From Modestobacter sp. L9-4 (lineage in GTDB: Bacteria; Actinomycetota; Actinomycetes; Mycobacteriales; Geodermatophilaceae), in the NCBI RefSeq assembly GCF_019112525.1, contig NZ_CP077800.1, positions 620,001-684,000 on the forward strand: a stretch of 64,000 nt of DNA. Reading direction: 5' to 3'. The translations under genes and the position numbers were made by a program. Shown here in pieces: positions 1 to 64,000 of this stretch (position 1 is its first letter; each line of letters starts with the position of its first letter). Below the pieces are notes generated by a model. That model ran no database searches. It had not been told where the DNA came from and worked only from the letters and a program-made list of their open reading frames with translations.

Positions 1-775
1 GCGCGGTCCACCCGCCGTCGACCACGAGGACGGTCCCGGTGACCAGCCGGGAGGCCGGCGCGGACAGGTAGACCACCGCGCCGGCGACGTCGGCGGGCGT
101 GCCCAGCACCCCCAGCGGGATCCGGGCGAGCACCTCGTCCCGCAGCCCCGGGCCGTCGAGCAGCGGTGCGGTGCCGGGCGTGCGCACGAACGTCGGCGCG
201 ACCGTGTTGACGGTGATGCCGTGCTCGGCCCACTCCAGCGCCAGCACCTTGCCCAGCTGGTGGAGGCCGCCCTTGCTGGCGCAGTAGACCGCGGCGTCGG
301 GCAGCCCGACCAGGCCGCCCTGCGAGCCGATCATCACGATCCGGCCGCCGCCGCGCGGGACCATGACCCGGGCGACCGCCTGGCTGACGAAGAAGGCGCC
401 CCGCAGGTTCACCGCCATCATCTCGTCGAAGTCGTCCTCGGTGACGTCGAGCGCGCGGTGGGCGGTGCCGAGCCCGGCGTTGTTGACCAGCACGTCGATC
501 CGGCCGTGCCGGGCGACGACCTCGGCCACGGCCGCACCGATCGAGGCGACGTCCCGCACGTCGAGCAGCACCGAGGTGACCGGCAGGCCGCGGTCGGCGG
601 CCTCGGCCTCGATCGCGGCGACGTCCTCTCGCGTCCGCGCCGTCGCCACGACCTCTCCCCCGGCCTCCGCGAGGTGGAAGGCCAGTTCGCGGCCGATGCC
701 GCGGGTGGCGCCGGTGACCAGCACGACCCGTCCGCCGAGGTCGAACCAGCTGCCCACCGGTGCCGGCGTGCTCAC
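1..775 (-). CDS. SDR family oxidoreductase (C-terminus cut by window edge)
   Basis: Classical short-chain dehydrogenase/reductase, a cytosolic NAD(P)-dependent alcohol/ketone oxidoreductase; substrate unknown. Visible: cofactor motif TGATRGIG (residues ~21-28), NNAG (~97), catalytic Ser in IGSQGG (~149), YCASK (Tyr ~164), and the typical C-terminal VVDGGW; only the last few residues are missing. The start is a GTG that overlaps the stop of the ROK regulator gene by 4 bases (GTGA), so the two are translationally coupled. It is divergent from the amino-sugar/amino-acid operon and probably serves the same sugar pathway (inference). Confidence 0.9.
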
Positions 776-1995
776 GCGGCCGGACCGGCGCCGACGGCGG
801 CGTTCACGCGGGTGGGCTCGAAGAGGTGCTCCAGCGCCAGGTGCGCCCCGCCGATGACGCCGGCCAGCGGCCCGGCGCGGGTCACGGTGACCTGCAGGGC
901 GTCGGTGGCCAGCGGGAGGCACCGCTCGTAGACGACCGCGCGCAGGCCGGAGACCCACGGCTCGGCCTGGCTCAGCCGGCCGCCGAGCACCAGGGTGTCG
1001 GGGTTGAAGAAGTTCAGCACGTTCGCCAGCACCTCGCCGGTGGCCCGCCCGGCGGAGCGGAGCAGCTGGGCGGACACCGGCTCGCCGTCGGCGGCCAGCC
1101 GCAGCACGTCGGCGGTGTCGGTGACCGGCAGGCCGGCCGCGGCCAGGTCGCGGGCGAGGGCGGCGCCGCTGGCCACGGCGTCCAGGCAGCCGATCCGGCC
1201 GCAGGAGCACGGGACGTCGGAGTGCGTGCCGACCGAGGCGTGGCTGATGTCGCCGGCGGCGCCGCGCGCCCCCCGGTGCAGGTGCCCGTCGATGACCACC
1301 CCGCAGCCGATGCCCGACCCGGCCTTGAGGAACACCAGGTGGCGCCCCGGCTCCGGGGTCGCGGCGTACTCCCCCACCGCCATCAGGTTGGCGTCGTTCT
1401 CCACCAGCACCGGGACGTCGACCAGCCGCCCCAGCAGCGCGCGCACGTCGACGCCGTTCCAGCCGGGCATCCGGGCCGGGGTGACCACCCGGCCGGCCTG
1501 GGCGTCCACCGGACCGGGCACCCCCACCGTCACCGCGTGCAGCGGCGCGGGCCCGTCCAGGCCCGCGAGCATCTCCACCAGCTGACCGTGCACCCAGCCC
1601 AGCACCGACTCCGGGCCGTCCTGCACCCGGATCGACGCCGAGCGCTCGGCCAGCAGCCGGCCCCCGAGGTCGAACAGCGCCAGCGCGGCGTGCGAGCCAC
1701 CGAGGTCGGCGGCGGCGACCACCCCGCCGGCGCTGCGCAGCCGCACCTGGCGGGGACGGCGCCCGCCGTGGGACACGCCCTCCCCGGCCTCCTCGAGGTA
1801 GCCGTGGTCGAGCAGCGCCTGGACGCGGGTGGCCGCGGTCGTGGCGGAGATGCCGGTCAGCCGGGCGATCTCCGAGCGGGAGGAGACGTGCCCGGTGCGG
1901 ACGAGCTGGAGCACCGCCCCGGGCGAGTCGGGCGCCACCAGTCCGCTCGGCGCCCAGGAGGGGCCGTCGGGCGTCCAGGAGGAGACGGTGGCCAC
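772..1995 (-). CDS. ROK family transcriptional regulator
   Basis: 407 aa. N-terminal winged helix-turn-helix (~residues 28-70, with [10 protein letters not shown] then [12 protein letters not shown]), then a ROK sugar-binding domain from ~93 ([10 protein letters not shown]) with the structural zinc motif CSCGRIGC (263-270). The kinase motif ExGH is GDISH (248-252) here, as expected for a sensor that no longer phosphorylates sugar. The GTG start lies 7 bases after a TACAAA -10-like element, so the mRNA may be leaderless. It is divergent from the transporter/asparaginase/nagAB operon and likely represses it in response to an amino sugar or its phosphate; this role is inferred from position and family (NagC/Mlc type). 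Confidence 0.92.
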
Positions 1996-2106
1996 AGCGG
2001 ACTTTGTACCAGCTCTGTGAACTTTGCCCGGTGTTGCGTTGACATGCTCCAGAAATTGGACTTATGTCTGCCTCGTCCGAGCGAGACCGGTGAGGAGCGA
2101 CACACG
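1996..2106. promoter_or_regulatory. divergent control region with ROK-type operator candidate
   Basis: Contains two direct ACTTTG repeats (2001-2006 and 2021-2026) exactly 20 bases apart, that is two helical turns. The first overlaps the likely -10 (TACAAA, minus strand 2008-2003) of the ROK gene. For the plus-strand operon TTGACA (2039-2044) and TATGTC (2063-2068) form a -35/-10 pair with an 18-base spacer, and GAGGAG (2092-2097) is the ribosome binding site 9 bases before the ATG at 2107. Autoregulation plus control of the operon is inferred. Confidence 0.55.
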
Positions 2107-2844
2107 ATGCCAGCGATGATCACGGTCTCCGGGGTCAACAAGCACTTCGGCGACCTGCACGTGCTGCGCGACATCGACCTGGAGGTCGCGCCCCGCGAGG
2201 TCGTGGTGGTGGTCGGCCCCTCGGGCTCGGGCAAGTCGACCCTGTGCCGCACCCTCAACCGGCTGGAGACGATCGACTCCGGCCGGATCGAGATCGACGG
2301 CCGCCCCCTGCCCGAGGAGGGCAGCGAGCTGGCCCGGCTGCGCTCCGAGGTGGGCATGGTCTTCCAGTCCTTCAACCTCTTCGGACACCGCACCGTGCTG
2401 GACAACCTCATGCTCGCGCCGGTCGCCGTCCGCAAGCTGTCCAAGCAGGTCGCCCGCGACCGGGCCCTGGAGCTGCTGGACCGGGTGGGGCTGGCCGGCA
2501 AGGCCGACGCGCTGCCCGCGCAGCTGTCCGGTGGGCAGCAGCAGCGCGCCGCCATCGCCCGAGCCCTGGCCATGGAGCCGAAGGTGATGCTCTTCGACGA
2601 GCCCACCTCGGCCCTGGACCCGGAGCTGGTCAGCGGCGTCCTCGACGTGATGGCCGGCCTCGCCGCCGAGGGCATGACCATGGTCGTGGTCACCCACGAG
2701 ATGGGCTTCGCCCGCCGGGTCGCCGACCGGGTCGTCTTCATGGACGCCGGGGAGATCGTCGAGCAGTCGACGCCCGCGGAGTTCTTCGCCGGCGCCCGCA
2801 CCGAACGCGCCCGCTCCTTCCTGTCCAAGGTGCTCGCCCACTGA
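2107..2844 (+). CDS. polar amino acid ABC transporter, ATP-binding protein
   Basis: 245 aa ATPase of the PAAT type (GluA/GlnQ-like) that powers uptake through the two permeases encoded downstream. Walker [10 protein letters not shown] (37-45), Q-loop MVFQSF (~87), signature LSGGQQQR (~140), Walker [12 protein letters not shown] (~162) and the H-loop THEM are all intact, so it should be active. The ATG at 2107 is chosen because GAGGAG precedes it and the family N-terminus ([12 protein letters not shown]) begins there; a much longer upstream reading frame is antisense to the ROK gene. First gene of the operon ending with nagB. Confidence 0.95.
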
Positions 2845-2970
2845 GCCCGAGGTGCCCAGGCACCGGGTCCGCACCGCCCGGGGGCGCACCCGCACCCCGG
2901 CAGCACCCCGCACCACCCCACGACCCCCACAGGACCCACGACCCCGCGCAGGCGGGACAGGAGGAACCCC

Positions 2971-3939
2971 ATGTCGACGACCCGTTCCCGGCTGCGCCCC
3001 CGTGCGCTGGTGGGACCCACCATCGGCGCGACCGTGCTCGCCCTGGCACTCACCGGGTGCGGTGGCAGCTCGGAGTCGGCCTCCTCCGCGGTGCCCGGCG
3101 CTGCGCCGTCCTCGGCCGCCGCTGCGGCCCAGGACGTGCTCGCCGGCGCCCCTGTCGCCGACGTCGCCGCGATCCTGCCGGGCTCGACCATGGAGCGGAT
3201 CAAGCAGCGCGGCGAGCTGGTCGTGGCCGAGGCGCTCGACGCCCCCCTGCTGAGCCAGCAGGACCCGGCGAACCCCGACCAGGTCACCGGCTTCGACGCC
3301 GACATGGCCAAGGCGCTGGCCACCTACATCCTCGGTGAGCCGAAGGTGAAGATCGTGCCGCCGGCGACCGAGACGCGCGAGGCGCTGCTGGCCAACGGCA
3401 CCGTCGACGTCGTCTTCAACACCTACACGATCACCCCGGAGCGGGCCGAGCAGGTCGACTTCGCCGGACCGTACTTCTCCTCCGGGCTGTCCATCGCGGT
3501 CAAGACCGGCAACACCGACATCAAGACCGTGGACGACCTCGACGGCAAGAAGGTCATCGTCGGGGCCAACACCCCGGCCGTCACCGCCGTGCCGGAGAAG
3601 GCCCCCAACGCCGAGATCATCACCTTCGGCACCGACCCGCAGGCGGTGCAGGCGCTGACCCAGGGCCGCGGCGACGCCTACGTCCAGGACGTCACGCTGC
3701 TGGCCAGCGACGCGGTGAGCAACAAGGACATCACCGTGGTGGGCAGCCCCTTCACCTCCGAGCCCTACGGCATCGGCCTCAAGCACGACGACGCGCAGAT
3801 GAAGCAGTTCGTCAACGACTGGCTCGAGCAGATCTACGCCGACGGCACCTGGACCAAGATCTGGCAGAACTCCCTCGGCACCGTCGTCCAGGGCGAGGCC
3901 CCGACGCCGCCGGAGATCGGTTCCGTCCCCGGGTCCTGA
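2971..3939 (+). CDS. polar amino acid ABC transporter, substrate-binding lipoprotein
   Basis: 322 aa. Type II lipoprotein signal peptide with lipobox LTGC (Cys30), a Ser/Ala-rich linker, then the bacterial solute-binding family 3 fold (about 65-310), which captures polar amino acids outside the membrane. Features such as MERIKQRGELVVAEALDAP and VDVVFNTYTITPERAEQVDF are typical of glutamate/glutamine/aspartate binders, but exact ligand cannot be read from sequence. Preceded by an AGGAGG ribosome binding site. Together with an asparaginase and amino-sugar enzymes downstream, the ligand could be an amino acid amide or an amino-acid/sugar conjugate (inference). Confidence 0.93.
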   Translation: MSTTRSRLRPRALVGPTIGATVLALALTGCGGSSESASSAVPGAAPSSAAAAAQDVLAGAPVADVAAILPGSTMERIKQRGELVVAEALDAPLLSQQDPANPDQVTGFDADMAKALATYILGEPKVKIVPPATETREALLANGTVDVVFNTYTITPERAEQVDFAGPYFSSGLSIAVKTGNTDIKTVDDLDGKKVIVGANTPAVTAVPEKAPNAEIITFGTDPQAVQALTQGRGDAYVQDVTLLASDAVSNKDITVVGSPFTSEPYGIGLKHDDAQMKQFVNDWLEQIYADGTWTKIWQNSLGTVVQGEAPTPPEIGSVPGS

Positions 3940-4022
3940 CCCCCGCACGCCCCGGCCCGGTCGACGACCGGGCCGGGGCCGTGTCCCCCACCGGACCCGC
4001 TGCCCCCTGAGGGAGACCGCCC

Positions 4023-4667
4023 GTGGAAGCCCTGCTCGACAACGCCGGCCCGCTGCTGCAGGGCCTGCTGACCACGCTGTGGATCGCCGCCGTCGCCGGC
4101 GTCGGCGCCCTGGTGCTCGGCGTGCTCGTCGCCGCCGCCCGGGTCAGCCCGGTGCCCGTGCTGCGCGGCGTCGCCTTCGGCTACGTCCAGCTGTTCCTCA
4201 ACGTCCCGCTCCTGGCGCTGCTGGTGCTCTTCGTCTTCGCGCTGCCCGACGTCGGCCTGCTGATGCCGCTGGCCACCACCGTCGTGGTCGTGCTGGTGGT
4301 CTACGAGGCCGCCTACGTCGCCGAGGCGGTGCGCAGCGGGGTCAACACCGTCTCCCTCGGCCAGGCCGAGGCCGCCCGCGCCCTGGGCCTGACCTTCGTG
4401 CAGAGCCTGCGGCTGGTGGTGCTGCCGCAGGCCGTGCGCGCCGTCGTCCAGCCGCTGGGCAACGTGCTGATCGCGCTGGTGATGAACACGGCGCTGGCCG
4501 CGGCGGTCGGCGTCGTGGAACTGACCTCGGCCACGAACAAGGTGAACCTGGTGGAAGCGCAGCCCATCCCGATCTTCGCCGGCGCCGGCGTGCTCTACAT
4601 GCTGGTCGCACTCACCATCGGGCTGCTCAGCGGCGTGGTGGAGCGCCGGGTGGCGATCGCCCGATGA
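4023..4667 (+). CDS. amino acid ABC transporter permease (GluC-like)
   Basis: 214 aa membrane permease with about five transmembrane helices and the EAA-type coupling loop (AEAARALGLTFVQSLRLVVLPQA region, ~115-140) that docks the ATPase. GTG start 7 bases after GAGGGAGA. The stop overlaps the next permease by 4 bases (ATGA), so both halves of the heterodimeric channel are made in step. Together with the ATPase and lipoprotein it forms a complete polar amino-acid importer. Confidence 0.93.
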   Translation: MEALLDNAGPLLQGLLTTLWIAAVAGVGALVLGVLVAAARVSPVPVLRGVAFGYVQLFLNVPLLALLVLFVFALPDVGLLMPLATTVVVVLVVYEAAYVAEAVRSGVNTVSLGQAEAARALGLTFVQSLRLVVLPQAVRAVVQPLGNVLIALVMNTALAAAVGVVELTSATNKVNLVEAQPIPIFAGAGVLYMLVALTIGLLSGVVERRVAIAR

Positions 4668-5539
4668 GCGCCCGCCGCCCCCGCCGGGCCTCCACGGCCA
4701 GCGTCCTGTACGACGCACCCGGCCCCCGCACCCGCCGCCGGATCGCCCTCGCCTCCGGCGTCACCGTCGTGGTGGTCGTCGCCGCGCTGGTCCTCGCGCT
4801 GCGCGAGTTCGCCTCGCACGGGCAGCTCGACGCCGACCGCTGGGCGCCCTTCGCCAGCTGGCCGATCTGGTCCTACCTGCTCGTCGGGCTCCGCGGCACG
4901 CTCCTGGCGGCCGCGCTGACCGCCGTCCTGTCGGCCGCGGCCGGGGTGCTGCTGGCCCTGGGCCGGCTCAGCCGGGTGCGGCTGGTGCGCTGGCCGGCCA
5001 CCGCCTACATCGAGGTGGCCCGCGCGCTGCCGGTGCTGCTGCTCATCTACGTCACGCTCTTCGGCCTGCCCCGCTACGGCATCGACCTGCCGCTGCTGTG
5101 GAAGCTCGTCGTCCCGCTGACCGTGGCCAACTCCGCGGCGTTCGCGGAGATCTTCCGCGCCGGCATCCTCAGCCTGCCCCGCGGACAGGACGAGGCGGCC
5201 CGCAGCCTCGGCATGAGCGGCGCGCAGTCGATGCGGCTGGTCGTGCTGCCGCAGGCGGTCCGCCGGGTGACCCCCTCGGTGGTCACGCAGCTGGTCAGCC
5301 TGCTCAAGGACACCTCGCTGGGCTACGTCGTCGCCTTCACCGAGCTGCTGTTCCGGGCGCAGGTGCTGGCCTCCTACAACCGCCTGCTGGTGCAGACCTT
5401 CCTGGTCGTCACCGCCATGTACCTCGTCGTCAACGGGCTGCTGTCGGCCCTGGCCAGCCGGCTGCAGGACGCCAGCCGCCGGCGCACACCGAGCACCCCC
5501 GACGTCCCGCTGCTCGCCGCCGAGGAGATCCATGCCTGA
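4664..5539 (+). CDS. amino acid ABC transporter permease (GluD-like)
   Basis: 291 aa second permease subunit. Has an Arg-rich cytoplasmic N-terminus (~1-35), a first helix at ~36-58, then the BPD_transp_1 fold with an EAA loop around DEAARSLGMSGAQSMRLVVLPQA. The start ATG overlaps the preceding stop (ATGA). Its 3' end overlaps the asparaginase gene by 8 bases; the overlap ties transport to the hydrolase. The C-terminal tail after ~270 is short and hydrophilic. Confidence 0.93.
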   Translation: MSARRPRRASTASVLYDAPGPRTRRRIALASGVTVVVVVAALVLALREFASHGQLDADRWAPFASWPIWSYLLVGLRGTLLAAALTAVLSAAAGVLLALGRLSRVRLVRWPATAYIEVARALPVLLLIYVTLFGLPRYGIDLPLLWKLVVPLTVANSAAFAEIFRAGILSLPRGQDEAARSLGMSGAQSMRLVVLPQAVRRVTPSVVTQLVSLLKDTSLGYVVAFTELLFRAQVLASYNRLLVQTFLVVTAMYLVVNGLLSALASRLQDASRRRTPSTPDVPLLAAEEIHA

Positions 5540-6515
5540 GTTCCCGTACGCCGAGCTCGCCGTCCTGGAGCGCAACGGCTTCCCCGAGAGCCGGCACCTG
5601 GGCACCCTGGTCGGCCTCGCCGCCGACGGCACCGTTGCGCTGCGCCTGGGCGACGCGGACACCGCCGTGCTGCCGCGCTCGTCGACCAAGCCGTGGCAGG
5701 CGCTCGCCGTCCGGCGGTCGGGGCTGCACCTGGGCACCGAGGCGACCGCGCTGTCGGCCGGCAGCCACACCGGGGAGGACCGGCACGTCGCCGTCGTCCG
5801 CGAGGTGCTGGCCGCCGCCGGGCTGGACGAGTCCGCGCTCGGCTGCCCGGTCGACTGGCCCGAGGACGAGCCCACCCGCGAGCGGCTGATCGCCGCCGGC
5901 GAGCAGCGCAGCCGGGTGCGGATGAACTGCTCGGGCAAGCACGCCGCGATGCTGGCCGCCAGCGCGCACAACGGCTGGGACGTCGCCGGCTACCTCGACC
6001 CCGCGCACCCGCTGCAGCAGCTGGTGGCCGAGACGGTCGCCGAGGCCAGCGGCGGACCGGTGACGGCCACCGCGGTCGACGGGTGCGGCGCCCCGCTGTT
6101 CGGCACCACCGTGCTCGGCCTGGCCGGCGCCGTCCGGTCGATGGTCCTCAGCCCCGAGGGCAGCGACGCCCGCGCGGTCGCCGACGCGATGCGCGCGGCC
6201 CCGGAGTTCGTCGGCGGCACCGGGCACGTCAACACCCGGGTCATGCAGCTGCTGCCGGGGGTGCTCGCCAAGGGCGGCGCCGAGGGCGTGCTGGTGGCCG
6301 CCGCGGCCACCGGCCAGGCGGTGGCGATGAAGGTCGTCGACGGCTCGCCCCGGGCCACGACGGTGCTCGCGCTGGCGGCGCTGCGCGCCCTGGGCGTGGA
6401 CACCGCGCCGGCCGCGGACCTCACCGAGGTCCCGGTGCTCGGCGGTGGCCGCCCGGTCGGCCGGCTGGTCCTGGGCGCCGACCTGGCGGCCGCGCTCGCG
6501 GACGCGTCGGCGTGA
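5532..6515 (+). CDS. asparaginase (Asparaginase_II family, PF06089-like)
   Basis: 327 aa. Members hydrolyse L-asparagine or related amides to aspartate and ammonia and resemble the serine beta-lactamase fold rather than the classical AnsA/AnsB fold. Visible: SSTK at 50-53 (an SxxK-type nucleophile/base pair, as in the family), NCSGKH (132-137), DGCGAP (~184) and VGGTGHVNT (~225). Cytosolic, no signal peptide. Overlaps the upstream permease by 8 bases and the downstream cutC by 4. Its place between an amino-acid importer and amino-sugar genes raises the possibility that the natural substrate is a glycosylated or modified asparagine (inference). Confidence 0.88.
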   Translation: MPEFPYAELAVLERNGFPESRHLGTLVGLAADGTVALRLGDADTAVLPRSSTKPWQALAVRRSGLHLGTEATALSAGSHTGEDRHVAVVREVLAAAGLDESALGCPVDWPEDEPTRERLIAAGEQRSRVRMNCSGKHAAMLAASAHNGWDVAGYLDPAHPLQQLVAETVAEASGGPVTATAVDGCGAPLFGTTVLGLAGAVRSMVLSPEGSDARAVADAMRAAPEFVGGTGHVNTRVMQLLPGVLAKGGAEGVLVAAAATGQAVAMKVVDGSPRATTVLALAALRALGVDTAPAADLTEVPVLGGGRPVGRLVLGADLAAALADASA

Positions 6516-7216
6516 CCCTGGTCGAGATCTGCGTCGACGACGTCGCCGGGGCCCGCACCGCCGAGGCCGCCGGTGCCGACCGGGTGGAGCTGTGCGCCGA
6601 CCTGCTCGAGGGCGGCACCACGCCCAGCCCCGGCATGCTCGACCGCACCCTGGCCACGCTCACCCGGGTCGGCCTGCAGGTGCTGGTCCGCCCCCGCGGC
6701 GGCGACTTCGTCTACGACGCCGACGAGGTCGCGGTCATGCGCGCCGACGTCCGCGCCGTTCGCGCGCTGGCCGCCGGCGCCCCCGTGCCGGTGGGCTTCG
6801 TGCTCAGCGGGCTGACCCCCGACGGCCGGGTCGACCGGGCCGTGCTCGCGGCACTGCTCGAGGAGTGCGGCGACGCACCGACCACGTTCAGCAGGGCCTT
6901 CGACGAGGTGGCCGACCGGCGGACGGCGATGGACGAGCTCGCCGCGCTCGGCGTGCACCGGGTGCTCACCTCCGGCGGGGCCGCCACCGCCGCGGCCGGG
7001 GCCGACGAGCTGCGGGAGCTGGCCACCGACGGGCGGGTGACCGTGCTCGCCGCCGGGTCCGTGCGGTCGGGCAACGTGGGCGAGCTGCTGACCCGCACCG
7101 GCGTGCCCGAGGTGCACCTGCGCGCCCCCGGGCCCACCGGCGGCCGCCCCCGCACCTCCCCCGAGGAGGTCGCCGCGGTCCTCGCCGCCGTCCGGGCCCA
7201 CCGGGACGCCGCGTGA
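6512..7216 (+). CDS. cutC: CutC family TIM-barrel protein
   Basis: 234 aa, close to the usual CutC length. Opens with the family signature EICVDDVAGARTAEAAGADR then VELCADLLEGGTTPS; later VLVRPRGGDFVYD (~52-65), GFVLSGLTPDGRVD (~92) and VLTSGG (~151) are all family hallmarks. CutC was named for copper tolerance, but a biochemical role in copper is doubtful and its fold is that of an enzyme. Here it is translationally coupled on both sides (GTGA overlaps) to an asparaginase and a ROK sugar kinase, which fits an enzymatic step in amino-sugar metabolism better than metal homeostasis (inference). Confidence 0.88.
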   Translation: MTLVEICVDDVAGARTAEAAGADRVELCADLLEGGTTPSPGMLDRTLATLTRVGLQVLVRPRGGDFVYDADEVAVMRADVRAVRALAAGAPVPVGFVLSGLTPDGRVDRAVLAALLEECGDAPTTFSRAFDEVADRRTAMDELAALGVHRVLTSGGAATAAAGADELRELATDGRVTVLAAGSVRSGNVGELLTRTGVPEVHLRAPGPTGGRPRTSPEEVAAVLAAVRAHRDAA

Positions 7217-8259
7217 CCGGCAGCACGACGCCGGACACCGCGGCACCGGACACCGCGCCGGCGGACACGACGGCGGCGGACATGGCGGCGCTCGCGGTCG
7301 ACGTGGGCGGGACGACGGTCAAGGGCGCCCTGGTCGACGCCGCCGGCCGGCCGCTGCACGAGGTCGCCGCACCCACCTCGCCCGCCGACGGGACCCCGGT
7401 CGCCGACGTGCTCACCGCGGTGCTGGCCGAGCTGGCCGGCCGGGCCGAGGCGGCGGGACTGCGCGTGGTCGGCGCCGGCGTCGTCACCCCGGGCACCGTC
7501 GACGAGACCACCGGCCGGGTCGGGTTCGCCGCCAACCTGGGTTGGCGGGACTTCGACCTGCGCGCCCACCTGGAGCAGCGGGTCGCCGTCCCGGTGGCCG
7601 TCGGCCACGACGTGCGGGCCGCGGGTGCGGCCGAGGCGCTGCTGGGCGCCGGTCGCGGCGCGCGCGACCTGGCCTTCATCGCCCTCGGCACCGGGATCGC
7701 GGCGGCGCTGGTCACCGGCGGCGCCGTGGTGACCGGGGCGACCCGCGCGGCCGGGGAGATCGGGCACATGCCCGTGCACCCCGGCGGACGCCGGTGCACC
7801 TGCGGCCAGGTCGGCTGTCTGGAGGCCTACGCCTCCGGCGCCGCCGTGGCGCGCCGCTACACCGAGCTCGGCGGCGCCCCCGGCAGCACGGCCGGGGACG
7901 TCGCGGGCGCCCTGGGCACCGACCCGGCCGCCGACCAGGCGTGGCAGGAGGCGGTGCAGGCGCTGGCGCTGGCCGCCAGCACGCTCACCATGGCGCTGGA
8001 CCCCGCGCTGCTCGTCATCGGCGGCGGGCTGGGCCGGGCCGGGGAACGGCTGCTCGCCCCACTGCGCCGCGAGCTGGCCGGGCTGCTCGCCTGGCGGCCC
8101 GCGCCCCGACTCGCCGCCGCCGAGCTCGGTCAGGACGCCGGCCGGGTGGGGGCGGCCATGCTGGCCTACCGCGCCGCCGGGCACGGCGCCGTGGTGGAGC
8201 GCTGGACCCCCGCCGACGTCCTGGGCCCCCGGGACGCGGCCGTGGAGCCGGCCGGGTGA
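7213..8259 (+). CDS. ROK family sugar kinase (probably N-acetylglucosamine or glucose kinase)
   Basis: 348 aa. An Asp/Thr/Ala/Pro-rich N-terminal tail (1-24) precedes the ATP-binding motif VDVGGTTVKG (29-38); an ATG at 7282 is an alternative start just before it. The catalytic GHDVRAAG, the full ExGH motif (GEIGHMPVHPGG, ~176) and the zinc motif CTCGQVGC (~196-203) mark an active ROK kinase, in contrast to the regulator at 772-1995. Next to nagA and nagB it most likely makes GlcNAc-6-phosphate, the substrate of NagA. Start GTG overlaps the cutC stop by 4 bases. Confidence 0.9.
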   Translation: MTGSTTPDTAAPDTAPADTTAADMAALAVDVGGTTVKGALVDAAGRPLHEVAAPTSPADGTPVADVLTAVLAELAGRAEAAGLRVVGAGVVTPGTVDETTGRVGFAANLGWRDFDLRAHLEQRVAVPVAVGHDVRAAGAAEALLGAGRGARDLAFIALGTGIAAALVTGGAVVTGATRAAGEIGHMPVHPGGRRCTCGQVGCLEAYASGAAVARRYTELGGAPGSTAGDVAGALGTDPAADQAWQEAVQALALAASTLTMALDPALLVIGGGLGRAGERLLAPLRRELAGLLAWRPAPRLAAAELGQDAGRVGAAMLAYRAAGHGAVVERWTPADVLGPRDAAVEPAG

Positions 8260-9446
8260 CCGGCTCGCCCGAGCTGCTGCTGCGCGGCCGGCTGGTCAGC
8301 GGCGGGCAGGTCGTCGCCGACGGCCTGGTCGCCGTCACCGGCGGGACCGTCACGTGGGCCGGGCCGACCACCGGCTGGACCGGCCCGGCCGCGCTGCCCC
8401 CACCGGCACCGGACCGGCTGCTGCTGCCCGGCCTGGTCGACGTGCACTGCCACGGCGGCGGTGGGGCCGGCTTCCCCGACGACGACCTCGCCGGCGTGCA
8501 CGCCGCGGTGGCCGCCCACCGCAGCCGGGGCACCACCAGCCTGGTCGCCAGCCTGGTCTCGGCCCCACCCGCGGTGCTGCGCGAGCGGATCGCCCTGCTG
8601 GCGCCGCTGGTCACCGCCGGTGAGCTGGCCGGCCTGCACCTGGAGGGCCCGTTCCTCAGCGCCGCCCGCTGCGGCGCCCAGGACCCCGCCGCCCTGCTGG
8701 CCGGCGACCCGGAGCTGCTGGCCGACCTGCTGGCGGTGGCCCCGGGCGCGGTCGTGTCGATGACGCTGGCCCCGGAGACCGCGCGGGCCGGGCAGCTGGT
8801 CGAGGTGCTGCGCGCGCACGGCGTGCTGCCCAGCTTCGGGCACACCGACGCCGACGCCGCCACGACCACCACCGCGGTCCGGTCCGCCGCGGCCACCGGC
8901 CGGGTCTCGGTGACCCACCTGTTCAACGCGATGGCACCGCTGGCGTCCCGGGCGCCGGGCCCGGTCGCCGCGTACCTGGCCGCGGCCGCCCGCGGCGAGC
9001 TGGTGGTCGAGCTGGTCGGCGACGGCGTGCACCTGGCGCCGGAGACCGTGGCCGCGGTGTTCGACCTCGTCGGCCCCGGCCAGGTCGCGCTGGTGACCGA
9101 CGCGATGGCCGCCGCGGGCATGCCCGACGGCCGCTACCGGCTGGGCGCGCTCCCGGTGCAGGTGAGCGGCGGGACGGCCCGCCTGGCCACCGACGACGGC
9201 ACCCCGGGCGCCATCGCCGGCGGCACCGCGCGGCTGGTCGACGTCGTGGCGCGCACCGTGGCCGCCGGCGTGCCCCTCGCGGCCGCGGTCACCGCCGCCA
9301 CCGCCACCCCCGCCGGCCTGCTGGGGCTCTCCCCGCGGGTGGGCGACCTCGTCGCCGGCGCCCGTGCCGACGTGCTCGTGACCGACCCCGACCTGGAACC
9401 CGTCGCCGTCCTCCGGGCCGGCCGCTGGGTCCGAGAGGAGAGCTGA
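8256..9446 (+). CDS. nagA: N-acetylglucosamine-6-phosphate deacetylase
   Basis: 396 aa amidohydrolase converting GlcNAc-6-P to glucosamine-6-P and acetate in the cytosol. Seen: metal site DVHCHGGGGAGF (~63), LHLEGPFLS (~127), FGHTDADA (~192), VTHLFNAMAPL (~217), and the catalytic aspartate in LVTDAMAAAGMPDG (~280). GTG start overlaps the kinase stop by 4 bases. The gene after it is nagB, giving a complete route from GlcNAc-6-P to fructose-6-P. Confidence 0.95.
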   Translation: MTGSPELLLRGRLVSGGQVVADGLVAVTGGTVTWAGPTTGWTGPAALPPPAPDRLLLPGLVDVHCHGGGGAGFPDDDLAGVHAAVAAHRSRGTTSLVASLVSAPPAVLRERIALLAPLVTAGELAGLHLEGPFLSAARCGAQDPAALLAGDPELLADLLAVAPGAVVSMTLAPETARAGQLVEVLRAHGVLPSFGHTDADAATTTTAVRSAAATGRVSVTHLFNAMAPLASRAPGPVAAYLAAAARGELVVELVGDGVHLAPETVAAVFDLVGPGQVALVTDAMAAAGMPDGRYRLGALPVQVSGGTARLATDDGTPGAIAGGTARLVDVVARTVAAGVPLAAAVTAATATPAGLLGLSPRVGDLVAGARADVLVTDPDLEPVAVLRAGRWVREES

Positions 9447-9448
9447 CC

Positions 9449-10246
9449 GTGGAGGTCGTCCTGCTGCCCACCCCCGAGGACTGCGGGCGGGTGGTCGCCG
9501 ACGCCCTGGAGGGGGCGCTGACCGGCGCCCGCGACCGGGGCGCCCCGGTGGTGCTGGGCCTGGCCACCGGGTCCTCCCCGCTGCTGGCGTACCGGGAGCT
9601 CATCCGCCGGCACACCGAGGACGGGACGTCCTACGACGACGTCACGGCCGTCCTGCTCGACGAGTACGTGGGGCTGCCCGCCGGGCACCCGGAGTCCTAC
9701 CGCGAGGTCATCCGCCGCGAGCTCACCGACGCCCTCGGCATCGACCCCGCCCGGGTGCACGGCCCCGACGGCGCCGGCCCCGACCCGCTGGCCGCGGCGC
9801 TGGACTACGAGGCGCTGCTGGAGGCGACCGGGCCCGTCGCGGTGCAGCTGCTCGGCATCGGCACGAACGGGCACATCGGCTTCAACGAGCCCGGGTCGTC
9901 GCTGGCCAGCCGGACCCGGGTCAAGACGCTCACCGAGCAGACCCGCGCCGACAACGCCCGGTTCTTCGGGGACGACGCCGAGGCGGTGCCCCGGCACGTG
10001 CTCACCCAGGGGCTGGGCACCATCCTGCGCGCCGGGCACCTGGTGCTCGTGGCCACCGGCGAGCACAAGGCCGCCCCCGTCGCCGCCGCCGTGGAGGGGC
10101 CGCTCACCGCGTCGGTGCCCGGCTCGGTGCTCCAGCTGCACCCGCACGTCACCGTCGTGGTGGACGAGGCGGCCGGCAGCCGGCTCCAGCTGGCCGACCA
10201 CCACCGCTACGTGCTCGAGCACAAGCTGGCCGCCCAGGGCTGGTGA
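9449..10246 (+). CDS. nagB: glucosamine-6-phosphate deaminase
   Basis: 265 aa isomerase/deaminase that turns glucosamine-6-P into fructose-6-P and ammonia. Hallmarks: LGLATGSSPLLAYREL (~31), the DEYVGLPAGHPESY segment (~71) and the catalytic region GIGTNGHIGFNEPGSS (~133-148). GTG start two bases after the nagA stop, with AGAGGAGAG as ribosome binding site inside the nagA end. Last gene of the operon; a strong hairpin follows. Confidence 0.95.
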   Translation: MEVVLLPTPEDCGRVVADALEGALTGARDRGAPVVLGLATGSSPLLAYRELIRRHTEDGTSYDDVTAVLLDEYVGLPAGHPESYREVIRRELTDALGIDPARVHGPDGAGPDPLAAALDYEALLEATGPVAVQLLGIGTNGHIGFNEPGSSLASRTRVKTLTEQTRADNARFFGDDAEAVPRHVLTQGLGTILRAGHLVLVATGEHKAAPVAAAVEGPLTASVPGSVLQLHPHVTVVVDEAAGSRLQLADHHRYVLEHKLAAQGW

Positions 10247-10256
10247 CCCCGACCGT

Positions 10257-10290
10257 CCCCCGACCGGGCCCAGGCCGGGCCCGGCGGGGG
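10257..10290. terminator. bidirectional terminator between nagB and thiolase
   Basis: Inverted repeat: CCCCCGACCGGGCCC (10257-10271) pairs with GGGCCCGGCGGGGG (10277-10290) with one bulged base and a 5-base loop. It lies between two convergent genes, 10 bases after nagB and 1 base before the thiolase stop. Confidence 0.7.
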
Positions 10291-10291
10291 C

Positions 10292-11497
10292 TCAGGCCGG
10301 GGCGGGCACGTGCAGGAGCAGCGCGTCGCCCTGGCCACCGCCGCCGCACAGCGCCGCGGCGCCGACTCCCCCACCGCGGCGGCGGAGCTCCAGCACCAGG
10401 TCCAGCACGATCCGGGCACCGCTCATCCCGACCGGGTGGCCGAGGGCGATGGCCCCGCCGTTGGGGTTGACCTTCGCCGGGTCGATGCCCAGCTCGCGGG
10501 TGGAGACGATGGCGACCGCGGCGAAGGCCTCGTTGAACTCGACCAGGTCCAGGTCGACCGGGTCGATGCCCTCCCGCTCGCAGGCCCGCTGCACCGCCCG
10601 CGAGGGCTGGGTCTGCAGGGTGGCGTCGGGGCCGGCGACCACGCCGTGCGCGCCGATCTCGGCCAGCACGGTGCACCCCAGCTCGGCCGCCCTCTCCGCC
10701 GACATCACCACGACCGCGCACGCGCCGTCGGAGATCTGGGACGCCGACGCCGCGGTGATCGCGCCGTCGGGGGCGAAGGCCGGCTTCAGCCTCGCCAGGC
10801 TCTCCACGGTGGTGTCGGGGCGGATGCCCTCGTCGTGCCGGACCTCGACCGGGTCGCCCTTCCGCTGCGGGACGAGGACGGGGGTGATCTCGGCGTCGAA
10901 GGTGCCGTCGGCCGCCGCGCGGGCGGCCTTGCGGTGGCTGTCGGCGGCGTAGGCGTCCTGCTCCGCACGCGTCAGCCCGTACCGGCCGTTGGACCGCTCG
11001 GTGAGCTCGCCCATCGCGACCTGGTCGAAGGTGTCGGTGAGCCCGTCGTGGGCCATCGCGTCGACCAGCGTCGCGTCGCCGAACCTGGTGCCGGTGCGCG
11101 AGCCGGCCAGCAGGTGCGGCGCCTGGGACATCGACTCCATGCCACCGGCGACGACGACGTCGAACTCCCCGGCCCGGATCAGCTGGTCGGCCAGCGCGAT
11201 CGCGTCCAGCCCGGACAGGCACACCTTGTTCAGCGTGAACGAGGGCACCGACATCGGGATGCCCCCGGCCACCGCGGCCGGGCGCGCGGGGTTCTGGCCG
11301 GCGCCGGCCTGGATGACCTGGCCCATGATCACGTAGTCGACCTGGTCGCCGGCGATCCCGGCGCGCTCGAGCGCGGCCCCGATCGCGATGCCGCCGAGGT
11401 CGGCGGCGGAGAGGTGCGCCAGCGACCCGAGCAGGCGGCCCATCGGCGTACGGGCACCCCCGACGATCACGGACCGGGGACGGGTGGGCTGGCTCAT
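10292..11497 (-). CDS. acetyl-CoA C-acetyltransferase (thiolase)
   Basis: 401 aa thiolase that joins or splits acyl-CoA units. Nucleophile Cys93 in NKVCLSG, the NEAFA motif (~315), GHPVGMSG (His ~350) and the second active-site Cys in ALCGGGG (~385) are present, so it is catalytically complete; the general form (GAGQNPARQ-like [10 protein letters not shown]) favours a degradative or biosynthetic acetoacetyl-CoA thiolase. ATG start behind GGAG. It stands alone on the minus strand, 82 bases downstream of the next gene. Confidence 0.93.
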
Positions 11498-11579
11498 CGG
11501 GACTCCGAGGGTGTCGTGGACCGGGTGTTCCGGTCCGAGGGTCGGTCACACTGCGGCGCCCGCGCCACCGGCGGGCCGC

Positions 11580-12002
11580 TCAGCCGGCGGGCTGCTCGGC
11601 TCCCGGCTCGTCGGCGCGGACGATGAGCCGGCGGGCGAGCAGGGCACCGGCGAGCGCCGTGACCGCGGCCAGGGCGAGCATCGTCAGGGTGGTCGCGAGC
11701 GGGCTCGCCGGCACCAGGGCCGTCCGGGCCAGCGCGACCGCGGTCCCGGTGCCGACGGCGGTGAAGGCCCACCGCTGCGCCCGGAGGCCGGCGGGCGCGG
11801 CGAGCCGGACGGCGAGCAGCCCGGCGGTCGCGGCCAGCGCGCCGGTCACGGCGCCGAGGAACAGCCCACCCAGACCACCGAGGAACAGCGCGGCGGACAG
11901 CTCGAGGTCGGTCAGCTGCAGCGGTCCGAGCACCGCGCCGACCAGACCGGCGACGGCGACGCTGCCGGTGAACAGGCGCCCGGCCGACACGACGGGTCGC
12001 AC
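11580..12002 (-). CDS. small integral membrane protein, unknown function
   Basis: 140 aa, very rich in Ala, Leu and Gly with about four predicted transmembrane helices (~7-25, 32-60, 77-97, 100-122) and a short charged C-terminal tail. GTG start with GGAGG 5 bases upstream, which supports it as a real gene. No motif lets me assign a function. It could be co-transcribed with the thiolase behind it. Confidence 0.65.
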   Translation of the reverse strand: MRPVVSAGRLFTGSVAVAGLVGAVLGPLQLTDLELSAALFLGGLGGLFLGAVTGALAATAGLLAVRLAAPAGLRAQRWAFTAVGTGTAVALARTALVPASPLATTLTMLALAAVTALAGALLARRLIVRADEPGAEQPAG

Positions 12003-12120
12003 GGGGACCTCCGCTCGGGCCGGGGTGGACGGTCATCCCAGCAGACCACGGACGAGGCGCTCAGCACCCACTGGCGCGCACGGTCGGCGCAGGTCGCCGC
12101 GAACAGGACCCGCGTCCCGG

Positions 12121-13314
12121 TCAGGGGGCGGGCGCGTCCCCGTCACCGGGCGCCGGGTCCGGGAGCCCGAGGGCGACCATGCTGGCCGTCAGGCCGTCCC
12201 AGGTCCGCGGGTCCCAGCCGGTGAGCTGCTCCCAGCGGTCCAGGCGGTACTTCACCGTGTTCGCGTGCACGTTCAGCTGCCGCCCGGCCGCGCTCCAGGA
12301 CGACCCGTTCGCGGCGAACGCCCGCACGGTCTCGCCCAGCAGGGGCTGCGCCGCGGCCACTGCCCGGGCCCGCGCGAGGACCGGCGTCAGCCGGGCCGAC
12401 CGCGGGGCGAGCGTGGCCAGGAGCCAGTCGCGGCCGAACCCGGCGACCACCCCCTCGCCGGGGGCCACGGCCAGTGCCTCGGCGGCGTCGAGCAGGGTGT
12501 CGGCCGCACCCGGGAGACCGCGGCGCACCAGCCCGACGCCGATCGCGCCGGCCGGCACCGTCTCGGTGAGGACCCGGACCACGGCGTCGGCGTCGGTGCC
12601 CTGCCCGAGCAGGACCAGCTGGTCGCCCCGGATCACGCCGCGCACCTCGCCCCGGCCACCCCGCAGGCGCGTGCGCACGGTGTCGAGCAGGTCGTCGTCC
12701 CAGGAGTCGGCGGGCGCGCAGACCGCCTGGAAGGGCCCGGCCGGGTCGAAGCCCAGCGCCCGGGCCAGCCGCGTCTCCTCCTCCCAGCCCGGCGAGGGGT
12801 GGTGCAGGGCGGAGAGGAACCGGTAGGTCACCCCGATGACCGCCGCGTCGTCGGAGCGCACCTGTTCCTGGTGGCCGGCCGCGGCGGTGCTGCTGACCAC
12901 CTGGATCCACGACCACACCGTGCCGACCGCGGGCAGCAGGTCCTCGGCGAAGGGCGCCCCCGCACCGCCGGACCGGACGAGCAGCTCGTTCCACACCTGC
13001 CGGTAGCCGACGTGGTGCGCGTTGATCATCGCCTGCGCCGGCAGCCCCTGCCGCGCCCGCACCCGCCCGAGGTCACCGGCCACGGCCCGGTCCCGCTCGG
13101 TCGGCGGGCGGCCGTCGGCGAGCCCGCCCACCAGTCCGCGGAACTGGGCCACCACCCCCGTGGTCAGCTCCGCCGTGGTCAGCCGCTCGTACTCCGGCAG
13201 CTCCCGCCGGATGAGCTCGACGATGTCGCCCACGACCGCGTCCTCGTCGCGCAGCAGTCCGGCGCACAGCGCCGCCAGCCGGCTGTGACCCTCGGGGACC
13301 GTCTCGCTGCGCAC
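12121..13314 (-). CDS. PucR family transcriptional regulator (CdaR-like with C-terminal HTH)
   Basis: 397 aa. N-terminal helical RsbT co-antagonist-like region (~5-160), a central GGDEF-like/CdaR segment (~180-290) and a C-terminal PucR helix-turn-helix in which LNVHANTVKYRLDRWEQLTG (~345-365) is the typical signature. Such proteins activate catabolic or stress genes in actinobacteria. GTG start at 13314 chosen because AAGGAG sits 5 bases upstream; a longer in-frame ATG at 13351 lacks such a site. Divergent from the large LAL regulator with a perfect palindrome between them, so the two may be cross-controlled (inference). Confidence 0.88.
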   Translation of the reverse strand: MRSETVPEGHSRLAALCAGLLRDEDAVVGDIVELIRRELPEYERLTTAELTTGVVAQFRGLVGGLADGRPPTERDRAVAGDLGRVRARQGLPAQAMINAHHVGYRQVWNELLVRSGGAGAPFAEDLLPAVGTVWSWIQVVSSTAAAGHQEQVRSDDAAVIGVTYRFLSALHHPSPGWEEETRLARALGFDPAGPFQAVCAPADSWDDDLLDTVRTRLRGGRGEVRGVIRGDQLVLLGQGTDADAVVRVLTETVPAGAIGVGLVRRGLPGAADTLLDAAEALAVAPGEGVVAGFGRDWLLATLAPRSARLTPVLARARAVAAAQPLLGETVRAFAANGSSWSAAGRQLNVHANTVKYRLDRWEQLTGWDPRTWDGLTASMVALGLPDPAPGDGDAPAP

Positions 13315-13390
13315 ATCAGCTCCTTGGTGCTTCTCACAGGGTCTTGCCATGGTCGCCGGGCCCGGGATCAGGATACCGGCAGGTGACACG

Positions 13391-13405
13391 GACGCCTCAG
13401 GCGTC
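13391..13405. promoter_or_regulatory. palindromic operator candidate between PucR and LAL genes
   Basis: GACGCCT-C-AGGCGTC is a perfect 7+7 palindrome centred in the 292-base gap between two divergent regulator genes. It is flanked by GTGAC (13383-13387) and its complement GTCAC (13412-13416). A dimeric regulator site is the simplest reading; the rest of the gap shows no reading frame I trust. Confidence 0.4.
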
Positions 13406-13606
13406 TGCCGGGTCACATCACGCCCCAACCGACCTGCGCTCCTGCGGATTCCACAGGACCGGGCCCTCTGACTTCTCGGTTCTGGACCTGGCGGTCCACC
13501 TCCCCGGCGGCCAGGCTCGGTGCAGGGCCCGGACGTGCCGGCCGGGCCGGGACCGACCCTGCCGGCGGCCCTCGTCCCACCGGCGACCCACCCCTGGAGG
13601 TGCTCC

Positions 13607-16417
13607 GTGACCGTCCTCCTCCCGATCGACTCCCCTCCCGGCCCCGCGCCGGCCCCCGCCGCCCTGCCGGCGCCGTCCGACGTACCGGCCGAGCGGCGCG
13701 CACTGGTGGGCGACCTGGTCGAACGGGCCGCCCGACCCGGCACGCGCACCCTGCTGGTGGGCGAGCCCGGCATCGGCCGGACCACCGTCCTGGACCTCGT
13801 GGTCCGCCAGGCACGGGCCCGCGGCGTCCAGGTCCTGCACGCACGCGCCTCGGCCGACCGGGACCAGCCCTTCCACGGGCTCATCGACCTGCTGCGCGGC
13901 GTCCCGCGGTGCGACGTGGAAGGGCTCCCCCCGCTGCAGCGCACCGCCGTCGACGTCGCCCTCGCCCGCCGCGCCGCCGACCCGGCGCTGCCCGCAGCGG
14001 CACTGCCGGCCGGGGTGACGACGCTGCTGGCGACCCTGGTGGACCGCGGGCCGGTCTGCCTGGCCGTCGACGACTGGCCGCTGCTGGACCCCGAGACCGC
14101 CGAGCTGCTGCGGCACGTCCTCCGGCGCCCCGGCCCGGGCGGCCGGCTGCCCTCGCTGATGGCCACCCAGCGCCTGGCCGGCGTGCTGTCCGGGTCGCGG
14201 GACACCGTCGAGCACGCGCTGTTCTCCCCCGCCGACGTGCTGCCGGTGCCGTCGCTGACGGTCGGCTCGCTCGACGCGCTGGTCACCGCCCGCACCGGCC
14301 GCCGCCGCAGTGCCGCCGTGCTCGGCGAGCTGTACCGGCTCACCGGCGGCAACCCGCTGTGGTCCGCCGAGCTCAGCCACCCGCAGCTGGGCCGTCCCGG
14401 CTCCGACGCCGTCGGCCTGCCCGGCTCGGTCACCCCGATGCTCGCCGCCCGGATCCGCGCGCTGAGCCCGGGCGCCCGGCGCGCGCTGGCCACGGTCGCG
14501 GCGCTGGGCAGCGCCACCCCCGCCACGGTGCTGGTCCTGGGGCCCGACCTGCGCAGCGGTCTCGCCGCCGCCGCGGACGCGGAGGTCCTGCGCCTCACCG
14601 ACCGGGGCTGGGAGCCCACCCACCCGCTGCTGGGGGCCGCCGTGCTGGAGTCGCTGGGCGCTCGCGGGCGCCGGACGCTGCACACCCGGGTGGCCCTCGT
14701 CGTCCCCACCGCCGCCGAGCGGGCCCACCACCAGGACCTGGCCACGGTGCCCGGGCCGGCCGAGGACGTCGCGGCCGCCTTCGACGCGGCGGCGGCGGAG
14801 TCCCGGGCCCGCGGGGCCACCGCGACCGCACTCGACCAGGCCGGACGCGCGCTGGCCCGCAGCGAGCCGGACACCCCGGGCTGGCTGCGCCGCACGGTCA
14901 CCGCGGCCGAGCTCGCCCTCGCCGTCGGCGACCTCGACCTGGTCGTGGAGCCCCTGCGCCGGCTGACCCGGGCACCGCTGCCGACCGCCCTGCTGGACCG
15001 GGCGCTGCCGGTGCTGCTCGACGCGCTCGTGCTCACCTCCGGCGAGGCGGCTGCGGCAGCCGAGCTCGACGAGCTGGCCGGCACGCTGCCGACGACCCCG
15101 CTCACCGACGCCGTGCTCGACGCCCACCGCGCCGCGGACCGGACCCGCCCGGTCGCCGACCGCCGGGCCTCCGCCGAACGGGCCGTCGCCGCCCTCGCCG
15201 GGGGCCGGTCGGCACCGCACACCCTGCACCGCGCGCTCACCACCCTGCTGGACATCGGCCTCGACGAGGGCGAGGGCCTGTCCGAGGAGCTGCTGGACCA
15301 GGCAGCCACGGCCGAGGAGGCGGGCCCACCGACGAGCGCGCGGGACCGCGTCCAGGTCCTGCGGGCGGCGGCCGCGGTCCAGCGGGAGGACCTCCCCGCC
15401 GCCCGGGCGGAGCTCGAGCAGCTCCTCGCGCAGTCGCGGACAGCGGGCGAGCAGGCGGTGGCCGCGGCCGCCGCCGTCCAGCTCGCCGCCGTCGTCCTGC
15501 TGGGGGGCGAGCCCGGCGCCGCCGCCGCGCTCCTGACCGACGCGGAGCAGTGGTCACCGGTGCCGGTGCCGCCGGAGCCCCTGCGGCAGGCCCGCGGGCT
15601 GCTCGCCCTCGCCCGCGGGGACGAGCAGGCCCCCGACACCGACGGTGGCTGGACCTCCCCCGCGCTCCGGGGCATCGCGGCGGCCCGCGCCGGCGACTGG
15701 GCCGCGGCGCTGCCGCTGCTGAGCACGGCGCACACCCGGGCCGAGGCGGCCGGGGTCCGCGACCCCGCCCGGCGGCTGTGGCTGGACGCCGAGCTGGGCC
15801 AGACGCTGTGTGCGCTGGACCGCCCCGACGAGGCACGGGTGCTGGCCGACCGGCTCGCCGCGCTGGACGGGCGTGCGGCCCGGCCGCTGCTGCGCGGGCA
15901 GGAGCGACGGCTGCGTGCGCTCGTCGCCGCGGCGGAGGGCGACCTCGCGGCGGCGGAGGAGCTGCTGGGCGGGTCCGTCGACGTCCTGGCCGGGAGCGGG
16001 TTCCCTGCCGAGCACGGGCGCAGCCTGCTCGAACTGGGCCGGCTGCTCCGCCGGCGCCGGGCGCGGGCCCGGGCGCGGCAGGTCCTGGAGCAGGCCCGCG
16101 ACATCGCCCTGCGCGCCGGTGACGTCCCGCTCCAGCGCCGGCTGACCCGGGAGCTCGCCGGCCCGGGGAGCCCGGCGGGGACGGACGGCCCGGGCCGGCT
16201 CACCGCCGCCGAGCAGCGGGTCGCCGACGCGGTGGCCACCGGCGCCAGCAACCGGGAGATCGCGGCGGCCCAGTTCATCAGCGTGCGCACCGTGGAGAGC
16301 CACCTGGCGTCGGTCTACCGCAAGCTCGGTGTGCACGGGCGCGCCCGGCTGACCAGGCTGCTGGCCCACCCCGACGAGCAGCCCACGGCCGGGGTGCTGC
16401 TCCCACGACCGCGCTGA
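13607..16417 (+). CDS. large ATP-binding LuxR (LAL) family transcriptional regulator
   Basis: 936 aa. N-terminal AAA-type ATPase with P-loop GEPGIGRTT (52-60) and Walker B CLAVDDW (~149), a long all-helical TPR-like middle (~350-850), and a C-terminal LuxR helix-turn-helix (LTAAEQRVADAVATGASNRE through TVESHLASVYRKLGV, ~868-915). LAL/MalT-type regulators bind an inducer and ATP, then activate transcription. Here the invariant P-loop Lys is Arg, which may weaken ATP hydrolysis. GTG start at 13607 with GGAGG 7 bases upstream. Regulon unknown; neighbours are PucR (divergent) and an amidase (convergent). Confidence 0.88.
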   Translation: MTVLLPIDSPPGPAPAPAALPAPSDVPAERRALVGDLVERAARPGTRTLLVGEPGIGRTTVLDLVVRQARARGVQVLHARASADRDQPFHGLIDLLRGVPRCDVEGLPPLQRTAVDVALARRAADPALPAAALPAGVTTLLATLVDRGPVCLAVDDWPLLDPETAELLRHVLRRPGPGGRLPSLMATQRLAGVLSGSRDTVEHALFSPADVLPVPSLTVGSLDALVTARTGRRRSAAVLGELYRLTGGNPLWSAELSHPQLGRPGSDAVGLPGSVTPMLAARIRALSPGARRALATVAALGSATPATVLVLGPDLRSGLAAAADAEVLRLTDRGWEPTHPLLGAAVLESLGARGRRTLHTRVALVVPTAAERAHHQDLATVPGPAEDVAAAFDAAAAESRARGATATALDQAGRALARSEPDTPGWLRRTVTAAELALAVGDLDLVVEPLRRLTRAPLPTALLDRALPVLLDALVLTSGEAAAAAELDELAGTLPTTPLTDAVLDAHRAADRTRPVADRRASAERAVAALAGGRSAPHTLHRALTTLLDIGLDEGEGLSEELLDQAATAEEAGPPTSARDRVQVLRAAAAVQREDLPAARAELEQLLAQSRTAGEQAVAAAAAVQLAAVVLLGGEPGAAAALLTDAEQWSPVPVPPEPLRQARGLLALARGDEQAPDTDGGWTSPALRGIAAARAGDWAAALPLLSTAHTRAEAAGVRDPARRLWLDAELGQTLCALDRPDEARVLADRLAALDGRAARPLLRGQERRLRALVAAAEGDLAAAEELLGGSVDVLAGSGFPAEHGRSLLELGRLLRRRRARARARQVLEQARDIALRAGDVPLQRRLTRELAGPGSPAGTDGPGRLTAAEQRVADAVATGASNREIAAAQFISVRTVESHLASVYRKLGVHGRARLTRLLAHPDEQPTAGVLLPRPR

Positions 16418-16458
16418 CCCGCGCAGGGCGACCCTCCGGCAGGGGCGCCCCGCGCGGG
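16418..16458. terminator. bidirectional terminator between LAL regulator and amidase
   Basis: CCCGCGCAGGGCG (16418-16430) pairs with CGCCCCGCGCGGG (16446-16458) with small mismatches, in the 42-base gap between convergent genes. Confidence 0.6.
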
Positions 16459-16459
16459 A

Positions 16460-17875
16460 TCAGGCCGCCGGCGCGGGCGCGGCCAGCTGCGGCACCCGCA
16501 GGTGCCAGTCGGTGCGCTGCTGGAACGCGTCGCCGGCGCGCAGCACCAGCGACTCCTCGAACGGGCGGCCGACGACCTGCAGGCCCAGCGGCAGCCCGGC
16601 GTCGGTGAACCCCATGGGCACCGACAGCGCGGGGTTGCCGGTGGTGTTCCAGTAGCCGGCGCGCACCGTGGTGCCGCCGTCGTCCAGCCGGGTCCAGCCC
16701 GTCTGCACCAGCGGCGGGGCGCCCGCCGTCACGGTCGGGGTGACCACCAGGTCGACCTGGCCGAACAGCTCCGCGACCCGTCGCATCCCGACGCGGCGGA
16801 CCCGCTGGGCCTGCACGAAGTCGGTCGCGCTGTAGTACAGCCCCGCGGCGATCCGGCCGCGGGTCAGCTTCCCGTACCGCGACCACTGCCGTTCGAAGTC
16901 CGGCTGGTGGTAGGTGGCGGCCTCGATGAACATGGTCATGACGTTGACCAGGTTCAGCTCCGCCCACAGCGGCAGCCGGACGTCCACGACCTCGGCCCCC
17001 GCGGCGCGCAGCACCTCGACCGCGGCCGCGAGCACGCCCGGCACCGCGGGGTCGTCCCCGGGCACCGGGGCCGCCGACATGTCGTCGACCCCGATACGCA
17101 GCCCGGTCAGGTCCCCGGTCAGCGCGGCCGGGTGGTCGTCCACCGGCTCGCGGGCCGAGGTGGGGTCGGAGTCGTCGTGACCGGCGAGCACCGACAGCAG
17201 CAGCGCGCAGTCCGCGGCGCTGCGGGCCATCGGGCCGATGCGGTCCATGCTGTAGGCCAGCGGCACGCAGCCGGACTTGGGCACCCGGCCGTAGGTGGGC
17301 ATCAGCCCGGTGACGCCGCAGAACGCGGCCGGGATGCGGATGCTGCCGCCGGTGTCGGTGCCCAGCCCGGCGAGGAACTGCCCCGTCGCCACCCCGCTGC
17401 CGGTCCCGGAGCTCGACCCGCCGGGGTGGTGGCCGGGGTGCCACGGGTTGCGCAGCTCGGGGAAGGGGCTGCCCTCGTCGGCCTCCCCGATGGCGAACTC
17501 GGCGGTGGTCGTCTTGCCCATCACGATCCCGCCGGCGCGGCGCAGCCGGGCCACGGCGACGGCGTCGCGGCGGCCGTTCCACTCTGGGTCGTGCACCAGG
17601 CTCATCGCCGTGGTCGGGCCCTCGGACGTGGTGATCAGGTCCTTGACGCCCAGCGGGACGCCGGTGAGCGGCCCCACCGGGTCCCCGGAGGCGAGCAGGG
17701 CGTCGGCGGTGGCCGCCGCGGCGCGGGCCTGGTCGACGTAGCGGTCGAGGAACGTGCCCAGCCGGGCGTCCAGCCGGTCGGCCGCGGCGATCGCCTGCTC
17801 CACCAGCTCGGCGCTGGACACCTCCCCGGCGCGGAGCGCGGCAGCAGCGGCGGTGACGGTGAGCGGTGCGTCCAC
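16460..17875 (-). CDS. amidase signature family amidohydrolase (AtzE/GatA-like)
   Basis: 471 aa. Amidase-signature enzyme hydrolysing a C-N amide bond. The catalytic triad is visible: Lys78 in GVPLGVKDL, the cis-Ser in GGSSSGTGSG (~154-155) and nucleophile Ser178 in GTDTGGSIRIP. GTG start at 17875 sits 8 bases after the stop of an 84 aa protein resembling AtzG, the GatC-like small partner of 1-carboxybiuret hydrolase AtzE, so a two-subunit amidohydrolase is likely. Substrate unknown; biuret, urea-carboxylate or other amides are options. Confidence 0.9.
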   Translation of the reverse strand: MDAPLTVTAAAAALRAGEVSSAELVEQAIAAADRLDARLGTFLDRYVDQARAAAATADALLASGDPVGPLTGVPLGVKDLITTSEGPTTAMSLVHDPEWNGRRDAVAVARLRRAGGIVMGKTTTAEFAIGEADEGSPFPELRNPWHPGHHPGGSSSGTGSGVATGQFLAGLGTDTGGSIRIPAAFCGVTGLMPTYGRVPKSGCVPLAYSMDRIGPMARSAADCALLLSVLAGHDDSDPTSAREPVDDHPAALTGDLTGLRIGVDDMSAAPVPGDDPAVPGVLAAAVEVLRAAGAEVVDVRLPLWAELNLVNVMTMFIEAATYHQPDFERQWSRYGKLTRGRIAAGLYYSATDFVQAQRVRRVGMRRVAELFGQVDLVVTPTVTAGAPPLVQTGWTRLDDGGTTVRAGYWNTTGNPALSVPMGFTDAGLPLGLQVVGRPFEESLVLRAGDAFQQRTDWHLRVPQLAAPAPAA

Positions 17876-17883
17876 GTCCGGTC

Positions 17884-18138
17884 TCAGGCGCGGGCGCGGA
17901 ACAGCACGGCGGGCTCGTCGTAGCGGGCCTCGGGGACGGCGTAGAGCAGCCGCACCGCCGTGCGGGCGGCGCGGAACCCCTGGACGAGGCCGGCCACCTC
18001 GTCCTCGGCCGGGGTCAGGTGGGCCATCGCCAGCAGCGCGCGGACGGCGGTCTCGGGGTCGGGACCGGGCTGGGCGGGCAGGTCCGCGGCCAGCTCGGCG
18101 GCGAGCTCGACGGTCGCCGTCGCGTACATCTGGGTCAC
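17884..18138 (-). CDS. AtzG-like (DUF4089-type) small subunit
   Basis: 84 aa acidic helical protein. The C-terminal pattern (AGLVQGFRAARTAVRLLYAVPE then DEPAVLFRAR) matches the AtzG/DUF4089 layout, in which a small GatC-like protein wraps an amidase subunit. GTG start chosen because GGAGG lies 5 bases upstream; a longer frame to 18213 has no such site. Eight bases separate its stop from the amidase start. Assignment is by pattern and context only. Confidence 0.65.
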   Translation of the reverse strand: MTQMYATATVELAAELAADLPAQPGPDPETAVRALLAMAHLTPAEDEVAGLVQGFRAARTAVRLLYAVPEARYDEPAVLFRARA

Positions 18139-18232
18139 TCGGACCTCCGGTGCTGAGGTGGGGGACGCGACGCCCGGCGGGCACGGCGGGCACGGCGGGG
18201 CGAGGGTAACCACGCCCGCGCCGCGGGACCGG

Positions 18233-19174
18233 TCACCTGCCCGTGTCGCCCCCGCGCGCCGCCGGGACCCGCCGCGCGAGCAGCTGGCTGGCCCCGTTGG
18301 CGACCACGATCGCGACGATCCCCGCCCAGGCGTCCCAGCCGAGCCCCTCGCCCAGCACGACCAGCCCCACGACGGCGGCCAGCACCGGGTTGATGCTCAT
18401 GAAGACCCCGTAGGCGCCGGTGGCCACCCGGCGCAGCGCCTTGAGGTCGACGAACAGCGGCACGGCCGAGGCGAGCAGCCCGGCGGTGACCGCGCAGGCC
18501 ACCGTGGCCGTCGACAGCGGGTGCCGGCCCAGCACGACGACCCCCACCGGCAGGAAGACCAGCGCGGAGATGCCGGCCGCCGTGGCCGGACCGGCACCGC
18601 CCGGCACCCGGGCGCCGATCTGCCGGTTGACCAGGATGTAGGCCGCCCAGCACCCGCCGGCCACCAGACCGAGCCCGATGCCCAGGTAGTCGGTGGTGGG
18701 CTGCGGCCGGGTGAGGACGACGACGCCGCCGGCCGCGACCAGCGCGCACAGCAGCGGGCCCCGCCCCCGGGCGCCGAGCAGCGCCAGGGTCAGCGGGCCG
18801 AGGAACTCCAACGTCACCGCCAGGCCCAGGCCGACCCGGTCGACGGCGCTGTAGAGGGAGAGGTTCATCGTGGCGAAGACGACGACCAGCAGCAGCACCG
18901 GCCGCCACTGCGCCGCTGTGAACCGCCAGGGCCGCGGCCGGGCCACGGTCACCAGCACCACACCGGCCACCCACTGCCGCACCGCGACCACGCCGACCGC
19001 GCCGATCGCCGGGAAGGCCAGTGCGCCCACCGCCGCGCCGACCTGGTTGGACAGCGCGCTGACCACCATCATCACCACCCCGACCCAGGCGCCGCCCGGT
19101 CCCGGGGTCGCCGGTCCGACCGGCCGCTCGGCCAGCTGCTGCACGTCGTCCGCCGGCGCCTGCTGAGTCCGCAC
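18233..19174 (-). CDS. DMT/EamA family exporter (RhtA-like)
   Basis: 313 aa with about ten transmembrane helices in two EamA repeats; the second ends with VVLGEGLGWDAWAGIVAIVV, typical of threonine/homoserine exporters of the RhtA group. Exports small metabolites across the cytoplasmic membrane; cargo not predictable. The start is uncertain: GTG at 19174 or ATG at 19231. It is divergent from a LysR regulator that probably controls it. Confidence 0.85.
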   Translation of the reverse strand: MRTQQAPADDVQQLAERPVGPATPGPGGAWVGVVMMVVSALSNQVGAAVGALAFPAIGAVGVVAVRQWVAGVVLVTVARPRPWRFTAAQWRPVLLLVVVFATMNLSLYSAVDRVGLGLAVTLEFLGPLTLALLGARGRGPLLCALVAAGGVVVLTRPQPTTDYLGIGLGLVAGGCWAAYILVNRQIGARVPGGAGPATAAGISALVFLPVGVVVLGRHPLSTATVACAVTAGLLASAVPLFVDLKALRRVATGAYGVFMSINPVLAAVVGLVVLGEGLGWDAWAGIVAIVVANGASQLLARRVPAARGGDTGR

Positions 19175-19230
19175 ACCGGGACTGTGCTCGCCCGCGAGCG
19201 ATGCGCACAATGCAATCGACGCGTCGGCCA

Positions 19231-19236
19231 TACGCT
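19231..19236 (+). promoter_or_regulatory. -10 box of leaderless LysR gene
   Basis: TACGCT ends 6 bases before the ATG at 19243, so transcription should begin at or next to the A of the start codon. Confidence 0.55.
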
Positions 19237-19242
19237 GGACGC

Positions 19243-20097
19243 ATGGCCGTCGAGCTGCGTCACCTGCGCTGCCTGGTCGCCGTCGTCGACGCCGGCACGT
19301 TCACCGACGCGGCGATCGCACTGGGCCTGTCGCAGGCGGCGGTGTCGCGCACGCTGGCCGCCCTGGAGACCGAGCTCGGCGTGCGGCTGCTGCACCGCAC
19401 GGCCCGGCAGACGACGCCCACGGCGGCCGGGGCCCGGGTGCTGCCGCGGGCCCGGCGGCTGCTGGAGGACGCCGACGCACTGGTGGCCGACGCCACCGGG
19501 GGCGCCTCCCGGCTGCGCATCGGGCACGCCTGGTCGGCGATGGGCCGGCACACCCGGGACTTCCAGCGCCGGTGGGCCGCCGCGCACCCGGCGGTCGAGC
19601 TGCACCTGGTGCGCACCAACTCCCCCACCGCCGGCCTGGCCGAGGGCGCCTGCGACCTGGCCGTGCTGCGCACCGCACCCGACGCCCGGCGCTTCGACAG
19701 CGTCCTGGTCGGCCTGGAGCGGCGGCTGTGCGCGGTCGCCGCCGACGACCCGTGGGCACGGCGGCGGTCGCTGACGATGGCCGAGATCGCCGGGCGCACC
19801 CTGCTCGTCGACCGCCGTACCGGCACCACGACCCCGCAGATGTGGCCGGAGGGCGCCCGCCCGGCGGTCGAGCACACCAACGACGTCGACGACTGGCTGA
19901 CCGCGATCGCCACCGGGCGCTGCGTCGGCGTGACCGCCGAGGGCACCGCGGCCCAGTACCGCCGTCCCGAGGTGGTCTACCGGCCGATCCGGGACGCCGA
20001 GCCCATCGCCGTCCGGCTGGCCTGGGAGCGCAGCGACCCGCACCCCGCGGCACCGGCCGCGGTCGCCCTGCTGACCGAGCTGTACGGCCGCGGCTGA
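19243..20097 (+). CDS. LysR family transcriptional regulator
   Basis: 284 aa. N-terminal winged HTH (VELRHLRCLVAVVDAGTFTD, then AAIALGLSQAAVSRTLAALE and LLHRTARQTTPTAAG) and a substrate-binding co-inducer domain (~90-280). ATG 19243 is chosen because the family N-terminus starts there and a -10 box sits just upstream; an earlier ATG at 19201 is less likely. Divergent from the exporter gene, the usual arrangement for LysR and its target. Confidence 0.9.
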   Translation: MAVELRHLRCLVAVVDAGTFTDAAIALGLSQAAVSRTLAALETELGVRLLHRTARQTTPTAAGARVLPRARRLLEDADALVADATGGASRLRIGHAWSAMGRHTRDFQRRWAAAHPAVELHLVRTNSPTAGLAEGACDLAVLRTAPDARRFDSVLVGLERRLCAVAADDPWARRRSLTMAEIAGRTLLVDRRTGTTTPQMWPEGARPAVEHTNDVDDWLTAIATGRCVGVTAEGTAAQYRRPEVVYRPIRDAEPIAVRLAWERSDPHPAAPAAVALLTELYGRG

Positions 20098-20215
20098 CCT
20101 CGCGGCTCACCCTCCCGGGTGACCGCGGCCCGCACAGGCGCCTCCCAGGCTCGCCTCGCGGGCACCCGGTGTCGTTGAGGACCCGTCGGGTCCGGGAGAG
20201 GGAGGAGTGCGGGCG

Positions 20216-20629
20216 ATGCGGGTGGCCATCGTGGTGTACGGCGTGCTCTACGTCGTCATCGAGGTCGTGGGGTACCAGCTGGAGCAGGTCAGCTGGCCGG
20301 CGATCACCGCGCTGGACGTCGCGACCGCGCTCACCAACGCCCTCCTCACCGTCGTGGTCCTGGTCGCCGTGCTCGTGGCGGTCGACGTCCTCGGTCACCG
20401 CTGGCGCCGCCGCCGGCTGCTGCAGCGGGTGGCGGAGGCCCGGGCGGCCACCGCCGAGTGGGCCGACCCCGGCACGCTGGGTGTGTCGTCCTGGCGGGCG
20501 GAGCCTCGGGCCCCCCAGCTGGCCCTCCCCGCCGCGACCGGCCGGCGGCGCCGCCGCAGCCGCGGTGAGGACCGCTACGCCGAGAACGCCTACTCCCGGC
20601 CCATGGGCCCACCCGGCCGGCTGCTCTGA
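20216..20629 (+). CDS. small membrane protein, unknown function
   Basis: 137 aa with two transmembrane helices (~3-24 and ~37-62) followed by a basic cytoplasmic tail (WRRRRLLQR, later [11 protein letters not shown]). Start ATG 20216 follows GGAGGAG by 8 bases; a GTG at 20207 lies inside that site. No recognisable domain. It sits alone between the LysR gene and the cold-shock gene. Confidence 0.6.
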   Translation: MRVAIVVYGVLYVVIEVVGYQLEQVSWPAITALDVATALTNALLTVVVLVAVLVAVDVLGHRWRRRRLLQRVAEARAATAEWADPGTLGVSSWRAEPRAPQLALPAATGRRRRRSRGEDRYAENAYSRPMGPPGRLL

Positions 20630-20704
20630 GCCCGACGGACCGGCGATTTCCGGATCCGCTGAAGTCTTTCGCGCCCCGACCACCCACTGGGGGCCCCGAG
20701 CAGC

Positions 20705-20753
20705 TAGGGTCGTCCACGTCGGGAAGGCCCTGCGCACTGGCAGGACCCCGACG
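20705..20753 (+). promoter_or_regulatory. cold-shock gene promoter and structured 5' leader
   Basis: TAGGGT (20705-20710) is a good -10 box about 67 bases before the csp ATG. The leader folds into a two-tier hairpin: CGTCGGG (20717-20723) with CCCGACG (20747-20753), and inside it CCTGC (20729-20733) with GCAGG (20740-20744). AGGAG (20767-20771) is the ribosome binding site. Temperature-sensing leaders are known in csp mRNAs; that this one acts so is inferred. Confidence 0.5.
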
Positions 20754-20777
20754 ATCAGCCTCAGCTAGGAGCGCGCA

Positions 20778-20981
20778 ATGCCCGAAGGAACAGTGAAGTG
20801 GTTCAACGCCGAGAAGGGGTTCGGCTTCGCCACCCCTGATGGTGGCGGCCCGGACGTCTTCGTCCACTACTCGGCCATCCAGACCAGCGGTTACCGCTCG
20901 CTCGACGAGGGCCAGCGCATCTCGTTCGACATCGAGCAGGGCCAGAAGGGCCCGCAGGCCGCGAACGTCAACCCGGTCTGA
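20778..20981 (+). CDS. cold-shock protein (CspA family)
   Basis: 67 aa single cold-shock domain, the normal length. RNA-binding motifs KGFGFATP (13-20) and VFVHYS (27-32) are intact, with the start [14 protein letters not shown] typical of actinobacterial Csp. Acts as an RNA chaperone in the cytosol. Monocistronic with its own promoter and a strong terminator. Confidence 0.97.
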
Positions 20982-21019
20982 TCCTGGACCGGGCTGCGGA
21001 TGCAGCCCTCTGAACCACC

Positions 21020-21059
21020 GACAGTGCCCTCGCCCGGGAGACCGGGCGGGGGCACTGTC
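21020..21059. terminator. bidirectional terminator after csp
   Basis: GACAGTGCCC-T-CGCCCGG pairs with CCGGGCG-G-GGGCACTGTC around a GAGA tetraloop, a nearly perfect stem of about 18 base pairs between convergent genes. Confidence 0.8.
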
Positions 21060-21063
21060 GCGT

Positions 21064-21522
21064 TCAGCGGGCCCGCGGCACGTACCCACCGATGAGCGCG
21101 GACATCAGCAGGGCCCCGGCGTCCGGGCCGACCGCGGCCGCGGCGTCGGCGAAGGCCCGCCAGCGCTCCCGCTCCAGCTCCGACATCGCGCCGGTGGCCC
21201 GCGCCTCGGCCTGCTCCAGCAGCCGCTCCCACTCCGTCTGCGGCGTGGGCCAGAGCCCGGTGAGCCGACGGGCCTCCCCCGAGATCGTGGTGAACCGGAC
21301 GATCTCCCCGGCGTGGTTGGTCAGCGCCTCGACATAGCCGGCGGTGACCAGCGCGTTGGCGGCACCGACGACGTCCGGCTTGGGCAGGCCGCTGGCCGGC
21401 ACGACGGCGCCGAGGTAGGGCGCGCTGCCGTGCGGCGGGGCGTCGATCAGGCGCGCGATCGCCCGGAGCACGGGCAGGTCGCGGGTGAACCAGGTGTCGG
21501 CCAGGGGCAGCGGGGTGGTCAT
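21064..21522 (-). CDS. hypothetical protein, possible winged-helix fold
   Basis: 152 aa. The first part (VLRAIARLIDAPP, then VVGAANALVTAGYVEAL and a short strand GEIVRFTTISGEARRL) reads like a winged-helix DNA-binding domain; the second half (~85-152) is helical and Ala/Glu-rich. ATG start behind GAGGACCC. No zinc or ligand motif. I can only call it a possible MarR-like regulator; convergent with csp. Confidence 0.6.
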   Translation of the reverse strand: MTTPLPLADTWFTRDLPVLRAIARLIDAPPHGSAPYLGAVVPASGLPKPDVVGAANALVTAGYVEALTNHAGEIVRFTTISGEARRLTGLWPTPQTEWERLLEQAEARATGAMSELERERWRAFADAAAAVGPDAGALLMSALIGGYVPRAR

Positions 21523-21706
21523 GGGTCCTCACGGAGACGGCGGCACCACCGGACGCGGCGCCGTGTCCACGGTACGAGCACCCCGCCACCGGGCCGACGG
21601 CCACACGTGACCACCCTCGGCGACGGGCCGACGACCCGGCGCTGACCTGCGCCGATGGCCCTCCCTCCGCCCTGGGGACGGGGCGGCGCGGGTGGCGGGG
21701 TGCTCG

Positions 21707-21712
21707 TACGGT
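21707..21712 (+). promoter_or_regulatory. -10 box of leaderless msrB
   Basis: TACGGT ends 6 bases before the msrB ATG; no ribosome binding site is needed. Confidence 0.6.
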
Positions 21713-21718
21713 GGGGGC

Positions 21719-22132
21719 ATGACCACTTCCGCCCACCAGCCCCAGGTCGTGAAGAGCGACGAGCAGTGGCGCGCCGAGCTGTCGCCGGAGGAGTACGCCG
21801 TCCTCCGGCAGGCCGGCACCGAGCGCCCCTACACCGGTGAGTACGTCGACACGAAGACCGTCGGCACGTACTCGTGCCGGGCGTGCGGTGCCGAGCTGTT
21901 CCGCTCGGAGACCAAGTTCGACTCCCACTGCGGCTGGCCCTCGTTCTACGAGCCCTCGGCGTCGGACAACGTCGTCCTCCGCGACGACACCCAGTACGGG
22001 ATGCTGCGCACCGAGGTCCTCTGCGGCAGCTGCCACAGCCACCTCGGCCACGTCTTCGCCGACGCCCCGCAGACCCCGACCGGCGACCGCTACTGCATCA
22101 ACTCGGTGAGCATCAGGCTCTCCGAGGCCTGA
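21719..22132 (+). CDS. msrB: peptide-methionine (R)-S-oxide reductase
   Basis: 137 aa. Reduces R-methionine sulfoxide in oxidised proteins. Zinc ligands Cys53/Cys56 (CRAC) and Cys102/Cys105 (CGSC), the HCGWPSF motif with a possible recycling Cys71, and catalytic Cys126 in RYCINSVSI are all present, so it is an active zinc-type MsrB. Probably leaderless. Near heme genes, as in the Mycobacterium chromosome. Confidence 0.96.
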   Translation: MTTSAHQPQVVKSDEQWRAELSPEEYAVLRQAGTERPYTGEYVDTKTVGTYSCRACGAELFRSETKFDSHCGWPSFYEPSASDNVVLRDDTQYGMLRTEVLCGSCHSHLGHVFADAPQTPTGDRYCINSVSIRLSEA

Positions 22133-22140
22133 CCCGCTGA

Positions 22141-22185
22141 ACGCCCGTGGCCTGAGGACCCGCCGGGTCCTCAGGCCACGGGCGT
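22141..22185. terminator. long bidirectional terminator between msrB and hemQ
   Basis: An almost perfect inverted repeat with arms of about 22 bases: ACGCCCGTGGCCTGAGGACC starts the left arm and GGTCCTCAGGCCACGGGCGT ends the right arm. It separates two convergent genes. Confidence 0.85.
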
Positions 22186-22193
22186 CCACGGCC

Positions 22194-22910
22194 TCAGGGG
22201 AGGTCGGCGACCAGCTCGCTGATCTCCTTGCGGGTGCCGGTGTAGAACGGCACCTCCTCGCGCACGTGCCGGCGGGCCCGGCTGGCCCGCAGGTCGCGCA
22301 TCAGGTCGACGATGCGGTACAGCTCGTCGGCCTCGAAGGCGAGCATCCACTCATAGTCGCCCAGGCCGAACGAGGCGACCGTGTTCGCGCGCACGTCGGG
22401 GTAGGGCCGGGCCTGCATGCCGTGCTCCTTGAGCATGTCCCGCCGCTCCTCGTCGGGCAGCAGGTACCACTCGTAGGAGCGCACGAACGGGTAGACGCAG
22501 ACGAAGCGGCGCGGCTCCTCCTCGGCCAGGAAGGCCGGGATGTGGCTGCGGTTGAACTCGGCCGGGCGGTGCAGGGCCATCTGCGACCACACCGGGTCCA
22601 GCCGGCGGCCGAGCTCGGTGCGGCGGAAGCGGCCGTAGGCCTCCTGCAGCGCCTCGGGCGCCTCGGCGTGCCACCAGATCATGACGTCGGCGTCAGCGCG
22701 CAGCCCGGCGACGTCGTAGACCCCGCGGATGACGACGTCCTTGCCGGCCAGCTCGCCGAACAGGGCACCGACCTCCTCGGCGGCGGCCGGGCGCTGCTCG
22801 TCGGCGAGGGGGCGCGCCATCTTGAAGACCGACCACATCGTGTAGCGGATCCGGGCGTTCAGCTCGTTGGCCCGCTTGCCGATGCTGCGCTCTTCGGTCT
22901 GCTCGCTCAT
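22194..22910 (-). CDS. hemQ: coproheme decarboxylase (chlorite dismutase family)
   Basis: 238 aa. Last step of the coproporphyrin-dependent heme route: oxidative decarboxylation of two propionates of coproheme to give heme b. Residues fit the actinobacterial enzyme: His123 and Tyr140 (distal/catalytic pair, spacing 17) and proximal His163 in KEHGM (spacing 23), the same spacing I recall for the Corynebacterium enzyme (His118, Tyr135, His158). ATG 22910 lies 6 bases after GACAAT, a -10-like box, suggesting a leaderless mRNA. Downstream of hemE and hemY on the same strand. Confidence 0.95.
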
Positions 22911-22916
22911 GCCCCC

Positions 22917-22922
22917 ATTGTC
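22917..22922 (-). promoter_or_regulatory. -10-like box before hemQ
   Basis: GACAAT on the minus strand, 6 bases before the hemQ ATG; weaker match than the TAnnnT boxes of other leaderless genes here. Confidence 0.4.
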
Positions 22923-22965
22923 GCGCGTCCCCGCGGGCGGGGGGCGGCGGGCCAGGGGGTCTGGG

Positions 22966-23451
22966 TCACAGCGGGCAGTACATGACGTGCAGGCCGACCC
23001 GGCCCGCCGTCGCGTGCTCATAGGCGCCCGGTACCGTGCCGACGATGCCGAAGCCGAGCCGCTCGTAGACGACGACGGCACCCCGGTTCGTCTCCACGAC
23101 GGCGTTGAACTGCATGCCGGCGTACCCGCGCTCCCGCGCCCGGTCGAGCACGTACCGGCACAGCGCCGTCCCGACGCCCTGCCCGCGGGCGTCGGCGGCG
23201 ACCAGGAAGCTGGCCGTGGCCACGTGCGACCCCGGGCCGGGCCGGTTCGGGCCGGTCCGCGCGCTGCCGAGCAGCCGGTCACCGTCGACGGCGACGAACG
23301 TCTCCCACGGCTCGGGCGCCACCCACGCCGCGTGGCCCTGCTCGGCGGTCATGTCCGGCTCGTAGGCGTAGGTCTCCTGCGCCCGCGCGACCTCGGCCAT
23401 GACCGGCCACAGCTGCGCCCAGTCGGACTCCACGTACCGCCTGATCTCCAC
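22966..23451 (-). CDS. GNAT family N-acetyltransferase
   Basis: 161 aa acetyl-CoA-dependent acetyltransferase. The acetyl-CoA loop is [10 protein letters not shown] (88-97), followed by [20 protein letters not shown] and [13 protein letters not shown], the usual GNAT motif B. Start GTG 23451 is chosen since a TACGGT box ends 5 bases upstream and the family N-terminus ([10 protein letters not shown]) begins there. Target unknown. Confidence 0.9.
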
Positions 23452-23456
23452 GGGGC

Positions 23457-23462
23457 ACCGTA
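23457..23462 (-). promoter_or_regulatory. -10 box of leaderless GNAT gene
   Basis: TACGGT on the minus strand ends 5 bases before the GTG start. Confidence 0.55.
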
Positions 23463-23575
23463 ACCAGTCGCGGCGGGCCGTCGCGCCCGAGGACACTGCG
23501 CCGGTGCCCCGCCGCCGTCGCCGTCCACCGCTCTGGGACGACGGCACGCCCCGTCGGCCCACCGTCGTCGTGCTC

Positions 23576-23890
23576 ATGGCCGAGCACGGCGGGGGCCCAT
23601 TGTGGAACCGCTCGCCGCGGGACCAGCGCGGCCCGGACGACTACCTGGTCGACCCGGGCGCGCTCGGGGTGTCCGCGGAGCTGATCGCGGCGATGACCGG
23701 GTGGAACGACGAGTACGGGTCACTCAGCGGCCTCGACCCGGAGGTGGAGGACGGACCCGCGGCGGCGGGCTGGCTGCGTCGCGGCCTGACCCTGGCGTGC
23801 CGGCTGCAGCAGGAGCTCGGGGACGACATCGAGGTGAGGTACCACGACGACGTCGACGAGCGGCCCGTCCTCGGCCGCCGCGGTCCCTGA
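23576..23890 (+). CDS. small hypothetical protein
   Basis: 104 aa, acidic, helical, no transmembrane segment. Contains the block LIAAMTGWNDEYGSLSGLDP and a second helix LRRGLTLACRLQQELGDDIE. Start ATG 23576 or GTG 23570. I recognise no family. Its sense-like composition and position between two minus-strand genes support a real gene, but the evidence is modest. Confidence 0.5.
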   Translation: MAEHGGGPLWNRSPRDQRGPDDYLVDPGALGVSAELIAAMTGWNDEYGSLSGLDPEVEDGPAAAGWLRRGLTLACRLQQELGDDIEVRYHDDVDERPVLGRRGP

Positions 23891-23891
23891 C

Positions 23892-25250
23892 CTACGCGGC
23901 CAGGGCCTGCACGGCGGCGCGCGCGTCGCGGATGCAGGACGGGACGCCGACCCCGCCGTAGGCGGCGCCGGCGACGGCGAGCCCCGGGACGGCGGCGACC
24001 GCGGAGCGGATGGCGGCGACCCGCTGCGGGTGCCCGACCAGGTACTGCGGCAGGCCGTCGACCCAGCGCACCAGCCGGGTCTGCACCGGCTCCGGTCGCT
24101 CGAGGTCCAGCAGGTCGGCCACGTCGGCGACCACGGCGGCGGTGAGGTCGTCGTCGGTGCGCCGCAGGGCGGCGTCGTCACCGAAGCGGCCGACCGAGGA
24201 GCGCACCCGCAGCAGGCCGTCGCCGGACAGGTGCGGCCACTTCGACGACGAGACGGTCACGCCCTTCACCAGCCGGCCGGTCACCGGTGGCACGAGCAGC
24301 CCGGACCCGGCGGCGACCGGCTGGCCGGGGAAGGCCATCGCGACCACGGCCATCGAGGCGTACGGGATCCCGCGCAGCGGCTCGACGGCGTCCGGCACCA
24401 GGTCGGCGAGCAGGTCGGCAGTCGGGCCGGCCGGAGTGGCCAACAGGACGGCGTACGCGGTGAGCGTGCCGCCGTCGGCGACGTCGAGCTCGAAGCCGAC
24501 CGCGGTGCGGCGCAGCGCGGTGACCCGGGTGCGCAGCCGCACGTCGGCCCCTGAGGCCTGCACCAGCGCTGCGGGCAGCGAGCCGATGCCGCCGCGCACG
24601 GTGACGAAGACCGGGCCGTCGACGTCGCCGCGGCTGCGGGCGCCGGCGTCCCGGGCGGCGATGGCCGCACCCAGCACCGTGGTGGCCGTGGGCAGCTGGG
24701 CCGCCAGCGCAGGCATGGTGGCGGCGAGGGACAGGTCGTCGGGCCGGCCGGCGTAGACCCCGCCGAGCAGCGGCTCGACCAGCCGGTCGACCACCTCGTC
24801 GCCGAGCCGTTCGCGCAGCAGCCCGCCGACGGAGACGTCGCCGTCCAGGTGCAGCGGGAGCAGGTCGACCTCGGCGCGCACCCGGTCGATGCCGGCGGGG
24901 GTGAGCACCCCGGCCAGCCCGTCGGCCGTCGTCGGCACGCCCTGCAGGGTGCCGGCGGGCAGCGGGTGGCGCCCGTCGGGCAGCACGATCGAGGCCTGCG
25001 TGGTGGCCGGCGCGACCAGCTCGTGTGCCAGGCCCAGCTGCTCGACCAGCTGCACGGCCTCGGGCACCCGGGCCAGCATCGCCTCCGGGCCGGTGTCGTA
25101 GGCCAGGCCGGCCAGGTCGACGCGGTCCAGCTTGCCGCCGATCCGGTCGCCGGCCTCCAGGACGACGACCTCGCCGTCCGGGTGGCTGCGGCGCCACTCG
25201 AAGGCGGCGGTGAGCCCGGTGAGGCCGGCGCCCACCACGACGAGGCGCAT
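23892..25250 (-). CDS. hemY: protoporphyrinogen/coproporphyrinogen III oxidase
   Basis: 452 aa FAD enzyme. N-terminal dinucleotide motif VVVGAGLTGLTAAFEW (4-19) and EAGDRIGGKL (~32) mark the HemY fold, and the C-terminal FAD-contacting stretch GVGVPSCIRDARAAVQALA closes it. In Gram-positive-type heme synthesis it oxidises coproporphyrinogen III to coproporphyrin III (often called CgoX). Its ATG overlaps the hemE stop by one base (TGATG), so the pair is coupled. Confidence 0.93.
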   Translation of the reverse strand: MRLVVVGAGLTGLTAAFEWRRSHPDGEVVVLEAGDRIGGKLDRVDLAGLAYDTGPEAMLARVPEAVQLVEQLGLAHELVAPATTQASIVLPDGRHPLPAGTLQGVPTTADGLAGVLTPAGIDRVRAEVDLLPLHLDGDVSVGGLLRERLGDEVVDRLVEPLLGGVYAGRPDDLSLAATMPALAAQLPTATTVLGAAIAARDAGARSRGDVDGPVFVTVRGGIGSLPAALVQASGADVRLRTRVTALRRTAVGFELDVADGGTLTAYAVLLATPAGPTADLLADLVPDAVEPLRGIPYASMAVVAMAFPGQPVAAGSGLLVPPVTGRLVKGVTVSSSKWPHLSGDGLLRVRSSVGRFGDDAALRRTDDDLTAAVVADVADLLDLERPEPVQTRLVRWVDGLPQYLVGHPQRVAAIRSAVAAVPGLAVAGAAYGGVGVPSCIRDARAAVQALAA

Positions 25251-26296
25251 CAGGCGGTGGTGAGCTCGTGCACCAGGTCCACGACGTGGGTCAGCGCGCC
25301 GGGGTCGGTCTCGGGGAGGACGCCGTGACCGAGGTTGAACACGTGCCCGCGGGCCGCCCTGCCCTGCTCGACGATGCGGCGCACCTCGCGGTCGATGGTC
25401 TCCCGGTCCGACAGCAGGACCGCCGGGTCGAGGTTGCCCTGCAGCGAGTAGCCCGGGCCCACCCGGCGGGCGGCCTCATCCAGCGGCACCCGCCAGTCGA
25501 CGCCGACCATGTCCGCGCCGGCGTCGCCGATCAGCGGCAGCAGCTCGCCGGTGCCCACCCCGAAGTGGGTGCGCGGGACGTCGCGGTCGCCGAGCCCGTC
25601 GAACACCGCGCGCGAGTGCGGCAGCACCCGCTCGGCGTAGTCGGCGGCCGAGAGCACCCCGGCCCAGGAGTCGAACAGCTGGACGGCGCTGGCGCCGGCG
25701 TCGACCTGGGCGCGCAGGAACACCGCGGCCGAGATGGCCAGGTGGTCCAGCAGCCGGTGCCAGGCCTCGGGCTCGGCGTACATGAAGGCCTTGGTGCGGG
25801 CGTGCTCCTTGGAGGGGCCGCCCTCGATGAGGTAGGTCGCCAGGGTGAACGGCGCCCCGGCGAAGCCGATCAGCGGCGTCGCGCCCAGCTCGGCGACCAG
25901 CCGGCGCACCGCGGTGGACAGGAAGTCCAGCCGGTCGGGCTCCAGCGGGGGCAGCGCGTCGACGTCGGCGACGCTGCGGATCGGGCTGGCGATCACCGGC
26001 CCGACGCCGGCCTTGATCTCGATGTCGACGCCGGCGACCACCAGGGGCAGCACGATGTCGGAGAAGAGGATCGCCGCGTCCACCCCGTGCCGGCGGACCG
26101 GCTGCATGGTGATCTCGGTGACCAGGTCGGGGTCTTGGCAGGCCTGCAGCATCGCCGTCCCCTGGCGGAGCGCGCGGTACTCCGGCAGCGAGCGGCCGGC
26201 CTGGCGCATGAACCAGACCGGGGTGCGCGAGACGGGCAGACCGCGGGCGGCGCGCACGAGGTCGGAGTCGGCGGCCGGTCCTGCAGCTGTCACCAC
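25250..26296 (-). CDS. hemE: uroporphyrinogen III decarboxylase
   Basis: 348 aa. Converts uroporphyrinogen III to coproporphyrinogen III. Signature [15 protein letters not shown] (~28-42), with the conserved active-site arginines, [10 protein letters not shown] (~80) and [11 protein letters not shown] (~143). Start GTG 26296, 8 bases after GGAGG. First gene of hemE-hemY; hemQ lies downstream beyond the GNAT gene. No ferrochelatase is in this window. Confidence 0.95.
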
Positions 26297-26416
26297 GTGC
26301 CGATCCTCCCAGACGCCCCCGCGGACGGGCCGGGGACCGCCCGGTCCTGGGTGTCGGCTGTGCACCGGCCCGGGCCCGGCGGCGCGTCGGGCGCGACCGA
26401 CCCGTGGTGGGCGACC

Positions 26417-26422
26417 TACCCT
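26417..26422 (+). promoter_or_regulatory. -10 box of leaderless DUF3000 gene
   Basis: TACCCT ends 6 bases before the GTG at 26429. Confidence 0.55.
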
Positions 26423-26428
26423 GCGGTC

Positions 26429-27040
26429 GTGGTGCAGCAGCGGACGGGACCCGAGGACGGGACCGCCCTGCCCCCGCCGGAGTTCCAGGCCGTGCTCGAG
26501 GCGCTGGCCACCGTGCGGCCGCGCGCCGAGGTCGTCGTCGAGCCCATCCCGGCGCCCAAGCGGCTCGCGCCGTTCTCCCACGCCCTCGGCGTGAGCATCC
26601 CCGACCCGGCCGACGACGACGAGGAGCTGGCCAGCGGCCGCTTCATCGTGCTGTTCGACCCCGCGGGGCACGAGGCCTGGGAGGGCACCACCCGCTGCGT
26701 CGGCTACGTGTCGGCCGCCACCGACTCCGAGATGGTCGACGACAGCATGTTCTCCGAGGTCGCCTGGAGCTGGCTGACCGAGGCCCTGCTCTCCTCCGGC
26801 GCCGCCCACCACGCGGTCGGCGGGACCGTCACCCGCACCGCGTCCACCCGCTTCGGCTCCATCGCCGCGCCGGAGCACTCGGTCGAGGTGGAGATCCGCG
26901 CGTCGTGGACGGCGGAGGGCACCGACCTGGACCGGCACCTCACCGCGTTCCTGGAGGTGCTGACGAACGCCGCCGGCCTCCCACCGGCGGGGATCCACCT
27001 GCTGGGCGCGAGCGCGCAGACCGCGGACAGCGGCGCATAG
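26429..27040 (+). CDS. DUF3000 family protein
   Basis: 203 aa actinobacterial conserved protein of unknown function. Family-like features are the opening [20 protein letters not shown], the [15 protein letters not shown] segment and [20 protein letters not shown], followed by [20 protein letters not shown]. Soluble, no signal peptide. Two in-frame GTGs (26429, 26432) are possible starts; the -10 box favours the first. Its neighbours hemE and rnd are conserved in other Actinobacteria. Confidence 0.85.
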
Positions 27041-27059
27041 ACTCCCGCCGTACTCCACT

Positions 27060-27081
27060 CGGCCCAACACCCGTTGGGCCG
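27060..27081 (+). terminator. hairpin after DUF3000
   Basis: C-GGCCCAAC, 4-base loop, GTTGGGCC-G: a perfect 9-base stem 20 bases after the DUF3000 stop. Could be a terminator or leader structure for the next gene. Confidence 0.55.
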
Positions 27082-27166
27082 GGTGCGCGGACACGCCGGT
27101 CGACTCGGCGGGCGGTCAGCTGCTGACCACCCCGCCCGTCAGGCCGGTCCGACGACGGGAGAGCCG

Positions 27167-27877
27167 GTGCCGCTGGGCAGGCTGTGGTCGGACGGCGTCC
27201 TGTTCGGCCCGCACGCCGGCGCCCTCGTCGTCGACCCCTCCCCCCTGCTGCGCGAGGCGCTGGCCGGCCGGCTGCGCACGATGGGCGCCCGCGACGTCGA
27301 GGAGGCGGCCTCCCTGGAGGAGGCCCGGGTGCGGGCGCACGTGTCCGGCCCGCGCGCGCTGTGCGTCCTGGAGGTCGACCTGCCCGAGGCCGGCCCGGAG
27401 AGCGCCGGCCGCGGTGGGGACCCCGGCCGCGGCCTGGAGCTGCTGCCCACGCTGCGCACCGAGGGCTGGCCGGTGACCGTCGTGCTGACCGCGGTGACCG
27501 ACCCGGCGGTGGTGCGCTCGGCGTTCCTGACCGGGGTGCAGGGGTACCTGCTCAAGAGCAGCCCGCTGGCCACCCTCACCGAGGGGCTGCGCACCGCGCT
27601 CTCCGGGGAGGTCTACGCCGACCCGGGCATCGCCAGCAGCCTGGCCCAGGGCCTCACCCAGACCGGGGTGGAGGAGGCTGTCGGCGAGCTGTCGGCACGC
27701 GAGCGCGACATCCTGCGGCTGGTGGCCGACGGGTACACGAACAAGGAGATCGGCGAGAAGGTGGACCTGTCCGCACTGACCGTGAAGAGCCACCTGGCGC
27801 GGATCGCGCGCAAGCTGGGCACCGGCGACCGGGCGCACATGGTGGCGCTGGGCATCCGTTCAGGGGTCATCAACTGA
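27167..27877 (+). CDS. atypical response regulator with LuxR-type HTH
   Basis: 236 aa. Pseudo-receiver domain (~15-145) plus NarL/LuxR HTH (ELSARERDILRLVADGYTNK, then ALTVKSHLARIARKLGT, ~170-230). In the receiver the position of the phosphorylated Asp, four residues before the conserved Pro, is Glu (CVLEVDLPEAG), and the acidic pocket has a single Asp (VVDPSP); Thr (VLTAV) and Lys (LLKSS) remain. It may act without phosphorylation. GTG start after GGGAGA. No histidine kinase lies nearby; located between DUF3000 and rnd. Confidence 0.85.
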   Translation: MPLGRLWSDGVLFGPHAGALVVDPSPLLREALAGRLRTMGARDVEEAASLEEARVRAHVSGPRALCVLEVDLPEAGPESAGRGGDPGRGLELLPTLRTEGWPVTVVLTAVTDPAVVRSAFLTGVQGYLLKSSPLATLTEGLRTALSGEVYADPGIASSLAQGLTQTGVEEAVGELSARERDILRLVADGYTNKEIGEKVDLSALTVKSHLARIARKLGTGDRAHMVALGIRSGVIN

Positions 27878-27897
27878 GCACCGACCCGAGCACCGAG

Positions 27898-29148
27898 GTG
27901 GACACCACGAGCGAGAGCCCCGCAGACCCGAACACCCCCACCGAGCCGGAGTCCACCGCGGTCCCGCTGCTCGCGCCCCGGGACGGGCTGACCCCGACCA
28001 TCGAGACCTCGACCGCGCTGGTCGCCTACGCCGACGCGCTGGCCGCGGGCAGCGGCCCGGTCGCCGTCGACGCCGAGCGCGCCTCCGGCTACCGCTACGG
28101 GCAGAGCGCCTACCTGGTGCAGATGCGCCGCGCCGGTGCCGGCACCGGGCTGATCGACCCGGTGCCGCTGCCGGACCTGTCGGTCGTGCAGACCGCGATC
28201 GCCGACGAGGAGTGGGTGCTGCACGCGGCCAACCAGGACCTGCCGTGCCTGGCCGAGATCGGCCTGCTCCCGACCCGGCTCTTCGACACCGAGCTCGCCG
28301 CCCGGCTGGCCGGCCTGCCCCGCGTGGGCCTGGGCGCGGTCGTCGAGTCGCTGCTGGGGCTCTCGCTGCAGAAGGGCCACTCCGCCGCCGACTGGAGCAC
28401 CCGCCCGCTGCCGGAGGACTGGCTGGTCTACGCCGCCCTCGACGTCGAGGTGCTGGTCGAGCTGCGCGACGAGCTGGCCCGCATCCTCGCCGAGCAGGGC
28501 AAGACCGAGTGGGCGCGGCAGGAGTTCGAGGCGATCCTGGCCGCGGGCCCGCCGGCGGCGAAGGTCGACCCGTGGCGCAAGACCTCGGGGATGCACGGGC
28601 TGCGCAGCCGCCGTCAGCTGGGCATGCTGCGTTCACTGTGGCAGGCCCGCGACGACCTGGCCCGCCGCCGCGACATCGCCCCCGGCCGGGTGCTGCCCGA
28701 TGCCGCGATGGTGTCCGCGGTGCAGGCCGACCCGAAGACCGAGGGCGCGCTGCTGGACCTGCCGGTGTTCCGCGGCCGGGCCAACCGCAAGCTGGTCGCC
28801 ACCTGGTTCGGCGCGCTGACCCGCGGCCGGGAGCTGGAGGAGACCGAGCTGCCGCTGCACAGCCGCCCCGGTGACGGCCCTCCCCCGGTCAACCGCTGGG
28901 CCGACCGCGACCCGGCGGCCGCCGCCCGGCTCAAGGCCGCCCGCGCCGGGCTGGCCGAGGTCTCCGAGCGGTGGGCGGTGCCGGTGGAGAACCTGCTGTC
29001 CCCGGACCTCGTGCGCCGCCTGATGTGGAGCCCGCCGCGGCCCGCGGACGCCGCGACCGTGGCCGAGGTGCTGCGGGCCGGCGGCGCCCGGGCGTGGCAG
29101 GTCGAGCTGACCGGCGAGCTGCTCACCGAGGCGATCACCGCGAGCTGA
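27898..29148 (+). CDS. rnd: ribonuclease D family 3'-5' exonuclease
   Basis: 416 aa. DEDDy exonuclease: Asp58/Glu60 (VAVDAERASG), Asp114 (ANQDLPCL), Tyr178 and Asp182 (VYAALDVEVL) supply the metal-binding residues, followed by an HRDC domain (~225-300) and a C-terminal actinobacterial extension. Processes tRNA and other RNA 3' ends. Start GTG 27898 lies 20 bases after the regulator stop; an upstream CTG overlapping that stop is possible but unusual. The first 30 residues are acidic and probably disordered. Confidence 0.92.
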   Translation: MDTTSESPADPNTPTEPESTAVPLLAPRDGLTPTIETSTALVAYADALAAGSGPVAVDAERASGYRYGQSAYLVQMRRAGAGTGLIDPVPLPDLSVVQTAIADEEWVLHAANQDLPCLAEIGLLPTRLFDTELAARLAGLPRVGLGAVVESLLGLSLQKGHSAADWSTRPLPEDWLVYAALDVEVLVELRDELARILAEQGKTEWARQEFEAILAAGPPAAKVDPWRKTSGMHGLRSRRQLGMLRSLWQARDDLARRRDIAPGRVLPDAAMVSAVQADPKTEGALLDLPVFRGRANRKLVATWFGALTRGRELEETELPLHSRPGDGPPPVNRWADRDPAAAARLKAARAGLAEVSERWAVPVENLLSPDLVRRLMWSPPRPADAATVAEVLRAGGARAWQVELTGELLTEAITAS

Positions 29149-29255
29149 CCGTCACCTGCCGTCCCCTGGTCGACCACCGGGGCTGCGGGCGACGGCCCGG
29201 GGCACTGCAGCGGGTCGGTCCGGTGGGTGCTGCGGGCACGGCACCGTGTCCGGGG

Positions 29256-30098
29256 TCAGCGCAGCGGGGCTGCCCGCGCCCGGAGCTCGCGGACCGCACC
29301 CCGGGCGTCGTCGGCGAAGAAGGTCACCTGCCCGGCCGGGACCGGGCAGCCGTCGACCAGCACGGTCGCCGCCGGGTGCAGCCGGAGGCGGACGCTGCTC
29401 TCCCCCAGCACGCTCAGCGACACCGCACCGTCGGCCAGCTCCAGCACGCGGCGGTGGTCGACGGTCGTGCCGGCCCGGGCGTCGGCGATGTCGGCGGCCC
29501 GGACGACGACCTCCCGCAGGTGACCGAAGCGCAGCACCAGGACGTCCGCGCCCAGGACGTGCGGTCGCTGCTGGAGGGCCAGGGTGAACCCGAGCAGCCA
29601 CACCAGCGAGACGACGCTGACCACGAGCACGACCAGCCGCACCGGCTCCCAGGGCAGCAGCAGGTGGACCACGACGATCTCCAGCGGGCTGAGCAGGACG
29701 GTCACCCACAGCATCACCCCGATGCGCGAGGTGTAGGACAGCGGCAGCTCCTCCGGTGCGACCGCCCGGCGGCGCCGCACGGCCCACCACAGCGACCGCC
29801 ACGTGCCGGCCTCGGCGCGCGCCGCCCGCACCACGGGAGCCGGGGCGGCCGCGGTGAACCCGGCGAGCGCCGCGGCCCGGCGGTCCCCGCCCTGCGCCCG
29901 GGCACTGCGCCAGCCCTCCCGGAACAGCGCCCACTCCGTGAACGCGACCGGGACGAGGAGGACCTCACCGACGACGGCGACCACCACCCCGACCGCCGGC
30001 GGGAGCACCCCGCTGACCACCAGGACGACGTCGAGCAGCGGCAGGACCAGCACGGCCCAGGGCGCGATCGTGCGCAGTGCCGTGCGGTGCCGTGCCAT
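29256..30098 (-). CDS. membrane protein with C-terminal PH-like domain, unknown function
   Basis: 280 aa. Two transmembrane segments near the N-terminus (~12-60), a cytoplasmic Arg/Ala-rich middle, two more hydrophobic segments (~120-170), then a beta-rich C-terminal domain (ALQQRPHVLGADVLVLRFGH onward) that resembles bacterial PH-like modules. Start ATG 30098; a TACGGT box lies at 30131-30126, giving a short leader. No catalytic motif seen. Confidence 0.65.
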   Translation of the reverse strand: MARHRTALRTIAPWAVLVLPLLDVVLVVSGVLPPAVGVVVAVVGEVLLVPVAFTEWALFREGWRSARAQGGDRRAAALAGFTAAAPAPVVRAARAEAGTWRSLWWAVRRRRAVAPEELPLSYTSRIGVMLWVTVLLSPLEIVVVHLLLPWEPVRLVVLVVSVVSLVWLLGFTLALQQRPHVLGADVLVLRFGHLREVVVRAADIADARAGTTVDHRRVLELADGAVSLSVLGESSVRLRLHPAATVLVDGCPVPAGQVTFFADDARGAVRELRARAAPLR

Positions 30099-30235
30099 CC
30101 GCGCCCCGTCCGCCGTCCGGAGCCGCACCGTAGCGGCTCGGGACCGTCCGGATCCAGAGGTGGGCACACGGCAGCACCGGCGCCCCGGGGTCGGGCCCGC
30201 GCCCGGCCCGTCCGGACGGCACCAGCACGGACGAC

Positions 30236-30279
30236 GACGGGGCGGCCCCCCGGCGACGTTGCCGGAGGACCGCCCCGTC
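30236..30279 (-). terminator. terminator of the xylFGH-like operon
   Basis: GACGGGGCGG (30236-30245) pairs perfectly with CCGCCCCGTC (30270-30279), with an inner GGC/GCC stem. It lies 24 bases beyond the permease stop on the minus strand. Confidence 0.75.
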
Positions 30280-30303
30280 AGGAGCGTGCCGTGTGCTGGT
30301 GCG

Positions 30304-31596
30304 TCAGCGCCCCGTGGCCGCCGACCGACGGCGGGCGAGGGCGTCGACGCTGGCGGCCAGCAGCAGCACCGCACCGGTGATGATGAAGTTCAGGTACGCC
30401 GCCACCCCCAGCAGACCCAGGCCGTTGGCGATGATCGCGATCACCAGACCACCGAGCACGGCGTCCCGGACGCGACCGCGACCACCGAAGAGGCTGGTAC
30501 CACCGATGACCGCAGCACCCACGGCGTAGAGCAGCGTGTTGCCGCCACCCGCGCCGGGGTCCACCGAGCTGAGCCGGGAGGCCGCGGCGATGCCGCTGAT
30601 CGCGGCCAGCGTCGAGGACAGCACGAACACCAGCACCCGGATCCGGGTGACGCTGATGCCGGCCCGGCGCGCGGCCTCCGCGTTGCCGCCCACCGCGTAG
30701 ACGTGCCGCCCGAAGGAGGTCTTGCCCAGCAGGAAGGTCAGCAGCAGGAGCAGCACGACCACCAGCGGGACGGCGTAGGGCACGCCGGCCAGGGTGATCA
30801 GGTTCGGGTTCAGCGCCCGGTTGGTGTTGAACACCGCGGTCACGGCCAGCGCGATGACCGCGATGAGGACGATCCGGCCGCCCACGACGATCAGCGGCTG
30901 GGACGCCAGGCCCCGGGAGCGCTGCACCCGCCAGCGGTTGAGCTGCAGCGCGGCGAAGACGACCACCACGACGACGGCGAGGATCCAGCCCCACATGACC
31001 GACATGCTGTTGTTCGTCAGGCCGACGATCTTCTCGTCGCGGACCGGGACGACACCGCCCTGCCCGATGATCTTCAGCGTGACGCCCTGGTAGCCCAGGA
31101 AGAGCGCCAGCGTCACGACGAAGGACGGGATCCGGATCACGCTGACCAGCAGGCCGGTGACCAGGCCGATCACGGCGCCGACGACGGCCGCCGCGAGCAC
31201 GGCCACCGGCCAGGACACGCCGTGCCGGGCCAGCAGGGCCGCCATGACGGCGGCACAGACGCCGCTGACCACACCGGCGGACAGGTCGATCTCACCCAGC
31301 AGCAGGATGAAGACCAGGCCCATCGCCAGCAGGCTGATCGGCACCGCCTGGACGAACAGGTTGGTGATGTTCAGCGGGGTCGGGAACGTGTCCGGCCGCA
31401 GGATGGAGAACAGGATCGTCAGGGCGATGATGCCGGCGACGGCGGGCAGTGCACCCAGGTCGCCACCGCGCACCTTGTTGACGTACCCACGGATGACGCC
31501 GCCGACGGAGTTGTCGACGACGTCGCCCTCGAAGCCGCTCTGGGGCGCCGGGGTCTCCGGGACGTCCACGGCGGCGGGTTGGAAACTGCTGGACAT
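30304..31596 (-). CDS. xylH: sugar ABC transporter permease (XylH/RbsC type)
   Basis: 430 aa, longer than RbsC and like XylH. Cytoplasmic N-terminus (~1-50), then about 12 hydrophobic segments; LLLGEIDLSAGVVSG (~107) and GRHVYAVGGNAEAARRAGI (~325) are signatures of BPD_transp_2 sugar permeases. Forms the membrane channel for a pentose or similar sugar. ATG start 5 bases beyond the ATPase stop. Symbol by analogy with the Streptomyces xylose transporter genes that also lie near dxs; substrate not proved. Confidence 0.88.
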   Translation of the reverse strand: MSSSFQPAAVDVPETPAPQSGFEGDVVDNSVGGVIRGYVNKVRGGDLGALPAVAGIIALTILFSILRPDTFPTPLNITNLFVQAVPISLLAMGLVFILLLGEIDLSAGVVSGVCAAVMAALLARHGVSWPVAVLAAAVVGAVIGLVTGLLVSVIRIPSFVVTLALFLGYQGVTLKIIGQGGVVPVRDEKIVGLTNNSMSVMWGWILAVVVVVVFAALQLNRWRVQRSRGLASQPLIVVGGRIVLIAVIALAVTAVFNTNRALNPNLITLAGVPYAVPLVVVLLLLLTFLLGKTSFGRHVYAVGGNAEAARRAGISVTRIRVLVFVLSSTLAAISGIAAASRLSSVDPGAGGGNTLLYAVGAAVIGGTSLFGGRGRVRDAVLGGLVIAIIANGLGLLGVAAYLNFIITGAVLLLAASVDALARRRSAATGR

Positions 31597-31601
31597 CCTG
31601 C

Positions 31602-32408
31602 TCAGACCCCTGCCTCGGCGATGGCCGCCGGCTCGATGCCCAGGTCGCCGGAGCGCCCGGAGGTGATCAGCTCGACGACCCGGGTGCGGTCGACCTCGGA
31701 GATCGCGACGTCCGCGGCGACGTGGCCCAGGTAGAGGGCCGCCACGCGGTCGGAGACCTCGAAGACGTCGACCATGTTGTGGGTGATGAAGACGACGGCG
31801 TGCCCGGTGTCGGCCAGCCGGCGCACCAGGTCGAGCACCTGACGCGTCTGCGCGACACCGAGGGCGGCGGTCGGCTCGTCGAGGATGACGACCTTGGACT
31901 CCCAGAGCACCGCCTTGGCGATGGCGATCGTCTGCCGCTGCCCACCGGAGAGGCTGGACACCTGCTGCCGGACCGACTTCAGCGTGCGCACCGAGAGCCG
32001 GGCGAGGGTGTCGCGGGCCGACTGCTCCATGGAGACCTCGTCGAGCAGCACGCCGTTGTGGCGCTCGCGGCCCAGGAACATGTTCTGGACGACGTCGAGG
32101 TTGTCGCACAGCGCGAGGTCCTGGTACACGACCTCGATGCCGAGGTCGGCGGCGTCGCGCGGACCGCTCACGGTGACCGGCCGGCCCTCGAAGAGGACCT
32201 CGCCGCTGTCGATCGGGTGGATGCCGGCGATCGCCTTGATCAGCGTGCTCTTGCCGGCACCGTTGTCACCGACGAGCGCGGTGACCTGGCCCTTGTAGGC
32301 CTTGAGCTGCACGTCGTGCAGCACCTGGATCGCACCGAAGCTCTTGTTGACGCCGCGGAGCTCGAGTGTGGGTGTGCCGTCATCGGGACGGACCGTCGGA
32401 GCGGACAC
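31602..32408 (-). CDS. xylG: sugar ABC transporter ATP-binding protein (single-domain, XylG/FrcA type)
   Basis: 268 aa with one ATPase domain instead of the tandem domains of RbsA. Walker A GDNGAGKST (47-55), VVYQDLALCDNLDVVQNMFL (Q-loop region, ~100-120), signature SLSGGQRQ (~148), Walker B VVILDEPTAALG (~168) and H-loop ITHNM. GTG start with AAGGAGG immediately upstream. It energises sugar uptake with the permease and the lipoprotein encoded around it. Confidence 0.9.
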   Translation of the reverse strand: MSAPTVRPDDGTPTLELRGVNKSFGAIQVLHDVQLKAYKGQVTALVGDNGAGKSTLIKAIAGIHPIDSGEVLFEGRPVTVSGPRDAADLGIEVVYQDLALCDNLDVVQNMFLGRERHNGVLLDEVSMEQSARDTLARLSVRTLKSVRQQVSSLSGGQRQTIAIAKAVLWESKVVILDEPTAALGVAQTRQVLDLVRRLADTGHAVVFITHNMVDVFEVSDRVAALYLGHVAADVAISEVDRTRVVELITSGRSGDLGIEPAAIAEAGV

Positions 32409-32465
32409 GTCCCTCCTTCCGTCCGTTGGGATCGAGCAGGGCTGTGATGGGTGGACGTGAGGCAC

Positions 32466-32495
32466 GTCGCGTGCGTGTTCGTCGCGTGCATGTTC
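32466..32495. repeat. two tandem 15-base repeats between xylF and xylG
   Basis: GTCGCGTGCGTGTTC (32466-32480) is followed directly by GTCGCGTGCATGTTC (32481-32495), one mismatch. Sits in the 160-base gap between the binding-protein and ATPase genes, next to an inverted repeat. Confidence 0.6.
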
Positions 32496-32498
32496 TAC

Positions 32499-32514
32499 GC
32501 CACATGACTGTGGC
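32499..32514. promoter_or_regulatory. perfect 16-base inverted repeat in the xylF-xylG gap
   Basis: GCCACA-TGAC-TGTGGC. Short perfect hairpin or operator upstream of the ATPase gene, possibly a processing or internal control site. Confidence 0.4.
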
Positions 32515-32523
32515 CAGGACAGC

Positions 32524-32560
32524 CCGCCGGGGCGCCCCATCGACTGGGACGCCCCGACGG
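32524..32560 (-). terminator. intercistronic stem-loop after xylF
   Basis: CCGCCGGGGCG (32524-32534) pairs with CGCCCCGACGG (32550-32560), one mismatch. Placed 12 bases after the binding-protein stop. Such stem-loops often give the binding-protein mRNA extra stability or attenuate the genes behind it; that role is inferred. Confidence 0.6.
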
Positions 32561-32571
32561 TGGAGCAGGTG

Positions 32572-33696
32572 TTACTTGATGCCCTTCTCGGTGCACATCG
32601 CGGCGAACTCGCCGGTGCACACGTCGGACGCCGCCTGGGCGCCCTTGCTGATCGCGTCGGCCAGGCCGTCCTGGTCCACCGCGATCGGGTCGAGCAGGAT
32701 CGCCGGGACGTCGCGGCCGCCGGTGGCGTCGTTGACGGTGCCGGTGGTGTCGGCCTCCTCGCCCTTCGAGAGGGCGATGGCGGTCTCGGCGAGGGCCTTG
32801 GCCTCACCGTCGGCCGGCTTCCACACCGTCATGCACTGCTTGCCGGAGAGGATGTTCTGCAGGCCCTGGACGCTGGCGTCCTGACCGGTGACCGGGACCG
32901 TGACGTTGTTGCGGTCCAGGGTGCCGATCGCGGCGTTGGCCAGCGTGTCGTTGGCTGCGTAGACGCCGTCGATCTTGCCGCCGGCCTGGGTGTACAGCTG
33001 GTCGAAGATGGTGGCGGCCTGGGTCGCGTCCCACTTCGGCACGGCCTGCTCGGCGACCTTGGTGTAGCTGCTGACCTTGTCCAGGACGCTGTGCGCACCC
33101 TCGGAGAACAGGGTCGCGTTGTTGTCGTCGGGCGAGCCGTTGAGGTAGGCGATGTTCGCCGGCTTGTCGCCCAGGCAGTCAGCCAGGCCCTGGCCCTGCA
33201 GCTGCCCGACCTTGCTGTTGTCGTAGGAGATGTAGTAGTCGGCCGAGCCACCGAGGGTGAGGCGGTCGTAGTCGATGGTCTTGATGCCCTGCTGCTTGGC
33301 CTTGGCCTCGATGGCCGCACCCGAGGCGCTGTCCAGGTTGACGATCGCCAGCACGGTCACGCCGCTGGACATCATCTGGTCGGCGATGGTCTGCATGCGC
33401 TGCGCATCGGCCTGGGCGTTGTCGATCGTGTACTCGACCCCGGCGGCCTTGAAGGCGGCCTCGAGCTGGGGGCGGTCCGCGCTCTCCCAACGGGGGGAGG
33501 AGACCGTGTCGGGGAGGATGACCCCGATCTTGCCGGCGGCGGCCGCGCCGCCGCCGCTGCTGCCACTGGCGCCGCTGGCGGTGTTGCCAGCGGCCGTGCC
33601 GCCGCCGCTGGTGCTGTCGTCGCCGCCGCACGCGGCGACGGAGAGGAGGAGCGAGCCAGCGAGCACTGCGGTGGTCATGATGCGCCGTCGCGCCAT
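32572..33696 (-). CDS. xylF: sugar ABC transporter substrate-binding lipoprotein (XylF-like)
   Basis: 374 aa. Lipoprotein signal with lipobox SVAAC (Cys23), a low-complexity Gly/Ser/Ala linker (~24-55), then the periplasmic-binding/LacI-type sugar fold starting GKIGVILPDTVSSPRW. The order ADQMMSSGVTVLAIVNLDS and GKIDGVYAANDTLANAAIG matches XylF/ChvE-type binders, making xylose or a related sugar likely. First gene of the operon; no dedicated LacI or ROK regulator lies beside it. TAA stop, rare in this region. Confidence 0.9.
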   Translation of the reverse strand: MARRRIMTTAVLAGSLLLSVAACGGDDSTSGGGTAAGNTASGASGSSGGGAAAAGKIGVILPDTVSSPRWESADRPQLEAAFKAAGVEYTIDNAQADAQRMQTIADQMMSSGVTVLAIVNLDSASGAAIEAKAKQQGIKTIDYDRLTLGGSADYYISYDNSKVGQLQGQGLADCLGDKPANIAYLNGSPDDNNATLFSEGAHSVLDKVSSYTKVAEQAVPKWDATQAATIFDQLYTQAGGKIDGVYAANDTLANAAIGTLDRNNVTVPVTGQDASVQGLQNILSGKQCMTVWKPADGEAKALAETAIALSKGEEADTTGTVNDATGGRDVPAILLDPIAVDQDGLADAISKGAQAASDVCTGEFAAMCTEKGIK

Positions 33697-33742
33697 GAGG
33701 GTCCTGCCGTTTCATAGGAGTGATCGGTGATTGCCGGGTGAT

Positions 33743-33770
33743 GTTGCGCCCGACACAGTGTGGGGGCAAC
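33743..33770. promoter_or_regulatory. imperfect inverted repeat upstream of xylF
   Basis: Arms GTTGCGCCCGACAC and GTGTGGGGGCAAC (one mismatch, one bulge) in the 208-base gap between divergent xylF and fadA. Candidate operator for the sugar operon; the rest of the gap has no clear coding signal. Confidence 0.45.
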
Positions 33771-33904
33771 CACATGTGAGAGCCGTTACAAGGACGTGAC
33801 CATGATCGGGTGACGTCCACAGGGGTTGGACAGGCCCCTACCGGTGGGTAACTTGATCGCGTCGCCCCCTCCCGGGCAGCACCGGAACTCACTGCGGAGG
33901 TCCC

Positions 33905-35110
33905 ATGTCCCGCTCGTTGCGTGAGGTCGTCTTCGTCGACGGCGTGCGCACCCCGTTCGGCAAGGCCGGCCCCACCGGCCTGTACGCCGAGACCCGAGCG
34001 GACGACCTCGTGGTCCGCTGCATCCGGGAGCTGCTGCGCCGCAACCCGACGCTGCCGCCCGGGCGCGTCGACGAGGTCGCCATCGCCGCCACCACCCAGA
34101 TCGGCGACCAGGGCCTGACCATCGGCCGCACCGCCGCGCTGCTGGCCGGCCTGCCGAAGAGCGTGCCCGGCTTCGCGATCGACCGGATGTGCGCGGGCGC
34201 GATGACCGCCGTGACCACCACCGCCTCGGGCATCGCCTTCGGCGCCTACGACGTGGCCATCGCCGGCGGCGTCGAGCACATGGGCCACCACCCGATGGGC
34301 GAGGGCGTCGACCCGAACCCCCGCTTCGTCAGCGAGCGCATCGTCGAGGGCTCGGCGCTGGTGATGGGCTCGACCGCGGAGAACCTGCACGACCGGTTCC
34401 CGCACCTGACCAAGGAGCGTGCCGACGCGTTCGCCGTGGGCAGCCAGCAGAAGTACGCCGCCGCCGTCGCCGCGGGGCAGATCGGGCCCGAGCTGGTGCC
34501 GGTGGCGACCCGCTCGGCCGAGGCCGGCTGGGGCCTGGCCACCGTCGACGAGCCGCCCCGCCCGGGCACCACGCTCGAGGCGCTGGCGACGCTGCGCACG
34601 CCGTTCCGCCCGCACGGGCACGTCACCGCCGGCAACGCCGCGGGGCTCAACGACGGGGCCACCGGCTGCCTGCTGGCCGCCGAGGAGGTCGCCGAGGAGC
34701 TGGGCCTGGACGTGGGCATGCGGCTGGTGGGCTTCGGCTTCGCCGGCGTGGAGCCCGAGGTGATGGGCGTGGGCCCCATCCCCTCGACGGAGAAGGCGCT
34801 GGCCCGCACCGGCCTGACGATCGAGGACATCGGGCTCTTCGAGCTCAACGAGGCCTTCGCCGTGCAGGTGCTGGCGTTCCTGGACCACTTCGGCATCGCC
34901 GACGACGACGACCGGGTCAACCCCTGGGGCGGTGCGATCGCCGTGGGGCACCCGCTGGCGTCCTCCGGCGTCCGGCTGATGACCCAGCTGTCCCGGCAGT
35001 TCGCGCAGCGCCCCGACGTCCGCTACGGGCTGACCGCGATGTGCATCGGCATCGGCATGGGCGGCACCGTGATCTGGGAGAACCCGAACTGGGACGGAGC
35101 GCAGGCATGA
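33905..35110 (+). CDS. fadA: acetyl-CoA acyltransferase (beta-oxidation thiolase)
   Basis: 401 aa. Thiolytic step of fatty-acid beta-oxidation. Nucleophile Cys96 in DRMCAGAM, NEAFAVQ (~318), GHPLASSG (His ~351) and Cys ~380 in AMCIGIGMGG. ATG start after GGAGG. Its stop overlaps the fadB start by 4 bases (ATGA), so the two make a stoichiometric trifunctional-type complex. Confidence 0.95.
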   Translation: MSRSLREVVFVDGVRTPFGKAGPTGLYAETRADDLVVRCIRELLRRNPTLPPGRVDEVAIAATTQIGDQGLTIGRTAALLAGLPKSVPGFAIDRMCAGAMTAVTTTASGIAFGAYDVAIAGGVEHMGHHPMGEGVDPNPRFVSERIVEGSALVMGSTAENLHDRFPHLTKERADAFAVGSQQKYAAAVAAGQIGPELVPVATRSAEAGWGLATVDEPPRPGTTLEALATLRTPFRPHGHVTAGNAAGLNDGATGCLLAAEEVAEELGLDVGMRLVGFGFAGVEPEVMGVGPIPSTEKALARTGLTIEDIGLFELNEAFAVQVLAFLDHFGIADDDDRVNPWGGAIAVGHPLASSGVRLMTQLSRQFAQRPDVRYGLTAMCIGIGMGGTVIWENPNWDGAQA

Positions 35111-37170
35111 GCAACGAGGTCGTCACGCGGTCCCTGGTGCGGTACCTGTCGGTGCCCGGGCTGAGCGGTGAGCTCGCGCTCATCACCCTCGACAACGGGC
35201 ACGACCACACCCGGCCCTCGACCTTCGGCCCCGGCGGGCTGGCCTCGCTGGACGCCGCGCTGGACGAGGTCGCCGCCCACTCCCCCACCCCCGCGGCCAT
35301 CGCCGTCACCGGCAAGCCGTTCGTCTTCGCCGTCGGCGCCGACCTCTCCGGCATCCCGGCGATCACCTCGCCCGCCGACGCCCGGCAGATCGCCGAGACC
35401 GGGCACCGGGTGTTCCGCCGGCTCAAGGACTCCGCCGTCCCGACGTTCGCCTTCGTCAACGGCGCCGCGCTGGGTGGCGGGCTGGAGCTGGCGCTGCACT
35501 GCCAGCACCGGACGATCTCCAGCACCGCCGTCGTCGCCTTCCCGGAGGTCTTCCTCGGGCTGGTGCCCGGCTGGGGCGGCACCCAGCTGCTGCCGGCGCT
35601 CACCGGCATCGACGCCGCGGTGACCGTGATCGTGGAGAACGCGCTCGCCCAGAACAAGATGACGCCGGGGCCGAAGGCGGCCCAGCTGGGCATCGCCGAC
35701 GCGGTCTTCGAGCCGGCCGACTTCCTGGAGCGGTCGCTGGAGTGGGCGGCCGGCGTGGTCACCGGTCAGGTCACCGTCGCCCGCCGCGAGCCCGACACCA
35801 CCGGCTGGGACGACGCGATCGCCCGGGCCCGGGGCATCGTGGCCGCCCGCACCCGCGGGGCCTCCCCCGGCGCCCTGCGGGCCGTCGAGCTGCTGGACCT
35901 CGCCCGTGCCGGCGACGCCGGGTTCACCGCCGGGACGGCGGCCGAGGACGACGCCCTGACCGACCTGCTGATGAGCGACGAGCTGCGGGCCGGCCTGTAC
36001 TCCTTCGACCTGGTCAACAAGCGCGCCAAGCGACCGGCCGGCGCCCCGGACAGGGCGCTGGCACGGAAGGTCACCAAGGTCGGCGTCGTGGGTGCCGGGC
36101 TGATGGCCTCCCAGCTGGCGCTGCTGTTCGCCCGCCGGCTCGAGGTCCCCGTCGTGCTCACCGACGTCGACCAGGCGCGGGTCGACAAGGGCGTGGGCTG
36201 GGTGCATGCCGAGCTCGCGAAGCTCACCGAGCGGGGCCGGCTGTCGCCCGACGCCCGCAACCGGCTCACCGGCCTGGTCACCGGCTCGCTGAGCAAGGAC
36301 GCGTTCGCCGACGCCGACCTGGTGATCGAGGCGGTGTTCGAGGAGCTGTCGGTGAAGCAGCAGGTGTTCGCCGAGGTGGAGGCGGTGGTGTCGGCGGAGT
36401 GCGTGCTGGCCACCAACACCTCCGCGCTGTCGGTGACCGAGATGGCCGCCGGGCTGCAGCACCCCGAGCGGGTCGTCGGCCTGCACTTCTTCAACCCGGT
36501 CGCCGTCCTGCCGCTGCTGGAGGTGGTGCGCGCCGAGCGCACCGACGACGCCACGCTGGCCACCGCCTTCGCCGTCGGCAAGGCCCTGAAGAAGTCCTGC
36601 GTGCTGGTCGCCGACGCCCCGGCGTTCGTGGTCAACCGGCTGCTCACCCGCTTCCTCGGCGAGGTCACCGCCGCCGTGGACGCCGGCACCCCGGTCGCCG
36701 TCGCCGAGCGGGCCCTGGAGCCGCTGGGGCTGCCCATGACGCCCTTCGAGCTGCTCTCCCTGGTCGGCCCCGCGGTGGCGCTGCACGTGGCCGAGCGGAT
36801 GCACGAGGCGTTCCCGGAGCGCTACGGCGTCAGCACCGGGCTGCAGCGGATGGTCGCGCTGGGCCGGCCGAGCGTGTACTCCGAGCCCGGCGTGGTCGAC
36901 CCGGAGCTCGGCCTGGAGGGCGGCGACACCCCGCTGACCGCCGAGGAACTGCGCGACCGGGCCGAGCGGGCACTGGCGGAGGAGATCGGGCTGATGCTCG
37001 ACGAGGGCGTCGTCCGGGGCGTGCAGGACATCGACCTGTGCATGCTGCTCGGCGCCGGCTGGCCGTTCTGGCTGGGCGGCATCTCCGCGTACCTGGACCG
37101 CACCGGCGTCTCCGAGGCCGTCACCGGGTCGCGGTTCCTCCCCCGCGGGGTGGCGTCCCTGCCGGCCTGA
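35107..37170 (+). CDS. fadB: 3-hydroxyacyl-CoA dehydrogenase / enoyl-CoA hydratase fusion
   Basis: 687 aa. N-terminal crotonase domain (1-~200) with catalytic Glu127 (LGGGLELAL) and Glu147 (FPEVFLGLVPGWGG), then an NAD-binding dehydrogenase domain from ~322 (KVGVVGAGLMASQ) and two C-terminal 3HCDH domains (HFFNPVAVLPLLEVV ~462; GFxVNR-like PAFVVNRLL ~505). Performs hydration and oxidation steps before FadA. Cytosolic; operon of two genes ended by a strong hairpin. Confidence 0.95.
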   Translation: MSNEVVTRSLVRYLSVPGLSGELALITLDNGHDHTRPSTFGPGGLASLDAALDEVAAHSPTPAAIAVTGKPFVFAVGADLSGIPAITSPADARQIAETGHRVFRRLKDSAVPTFAFVNGAALGGGLELALHCQHRTISSTAVVAFPEVFLGLVPGWGGTQLLPALTGIDAAVTVIVENALAQNKMTPGPKAAQLGIADAVFEPADFLERSLEWAAGVVTGQVTVARREPDTTGWDDAIARARGIVAARTRGASPGALRAVELLDLARAGDAGFTAGTAAEDDALTDLLMSDELRAGLYSFDLVNKRAKRPAGAPDRALARKVTKVGVVGAGLMASQLALLFARRLEVPVVLTDVDQARVDKGVGWVHAELAKLTERGRLSPDARNRLTGLVTGSLSKDAFADADLVIEAVFEELSVKQQVFAEVEAVVSAECVLATNTSALSVTEMAAGLQHPERVVGLHFFNPVAVLPLLEVVRAERTDDATLATAFAVGKALKKSCVLVADAPAFVVNRLLTRFLGEVTAAVDAGTPVAVAERALEPLGLPMTPFELLSLVGPAVALHVAERMHEAFPERYGVSTGLQRMVALGRPSVYSEPGVVDPELGLEGGDTPLTAEELRDRAERALAEEIGLMLDEGVVRGVQDIDLCMLLGAGWPFWLGGISAYLDRTGVSEAVTGSRFLPRGVASLPA

Positions 37171-37176
37171 CCTGCC

Positions 37177-37226
37177 CGGTGTGGGGGTCCTCGGCGCGGT
37201 GGACCGCGCCGGGGACCCCCACACCG
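37177..37226. terminator. fadAB terminator
   Basis: CGGTGTGGGGGTCC ... GGACCCCCACACCG with an inner GGCGCGGT/CCGCGCC stem: a near-perfect hairpin of over 20 pairs starting 7 bases after the fadB stop. Followed by minus-strand genes, so it can serve both directions. Confidence 0.85.
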
Positions 37227-37227
37227 A

Positions 37228-37298
37228 GCGGCTGCGTCAGCGGGACTCGTGCGTCAGCGAACCGCGCGGCTGCGTCAGCGGAACTTGTGCGTCAGCGA
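37228..37298. repeat. 33-base direct repeat duplicating the 3' end of the thiamine-binding gene
   Basis: Copies at 37228-37260 and 37266-37298 differ at two bases only (period 38). The second copy covers the last seven codons plus stop of the gene ending at 37275; the first is a remnant in the gap beyond it, encoding the same residues SLTH then a stop. It reads as a small tandem duplication of a gene end. Confidence 0.75.
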
Positions 37299-37556
37299 GT
37301 CCATCGTGCGGCCCACCGTGGCGATCTTGACGTGCGAGATCCCGCTGGTGGCGCCCGCGGCGATCATCGCCTCGTGCGCCGCCCGCAGGGTCGCCCAGAC
37401 CGCGTCGTCCTCGCCCTCCAGCGTGGTGCCGAGCGCGCCGACCTCCGACCGCAGCCCCGAGCCCTTGATCACGGCGATGGCCGCCTCGACGAAGGCGTGC
37501 GGGTCCTCCGCCGTCCCCGCCGGCGACGGCGCCACCTGGATCTCGGCGATGATCAT
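37275..37556 (-). CDS. thiamine-binding protein (MTH1187/YkoF-type, DUF77)
   Basis: 93 aa, the normal length for this alpha/beta family, whose members bind hydroxymethylpyrimidine/thiamine. MIIAEIQVAPSPAG opens it, HAFVEAAIAVIKGSGLRSEV and LGTTLEGEDDAVWATLRAAH follow, all family-like. ATG 37556 behind GGGGGA. Lies downstream of dxs, a thiamine-diphosphate enzyme, on the same strand. A copy of its 3' end is repeated just beyond the stop. Confidence 0.88.
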   Translation of the reverse strand: MIIAEIQVAPSPAGTAEDPHAFVEAAIAVIKGSGLRSEVGALGTTLEGEDDAVWATLRAAHEAMIAAGATSGISHVKIATVGRTMDSLTHKFR

Positions 37557-37583
37557 CGGTCCCCCGTCCCGTCGGTGCCCTGC

Positions 37584-37643
37584 GGCCCCCGTGCAGGGTC
37601 CCGCCGCGAGCTCGCTCGTGGTGAGGGGCACGGGGGTCCTGCT
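37584..37643. repeat. dispersed terminator-like element, copy next to dxs
   Basis: Read on the minus strand it starts AGCAGGACCCCCGTGCCCC and ends GCGGGACCCTGCACGGGGGCC, beginning 1 base after the dxs TAG. The same layout follows the stops of the DUF4193 gene and sigA. Outer arms CCCCCGTGC/GCACGGGGG form a stem, and GCGAGCTCGC inside is a perfect palindrome. Confidence 0.65.
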
Positions 37644-37644
37644 G

Positions 37645-39561
37645 CTACTGCTGGCCCTCGACGCGAGCGGTCTCGTGCGCGCCCGCGGCGCGGTCGGCGA
37701 TGCGGGCGGCCCACTCGACGATGCGGCGGGCGACGTCCTGCTCGGTGAGCCCGACGTCGGCCAGCACCTGACCGCGGCTGCCGTGGTCGAAGAACTGCTG
37801 CGGCAGGCCCAGCGTGCGCACCGGGACGTCGGAGTCGACGTCCTGCAGGGCCTGGCTGAGCAGCGTGCCGACGCCCCCGGCGCGGCCGCCGTCCTCGACG
37901 GTGACCACGAGTCGGTGCTGGGTGGCCAGGGTGCGCAGCTCGTCGGCCACGGGCACGACCCACCGCGGGTCGACGACGGTGACGTCGATGCCGTGGTCGG
38001 CGGCGCGCTCGGCGACGGCCAGGCACATCGGCACCAGCGAGCCGCAGGCCACCAGCAGCACCTCCGGGGTGGCGCCGCGGCGCAGCACGTCGACCGGGCC
38101 GAGGCGCTCCAGCGCGGGCACCTCCACCGGCAGCGCGCCCTTGGGGAAGCGCACCACGGTCGGACCGTCGGTGACCGCGACCGACTCGCGCAGCGCCTCC
38201 CGCAGGGTGGGCTCGTCGCGCGGTGCCGCCAGTCGCAGGCCAGGGATGACCGAGCAGATCGAGATGTCCCACATGCCGTTGTGCGAGGCGCCGTCGGAGC
38301 CGGTGACCCCGGCGCGGTCGAGGACGACGGTGACCGGCTGGCGGTGCAGCGCGACGTCCATCAGCAGCTGGTCGAAGGCCCGGTTGAGGAAAGTCGAGTA
38401 GATGGCGACGACGGGGTGCAGGCCGCCCATCGCCATGCCCGCGGCCGAGGTGAGCGCGTGCTGCTCGGCGATGCCCACGTCGTAGGTGCGCTCGGGGAAG
38501 CGCTCGGCGAAGCCGCTGAGACCGGTGGGGTGCAGCATCGCGGCGGTGACGGCCACGACGTCGGAGCGCTCGGCGCCGATGCGCACCAGTTCGTCGGCGA
38601 ACACGTCGGTCCACTCCGGGCCCTTGGCGGCCGAGGACAGCCCGCTGTCGGGCTCGAAGACGCCGGTGGAGTGCCAGGCGTCGACGGTGTCGGTCTCGGC
38701 CGGCGGGTAGCCGAAGCCCTTGGTGGTGACGGCGTGCACGATGACCGGCCCGCCGAAGTCCCGGGCCCGGCGGAGCGCGGACTCCATCATCTCGATGTCG
38801 TGGCCGTCGACCGGGCCGACGTACTTCATGCCGAGGTCCTCGAACATGCCCTGCGGGGCCAGGACGTCCTTGAGGCCCTTCTTGATCGCGTGCAGTGCGT
38901 CGTAGAGCGCGGTGCCGACGACGGGGGCGCGGTGCAGGGCCTGCCGGACGGCGGTGAGCGCGTCCTCGTAGCCCGGCCGCAGCCGCAGGGTGGCCAGCGC
39001 GTCGGCCACCCCGCCGATCGTCGGCGAGTACGAGCGGCCGTTGTCGTTGACCACGATGACGACCGGGCGCTCGGCGGCGGCGATGTTGTTCAGCGCCTCC
39101 CACGGCATCCCACCGGTCAGCGCGCCGTCGCCGATGACCGCCACGACCGGGCGGTTCTCCCCGCGCACGGCGAAGGCCTTGGCCAGCCCGTCGGCGTAGG
39201 ACAGCGAGGTGGAGGCGTGGCTGTTCTCGACCCAGTCGTGCTCGCTCTCCGCGCGGCTGGGGTAGCCGGAGAGGCCACCGCGCTGGCGGAGCTGGGCGAA
39301 GCCCTCCAGCCGGCCGGTGAGCAGCTTGTGCACGTAGGCCTGGTGGCCGGTGTCGAAGACGATCGGCTCGCGCGGGGACTCGAAGACCCGGTGGACGGCG
39401 ATCGTCAGCTCGACCGCGCCCAGGTTCGGCCCCAGGTGCCCGCCGGTCTTGGAGACGGCGGCGACCAGCGCGTCCCGGATCTCCGCGGCGAGCTCCGGGA
39501 GCTGGTCGGGACGCAGCGCCCGGAGGTCGGCGGGCCCGGTCAACGAGCTGAGCAGCGACAC
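37645..39561 (-). CDS. dxs: 1-deoxy-D-xylulose-5-phosphate synthase
   Basis: 638 aa. Condenses pyruvate and glyceraldehyde-3-phosphate, the first step of the MEP isoprenoid pathway. Seen: [16 protein letters not shown] (His42), [15 protein letters not shown], the thiamine-diphosphate motif [16 protein letters not shown] (~149), catalytic Glu in DVGIAEQHA (~369) and the transketolase C-domain ([11 protein letters not shown] onward). GTG start with AGAGGA somewhat far upstream (12 bases). A thiamine-binding protein gene follows downstream. Confidence 0.97.
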
Positions 39562-39663
39562 GACGGGGCAGGGTCCTCTCGACGTCGGCCACGTCCGGAG
39601 GGCGCGACCGGTGGGCTCCCACTGTAACTGCGAACCGCAGGACCGCCGTCTGGACGACGGCGG

Positions 39664-40032
39664 CTAGAGCCGGGGCACCCAGCGCTCCCCCCGCAGCGCC
39701 CCGGCGACCACCTCGACGCCGCGCGCCGCCCGGGTGAGCCGGGCGCCCTCGCGCTCGTAGGCGCGGATGGCCGCCTCCATCGCGTCGGGGGGCAGCTGGT
39801 CGGCCAGCTCGACCCGGACGGTGCGCCAGCCGGCGCGGGCGGCCTCCAGCCCGGCGGCGACGTGGTCACCGGCGAAGCGGGCCAGCAGCACCGGGTAGCG
39901 GCGCAGCACCTCGTGGGAGCGGTAGTCCGGCGGCACCAGGTCGTAGAGCCAGGCCACGGCGCTCTGCTCCCAGTCGGGGGCACCGGGGGGCCGCACCTCG
40001 TCCGGCCAGCCCGGCGGCAGTGCGGCGTCCAC
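39664..40032 (-). CDS. conserved hypothetical protein
   Basis: 122 aa soluble protein, PGWPDEVRPPGAPDWEQSAVAW region then LYDLVPPDYRSHEVLRRYPVLLARF, AGDHVAAGLEAARAGWRTVR and a charged C-terminus ending ERWVPRL. Real-gene signs: GTG start 6 bases after a CACACT -10-like box (leaderless pattern) and position upstream of dxs. Function unknown. Confidence 0.7.
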   Translation of the reverse strand: MDAALPPGWPDEVRPPGAPDWEQSAVAWLYDLVPPDYRSHEVLRRYPVLLARFAGDHVAAGLEAARAGWRTVRVELADQLPPDAMEAAIRAYEREGARLTRAARGVEVVAGALRGERWVPRL

Positions 40033-40162
40033 CCGGTCAGTGTGCGACCCGGCCGCCCGGCACCGGACACCGGCTCGCACGTGTGTTCGAAGCGTGACCC
40101 GTCGGTGGCCGGCCGCGACGGCTGGGTGCATCCGCCCGGCCGGCTCGGGGCGAACGACCCGT

Positions 40163-40399
40163 GTGGGACAGCTCGCACGCACGCAGGTGCGCTGGGTCGT
40201 GGAACCGCTGCTGGCCGCCGGCCTGACGGTCGGGGAGGTGGAGGCCCTGGTGTTCCGGCTGGGCTTCGAGGCCGTCGTCGGCAGCGACCGGGGCACGGTG
40301 GCGGGCGTGCACGCCCTGGTCGCCGGGGAACCGCCCGCCGTGCGGACGGCCTGGGCGGTCGCCGTCGGCCGGATGATCGAGCTCGAACCCCCGTCCTGA
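40163..40399 (+). CDS. small hypothetical protein
   Basis: 78 aa, helical: VVEPLLAAGLTVGEVEALVFRLG then FEAVVGSDRGTVAGVHALVA and VRTAWAVAVGRMIELEP. GTG start with only a weak GGGGCGA upstream. Divergent from the hypothetical gene at 39664-40032 and convergent with the DUF2156 gene. Protein-like composition but no family recognised. Confidence 0.45.
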   Translation: MGQLARTQVRWVVEPLLAAGLTVGEVEALVFRLGFEAVVGSDRGTVAGVHALVAGEPPAVRTAWAVAVGRMIELEPPS

Positions 40400-40405
40400 C
40401 CCAGG

Positions 40406-42940
40406 TCACCCCGCCCCGGCGACGGCCAGCTCGGCGGTCGGCCCGGACGGCGGCGGCACGGGCCGGGGCTGCGGGGCCGCCGGGCGGGTCCGCCGGGCGG
40501 CCAGCAGCGTGCGGCCCAGCCGCAGGGCCTGCCCCGGCGACAGGTGCGGCAGGTAGGCCCGGGACACCGCGCCGGCGATCCGCGGCAGGTCGGCGGTGTC
40601 CAGGTGCACCAGCCACAGCGGCCGGTACCGCGGCTGGAACTTCGCCTTGAACGACAGCAGCGAGCGGAAGCCGTAGACCGGCTCCATGAGGCGGCCGGTG
40701 GTCTGCAGCAGCCGGGCCAGCACGTCGTCGGCGGCGTCGTCCCCGGGCAGCGCCAGCGGCGCCCCGGACAGGCTGACGAACTCCGCGCCCTCGTCCTGGA
40801 AGGTCAGTGCCGCGGTGCCCACGAGGAACTCCATCGTGCCCGGCGGGCAGCCCGGGCTGCGCCGCATCAGGTCCAGCGTCCAGCCCACCCGCACCCCGTC
40901 CCGGGACGCCGGCAGCCAGCTGGTCACCCCGTGCACCCGCCCGCCGGGGCCCACGGCCAGCAGGCAGCGGACGGCGGGGTCGGTCAGCTCGTCGAGGCCG
41001 CCGAGGGTGAAGCCCATCTCCGGCAGCCCCTTGCCGGCCAGCCACTCCTCCGAGGAGCGCGCCACCTGCTCCCGCAGCGCCAGCGGCGCGTCGGCCCACC
41101 GTGTCCAGACCGCCTGCACGCCGTCGCGGGCGGCGCGGTTCATCGCCGTCCGGACGTCCTGCCAGCGCCTGCCCACGAACGCCAGCTCCCCGAGCGGGAG
41201 CCAGGTCTCGCTGGCCACCTGCACCCGGCGGGCACCGGGCAGCGCCGCGACCACCGCGTCGGTGACGGAGTACCAGCACGGCGTCCAGCCGCGGGACAGG
41301 CACCAGGCGGTGAACTCCGGCACCGCCCGCTCCCTCGCCTCCGGCGTCCCGACCGGGTCGCCGGTGGTCAGCGCGACCCCGCCGACGACCCGGAAGGCGA
41401 CGACGGCCTGCCCGTCGCCGCTGAACCACCAGCGGTTGCCCACCCAGGTGGTCATGAACGACAGCGGGCCCTCGCCGTGCCGGGCCACCAGCTCCCGCGC
41501 CCGGACGGCGTCCCCGCGGGGCACGGCCGGCCGGACGACCGCCCACGCCGTCCCGGCCAGGACCGCCCAGCAGGCCACCCCGGTCCAGTCGGCCAGCACC
41601 CGGGCGGCGCCGTGCAGCGGGGACAGCCGGGGCAGCACCTCACCGAGGTAGCCGGGCGGGAGCAGCCGGGCGGGGAGGTCCAGCAGCAGCCGGGCCACGG
41701 TCGGGCGCTGCGCCCAGTCACCGCGCAGCAGGACGCCGGTGGCGACGTAGGCGAGCACGACCAGCGCCAGTCCCCCGGCCGCGAGCGCCGCCCAGCGCCG
41801 GGCGGTCCCGGGCGCGGCCGGCACCGCGAACCGGCTGCGGGTGGCCAGCAGCAGCACCAGCACGGTCGCGGGGGCGAGCAGCGGTGCCCACAGCGCGAAG
41901 GTCGGCAGCCCGGCCCGCGGGGTGTCCAGCAGGGCCAGCGCCTCGGCCGGACGGTGGAGCACCGCGGCCACGACGACGCTCCCGACGACGGTGAGCACGC
42001 CGGTGAGGAGCACCGCACCGGTCCAGGCGGCCCGCCGCCCCCGCCGCAGCCCCTCGGCGAGCACCAGCTGCACGAGCACCGGCAGCACCGACAGCAGCGC
42101 GGTGCCGGGGCCGCGCAGCCGCGACCGCGCCGTCAGCACCCGGCAGTCGGAGGGGTCGCCGGCCGCGCACACCTGGTGAAGCAGGCCCGCGCCGGGGCGG
42201 GCGGACACGAACAGGTGCGACACCACGGCCCAGGGGCCCTCCGGGTCGCGGGAGAAGGCCGCGACGAGCGGTCCGACGGCAGCTGCGGCGACCACGAGGG
42301 CGACCAGCGCACGGGACTCCCGCCGGCTCACCGGCCCGTGGTCCCGGCCGCGGCCGCGCGCCCGGGCGGCCACCGCGCCGGCCAGCAGGCCCACGCCCCA
42401 CCCGGCCAGCCGGTGCACGTCGCCCGCCGTGCCGGCGTAGAGCACCAGCATGACCAGCACCACCCCGGCGACGACCCGGACCCGGCGCCGCACCAGCGGG
42501 GTCGCCGACGCCGACGCGGCGGCCACGGCGGCCAGCACGCCCGGCAGCGGCCCGACGACGACGGCGGCGGACAGCAGGCGACCCCACCGGTCACCGGTCG
42601 CCTCCAGCAGCGCCCCGACCCCGCTGGCCAGCGCACCGGCGGCCAGCTGACCGCCCAGGAGCGCGACCGCGGTGCGGGCGCTGCCCCAGCGGTGCTCGAC
42701 GGGGCCGAGCAGCGCCGCGACGAGCAGCACCGTGACGACGACGCCCGTGGGGCCGGCCGCGGTGAGCCCGGCGGTGAGCAGCGTCCACCAGCGGCCGGCC
42801 GCGAGCGGACCGACGCCGGTGCCCAGCGCGGACGGCGAGGCGCCCCCCGCACCGGCGACCAGCACGAGGACGAGGGCGGCGGTCACCGGCACCCGCCGCA
42901 GCAGGCGGCCGGCGCCGCGGACCAGGTCGGCCGGGGTCAC
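40406..42940 (-). CDS. DUF2156 / MprF-like aminoacyl-lipid synthase with rhomboid-like membrane domain
   Basis: 844 aa. N-terminal rhomboid-like helical bundle (~10-200: GRWWTLLTAGLT, LLGPVEHRWGSARTAVALLGG), further helices to ~460, then a DUF2156/GNAT-fold synthase domain (~490-800: GPLSFMTTWVGNRWWFS, AVVAFRVVGGVALTTGDPVG, EFVSLSGAPLA, YGFRSLLSFKAKFQPRY). Such enzymes move an amino acid from aminoacyl-tRNA to a membrane lipid, which alters surface charge. The rhomboid part lacks a GxSG protease site. GTG start overlaps the upstream esterase stop by 4 bases. Confidence 0.85.
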   Translation of the reverse strand: MTPADLVRGAGRLLRRVPVTAALVLVLVAGAGGASPSALGTGVGPLAAGRWWTLLTAGLTAAGPTGVVVTVLLVAALLGPVEHRWGSARTAVALLGGQLAAGALASGVGALLEATGDRWGRLLSAAVVVGPLPGVLAAVAAASASATPLVRRRVRVVAGVVLVMLVLYAGTAGDVHRLAGWGVGLLAGAVAARARGRGRDHGPVSRRESRALVALVVAAAAVGPLVAAFSRDPEGPWAVVSHLFVSARPGAGLLHQVCAAGDPSDCRVLTARSRLRGPGTALLSVLPVLVQLVLAEGLRRGRRAAWTGAVLLTGVLTVVGSVVVAAVLHRPAEALALLDTPRAGLPTFALWAPLLAPATVLVLLLATRSRFAVPAAPGTARRWAALAAGGLALVVLAYVATGVLLRGDWAQRPTVARLLLDLPARLLPPGYLGEVLPRLSPLHGAARVLADWTGVACWAVLAGTAWAVVRPAVPRGDAVRARELVARHGEGPLSFMTTWVGNRWWFSGDGQAVVAFRVVGGVALTTGDPVGTPEARERAVPEFTAWCLSRGWTPCWYSVTDAVVAALPGARRVQVASETWLPLGELAFVGRRWQDVRTAMNRAARDGVQAVWTRWADAPLALREQVARSSEEWLAGKGLPEMGFTLGGLDELTDPAVRCLLAVGPGGRVHGVTSWLPASRDGVRVGWTLDLMRRSPGCPPGTMEFLVGTAALTFQDEGAEFVSLSGAPLALPGDDAADDVLARLLQTTGRLMEPVYGFRSLLSFKAKFQPRYRPLWLVHLDTADLPRIAGAVSRAYLPHLSPGQALRLGRTLLAARRTRPAAPQPRPVPPPSGPTAELAVAGAG

Positions 42941-44241
42941 GACGGAAGCCCGGTGTGGTCGGTCAGCCAGGGCAGGGCGCCCTGCAGTGCCGGGCCCCAC
43001 ACCTCCCACGAGTGGCCGCCGGGCAGCACGGCGGTGGTCACCGACACCCCCGCGGCACCCAGCGCGGCGGCGACCTGCTCGGCCTGCGGCCGGTACTCGT
43101 CGTCGTCCTGCCCGACCGCGACGTAGGCCGACAGCTGCGGGTAGCGCCGGGCCGCCAGCTCGTGCAGCGGGTCGACCGCGTCGAAGGCGGCCTGGTTGCC
43201 GCCGAAGGTCGCCTGCACGGTGTCCGTGGGGTCGCCGAGGGTCGGGCCGCGCTGGCCGGAGACGTCGAAGAAGGTCGGGAACAGGTCGGGGTGGGCGACG
43301 GAGAGCTGCAGCGCGCAGGTCCCGCCGTAGGACAGTCCCCCGACCGCCCAGTGCGCGTGGTCGGGGTCGACCTGCAGCGCGGACCCGATCCAGGCCGGCA
43401 CGTCGACCGACAGGTAGGTCGCCGACCGGCCCAGGGCGGAGTCCAGGCACAGCGGGTTGTCGGTCTCCCCGCCGAGGGCGTCGGGCATGACGACCACCGG
43501 GGCCAGCCCGTGGTGCGCGGCCGCCCAGTCGTCGAGCCGGTGCGCCAGCTGACCGCCGTCGATCCAGTCACGGGTGCCGCCCGGCTGCCCGCTGAGCAGC
43601 ACCCACACCGGCAGCAGCGGCCGGTCGGCGGTCCGGTAGGCAGGCGGCACGTACACCCAGGCCGGGCGGGCCCCGAAGCCGGAGGTGGTGGCCGGGATCG
43701 TCACCTGCGCGAGCGCCCCGGTCTCGGGCATGCCCCGCGGCGGGGTCCAGTCGGCCGGGGCGGCCGGCGCGTCGGGGCCCGGGGTCGTCACCCGGGAGAT
43801 CGGGACCTGGTCGTAGGGCGGCAGCTGCAGGGCCGAGGCCACCGTCGGGAAGGAGCGGTAGACGGCGTCCACCCCGTCGGCCGCGCCCAGCACCACGGCC
43901 AGCGCCGCCAGGACGGCGATGCCGCGCCGCCACCACCGCAGCCCCGCCCAGCCGGCCACCGCCAGCGCGAGCCCGGCCAGCCCGAGCCCGACGAACAGCG
44001 GCACCAGCCACGGCAGCCCGTCGGGGAAGGGCCGGGTCAGGACCAGCAGCAGCTGCGCGACGCCCAGCAGCACGGCCGCGGCGAGCAGGGCCAGCGGCAC
44101 CCGGCGCCGCGCCCAGCGCCGGTCGCGGTGGGCCAGCAGCAGCACGACGAGCCCGACCACCAGCCCGGTGACCAGGGCGACGTGCAGGTGCCCCTGGACC
44201 AGGCTGAGCCCGGTGGCCCACCGCCACGCGTGCGAGAACAC
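42937..44241 (-). CDS. membrane-anchored esterase (Ag85/esterase-D-like)
   Basis: 434 aa. About four N-terminal transmembrane helices (~15-130), then an extracytoplasmic alpha/beta hydrolase of the PF00756 type: oxyanion region VWVLLSGQPGGTRDW, nucleophile Ser ~303 in GGLSYGG, and catalytic His ~409 in PGGHSWE. GTG start after GAGAGGTGG. Translationally coupled to the aminoacyl-lipid synthase; hydrolases paired with such synthases are known to remove the aminoacyl group, so a make-and-erase pair is plausible (inference). Confidence 0.87.
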   Translation of the reverse strand: MFSHAWRWATGLSLVQGHLHVALVTGLVVGLVVLLLAHRDRRWARRRVPLALLAAAVLLGVAQLLLVLTRPFPDGLPWLVPLFVGLGLAGLALAVAGWAGLRWWRRGIAVLAALAVVLGAADGVDAVYRSFPTVASALQLPPYDQVPISRVTTPGPDAPAAPADWTPPRGMPETGALAQVTIPATTSGFGARPAWVYVPPAYRTADRPLLPVWVLLSGQPGGTRDWIDGGQLAHRLDDWAAAHHGLAPVVVMPDALGGETDNPLCLDSALGRSATYLSVDVPAWIGSALQVDPDHAHWAVGGLSYGGTCALQLSVAHPDLFPTFFDVSGQRGPTLGDPTDTVQATFGGNQAAFDAVDPLHELAARRYPQLSAYVAVGQDDDEYRPQAEQVAAALGAAGVSVTTAVLPGGHSWEVWGPALQGALPWLTDHTGLPS

Positions 44242-44371
44242 GACCCCACCTCTCCCCTGACCGGACGAGGAGAGGTTCTGCCGTCCGGCTGTGGGCGCCC
44301 TGGGAACCGGCGGGGAGGTGGCTGCACATCGCCGGGACAGCGGTCCCTGCGGCGGGGCACAGCCTGCGGAG

Positions 44372-45670
44372 CTAGTCCTGCACGAGCAGCGCGACGCACT
44401 CCACGTGGGCGGTCATCGGGAAGCAGTCGAAGGCACGCAGGTCGGCCAGCCGGTAGCCGGCGGTGGCGAAGGCGGCCACGTCGCGGGCCAGGGACGCCGG
44501 GTCGCAGGCCACGTAGACCACCGCGCGCGGCCCCGCACCGGCGATGACCCGGCTGACGTCCTTCCCGGCCCCGGCCCGCGGCGGGTCGAGGACGACGACG
44601 TCCGGGTGGCCCAGGTCGACCAGCAGCTCGGTGAGCCCGGGGGCGTCGACGTCGCCCTGCCAGACCTCGGCCTGCGCCAGGTCGGCGAGGTTGGCGTCGG
44701 CGGCGGCGCAGGCCGCGGCGTCGGACTCCACGCACACCACCCGGCCCGCCGCACCCACGCCCGGGGCGAGGGCCCCACCGAACAGGCCGGCGCCGGCGTA
44801 GAGGTCCAGCACGGTCTCCCCCGGCCGCACCGCGGCGAAGGCCGACACGGCCTGGACCAGGGCGTCGGCGGCGGCCGGGTGCACCTGCCAGAAGCCGGTG
44901 CCCTCGACCTCCCAGTCACGGCCGCCCGCGGAGCGCTGGGCCCGGCCGGCGGGCTCCTCCGGGACGTCGGCGCCCGGGCGCAGCACCTGCACGTCCTGGG
45001 TGCGGCCCCGGCGGTCGAGGGTGGAGGTGGTCACCACCCCGGCGGAGTCGACGGCGACGTCGACCGCACCGGCGTCCAGCCAGCGCCGTCCGAGCACGGC
45101 CTGCGCGGCCGGCTCGACGGTGATCGGGCAGTCGTCGAGCGGGACGACGTCGTGCGAGCGGTGCCGGCGCAGGCCGGGGTCACCGGCCCGGTCGACGGCG
45201 AACCGGGCCCGCGAGCGCCAGCGCAGCGGCCCGCCGGGCAGCGCCTCGACCGTGACCGGGACGTCGAGCCCGGCCAGCCGGGACAGCTGCTCGCGGACCA
45301 CGGCGGCCTTGAGCGTCAGCTGCCCGGCGTGGCCGACGTGCTGCCAGTCGCAGCCGCCGCACTTCCCGGGGCCGCTGTACGGGCAGGGCCGCTCGACCCG
45401 GTCGGGGGACGCCTCGAGCACCTCGACGGCGTCGGCGCGGCAGAAGCCGGCGTGCCGGTCCTCGGTCACCTCGACCACGACCCGCTCGCCGGGCAGCGTG
45501 TGCCGGACGAACACGACCCGACCCTCGTGCCTGGCCACGCAGTGCCCGCCGTGCGCCACCGGGCCCACGGTCACCTCGAAGCGGCGCCCCTCCCAGCCAC
45601 CACCGGCCTGGGCGGAGACCCGAGGCCGGCGTGCCGGGGAGCGCTGGGAGCGGCGGCGGTCCTCAGCCAT
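44372..45670 (-). CDS. class I SAM-dependent RNA (uracil-C5) methyltransferase with TRAM domain
   Basis: 432 aa RlmD/TrmA-family enzyme that methylates uracil-5 in tRNA or rRNA. N-terminal TRAM domain (~30-90), [4Fe-4S] cysteines Cys96, Cys104, Cys107 and a fourth near 188 (DDCPI), SAM motif VLDLYAGAGLFGG (~290), VVLDPPRAGAGKD (~360) and the catalytic Cys in VACDPASLARD (~385), with the general-base Glu in HVECVALL. ATG start overlaps the APC permease gene by 8 bases. Confidence 0.93.
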   Translation of the reverse strand: MAEDRRRSQRSPARRPRVSAQAGGGWEGRRFEVTVGPVAHGGHCVARHEGRVVFVRHTLPGERVVVEVTEDRHAGFCRADAVEVLEASPDRVERPCPYSGPGKCGGCDWQHVGHAGQLTLKAAVVREQLSRLAGLDVPVTVEALPGGPLRWRSRARFAVDRAGDPGLRRHRSHDVVPLDDCPITVEPAAQAVLGRRWLDAGAVDVAVDSAGVVTTSTLDRRGRTQDVQVLRPGADVPEEPAGRAQRSAGGRDWEVEGTGFWQVHPAAADALVQAVSAFAAVRPGETVLDLYAGAGLFGGALAPGVGAAGRVVCVESDAAACAAADANLADLAQAEVWQGDVDAPGLTELLVDLGHPDVVVLDPPRAGAGKDVSRVIAGAGPRAVVYVACDPASLARDVAAFATAGYRLADLRAFDCFPMTAHVECVALLVQD

Positions 45671-47693
45671 ACGGCGTCTGCTCCACGTCGTCGGTGAGGC
45701 CGCGGCGGAGGTCGCCGGGGGCCGGGGTGCCGTCGCGGGGGTCGCGGTCCAGCGAGCTCTCCAGCTGCCACGGCACGCTGGTGATCATCACGCCGGGCTG
45801 GAACTGCAGCCGGCTGCGCAGGCGCAGCGCGCTCTGGTTGTGCAGCAGGTTCTCCCACCAGTGCCCGACCACGTACTGCGGCACGAAGACCACCACCAGC
45901 TCGCGCGGGCTGGACCGGCGGATGTCGCGCACGAAGTCGACGACCGGGCGGGTGATCTCCCGGTACGGGGAGTCGAGCACGGTCAGCGGCACGGGGATGT
46001 CGTAGCGCTCCCAGTCGGCTTGCAGCGCCCGGGTGTCGGCGTCGTCCACGTTGACCGTCAGCGCGGTCAGCTGATCCGGCCGCGTGGCGCGGGCGAAGGC
46101 CAGGGCCCGCAGCGTCGGCTTGTGCACCTTGGACACCAGGACGACGGCGTGCACCTTCGACGGCTTCATCCGCACGTCGCTGTCGGGCACCAGCTGCTCG
46201 GCGACGTGGGAGTAGTGCCGGTTGATCGAGCGCATGAGCAGGAAGATCACCGGCATCGCGGCGATGACGATCCAGGCGCCACCGGCGAACTTGGTGACCA
46301 CCACGATGGCCAGCACGACCGTGGTCAGCGACCCGCCGATGGCGTTGATCACCCGGGAGCGCTGCATGCGGCCACGCTCCGCCGCGTCGGTCTCGGCCCG
46401 CAGCTCGCGGTTCCAGTGCCGGACCATGCCCCACTGGCCGATCGAGAAGCTGGTGAACACCCCGACGATGTACATCTGGATCAGCTGGGTCGAGTCGGCG
46501 TCGAAGACCACCAGCAGCAGGACGGCGAAGCCGGCGAGCAGCAGGATGCCGTTGCTGTAGACCAGCTTGTCCCCGCGCGTGTGCAGCTGGCGGGGCATGT
46601 AGCGGTCCTGGGCGAGGACCGAGCCCAGCAGCGGGAAGCCGTTGAAGGCGGTGTTCGCGGCCAGGATCAGCACCAGGGCCGTGGCGGCCTGCACGAAGTA
46701 GAAGCCGAGGGAGTCCGCGCCCCCGAACACGGCGGCGGCGACCTGGGCGATCACGGTGCGCTGGGGCTGGTTCTCGCAGTCGGCGAAGCCGACCAGGTCG
46801 CAGGCGTTCTCGACGTACTTCACGTCCGACAGCAGGGCCAGCGCGGTGACCCCGACGAACATCGTCGCGGCGATCGCGCCCATCAGCGCCAGCGTGGTGG
46901 CCGCGTTCCTGCTCTTCGGCGGGCGGAAGGCCGGCACGCCGTTGGCGATGGCCTCCACCCCGGTCAGCGCGGTGCAGCCCGAGGCGAAGGCGCGCAGCAC
47001 GAAGAAGACCAGCGCCAGGCCGGTGACGTTCTCGTAGCCGGGCTCGGCCTCGATGGCGTAGCGGGCGCTCTCGGCGACCACCGGGTCGTCCAGCACCAGC
47101 TCGCGGACCAGCCCGGTCACGATCATCACCAGGATGCAGGCGACGAAGGCGTAGGTCGGGACGGCGAAGGTCTTCCCCGACTCGCGCACGCCCCGCAGGT
47201 TCATCGCCACCAGCAGCGCGACCAGGGAGACGGCGATGAGCACGCGGTGCTGGTCGAGCGCCGGGAACGCCGAGATGATGTTGTCGGTGCCCGAGCTGAC
47301 CGACACCGCGACCGTGAGCACGTAGTCGGTGAGCAGCGCGCTGGCTACCACCAGCCCGGCGAACTGGCCGTGGTTCTTCATCGCGACCTCGTAGTCACCA
47401 CCGCCCGAGGGGTAGGCGTGCACCACCTGGCGGTAGGACAGCACGACCACGGTGAGCAGCAGGACCACGACCGCGGCCAGCCACGGGGTGAGGAAGAGGA
47501 ACGTCGTCCCGGCCAGCGTCAGGAAGATCAGGATCTCCTGCGTCGCGTAGGCGACGGAGGACAGCGGGTCGCTGGCGAAGATCGGCAGGGCCAGGTGCTT
47601 GGGCAGCAGCGACTCCCCCGCCTTGTCCGTGCGGACGGGTCGGCCGAGGACGAGACGTTTCGGGAGTTGGCCGAGGTCGGACAGGGACGGCAC
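45663..47693 (-). CDS. APC superfamily permease, KimA-like (probable potassium importer)
   Basis: 676 aa: about 12 transmembrane helices (~60-460) and a long C-terminal cytosolic domain. Usually labelled amino-acid permease, but the sequence follows Bacillus KimA: SDPLSSVAYATQE, LSYRQVVHAYPSGGGDY, DYVLTVAVSVSSGTD and TALTGVEAI. From memory of the KimA structure its potassium ligands Asp36, Tyr43, Asp117, Thr121, Thr230 and Glu233 correspond here to Asp42, Tyr49, Asp123, Thr127, Thr244 and Glu247. Divergent from two TrkA/RCK genes. GTG start 6 bases after TACGAT, so leaderless. Confidence 0.85.
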   Translation of the reverse strand: MPSLSDLGQLPKRLVLGRPVRTDKAGESLLPKHLALPIFASDPLSSVAYATQEILIFLTLAGTTFLFLTPWLAAVVVLLLTVVVLSYRQVVHAYPSGGGDYEVAMKNHGQFAGLVVASALLTDYVLTVAVSVSSGTDNIISAFPALDQHRVLIAVSLVALLVAMNLRGVRESGKTFAVPTYAFVACILVMIVTGLVRELVLDDPVVAESARYAIEAEPGYENVTGLALVFFVLRAFASGCTALTGVEAIANGVPAFRPPKSRNAATTLALMGAIAATMFVGVTALALLSDVKYVENACDLVGFADCENQPQRTVIAQVAAAVFGGADSLGFYFVQAATALVLILAANTAFNGFPLLGSVLAQDRYMPRQLHTRGDKLVYSNGILLLAGFAVLLLVVFDADSTQLIQMYIVGVFTSFSIGQWGMVRHWNRELRAETDAAERGRMQRSRVINAIGGSLTTVVLAIVVVTKFAGGAWIVIAAMPVIFLLMRSINRHYSHVAEQLVPDSDVRMKPSKVHAVVLVSKVHKPTLRALAFARATRPDQLTALTVNVDDADTRALQADWERYDIPVPLTVLDSPYREITRPVVDFVRDIRRSSPRELVVVFVPQYVVGHWWENLLHNQSALRLRSRLQFQPGVMITSVPWQLESSLDRDPRDGTPAPGDLRRGLTDDVEQTPYG

Positions 47694-47699
47694 GCCGCG

Positions 47700-47705
47700 A
47701 TCGTA
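47700..47705 (-). promoter_or_regulatory. -10 box of leaderless APC permease gene
   Basis: TACGAT on the minus strand ends 6 bases before the GTG start at 47693. Confidence 0.6.
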
Positions 47706-47884
47706 CGGACGTGGGGGACGGCGGTGGGCCGTCCCGGGGCGACGTCACTCACAGGGGCACCCCCGACGGGTGTGCCGGCGGTCCCCGGCGCGCCGGGGAG
47801 GGACCGCGCCGGGTGTACGTTCGCGCGCTGTACGACCCGGTGGTCAGCCGGGCCGGCAGTGGCCAGCGGACGGGGTGGGATCAG

Positions 47885-48553
47885 GTGCACGTGGTCGTCA
47901 TGGGCTGCGGCCGCGTCGGGTCGGCGATCGCTCGCCGCCTCGAGCAGGTCGGCCACAGCGTCGCGGTGATCGACCAGGACGCCGAGGCCTTCCGCCGCCT
48001 CGGACCGGAGTTCGGCGGCCGTCAGGTCACCGGGCTCGGCTTCGACCGGCAGACCCTGCTGGACGCCGGCATCGAGTCCGCCGGCGCCTTCGCCGCGGTC
48101 AGCAGCGGCGACAACTCCAACATCATCGCCGCCCGCGTGGCGCGGGAGACCTTCGGCGTCGAGCACGTCGTGGCCCGGATCTACGACTCCAAGCGGGCCG
48201 AGGTCTACGAGCGGATGGGCATCCCCAGCGTCGCCACCGTGCCGTGGACGGTGAACCGGCTGATGCGCGAGCTGCTGTCGGTCAAGGTCACCGAGATCTG
48301 GCGCGAGCCCACCGGCAAGGTGCTGCTCATGCGGGTCACCGTCACCGACGGCTGGGTGGGCCGGCCGCTGGCCGAGCTCGAGGCCGCCTCCGGTGCCCGC
48401 GCGGCGTGGCTGGTGCGCTTCGGCGAGGCCCAGCTGCCCACCGCCTCGACCGTGCTCCAGACCGGCGACCACCTGGTCGTCGCGGTCACCGACGAGCTCA
48501 CCGACCGCGTGCACGCCGCCGTCGAGCAGGCACCCAGCGGAGGGCAGCACTGA
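47885..48553 (+). CDS. ceoB: TrkA family potassium uptake protein (RCK)
   Basis: 222 aa. RCK_N Rossmann domain with MGCGRVGSA (6-14) and acidic residue end VIDQD (~30), then an RCK_C domain (~140-215). Such proteins sense nucleotides (NAD/ATP, sometimes c-di-AMP) and gate a potassium transporter from the cytosolic face. GTG 47885 chosen because the Rossmann strand begins at once. Stop overlaps the next gene by one base (TGATG). Divergent from the KimA-like permease. Confidence 0.92.
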   Translation: MHVVVMGCGRVGSAIARRLEQVGHSVAVIDQDAEAFRRLGPEFGGRQVTGLGFDRQTLLDAGIESAGAFAAVSSGDNSNIIAARVARETFGVEHVVARIYDSKRAEVYERMGIPSVATVPWTVNRLMRELLSVKVTEIWREPTGKVLLMRVTVTDGWVGRPLAELEAASGARAAWLVRFGEAQLPTASTVLQTGDHLVVAVTDELTDRVHAAVEQAPSGGQH

Positions 48554-49221
48554 TGCGCGTCGCCATCGTCGGAGCCGGCGCCGTCGGCCGCTCCATCGCC
48601 ACCGAGCTGCTGGGCAACGGGCACGCCGTGATGCTCATCGAGCGCAACGGCTCCCGGGTCAAGCCCAAGTCCGTGCCGGGCGCCGAGTGGGTGCAGGCCG
48701 ACGCCTGCGAGGTCACCTCCCTGGAGGAGGCCCAGCTGGCCACTTGCGACGTGGTCATCGCCGCCACCGGTGACGACAAGGCCAACCTCGTCGTCTCGCT
48801 GCTGGCCAAGACCGAGTTCGCGGTCAACCGCGTCGTCGCCCGGGTCAAGGACCCGCGCAACGAGTGGCTCTACACCGAGGCCTGGGGCGTCGACGTCGCC
48901 GTCTCCACGCCGCGCGTGCTGGCCGCCCTCGTCGAGGAAGCGGTCACCGTCGGCGACGTCGTCCGGCTGATGAGCTTCCGCAAGGGCGCCGCCAACCTCG
49001 TCGAGATCACCCTGGCCGAGGACACCCCGTGGGTCGGCCGGCCGGTGCGTGAGGTGCCGCTGCCGCGGGAGACCGTGCTGACGACCATCCTGCGCGGCGA
49101 CCGGGTGATCAACCCCGACCCCGACGAGCCGCTGGAGGCCGGCGACGAGCTGCTGTTCGTCACCCACGGCGAGGTCGAGGACCAGCTCCAGCAGATGCTC
49201 TGCCCCGACGGCACCTGCTGA
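48553..49221 (+). CDS. ceoC: TrkA family potassium uptake protein (RCK)
   Basis: 222 aa paralogue of ceoB. Rossmann motif IVGAGAVGRSIA (5-16), LIERN (~29), then RCK_C (~140-218). The pair corresponds to ceoB/ceoC of Mycobacterium and probably forms a heteromeric regulatory ring. Ended by a perfect hairpin. No TrkH-type channel gene is seen in the window, which points to the adjacent permease as the partner (inference). Confidence 0.92.
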   Translation: MRVAIVGAGAVGRSIATELLGNGHAVMLIERNGSRVKPKSVPGAEWVQADACEVTSLEEAQLATCDVVIAATGDDKANLVVSLLAKTEFAVNRVVARVKDPRNEWLYTEAWGVDVAVSTPRVLAALVEEAVTVGDVVRLMSFRKGAANLVEITLAEDTPWVGRPVREVPLPRETVLTTILRGDRVINPDPDEPLEAGDELLFVTHGEVEDQLQQMLCPDGTC

Positions 49222-49225
49222 ACGA

Positions 49226-49262
49226 CCCCGTCCTCCGCAACCTCCGGGTGCGGAGGACGGGG
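49226..49262. terminator. bidirectional terminator after ceoC
   Basis: CCCCGTCCTCCGC (49226-49238) and GCGGAGGACGGGG (49250-49262) pair perfectly over 13 bases between convergent genes. Confidence 0.85.
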
Positions 49263-49263
49263 A

Positions 49264-50064
49264 CTAGGCGGGGGGCTGTTCCTCGGCGCGGTGCCGGTGC
49301 AGCCGGGCGACGACCCACAGGGTGATGCCCAGCTGGACGGCGGTCACCGGCAGGCCCAGCACGACGCTGGAGGTGCCGAGGAGACCCACCTCGTCGAGCC
49401 GGTACAGCACGTACTGCACGATCCCGCGGACCAGGAAGACCCCGCCCCACAGCACCGTCAGCCAGCCGTAGGCGCGCAGCATCCGTGGGTCCTCGCGCCA
49501 CGGCCGCCGCGGACCGGGGTCGGCCGGCCGCGCGTCGTCCCCCCTCGACCCGGGGTCGGGCTGCACGGTCCCCGGCTCGGTCGCCACCGGCTCGCTGCCG
49601 CGGCGTGAGCGGCCACGGAACGAGGGCAGGGTGTGGCCGGCCATCGACCCCAGGTGGCTGGGGGCCAGGAACTCGGCCACCACCCCCACCAGCGGGCGGC
49701 GCACCAGCAGCGAGCCGAGCACCACCACGCCGATGGCGAGGTTGCGGATGATGCCGATGACGAAGAAGTCGCGGGGCTCACCGGAGCGGGCGGCGAGGAA
49801 GACGGCGATCGCCACGCCGAACAGACCGCTGATGGCCTGCTGGATGCTCTCGCGCCGCACCAGCCGCAGGACGAAGACGGCCACCGCGGAGACCACCGCG
49901 GCCCAGATGCCGACGGTCAGCCCGCCGATGCCGTTGGCGACGATGAAGGCGATGGTCGGCAGCGACGCGTCGACCATGCCGCGCCAGCCGCCCAGCTGGT
50001 CGAGCACCATCTGGCGGTCGAACGTCGGACCGTCACCCTGCGGCCTGTCGTTCCCGCCGGTCAC
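49264..50064 (-). CDS. DUF3159 family membrane protein
   Basis: 266 aa conserved actinobacterial membrane protein with four to five helices (~35-150), a hydrophilic Arg/Pro/Asp insertion (~150-195) and two more helices (~200-255). FDRQMVLDQLGGWRGMVDAS and PTIAFIVANGIGGLTVGIWA are typical of the family. Function unknown; it is the last gene of the DUF3710 to DUF3159 operon, as in Mycobacterium. Confidence 0.85.
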   Translation of the reverse strand: MTGGNDRPQGDGPTFDRQMVLDQLGGWRGMVDASLPTIAFIVANGIGGLTVGIWAAVVSAVAVFVLRLVRRESIQQAISGLFGVAIAVFLAARSGEPRDFFVIGIIRNLAIGVVVLGSLLVRRPLVGVVAEFLAPSHLGSMAGHTLPSFRGRSRRGSEPVATEPGTVQPDPGSRGDDARPADPGPRRPWREDPRMLRAYGWLTVLWGGVFLVRGIVQYVLYRLDEVGLLGTSSVVLGLPVTAVQLGITLWVVARLHRHRAEEQPPA

Positions 50065-50112
50065 CGCGTCGGCCCGCCGGGCCGGCCGGTCACGCCCGGA
50101 CCCCCGAGGGGG

Positions 50113-50514
50113 TCACCCGGCGCTCAGCTCGTACCAGGGGTTGTAGATGACCTGCCGGCCCTCGAAGGCGGCGAAGCGACCCCGGGCGGTGAGCCGGCGG
50201 CCGGGCTCGATGCCGGGGATGCGGCGGCGGCCCAGCCAGACCAGCGTCACTGAGCCCGAGCCGTCGAACAGCTCGGCCTCCAGCGTGGGCACGGTCTCCC
50301 GCGGGGTGTAGACGACGGACTTGATCCGCCCGGTCACCGTGACGACCTCGCCCTTGCGGCAGGCGCTGACCGCCGAGCAGCCGGCGATGGCGGCCTCCGA
50401 GCGCAGCTCCTGCGCGTCGACCACCCGGTCGTCGGCGGTGAGCTTCTGCAGCTTGCGGGACAGCCAGCTGCGCGCACCGGGCTGCGCTGCCGACGGAACC
50501 CTGGTCTCGGTCAC
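50113..50514 (-). CDS. OB-fold nucleic-acid-binding protein
   Basis: 133 aa with one OB-fold (~50-125): VVTVTGRIKSVVYTPRETVP, LEAELFDGSGSVTLVWLGRR, LTARGRFAAFEGRQVIYNPW. Resembles the RecG-wedge/aminoacyl-tRNA-synthetase anticodon fold and probably binds RNA or DNA. The GTG start overlaps the hydrolase stop by 4 bases (GTGA) and a TACGCT box ends 6 bases upstream, so both coupling and a leaderless internal transcript are possible. Confidence 0.85.
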   Translation of the reverse strand: MTETRVPSAAQPGARSWLSRKLQKLTADDRVVDAQELRSEAAIAGCSAVSACRKGEVVTVTGRIKSVVYTPRETVPTLEAELFDGSGSVTLVWLGRRRIPGIEPGRRLTARGRFAAFEGRQVIYNPWYELSAG

Positions 50515-51305
50515 GGTTCCAGCGTAGTGCGGTGGACAGCCGCTGTCCGACGTGTGCTGAGCCACTCCAGGACGCGTCGCCACGCCACCCCGGTCACGTC
50601 GATGACGGCCATGTGGTCACCGGGGACGACGACGACCTCGACGGGGTCACCGGCGGCGGAGGCCGCCGTGGCGTAGCGGCGGCTCTGCTCCAGCGGCACC
50701 GTCTCGTCGTCCTCGCCGTGGACGAGGAGCACCGGCACCCCCGTGGGCAGCAGCCGCACCGGGTCGGCGGCGGCGTAGCGGTCGGGCACCTCGGCCGGGG
50801 TGCCGCCGAGGAAGGCCACCGTGGCGCCGTCACCGAGATCGGCGGCGACCGCGGCGTCGAGGTCCAGCACGCCGGCCTGGGCGACCGCGGCGGTGACCGG
50901 CACCCGGGGCCCGGCGCCCGGGACACCCGCGGGCAGCTGCGAGCGGCCGGCCGCCCACGCGGCCAGGTGCCCGCCGGCGGAGTGCCCGACCACGGTCACG
51001 TCGGTGAGGTCGAAGGCGGCGGCCTCGGGCAGGTCGGGCAGCGCGTCCAGCGCCGCCGCGACGTCCTCGAGGGTGGCCGGCCATCCACCGCCGGCCCCGA
51101 CCCGGCGGTACTCCACCGCCACGGCCGCCCAGCCCGCCGCGGCCAGGTCCGCGGCCAGCGGCCGGGCCAGCTCGATGCCGTACCGGGCGCGCCAGAACCC
51201 ACCGTGGACGACGACGACCACCGGCGCCGGGGCGCCGCCGTCAGGGAGGGTGACCTCGAGGAACTGGTCGGGACCGGGCCCGTAGGCGTGCGCCGTGCCG
51301 GTCAC
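50511..51305 (-). CDS. alpha/beta hydrolase (esterase/lipase or BD-FAE-like)
   Basis: 264 aa soluble hydrolase. HGGFWR (34-39) forms the oxyanion hole, GHSAGGH has nucleophile Ser109, VHGEDDETVPL carries the acid (~213) and PGDHMAVID the His (~240). Fits the kynurenine-formamidase/acetyl-esterase group. GTG start overlaps the DUF3710 stop by 4 bases. Substrate unknown. Confidence 0.88.
   Translation of the reverse strand: MTGTAHAYGPGPDQFLEVTLPDGGAPAPVVVVVHGGFWRARYGIELARPLAADLAAAGWAAVAVEYRRVGAGGGWPATLEDVAAALDALPDLPEAAAFDLTDVTVVGHSAGGHLAAWAAGRSQLPAGVPGAGPRVPVTAAVAQAGVLDLDAAVAADLGDGATVAFLGGTPAEVPDRYAAADPVRLLPTGVPVLLVHGEDDETVPLEQSRRYATAASAAGDPVEVVVVPGDHMAVIDVTGVAWRRVLEWLSTRRTAAVHRTTLEP
50521..50526 (-). 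promoter_or_regulatory. possible internal -10 box before OB-fold gene
   Basis: TACGCT on the minus strand inside the hydrolase 3' end, 6 bases before the GTG at 50514. Confidence 0.4.
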
Positions 51306-52027
51306 TCCGAGGCGTCCGGCGGGATCGGCGAGGTCGCCCTGCCCGAGGTGCGGCCGGCGGCCTGCTGGCGGGCCACCTGCTCGGCGGCCTGCGCGGGCAG
51401 GGTGAGCGGCAGCGGGTCGCGCACCGGCATCGGGTCGGTGCCGCGGACCACGACGACCCCGCGGAACGCCGCCTCCAGCGGGAGCCCGGCCTCCGGACCG
51501 GTCGCCCCCGGGCCGCTGATCATGCCGCGCAGGAACCAGCGCGGGCCGTCGACGCCGAGGAACCGGGCCGGGCGGCGCACCATCGTCGGCGCGGTCTCCC
51601 CCGGCGGCGGCGCGGTGGGCAGCAGCACCGTGCCGGCCAGCTCCGTGCCGAAGGGGCCCTCGACCTCGGCCAGCTCGGCGCCCTGCGCGGCGGCGCCGCG
51701 GGCCAGCTCCACCCGCACGTCGTCCCACAGGCCGGCCGCGCGGGGCGCGGCGAACACCGACAGCTGCAGCAGCGAGTCGCCGTAGCGGAGGCTGGCGCCC
51801 ACGACCTGCTGGGAGGCGTTGACGTCGACCCGCAGCTCCATGCCCGGCAGCGCCGGCAGCCGCAGCGCACCGAGGTCGATCCGCAGCTGGCCGTCGTCGG
51901 GGGCGTCGGCGGAGTCCCAGGGACCGGTCGTCCCGACGTCCTCGCGCTCGCGCAACTGCGGCTCGGGGGGCACGCCCCGCTCGCGCAGGCTGCGGTCGAT
52001 CCGGTTGCGCCGGCGTCCGATGGGCAT
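51302..52027 (-). CDS. DUF3710 family protein
   Basis: 241 aa soluble actinobacterial protein, always found beside dut. LRIDLGALRLPALPGMELRV and LQLSVFAAPRAAGLWDDVRV belong to the conserved core, with RPARFLGVDGPRWFLRGMI later; the last ~30 residues are disordered. Start ATG two bases after the dut stop. Function unknown. Confidence 0.85.
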   Translation of the reverse strand: MPIGRRRNRIDRSLRERGVPPEPQLREREDVGTTGPWDSADAPDDGQLRIDLGALRLPALPGMELRVDVNASQQVVGASLRYGDSLLQLSVFAAPRAAGLWDDVRVELARGAAAQGAELAEVEGPFGTELAGTVLLPTAPPPGETAPTMVRRPARFLGVDGPRWFLRGMISGPGATGPEAGLPLEAAFRGVVVVRGTDPMPVRDPLPLTLPAQAAEQVARQQAAGRTSGRATSPIPPDASE

Positions 52028-52029
52028 CG

Positions 52030-52572
52030 TCAGGCCCGTCCTTCCAGGGATGAGGGGGTTGCGTCGGCAGCGGGCCGGTCCAGCACGCCGGCCCCGCCGG
52101 TCGACCCGTGGCCGCCGCTGCCGCGCTCGCTGCCCGGCAGCTCGGCCACCGGCACGAACCGCGCCCGCACGACGGGCTGGACGACGAGCTGGGCGACCCG
52201 GTCGCCGCGGGACAGCCGCAGCGGCGTGGTCGGGTCCAGGTTGACCAGGTTGACCTTGATCTCGCCGCGGTAGCCCGCGTCGATGGTGCCCGGGGCGTTC
52301 ACCAGGCTGAGCCCGAGCCGGTGGGCCAGGCCCGAGCGGGGGTGCACGAAGCCGGCGTAGCCCTCCGGGATGGCGACGGCGACGCCGGTGCCGACCAGCG
52401 CCCGCTGGTGCGGGGCGAGCTCGACGTCCTCGGCCAGGCAGAGGTCGGCGCCGGCGTCCCCAGGGAGGGCGTAGCCGGGGAGGACGGCGTCCGGGCCGGT
52501 GAACAGCACCGGGACGTCGACCACCGGCTCCGTGCGGCCGGCGGCCGGGTCCTCGGGGCGGGGTGCGGGCAC
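52030..52572 (-). CDS. dut: dUTP diphosphatase
   Basis: 180 aa trimeric dUTPase, dUTP to dUMP plus PPi. All five motifs are present: PGDAGADL (37-44), PRSGLAHR (78-85), [11 protein letters not shown] with catalytic Asp99 (95-105), [10 protein letters not shown] (122-131) and [13 protein letters not shown] (147-159). The GTG start lies 7 bases after TAGCCT, the leaderless pattern. First gene of the dut-DUF3710-hydrolase-OB-DUF3159 operon. Confidence 0.96.
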
Positions 52573-52579
52573 GGCGGCG

Positions 52580-52585
52580 AGGCTA
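52580..52585 (-). promoter_or_regulatory. -10 box of leaderless dut
   Basis: TAGCCT on the minus strand ends 7 bases before the GTG at 52572. Confidence 0.6.
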
Positions 52586-52634
52586 GCCCCGCCGCCCGTG
52601 CCGCCCGCGCGGGGCCGGACGGCGGGCACCGGGC

Positions 52635-53600
52635 TCAGTGCGTCGCGGACGGCGGCAGCCGCAGGTCCGCGCGCAGCCGGTCGGCCAGCGCCACGGTGGC
52701 CTTCCGGTTGCCGCGGGCAGCCAGGCTCGCGCCCACCAGCAGCGGGGCCATCGAGGTGGTGCCGCGGGCCATCCGCCGGGTGAGCCGGCGGCGCAGCGCC
52801 GAGACCCCGGCCGACCCGAGCATCGAGAGCATGCCGCCGGAGCCGGCGCCCACGGGCCGCTGCGTCGTCCAGCTGGCCAGGTAGGCCCTGGCGCGGGCCC
52901 GGGCGTCGCCGGGCGCCGGCCGGCCGGCCAGCTCGTGCAGCTCGCCGACGAGGACGACCTCGACCGCGGCGACCAGCACCGTCTGGGCCCCGAGCTCCAG
53001 CGGGACGGCGATCAGCGTGGGCGGGGCGAACCACTGGGCGGCCGCCAGGCCACCGGTCGCCGCACCGACGCCGGCGGTGAGCTTGGCCGCCCGCGCGACC
53101 AGCGCGTCGGCGATCTCGCCGTCGGTGGCGCCGGGGTGGGCTGCCCGGAGGCGGGCGGCGTCCCGGATCGGCAGCCGGGGCGCGGCGGCGTCCAGCAGGT
53201 CGGACAGCAGACCGGTGGGCCCGCCCTTGTCCGAGGCCCTGCCCGAGGCCCTGCCCGAGCTCGTGCCGGCCCGGCCCGCGCCGGTCGGCCCGGTGCCGGG
53301 CCGGCTGCTGCCGACGTCGTCGGAGCCCTGGGCGCGGGCGGCGCCGGCGACGGCGGAGATGACGTCGGCCAGCACGCTGCCCGCCGCCTTGGCGCCGGCC
53401 GACGGACGGCGGCCGGCGGCCGGGCCGGACTCCTCGCCCTTGCCCAGCAGACCGGCGACGGCGTCGGCCAGCGCCCGCCCCGCGGCGCCGAGCCCGTCAC
53501 CCGGGCCGCCGCCGACGACCTCGCCCTCGACCGGCTCGCCGACGGGCCGCGGGGGCGGGACGTCGCGCGGTGACCCCGTGCCCTGACCGTGCTGTGTCAT
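52635..53600 (-). CDS. hypothetical protein, EcsC-like C-terminal half
   Basis: 321 aa. First ~135 residues are low-complexity (Gly/Pro/Ala/Ser) with a short repeated [11 protein letters not shown] stretch. The second half has hydrophobic helices ([20 protein letters not shown] then [20 protein letters not shown]) resembling the EcsC membrane-associated family. ATG start behind GGAGAGG. In Mycobacterium a DUF3093 gene sits here, so this position has been replaced or has diverged strongly. Confidence 0.7.
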
Positions 53601-53671
53601 CGGTGCCTCTCCGTCGCAGAGCTTCGGTACTGCCCCCGACCGACCACGGAGGAACCTCCCCGGTCGGTCGT

Positions 53672-53993
53672 GGGTCCCCTCGCCGGGTCCCGCCGCGCGT
53701 CGCGCACGGTGAGGACGAGGGTCAGGCCCCTCGCCCGGCCCCGCCGCGAGCTCTCTCGTGACTGGGGGCCAGGGTCAGGCCCCTCGCAGGGTCCCGCGCC
53801 GCGCGGAGCGTGACGGGGGCGAGGGTCAGGCCCCTCGCAGGGTCCCGCGCCGCGCGGAGCGTGACGGGGGCGAGGGTCAGGCCCCCTCGCAGGGCCCCGC
53901 CGCGAGGAACGAGCGGTGGGGGGCGAGGGTCAGGCCCCCTCGTAGGGTCCCGCGCCGCGCGGAGCGTGGCGTGGGGGGCGAGGGGGTCCTTCT
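53672..53993. repeat. tandem array of a 51-53 base GC-rich element
   Basis: Five clear copies share GAGGGTCAGGCCCCTCGCAG-like cores; their GTCAGGC begins at 53721, 53774, 53825, 53876 and 53929 (periods 53, 51, 51, 53). A degenerate copy precedes at ~53672 and a partial one ends the array at the DUF4193 stop. Each unit contains GCGAGGG/CCCTCGC arms that form a hairpin. Upstream of it, CGACCGACC/GGTCGGTCG (about 53638-53670) forms another. The array spans most of the gap between two minus-strand genes and shows no credible coding. Confidence 0.8.
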
Positions 53994-54296
53994 TCAGGCC
54001 GCGCAGTCGCGGCAGTAGAGCTGGTCGCCCTTGGTGGCGGCCAGGCGGCTGCGGTGCTGCACGAGGAAGCAGCGCGAGCAGGTGAACTCGTCCTCCTGCT
54101 TGGGCAGCACGCGGACCGTGAGCTCCTCGTTGGACAGGTCCGCCCCGGGGAGCTCGAGGTTCTCGTTGAAGTCGGTCTCGTCGACGTCGACGGAAGAGGA
54201 CTGTGCCTCCGCCCGGCGGGCCTTGAGCTCCTCGAGGGAGTCCTCGCCGAGCTCGTCGGCCTCGTTGCGCCGCGGTGCGTCGTAGTCCTGGGCCAT
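53994..54296 (-). CDS. DUF4193 zinc-ribbon protein
   Basis: 100 aa. Acidic N-terminal half (RRNEADELGEDSLEELKARR), then a zinc ribbon formed by Cys73/Cys76 (CSRC) and Cys95/Cys98 (CRDC). The actinobacterial family is conserved beside cei and sigA; function unknown. Start ATG after GAGAGAGAGGG. The 3' end abuts the tandem repeat array. Confidence 0.93.
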   Translation of the reverse strand: MAQDYDAPRRNEADELGEDSLEELKARRAEAQSSSVDVDETDFNENLELPGADLSNEELTVRVLPKQEDEFTCSRCFLVQHRSRLAATKGDQLYCRDCAA

Positions 54297-54799
54297 GGTG
54301 TGCCCTCTCTCTCTCGTCGCGGGCGCTCGGCCCGCTCGTCTGCCACCGGCGCTCCGAGCCGCCGGTGGGTGGTGCCGGCCGCCGGGGCGGTCGGTGGTCT
54401 GTCGGTCTGCGGCCCCCTGTTGGGCCGTCGACCGGGTGGCACGGTGGTGCACCGGAGGCATCCGGCCGACCGGGTGCGGACCTGCGCCCGCCTGATCGGC
54501 CCAGCGCCCCGTGCTGCGCTCCGGCCAGCCGCCCAACGCCGTGGGGTCCCGGTTTGTGCCCGCCTCTCCGAGGTGGGTCCGCCGGGGTCCCGCAGACGTC
54601 GTCCTGGGGGCGGAGCGCCAGAGGCTACCCCTCACCCCGATCGGTCGCCGGAGCCGCTCGACCACCTGCGCAGGAGCCCCCGGCGGCCGCGTCGGCCGCC
54701 CCGGGAGGGCGGCCGGTCGGCGGCCGGCGCAGCGCGGTCGACCGGGGGCGGGACGCGCCGGTCCCGGGCGCGGTGCGCCCCGGTCCCCCCGCACGCCAC
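54297..54799. other. gene-free region between DUF4193 and cei
   Basis: About 500 bases with no convincing gene. On the minus strand TAGCCT (54627-54622) is a likely -10 box, which would give the DUF4193 mRNA a 5' leader of over 300 bases. CCCGCCTC/GAGGTGGG (about 54559-54578) could form a hairpin in it. Candidate for a structured leader or small RNA; nothing more specific can be read. Confidence 0.4.
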
Positions 54800-54805
54800 T
54801 AGGGT
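54800..54805 (+). promoter_or_regulatory. -10 box upstream of cei uORF
   Basis: TAGGGT ends 7 bases before the GTG at 54813, placing the transcript start at that GTG. Confidence 0.55.
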
Positions 54806-54812
54806 CACCCCC

Positions 54813-54845
54813 GTGCCAGAGCTCGCCGGTGTGAGGACCCCGTGA
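54813..54845 (+). CDS. leaderless 10-codon upstream ORF coupled to cei
   Basis: Encodes V(M)PELAGVRTP. Its TGA overlaps the cei GTG (GTGA), and GAGG inside its last codons is the cei ribosome binding site. The -10 box spacing places transcription start on its first base, so ribosomes should translate it before reaching cei. A regulatory or coupling role is inferred. Confidence 0.5.
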   Translation: MPELAGVRTP

Positions 54846-55402
54846 CCGACCTCGCGAGCGAGCCCGGGGTCCGGCGCGCCTCGTCCCGGCGCACCCGGCG
54901 GCCCATCCCGGCGCTGGTCTTCCTGCTGGTGCTGGCGCTCATCGCGCTGGCCGTGTGGTTCAACGTGCTCAGCGACGAGAAGCGCAAGGACGAGGCGCGG
55001 GCGGCGGCCTGCAGCAGCGCCGTCGCCGCCGTCCCCGAGTCCGTCGACCCCGCCACCGTGACGATCAACGTGCTCAACGCCTCCGACGTCGCCGGCCGGG
55101 CCGCGACGGTGGCGGAGTCGCTGCGGTCGCGCGGGTTCACGATCGGCAACACCGAGAACGACCGCAGCGGCAACGAGGTCACCGGCGTCGGCCAGCTCCG
55201 CTTCGGCCCCGGCAAGCAGGAGCTGGCCCGGTTCGTCGCGGTCCAGCTGCCCGGCGTGGAGCTGCTCCAGGACACCCGCGCGGACGCCACGCTCGACCTC
55301 GCCATCGGCCCCGGCTTCGCCGCGCTGGCCAGCCCCGAGGCCGTCGCCGCCGCCCTGGTGCCGCCGACGGCCGCCGCGGGCGCGGCCTGCCCGACCTCCT
55401 GA
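54842..55402 (+). CDS. cei: envelope integrity protein Cei (LytR_C domain)
   Basis: 186 aa. Basic cytoplasmic N-terminus (SSRRTRRP), one transmembrane helix (~23-41), then an extracytoplasmic LytR C-terminal-type domain (~66-155: VTINVLNASDVAGRAATVAE, RSGNEVTGVGQLRFGP). Orthologue of Mycobacterium Rv2700 by domain and by exact position between DUF4193 and suhB. GTG start with GAGG 6 bases upstream. Needed for cell-envelope integrity in Mycobacterium (known). Confidence 0.92.
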   Translation: MTDLASEPGVRRASSRRTRRPIPALVFLLVLALIALAVWFNVLSDEKRKDEARAAACSSAVAAVPESVDPATVTINVLNASDVAGRAATVAESLRSRGFTIGNTENDRSGNEVTGVGQLRFGPGKQELARFVAVQLPGVELLQDTRADATLDLAIGPGFAALASPEAVAAALVPPTAAAGAACPTS

Positions 55403-55432
55403 CGCCTGCGCCCCGCCGACCGGGCCCGCCGG

Positions 55433-56263
55433 TCAGCCGGCGGCGTGCAGGCGCTCGATGAGCTCCACGAGCGGCCCGGCCACCGACGGTGCGGCGGCGA
55501 CGGCCATCGGCTCGGCGAAGGGCCGCCCGGCGGTGCCGGTGACCACCAGGCCGGCCTCGGCGGCGATCAGCGCCCCGGCCGCGTGGTCCCAGGGCTTGAG
55601 GCCCTGCTCATAGTAGGCGTCGACCCGGCCGGCCGCGGCCGAGCACAGGTCCAGCGAGGCGCAGCCCACGCGGCGGATGTCGCGCACCTCGGGCAGCAGC
55701 TGGGCCACGACCGCGCCCTGCGCCCGGCGCTGCTCCACCCCGTAGCCGAAGCCGGTGGCCACCAGCGACTGGCTCAGCGACGCCGGGGAGCTGCCGTGCA
55801 GCTGCATCGTCGCCGCACCCGGGGCGGTCAGCCAGGCCCCGCCGCCGCGGACCGCGGTGAAGAGCTCGCCGGTGGCCACGTTGAGAACCACCCCGACCTC
55901 GGTGCGCCCGTCGACCTCCCCGGCGATCGAGATGGCGAACGCGGGCAGCCCGTAGAGGAAGTTGACCGTGCCGTCGATCGGGTCGACGACCCAGCGCACG
56001 CCGCTGGTGCCCTCGGTCGAGGCGCCCTCCTCCCCCAGCACGCCGTCGTCCGGGCGGGCCTCGAGCAGCCGGCGGACGATCAGCGCCTCGCTGGCGCGGT
56101 CGACGGCGGTGACCACGTCGACCGGTGAGGACTTGGTGTCGACCTGGTCGGCGGCGCTGCTGCGCCCGGCCCCCACGAGCAGCGCGGCCTCCTCCGCGGT
56201 GGCCCGGGCCAGCTCGAGCAGCTCGGTGTGCAGGTCGGGCTGAGCGGTGCCGGAGGTCATCAC
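55433..56263 (-). CDS. suhB: inositol-1-monophosphatase family protein
   Basis: 276 aa Mg-dependent phosphatase. Metal and substrate motifs: GEEG (77-80), DPIDGTVNFL (94-103) and WDHAAGALIAAEAG (~226). Makes myo-inositol from inositol phosphate, a precursor of phosphatidylinositol and mycothiol in actinobacteria. Start is GTG 56263 or ATG 56260. Divergent from ppgK. Confidence 0.94.
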   Translation of the reverse strand: MMTSGTAQPDLHTELLELARATAEEAALLVGAGRSSAADQVDTKSSPVDVVTAVDRASEALIVRRLLEARPDDGVLGEEGASTEGTSGVRWVVDPIDGTVNFLYGLPAFAISIAGEVDGRTEVGVVLNVATGELFTAVRGGGAWLTAPGAATMQLHGSSPASLSQSLVATGFGYGVEQRRAQGAVVAQLLPEVRDIRRVGCASLDLCSAAAGRVDAYYEQGLKPWDHAAGALIAAEAGLVVTGTAGRPFAEPMAVAAAPSVAGPLVELIERLHAAG

Positions 56264-56310
56264 GGAGAGGGATCCTGCCGGACCTGCGCGCCAACCGTGC
56301 GCGGGGTCAC

Positions 56311-56316
56311 TAGCCT
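56311..56316 (+). promoter_or_regulatory. -10 box of leaderless ppgK
   Basis: TAGCCT ends 6 bases before the GTG at 56323. Confidence 0.6.
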
Positions 56317-56322
56317 GTCCGC

Positions 56323-57066
56323 GTGCAGGGCTTCGGAGTGGACATCGGTGGCAGCGGTATCAAGGGTTGCGTCGTCGACCTGGACAAGGGCGAGCTGGTG
56401 GGTGATCGGGTACGGATCCCGACGCCGCAGCCGGCGCTGCCCGATCCGGTCTACGGCGTGGTGGCCGACATCGTCGGCCAGTTCGGCTGGGAGGGCCGGA
56501 TAGGCGTGACCTATCCCGGGGTGATGAAGCACGGCGTGGCGTTCACCGCCGCGAACATGGACCACTCCTGGATCGGCACCGACATGGCGGCCGGCCTGGA
56601 GTCCGTCATCCCCGGCACGGTGCAGACGCTGAACGACGCCGATGCCGCCGGCATCGCCGAGATGGCCTACGGCGCCGGCCGCGGCGAGCGCGGGCTGGTC
56701 CTGATGCTCACCTTCGGCACCGGCATCGGCAGCGCGCTGTTCATCGACGGCAAGCTCGTGCCCAACACCGAGTTCGGGCACATCGAGGTCGACGGCGCCG
56801 ACGGCGAGAAGGCCGCCTCGGCCGCCGCCCGTGAGCGCGAGGACCTCAGCTACCACGCGTGGGCCAAGCGGGTCGACCGCTACCTCGACACCCTCGAGAT
56901 GAGCCTGTGGGCCGACCTGATCATCGTCGGTGGCGGGGTCAGCAAGAAGTCGGAGAAGTGGGTGCCCCTGCTGTCCACGCGCACCCGGGTGGTGCCGGCA
57001 CAGCTGCTCAACGACGCCGGCATCGTGGGCGCCGCACTCGCCGCCGAGGAGCACATCGGGCAGTGA
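56323..57066 (+). CDS. ppgK: polyphosphate glucokinase
   Basis: 247 aa ROK-fold kinase phosphorylating glucose with polyphosphate (or ATP). [10 protein letters not shown] (6-15), [19 protein letters not shown] (~104-122), [10 protein letters not shown] and [11 protein letters not shown] (ExGH-like) are typical of PpgK; no zinc CxCGxxGC motif, as expected for this group. GTG start with a leaderless promoter. Lies between suhB and sigA as in Mycobacterium. Confidence 0.95.
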
Positions 57067-57071
57067 CGACC

Positions 57072-57096
57072 GGGCCCCGAGCGCTGCTCGGGGCCC
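57072..57096 (+). terminator. ppgK terminator
   Basis: GGGCCCCGAGC, loop GCT, GCTCGGGGCCC: a perfect 11-base stem 6 bases after the ppgK stop. Confidence 0.85.
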
Positions 57097-57156
57097 GCTC
57101 GTCCTCCCCGTGCGGTGAGCGCGCAGGTCACCGGGCCGCCCGGGCGGACAGAACCG

Positions 57157-57185
57157 GTGGACCGCCGCCGCGGCGTCGTTACAAT
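57157..57185 (+). promoter_or_regulatory. sigA promoter
   Basis: TACAAT (57180-57185) is a near-consensus -10, with GTGGAC at 57157-57162 as a -35 candidate (17-base spacer). The mRNA leader would be about 185 bases, with GGAAGGA (57364-57370) before the GTG. The leader holds several GC-rich inverted repeats. Confidence 0.6.
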
Positions 57186-57376
57186 GGAGGAGCCCCGGGC
57201 GCCACTCCCCCAGCCAGCAGGTCATCCCCCGCTCCCAGCACGGTGAAACGCCCTCCCGGTGTCACACCGGCCGGGACCGCCGGCGGGCCGCTGGCACGAG
57301 AGGGCGCCGGAGGCCGCTGCCCGCGGGCCACACGGCTCTCGAGGAACGCACCGCAGTAGTACGGGAAGGAACCTGA

Positions 57377-58756
<1,380 letters not shown>

Positions 58757-58759
<3 letters not shown>

Positions 58760-58819
58760 AGAAGGACCCCCTCGCCCCCCGCCACGCGCTCCGCTCGCGG
58801 CAGGACCTGCGAGGGGGCC
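58757..58819. repeat. dispersed terminator-like element, copy at the sigA stop
   Basis: Begins at the sigA TGA (TGAAGAAGGACCCCCTCGCC) and ends CTGCGAGGGGGCC; CCCCCTCGC pairs with GCGAGGGGG. Almost the same sequence starts at the DUF4193 stop on the minus strand, and a third relative follows dxs. Confidence 0.7.
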
Positions 58820-58820
58820 G

Positions 58821-58860
58821 GACGACGGCCGGTGCCCCTGTTGGGGCGCCGGCCGTCGTC
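58821..58860 (+). terminator. second hairpin downstream of sigA
   Basis: GACGACGGCCGG-T-GCCCC, short loop, GGGGC-G-CCGGCCGTCGTC: about 17 pairs with one mismatch, directly behind the dispersed element. Confidence 0.8.
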
Positions 58861-58914
58861 GTGTCCTGCGGAGTGGCTGTTCCGGGAACTTCCGACGCGC
58901 AGATCTGTGAGCTC

Positions 58915-58925
58915 GCTGGCACGAT
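58915..58925 (+). promoter_or_regulatory. conserved promoter motif of first SGNH gene
   Basis: GCTGGCACGAT starts 60 bases before the ATG at 58975; the same 11-mer lies 61 bases before the second SGNH gene. CACGAT could serve as a -10 element. Confidence 0.45.
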
Positions 58926-58974
58926 CCCGGGCACGCGGTGTGCAGTGGCGCACACCGGTCCGCATGGAGGCGTC

Positions 58975-60282
58975 ATGGCCCTTCCGTCCCGTTTCCGCCG
59001 ACTCAGGGCCGCGGCCCTGGGCAGCGCCCTCCTCGTGGCGCTCCCCCTGACGGCGGTCACCGCCGCCCAGGCCACCGGCACACCGCCGCCCAGCTCGCCG
59101 ACCGCCCCTGCCTGGGTGAACGGCTGGCAGGGCAGCCCCACCGCCGGCGGCACCTTCGACCCCGCGAGCTGCCCGGCCGACACGGGCCTGCAGAACCAGA
59201 CGGTGCGCAACATCGTGCCGATCAGCACCAGCGGCTCGTCGGTGCGGATCCGGGTCTCCAACGCCTTCGGCGAGGCCCCGCTGCGGGTCGGGGCGGCCTC
59301 GGTCGCCGTCGCCGGCCAGGGCGCCGCCGTGGCCCCGGGCACGCTCCGGCCGGTGCTGTTCTCCGGCAAGCCGACCGTGCTCATCGCCCAGGGCGGCGAG
59401 GCGCTCAGCGACCCGGTGCGGCTGGACGTCACGGCGCTGCAGCGGTTGAGCGTCAGCGTCTTCCTGCCGGAGAGGACCGGGCCGGCCACCCAGCACAACA
59501 ACTCCCGCGAGACCAACTACCTGGGCAGCTCCAACCGCACCGGCGACGCCAACGCGGGGCCGTTCGACCGGCCGATCTCCTGCTGGCTGTTCGCCACCGG
59601 CGTCGACGTCGCACCCGAGCGCTCCGTCGTCGGCACCGTGGTGGCCCTCGGTGACTCGATCACCGACGGCGACCAGTCGACGATCGACGCCGACCAGCGC
59701 TACCCGGACTGGCTCGCCCGCCGGTTCGCGGCGCTGCCGGGGTCGAAGCTCGCGGTGTCCAACGCCGGCATCGGCGGCAACGAGCTGCTCTACAACCGCA
59801 CCCCGGAGCTCTTCGGCGTCTCCGCGGCGGCCCGCTTCCCGCGCGACGTGCTCACCCAGGCCGGGGTGCGGGCGGTCATCCTGACCGAGGGCATCAACGA
59901 CATCGGGGCCGAGAACGCCCGGGCCGGTGACGTCATCGAGGTCTACAAGCAGCTCATCACCCAGGCGCACGCCGCCGGCCTGCCGGTCTACGGCGGGACG
60001 CTGGTGCCCTTCGGCGGGTCCAACGCCATCTACGGCGCGGCCTACGGGACGCCGGTCGCCGACGCCCAGCGTCGGGCGGTCAACGACTGGATCCGGGGCA
60101 GCGGCGCCTTCGACGGGGTCATCGACTTCGACGCCGCGCTGCGCGACCCCCGGGACAGCAACCGCCTGCTCCCGGCCTACGACAGCAGCGACCACCTGCA
60201 CCCCAGCGACGCCGGCTACCGCCGGATGGCGGAGACGGTCGACCTGGACATGCTGCTGCGCGGGGCCCTCGGCACCCGCTGA
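58975..60282 (+). CDS. secreted SGNH/GDSL hydrolase
   Basis: 435 aa. Sec signal peptide (basic RFRRLR, hydrophobic core, VTAAQA cleavage near 38), an N-terminal beta domain (~48-205: NGWQGSPT, VRIRVSNAFGEAPLRVGAAS), and a C-terminal SGNH domain: VVALGDSITDGD (Ser), SNAGIGGNEL (Gly/Asn region), LTEGINDIG and DSSDHLHPSDAGY (Asp/His). Extracellular esterase on lipid or polysaccharide esters; substrate unknown. ATG after GGAGG. Tandem paralogue follows. Confidence 0.92.
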   Translation: MALPSRFRRLRAAALGSALLVALPLTAVTAAQATGTPPPSSPTAPAWVNGWQGSPTAGGTFDPASCPADTGLQNQTVRNIVPISTSGSSVRIRVSNAFGEAPLRVGAASVAVAGQGAAVAPGTLRPVLFSGKPTVLIAQGGEALSDPVRLDVTALQRLSVSVFLPERTGPATQHNNSRETNYLGSSNRTGDANAGPFDRPISCWLFATGVDVAPERSVVGTVVALGDSITDGDQSTIDADQRYPDWLARRFAALPGSKLAVSNAGIGGNELLYNRTPELFGVSAAARFPRDVLTQAGVRAVILTEGINDIGAENARAGDVIEVYKQLITQAHAAGLPVYGGTLVPFGGSNAIYGAAYGTPVADAQRRAVNDWIRGSGAFDGVIDFDAALRDPRDSNRLLPAYDSSDHLHPSDAGYRRMAETVDLDMLLRGALGTR

Positions 60283-60288
60283 CCACCC

Positions 60289-60312
60289 GGGGACCGCCCG
60301 CGGGCGGTCCCC
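60289..60312. terminator. 24-base perfect palindrome after first SGNH gene
   Basis: GGGGACCGCCCG followed by its exact complement CGGGCGGTCCCC, 6 bases after the stop. Forms a terminator stem together with the next hairpin. Confidence 0.65.
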
Positions 60313-60318
60313 GGACCC

Positions 60319-60353
60319 GGTGGCCGGCACCCAGTCCCGGGGTGCCGGCCACC
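60319..60353 (+). terminator. second hairpin between the SGNH genes
   Basis: GGTGGCCGGCACCC, 7-base loop, GGGTGCCGGCCACC: a perfect 14-base stem. Confidence 0.8.
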
Positions 60354-60407
60354 GCCGTCCGCGGTGGGCGCAGATCACCCCGCACCTCACCGACGCCGGC
60401 GCACCGG

Positions 60408-60418
60408 GCTGGCACGAT
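60408..60418 (+). promoter_or_regulatory. conserved promoter motif of second SGNH gene
   Basis: GCTGGCACGAT, identical to the motif at 58915 and at the same distance from the start codon, so each paralogue has its own copy of the promoter. Confidence 0.45.
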
Positions 60419-60468
60419 GCGGGAGAGGACGTGCACGCGGCACTCCCGGAGAGGCTGGGTGGACGTCG

Positions 60469-61866
60469 ATGCAGCAGCTGCCCCGCCGGCGGCCCAGCCG
60501 CAACGTCCTGGTGGCGGTCACCACGCTCGTGGCGCTGCTGCTGGCCGGCGTGACCGGCGCCGAGGTCCGCGGCCCCGGGGGCCCGTCGACCGCCGCCGCC
60601 ACGCAGCCCGTGGCGCCCGCGGTGCCCGGGACCACCGCCCCGTCCCCGGCCGACGACGCGGCCGCCGACACCGCACCGACGCCGGCGGACGAGGACGCCC
60701 GGTGGGTGAGCGCGTGGCAGGGCAGCCCCACCACGAGCGTGGGGGCCGCCCAGGGCTCCTGCCCGGCCGGCGACGGGCTGTCCGACCAGACGGTGCGCAA
60801 CGTCGTGCAGGTGAGCACCGGCGGCACGTCGGTGCGCGTCCGGGTGTCCAACGCCTTCGGCACCGAGCCGCTGCAGGTCGGTGCTGCCTCGGTCGCGGTC
60901 GCCGGCGCCGGCGCGGACGTCGTGCCCGGCACCCTGCGCCCGCTCTCCTTCGCCGGCCGCCCGACGCTGCTGGTCCCCGAGGGCAGCGAGGCGCTCAGCG
61001 ACCCCGTGCCGCTGGACGTGCAGCCGCTGCAACGACTGGCCCTGAGCGTCTTCCTGCCCGACCGGACGGGCCCGGCCACGCAGCACCCGATCGCGCGCGG
61101 CACGAACTACCTCGCCACCTCCGACCGCACCCAGGACGACGGGGCCGGGGCCTTCGACACCTCGATCACCTGCTGGCTGTTCGCCAGCGGTGTCGACCTG
61201 CAGGCCCCCTCCTCCGTCGTCGGCACGGTGGTCACCCTCGGTGACTCGATCACCGACGGGGAGCGGTCCTCACCCGACGCGGCCCAGCGCTACCCCGACT
61301 GGCTGGCCCGCCGCCTCGCCGCGCTGCCCGGGGACACCCTCGCGGTGTCCAACGCCGGGATCAGCGGCAACGAGCTGATCCGGTCCCTGCCGCCGGGGAC
61401 CGCGGGAGCCGCTGCGGCGGCCCGCCTGGAGCGCGACGTCCTGGGCCAGTCCGGCGTCCGCGCGGTCCTCCTGCTGGAGGGCATCAACGACATCGGGGCC
61501 GCCGGTGCGCAGGCCGGTGACCTCATCGCCGTCTACCGGCAGCTGGTCCTGCGGGCCCACGACGCCGGCCTGCCCGTCTACGGCGGGACGCTCACGCCCT
61601 TCGGCGGGTCGGCGGCCGGGGGCAGCTACGGCACCCCCGGCGGCGAGGCGCAGCGTCAGGCGGTCAACGAGTGGATCCGCAGCAGCGGGGCCTTCGACGG
61701 GGTCGTGGACTTCGACGCCGCCCTGCGCGATCCGGCCGACCCGGCCCAGCTGCTGCCCGTCTACGACAGCGGGGACCACCTGCACCCCAGCGACGCCGGC
61801 TACCGGGCCATGGCCGAGGCCGTCGACCTCCAGCAGCTGCTGGACGGCGCGACCGCCCGGGACTGA
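60469..61866 (+). CDS. secreted SGNH/GDSL hydrolase, tandem paralogue
   Basis: 465 aa, same architecture as the preceding gene: basic N-terminus RRRPSRN with a hydrophobic signal/anchor (~13-28), an added Ala/Pro/Thr/Asp-rich linker (~35-78), beta domain (AWQGSPTTS, VRVRVSNAFGTEPLQVGAAS) and SGNH core VVTLGDSITDGE, SNAGISGNEL, LLEGINDIG, DSGDHLHPSDAGY. Long shared blocks show recent duplication; the linker and signal differ, so the products may be placed differently in the envelope. Confidence 0.92.
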   Translation: MQQLPRRRPSRNVLVAVTTLVALLLAGVTGAEVRGPGGPSTAAATQPVAPAVPGTTAPSPADDAAADTAPTPADEDARWVSAWQGSPTTSVGAAQGSCPAGDGLSDQTVRNVVQVSTGGTSVRVRVSNAFGTEPLQVGAASVAVAGAGADVVPGTLRPLSFAGRPTLLVPEGSEALSDPVPLDVQPLQRLALSVFLPDRTGPATQHPIARGTNYLATSDRTQDDGAGAFDTSITCWLFASGVDLQAPSSVVGTVVTLGDSITDGERSSPDAAQRYPDWLARRLAALPGDTLAVSNAGISGNELIRSLPPGTAGAAAAARLERDVLGQSGVRAVLLLEGINDIGAAGAQAGDLIAVYRQLVLRAHDAGLPVYGGTLTPFGGSAAGGSYGTPGGEAQRQAVNEWIRSSGAFDGVVDFDAALRDPADPAQLLPVYDSGDHLHPSDAGYRAMAEAVDLQQLLDGATARD

Positions 61867-62195
61867 CCGGACCTCCCATCGGGTGACGCCGCGGTGTACG
61901 ACGGCGCCCCTCGGGTAGACGGCGTAGCGTGGGCCCCGTCAGAACAGCAGAGGACCCACAGCCGGCACGACGCCGGTGACCAGCACGACCCCAGTACGTG
62001 CACGACCCGGACCCAGTTCCGAACCAGTGACGTCCCCTGCGCAGAACCGCTCCACCAGGTGTCCAGATGATCACGACCGCATCTCTTTCGGCGAGTCATG
62101 GTGATCGGGTGCCGGATCGGGAACACGAGGGGCCATCCTGGCGCTGTGCAGGAGGCCGATCCGCAGTCGCGGGTCCGTGCGGTAGAGAGCGAGTG
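61867..62195. other. gene-free region before DUF7455 gene
   Basis: 329 bases with lower GC than its surroundings and no convincing reading frame. Contains short CGACGCCGG-type repeats around 61960-61980 but no strong hairpin. Must hold the promoter of the DUF7455 gene; I could not single out a -10 box with confidence. Confidence 0.35.
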
Positions 62196-62423
62196 ATGAG
62201 CCAGATGACGACCCAGACGCTGACGACGACCCCGCCCACCGAAGATCTCGTTCTCCCCTTCCACTGCGACCGTTGCGGCGCCATGGCGAAGGTGCGAGTG
62301 GTCCTCCCCAGCGGTAGCGACCTCGTCTTCTGTGGACACCACGCCCGCGAGTACGAGGACAAGCTCCGCGACCTCGCGGCCGACATCATCGAGACCGACG
62401 GCGAGGCGCGCGTCGCCTCCTGA
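62196..62423 (+). CDS. DUF7455 family small zinc-ribbon-like protein
   Basis: 75 aa. Thr-rich N-terminus, then FHCDRCGAMAKVRVVLPSG with Cys24/Cys27 and FCGHHAREY with Cys46/His48, which probably hold zinc, and an amphipathic C-terminal helix. A conserved small protein found close to sigA in actinobacteria; function unknown. ATG start with GAGAGCGAG upstream. Confidence 0.85.
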   Translation: MSQMTTQTLTTTPPTEDLVLPFHCDRCGAMAKVRVVLPSGSDLVFCGHHAREYEDKLRDLAADIIETDGEARVAS

Positions 62424-62433
62424 GCGCGGGGCC

Positions 62434-62439
62434 TATCGT
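62434..62439 (+). promoter_or_regulatory. -10 box of the VanW/PG-binding-like gene
   Basis: TATCGT ends 10 bases before the ATG at 62450; the mRNA would have a leader of only a few bases. Confidence 0.4.
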
Positions 62440-62449
62440 CGCGCCAGCG

Positions 62450-64000
62450 ATGAAGCCCACACTCGACGAAGCCGCTGACAGCCCGGACCCGCAGCGCGGG
62501 GACGGGAGGTCGGCGGCTTCGTCGTTCCCGGGACCCGGTCCCGGGACGCAGCGACCCGGGGAGCGCCCGATGCCACAGGACCCCTCCGACACCGTGCGCC
62601 TCGAGCCGGACGGCACGATCGGCTCGGCCCGCCGCGGCCAGCCGCCGGTGCCCGACGCCTCCCCGTCCGCGCCGGAGGAGACCCAGGTCATCGGGGGCCC
62701 GGTCGCCGCGCAGCCCGCCCCGGAGCGGGACGAGGACCAGGACGCCACCCGGCACATCGCCCCCGTCGTCGACGAGACCAGCGCACTGCCCCCCGTCCGC
62801 GACGACGGACCGCACGGCCCCGACGCGACCTCGTCCGACCCGCTGCCGTCCGACTCCACGCAGCACATCGCCCCGGTGCCCCCCGTCGCCGACGACACCA
62901 CGGCCCTGCCGCCGGTCCCGCGGGACGGCGACGACCCGAGCGGTCCCGGCGGGCCGCCGGACTCCCCCACCGGCGGTGGCGCCGCCTGGTGGCGGCGTCG
63001 GGCGGTGCTCGTGCCGGCCGCCGCCGTGCTCGCCCTGGCCGCCGCCTACGGCGTGGACCTGCTGGTCGCCGGGGACGCCGTGCCGCGCGGCACGGTGGTC
63101 GCCGGGGTGGAGCTCGGCGGGCTGTCCCCCGCGTCCGCCGCCGCCCGGCTGGAGAGCGACCTCGCCCCGCGGGTGGCCGCCGACCGCACCGTGCAGGCCG
63201 GCGACGTCCGCGGCTCCCTGCACCCGGCCAGCGCCGGCCTGGCCCTCGACGTCCCGGCGACCGTGGACGCCGTCGACGACCAGCCGCTGGCGCCGTGGAC
63301 GCGACTAGGCTCGCTGTTCGGCGGCGAGCGCCGCGCCGACCCGGTGCTCACCTCCGACGACGCGGCGCTCACCGCACAGCTGGACCAGCTGGCGACCACC
63401 GTCGACCGGCCCCCGGTCGACGCCTCGATCGAGATCGACGGGACGACGCCGCGGCTGGTCGAGCCGGTCGACGGGCGCGCCCTGGACCGGGCCGGCGCCG
63501 CGCAGGCGCTCACCGCCGCCCTCGTCTCCGGTGCCGACCCGGCCACGCCCGTGGCCCTGCCGGTCACGGTCACCGCCCCGCGGGTGGCCCCGGCGGAGGC
63601 CCAGCGCGTGCTCGACTCCGTGGTCACGCCGGCACTGGCGGCACCGGTGTCGGTGGTCGGCTCCGGCGGTGGCGACCCCGCCGAGCTGCCGGCCAGCGCC
63701 ATCGCGGCCGCACTGACCTTCACCCCGGCCGACGACGGCACGCTCACCGTCGCCCTGGACCCCACTGAGCTGCAGGCCGCGATGGGCGACGACCTCACCG
63801 TCTTCGGCACCCCCGCCCAGGACGCACGGTTCGAGGTCTCCGGTGACACGGTGTCCGTCGTCCCCTCCGTCGACGGGCAGGGCATCGACCCCACCGACCT
63901 CGCCACCCAGCTGCTGCCGGTGCTCGACGACCCGGCCCCGCGCTCGGTGACCGCAGCGCTCGGGCCCGTGCCGGCCGCCTTCACCACCGAGGACGCGCAG
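62450..64000 (+). CDS. VanW/peptidoglycan-binding-type membrane protein (C-terminus beyond window)
   Basis: At least 517 codons, open at the window end. Long Pro/Asp-rich cytoplasmic N-terminus (~1-175) with a repeated motif (ATRHIAPVVDETSALPPV and STQHIAPVPPVADDTTALPP), a transmembrane helix (~180-200, RRAVLVPAAAVLALAAAYGV), then extracytoplasmic repeats such as GVELGGLSPASAAARLES and VEPVDGRALDRAGAAQALTA that match the PG_binding_4 domains found before VanW domains. Likely a cell-wall protein. Start ATG 62450; another ATG at 62570 is possible. Confidence 0.85.
   Translation, partial: MKPTLDEAADSPDPQRGDGRSAASSFPGPGPGTQRPGERPMPQDPSDTVRLEPDGTIGSARRGQPPVPDASPSAPEETQVIGGPVAAQPAPERDEDQDATRHIAPVVDETSALPPVRDDGPHGPDATSSDPLPSDSTQHIAPVPPVADDTTALPPVPRDGDDPSGPGGPPDSPTGGGAAWWRRRAVLVPAAAVLALAAAYGVDLLVAGDAVPRGTVVAGVELGGLSPASAAARLESDLAPRVAADRTVQAGDVRGSLHPASAGLALDVPATVDAVDDQPLAPWTRLGSLFGGERRADPVLTSDDAALTAQLDQLATTVDRPPVDASIEIDGTTPRLVEPVDGRALDRAGAAQALTAALVSGADPATPVALPVTVTAPRVAPAEAQRVLDSVVTPALAAPVSVVGSGGGDPAELPASAIAAALTFTPADDGTLTVALDPTELQAAMGDDLTVFGTPAQDARFEVSGDTVSVVPSVDGQGIDPTDLATQLLPVLDDPAPRSVTAALGPVPAAFTTEDAQ

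Follow-up and report, generated by a model that had tools for sequence, protein, structure and literature searches.

What compound is imported and broken down by a bacterium that places an amino-acid transporter and an asparaginase-type amidase in one run of genes with CutC, a sugar kinase, nagA and nagB? Such a locus opens the 64,000-nucleotide stretch of Modestobacter sp. L9-4 DNA analyzed here (the window). On balance, we favour the view that the unit catabolizes an N-glycosyl-asparagine, most likely GlcNAc-β1-N-Asn from digested N-glycoproteins, of which GlcNAc-Asn is the remaining stub.

Organization of the unit and the proposed pathway

The genes, strands and junctions described by the initial annotation agree with the ORF coordinates and with Pfam and NCBIfam matches (Table 1). 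Four-base overlaps join the two permease genes, amidase and CutC, CutC and the ROK kinase, and the kinase and nagA; permease B and the amidase overlap by 8 bases, and nagA and nagB are 2 bases apart. The first genes are uncoupled, with gaps of 126 bases between the ATPase and the lipoprotein and 83 bases between the lipoprotein and permease A. A ROK regulator and an SDR gene do diverge from the plus-strand unit. The SDR gene starts with GTG at 775, overlapping the regulator stop, and runs past the window edge; it is probably peripheral. The helix-turn-helix matches of the regulator are weak and under their Pfam cut-offs, and the protein is predicted to repress the unit.

Table 1. Coordinates of the unit and its divergent neighbours in the window
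Feature	Coordinates	Strand	Basis
SDR oxidoreductase	2..775	-	Pfam PF13561 adh_short_C2 1.4e-63
ROK-family transcriptional regulator, divergent	772..1995	-	Pfam ROK 2.9e-50
ABC importer ATPase, amino-acid type	2107..2844	+	Pfam; NCBIfam best GlnQ 8.2e-92, below family cut-off
SBP_bac_3 lipoprotein	2971..3939	+	Pfam 5.1e-25
Importer permease A	4023..4667	+	PF00528, HEQRo_perm_3TM
Importer permease B	4664..5539	+	PF00528, HEQRo_perm_3TM
Class 3 (PF06089) amidase	5532..6515	+	Pfam 5.9e-98; ReAIV/ReAV fold; tree grouping; group-specific residues
CutC	6512..7216	+	Pfam 1.4e-54; CutC fold; contexts and fusions elsewhere
ROK-family sugar kinase	7213..8259	+	Pfam 3.4e-57
nagA, GlcNAc-6-phosphate deacetylase	8256..9446	+	NCBIfam nagA, 184.1 bits
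nagB, glucosamine-6-phosphate deaminase	9449..10246	+	NCBIfam nagB, 243.7 bits

The SBP_bac_3 protein, the PAAT-type permeases and the ATPase make up a polar amino-acid importer; no substrate-specific equivalog cut-off was reached in NCBIfam. Residues R158 and D240 of the lipoprotein are kept in all 41 aligned sequences. We take them to be the Arg/Asp pair known from GlnH-type proteins, and the lipoprotein is predicted to bind an alpha-amino-acid head group. The translated ROK gene shows the motifs DVGGT and CTCGQVGCLE, which presumably mark a sugar kinase. Its best NCBIfam match is the ROK glucokinase subfamily, below cut-off, and it is predicted to be a GlcNAc kinase. NagB scores above its cut-off (TIGR00502, 236.9 bits). 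NagA falls short of its own (TIGR00221, 225.65 bits) and is so named because of its best match and its linkage to nagB.

We infer the following series of reactions. The lipoprotein and ABC importer would take up GlcNAc-Asn by its amino-acid head group, and the amidase would cut the side-chain amide to give aspartate and 1-amino-GlcNAc. CutC would act on the released sugar, the ROK kinase would form GlcNAc-6-phosphate, NagA would deacetylate it and NagB would convert the product to fructose-6-phosphate, all under control of the divergent ROK repressor. The order amidase-CutC-kinase-nagA-nagB matches these reactions, and the transporter, amidase and kinase genes expected for GlcNAc-Asn utilization are linked, the substrate of the kinase being a predicted one. 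In addition, nagA and nagB have one match each in the genome, inside the unit, while congeners keep them elsewhere, which also argues for this reading. The two genes complete the sugar arm as in the NagA/NagB GlcNAc pathway; the difference is that supply would come through an amidase and an amino-acid-type ABC importer.

The literature matches listed include one described route by which a bacterium takes up and degrades a glyco-amino acid of this kind, in a lactobacillus. Its glycosylasparaginase belongs, we assume, to PF01112. The alf-2 cluster of Lactobacillus casei BL23 serves fucosyl-GlcNAc-Asn catabolism and, in the available portion of the source, resembles the pathway proposed for the unit: the intact glyco-amino acid enters by its own transporter, GlcNAc-Asn is split inside the cell into Asp and 1-amino-GlcNAc, and a ROK-family sugar kinase follows (PMC6960285). 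In contrast, it has an MFS permease instead of an ABC importer and a self-processing glycosylasparaginase instead of a PF06089 protein, and it adds a fucosidase, AsdA, PepV and a GntR regulator; CutC is not listed in that portion (PMC6960285). GlcNAc-Asn use by L. casei relies on transporter and amidase families other than those of the unit. If the reading is right, actinobacteria would also harvest GlcNAc-Asn, by a second route whose importer and amidase are unrelated to those of the first.

Conservation of the module and the identity of the sugar

Two sets of loci were compared: nine close loci, from eight same-genus genomes and one same-order genome, and the best 80 PF06089 amidase neighbourhoods from named genomes. 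All genes from the divergent ROK regulator through the ROK kinase are present in 9/9 close loci. In the wider sample, importer and amidase occur together in 31 loci from several actinobacterial families; 26 of these have the ROK regulator, 19 have CutC and 6 the ROK kinase. Beside the remaining 49 amidases, regulator, CutC, kinase, nagA and nagB were each found in none. Since the stretch from regulator to kinase recurs in full in 9/9 close loci and in part in 31/80, the unit is real and not a chance arrangement, and this pattern of association supports the N-glycosyl-asparagine reading. The divergent intergenic regions were extracted, and no shared operator was derived from them.

The neighbourhood comparison suggested by the initial annotation therefore shows importer, amidase, CutC and kinase recurring together, while nagA and nagB seldom adjoin. 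nagA is present in 0/9 and nagB in 1/9 close loci, and each in 1/31 importer-amidase loci, the same one for both. The claim of one unit through nagB holds within the lineage of the window and not for most relatives read; nagA and nagB lie outside the conserved unit and are a local addition. Likewise, amino-acid import with no sugar transporter describes the window, whereas in one congener (L118) genes for a sugar-type ABC importer follow immediately downstream.

The rarity of nagAB and the 12/31 importer-amidase loci in which CutC has no match count against GlcNAc-Asn. The rarity of nagAB also leaves room for the same architecture acting on another sugar, with candidates in Amadori compounds (fructose-asparagine, for example), in asparagine bearing glucose or a further sugar, and in N-acyl amino sugars. 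The kinase product in most relatives need not be GlcNAc-6-phosphate, and GlcNAc is supported mainly by the lineage of the window and Klenkia (L035). Some weaker structural matches of the lipoprotein in the PDB are deoxyfructosyl-amino-acid binding proteins (5l9o, 5lom), and in pathways for fructose-asparagine an asparaginase works together with a kinase and a deglycase. However, Pfam finds no SIS-type deglycase in the unit, ROK kinase, CutC and nagAB suit amino sugars, and CutC on plasmids often accompanies glycosylasparaginase, nagA, nagB, murQ or GH20. We regard a different conjugate as rather unlikely.

The PF06089 amidase

With 328 bits against a Pfam cut-off of 25, the amidase is a member of the class 3 L-asparaginases (PF06089) and not of the known glycosylasparaginase family PF01112. 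The top Foldseek matches of its predicted fold are ReAIV and ReAV of Rhizobium etli (E 9.8e-27), at 31 or 25 percent identity. R49, S50, K53, S78, C133, K136, C185 and K247 are found in 43/43 module and 55/55 housekeeping sequences. They correspond to ReAV R47, S48, K51, S80, C135, K138, C189 and K263, by an equivalence drawn from the ReAIV alignment and motifs; the Ser-Lys tandems, Arg47 and the zinc residues are thus all present. The roles of these residues are those given in the available parts of the R. etli class 3 enzyme papers, in which parts no GlcNAc-Asn assay was found.

The module amidases nevertheless differ from the housekeeping group at positions 77, 80, 130, 228, 232 and 234. 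The equivalent of ReAV Cys249 is Asn234 in the module group, and the neighbouring Arg is replaced by His or Gln. These changes appear to surround the active site and may give the pocket room for a sugar. The comparison covers the 43 and 55 rows above and leaves out the long-branch housekeeping row L099 and 14 rows that fall on the module side with no importer (6 Nocardiopsidaceae, 5 Microbacteriaceae, 2 Lentzea, 1 Kribbella). On a tree built by FastTree only, with long branches flagged, the module label changes 5 times, compared with 34.6 in shuffles. Kept catalytic residues with altered surroundings argue for a specialized paralogue, a predicted N-glycosyl-asparagine amidohydrolase, which may work like a glycosylasparaginase without being a member of that family. 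If so, class 3 asparaginases, studied as antileukemic candidates, would gain a new activity. ReAIV and ReAV differ also in context, since the window amidase adjoins an importer, CutC and a kinase.

A simple possibility is that the unit takes up and deaminates plain asparagine (or glutamine or aspartate), CutC and the amino-sugar genes being merely co-regulated. PF06089 is known as an L-asparaginase family, L-Asn is the substrate of the class 3 enzymes known so far, the importer is of amino-acid type, the catalytic residues are kept and 12/31 importer-amidase loci gave no match for CutC; the activity of the known enzymes also speaks against the glycosyl reading. However, the genome encodes a second PF06089 protein, of the common housekeeping type, from which the amidase groups apart and differs in residues, so plain asparagine is probably covered. 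The single PF01112 protein of the genome, outside the unit, matches asparaginase/isoaspartyl-peptidase best (3e-62, versus 3e-31 for glycosylasparaginase). Both proteins add support to N-glycosyl-asparagine, and a housekeeping identity is not preferred for the amidase of the unit, given that second copy and the clustering of module copies. Moreover, the CutC and kinase genes overlap and are fused in two cases, and the regulator is of ROK type. We therefore consider plain asparagine unlikely.

The muropeptide-like compound also offered by the initial annotation is very improbable: the available text likens ReAV to penicillin-binding proteins and beta-lactamases (PMC8602277), beta-lactamases are distant Foldseek matches of the amidase and murQ lies near CutC in 3/22 plasmid loci, but neither Pfam nor NCBIfam finds murQ or another muropeptide gene in the unit, for which the reading was dropped, the binding protein is of small-molecule type with the amino-acid-type Arg/Asp, and the kept zinc and Arg residues, which bind Asn through its free alpha-amino and carboxyl groups, suit a free glyco-asparagine over a peptide.

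CutC and its neighbours

CutC scores 185 bits against PF03932 (cut-off 23.3) and 155.9 bits against the NCBIfam equivalog, below the cut-off of 311; by Foldseek, human CutC matches it at 2.2e-25. The His of the HRAFD motif, nearly invariant elsewhere, is Ser in the window protein and in L114 and L115, a warning for an enzymatic reading should that His be catalytic. To our knowledge, no reaction is known for this family, though humans and the minimal cell both have a member. Gene linkage does not bear out its copper-homeostasis label: the unit contains no copper gene, and the annotated plasmid loci, several others being unannotated, show just a cueR about 11.5 kb from CutC (L140). According to the available text of PMC6538781, E. 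coli cutC mutants are sensitive to copper entirely because they lose MicL, a small RNA that overlaps cutC. No open-access paper among the matches listed links CutC with asparaginase, glycosylasparaginase, amino sugar or ROK; in L. sakei, cutC and asnA2 carry distant locus numbers in the accessible text and hence show no link (PMC3146418).

There are hints, instead, that CutC is a sugar-handling enzyme, predicted to act at C1. In three Hymenobacter loci (L132, L133, L138) CutC shares a 4-base overlap with a gene that is annotated as glycosylasparaginase and has no relation to PF06089; the overlap of amidase and CutC in the window has the same length. A ROK gene is nearby in two and glycosidases surround the pair, GH92 in all three; unlike the window, the stretches read contain no amino-acid ABC importer. 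On an alphaproteobacterial plasmid (L146) the order is amino-acid permeases and ATPase, PF01112 amidase, SBP_bac_3, LacI gene, ROK gene, CutC, with the amidase closest in the PDB to glycosylasparaginase and the ROK product to GlcNAc kinase. These Bacteroidota pairs and the plasmid cluster help to make GlcNAc-Asn the favoured one of the substrates first suggested. Against this, the only NCBIfam match of the L146 amidase, as of the Hymenobacter enzyme, is beta-aspartyl-peptidase, below cut-off, and annotated relatives are named isoaspartyl peptidase/L-asparaginase. The initial idea of a molecule with amino-acid and amino-sugar parts is consistent with the recurring module, the specialized amidase and CutC beside glycosylasparaginases, from which the joint substrate would follow by inference.

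1-Amino-GlcNAc, the product of glycosylasparaginases and PNGases, is assumed to decay unaided. We suggest tentatively, and with considerable doubt, that CutC fills a gap in N-glycan breakdown: as a glycosylamine hydrolase (or C1 mutarotase), it would turn 1-amino-GlcNAc into GlcNAc for the kinase. This is suggested by its place between amidase and kinase, its overlap with glycosylasparaginase genes, its position before PNGase F in Persicobacter and its fusion to a ROK kinase in two actinobacteria (L034 and L037), and weakly by the presence of TrpF and HisA, enzymes with glycosylamine substrates, among its distant fold neighbours. It would re-assign a family that spans bacteria to humans and is retained in the minimal cell; through the unit, CutC function could be probed at low cost. 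An amino-sugar gene lies near CutC in just 4/18 loci of the Actinomycetota scan, which opposes a sugar role and, with 0/2 Enterobacterales loci read, the N-glycosyl-asparagine reading as well. The plasmid loci are 22 of 58 records, chosen for diversity, of which L128, L129, L131-L135 and L138 supplied counted query proteins, so that their own matches are circular. Among the other 14, matches occur in 7 (L130, L139, L140, L143, L145, L146, L148) and in none of L141, L147 and L149; two more have PNGase F and two carry the module.

Gene content and conservation of the unit

When both strands of 2-10246 were read and the frames identified with Pfam and NCBIfam, eleven genes were found (table below). 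From permease A to nagA, successive neighbours share 4, 8, 4, 4 and 4 bases, a gap of 2 bases separates nagA from nagB, and a convergent thiolase gene follows the unit. Every detail of genes, strands and overlaps in the initial annotation that was checked by these means was correct.

Genes of the unit in the window and CutC-ROK kinase frames in two other actinobacterial loci
Feature	Position	Strand	Basis
SDR	within 2-10246	minus	Pfam, NCBIfam
ROK regulator	within 2-10246	minus	Pfam, NCBIfam
ABC ATPase	within 2-10246	plus	Pfam, NCBIfam
SBP_bac_3 lipoprotein	within 2-10246	plus	Pfam, NCBIfam
Two permeases	within 2-10246	plus	Pfam, NCBIfam
PF06089 amidase	within 2-10246	plus	Pfam, NCBIfam
CutC	6512-7216	plus	Pfam, NCBIfam
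ROK kinase	within 2-10246	plus	Pfam, NCBIfam
nagA	within 2-10246	plus	Pfam, NCBIfam
nagB	within 2-10246	plus	Pfam, NCBIfam
CutC-ROK kinase, 621 aa	L034:9023-10888		single open frame
CutC-ROK kinase, 561 aa	L037:8969-10654		single open frame

The unit is real and conserved. With the amidase as query, a scan of genome contigs gave more than 80 loci, and the window proteins were run by tblastn against the best 80. The importer was scored as present when at least two of the binding protein, permease A and permease B lay alongside the amidase, as in 31 of the 80. In these 31 loci the ROK regulator was matched in at least 26, the ATPase in at least 21, CutC in at least 19, the ROK kinase in at least 6, and nagA and nagB in at least 1 each; the counts are lower bounds because some contigs stop within the unit. 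In the 49 amidase loci of the best 80 without importer, tblastn gave no match to the regulator, CutC, kinase, nagA or nagB, and the ATPase was matched in one.

The module amidase is present in 8 of 22 other genomes of the genus, some of them incomplete, and in one genome of the same order, and the block from regulator through kinase is complete in all nine of these close loci. Module carriers with CutC include Leifsonia, Frigoribacterium, Klenkia, Microbacterium, Georgenia, Micromonospora, Actinomadura, Planotetraspora phitsanulokensis, Microbispora and, on plasmids, Embleya; by tblastn, CutC was not matched in the module loci of Nonomuraea, Lentzea and Planotetraspora mira.

The amidase and the binding lipoprotein

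A housekeeping PF06089 copy lies elsewhere in the window genome, and most relatives searched have the same kind. In a FastTree tree of 113 sequences, 56 rows form a housekeeping side, and the 57 rows on the opposite side comprise all 43 module sequences and 14 others. On the module side, the amidases of L103, L107, L109, L111 (Microbacterium) and L095 (Labedella) have no neighbouring match to the importer, CutC or the kinase.

The equivalents of the catalytic and zinc residues of ReAV, a class 3 L-asparaginase of Rhizobium etli, are conserved in all 98 sequences compared (43 module, 55 housekeeping). Around them the two groups differ. Position 232, the only one picked out by the 85 percent test, is His (39) or Gln (4) in the module and Arg (54) or His (1) in the housekeeping group; the remaining positions were read off selected alignment stretches. 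All 43 module sequences have Asn at 234 (housekeeping Asp 38, Glu 10, Val 5, Thr 1, one other), Gly at 77 (Ala 46, Gly 7, Ser 2), Gly at 228 (Ala 31, Gly 12, Ser 12), Thr at 80 (Ser 44 and others) and Arg at 130 (mixed, Arg 5). Position 191 is Gly in 35 of 43 module and Ala in 45 of 55 housekeeping sequences. Judged from the alignment, position 234 would be equivalent to ReAV Cys249, for which one account gives a distance of about 5 A to the nucleophile (PMC8602277). In ReAV, Arg47 is described as gripping the substrate carboxylate (PMC12292245), and the zinc as anchoring the alpha-amino and carboxyl groups (PMC12951835). Since Arg47 and the zinc residues are conserved and nearby positions are altered, the grip on the head group is probably retained in different surroundings, which might suit a leaving group larger than ammonia. 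The amidase model (mean pLDDT 95.2) matches the structures of ReAIV and ReAV.

In the lipoprotein, Arg158 and Asp240, the positions that hold the amino-acid carboxylate and amine in GlnH-type proteins, are conserved in all 41 aligned sequences. The PDB sequences nearest to it either carry names of glutamate- or glutamine-binding proteins or belong to reconstructed ancestral ones.

nagA, nagB and sugar transport

The nagA and nagB genes of the unit are the sole matches in the window genome. Their place in the unit, as annotated initially, is confirmed there and does not extend to most relatives (nagA in 0/9 and nagB in 1/9 close loci). In the near relative G010 the module (L114) has nagB alone, at 85 percent identity to the window gene, and a nagAB pair lies at another locus next to a GntR-type match; this is a possible intermediate of nagAB capture. 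In Klenkia (L035), nagA, nagB and a GntR gene are convergent, right behind the kinase. Among 18 genomes of the genus, the window's included, both genes are present in 9/9 with the module versus 5/9 without it. From this placement and occurrence, nagAB appear to have been recruited to the module in the window's lineage; in other lineages general nag genes could supply it. The initial remark that a sugar transporter is lacking applies to the window unit and is not general, since the kinase of the congener locus L118 is followed by SBP_bac_8 and permease genes of a sugar-type ABC importer.

CutC and the proposed pathway

The proposal that the imported molecule joins an amino acid to an amino sugar is partly supported; the substrate is what we infer. 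GlcNAc-Asn would be imported and its amide cleaved to give Asp and 1-amino-GlcNAc; CutC would act on the released sugar, and phosphorylation, deacetylation and deamination would follow in that order. For L. casei, PMC6960285 describes the identical amidase reaction, then a non-enzymatic conversion of 1-amino-GlcNAc, a compound it calls unstable at acidic pH. In gene order CutC follows the amidase and precedes the kinase, and two loci join it to the kinase in one frame, so CutC may perform this conversion in a near-neutral cytoplasm. A C1 mutarotase role would better explain the amidase-free contexts (GH20, murQ). Even taken together, hydrolase of 1-amino-GlcNAc and C1 mutarotase are rather unlikely to be the function of CutC.

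It is in CutC that the wider interest of the unit lies. In E. coli, the sensitivity of cutC mutants to copper is ascribed to loss of the MicL sRNA (PMC6538781), and a minimal-cell report lists CutC among unknown proteins (PMC4993169). The CutC model (pLDDT 94.7) matches human and bacterial CutC best and, far more weakly, the other barrels MJ1099, PdxS, TrpF-type and HisA, which is weak evidence because barrels widely match each other. The His of the HRAFD motif is nearly invariant across aligned CutC sequences; in the window protein (residue 127), L114 and L115 it is replaced by Ser.

CutC was found by tblastn in 58 plasmid records, and 22 neighbourhoods were read for a ROK gene, nagA, nagB, murQ, GH20, glycosylasparaginase or PNGase F. 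Two Enterobacterales loci, where CutC adjoins argS, have none of these kinds nearby, and two Embleya loci bear the module. Such a gene lies within about 8 kb in 17 of the remaining 18 (annotation and queries, part of the loci having supplied the queries), L148 being counted solely on a ROK gene; the exception is L141, with a fucosidase alone. Three Hymenobacter loci show a 4-base overlap between a glycosylasparaginase gene and CutC, and in two Persicobacter plasmids (L136, L142) SusC-size and SusD-size frames precede CutC, with PNGase F directly downstream. L146, on an alphaproteobacterial plasmid, combines importer permeases and ATPase, SBP_bac_3, a LacI gene and CutC with a PF01112 amidase (best PDB match glycosylasparaginase, 3e-36; next 2zak-type, 1.5e-26) and a ROK protein (best NCBIfam match GlcNAc kinase, 183 bits, below the cut-off of 380). 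Two related Phyllobacterium plasmids (L198, L199) have an amino-acid ABC importer, a LacI regulator and, between ATPase and binding protein, a glycosylasparaginase-like PF01112-type gene, without CutC. As controls, the same queries gave 0/49 in PF06089 loci without importer and 0/5 in glycosylasparaginase-like plasmid loci.

In the Actinomycetota scan CutC was present in 36 of 296 genomes, and with the same queries only 4 of 18 fetched loci had an amino-sugar or N-glycan-amide gene nearby, which counts against a sugar role. In the congener G013 (L209), which lacks the module amidase, a PF01425 amidase gene precedes a CutC that shares 88 percent identity with the window copy. An M81 (MlrC-type) metallopeptidase gene adjoins CutC in three loci of the scan (L188, L191, L193) and is adjacent or within about 8 kb in L130, L131, L140 and L145.
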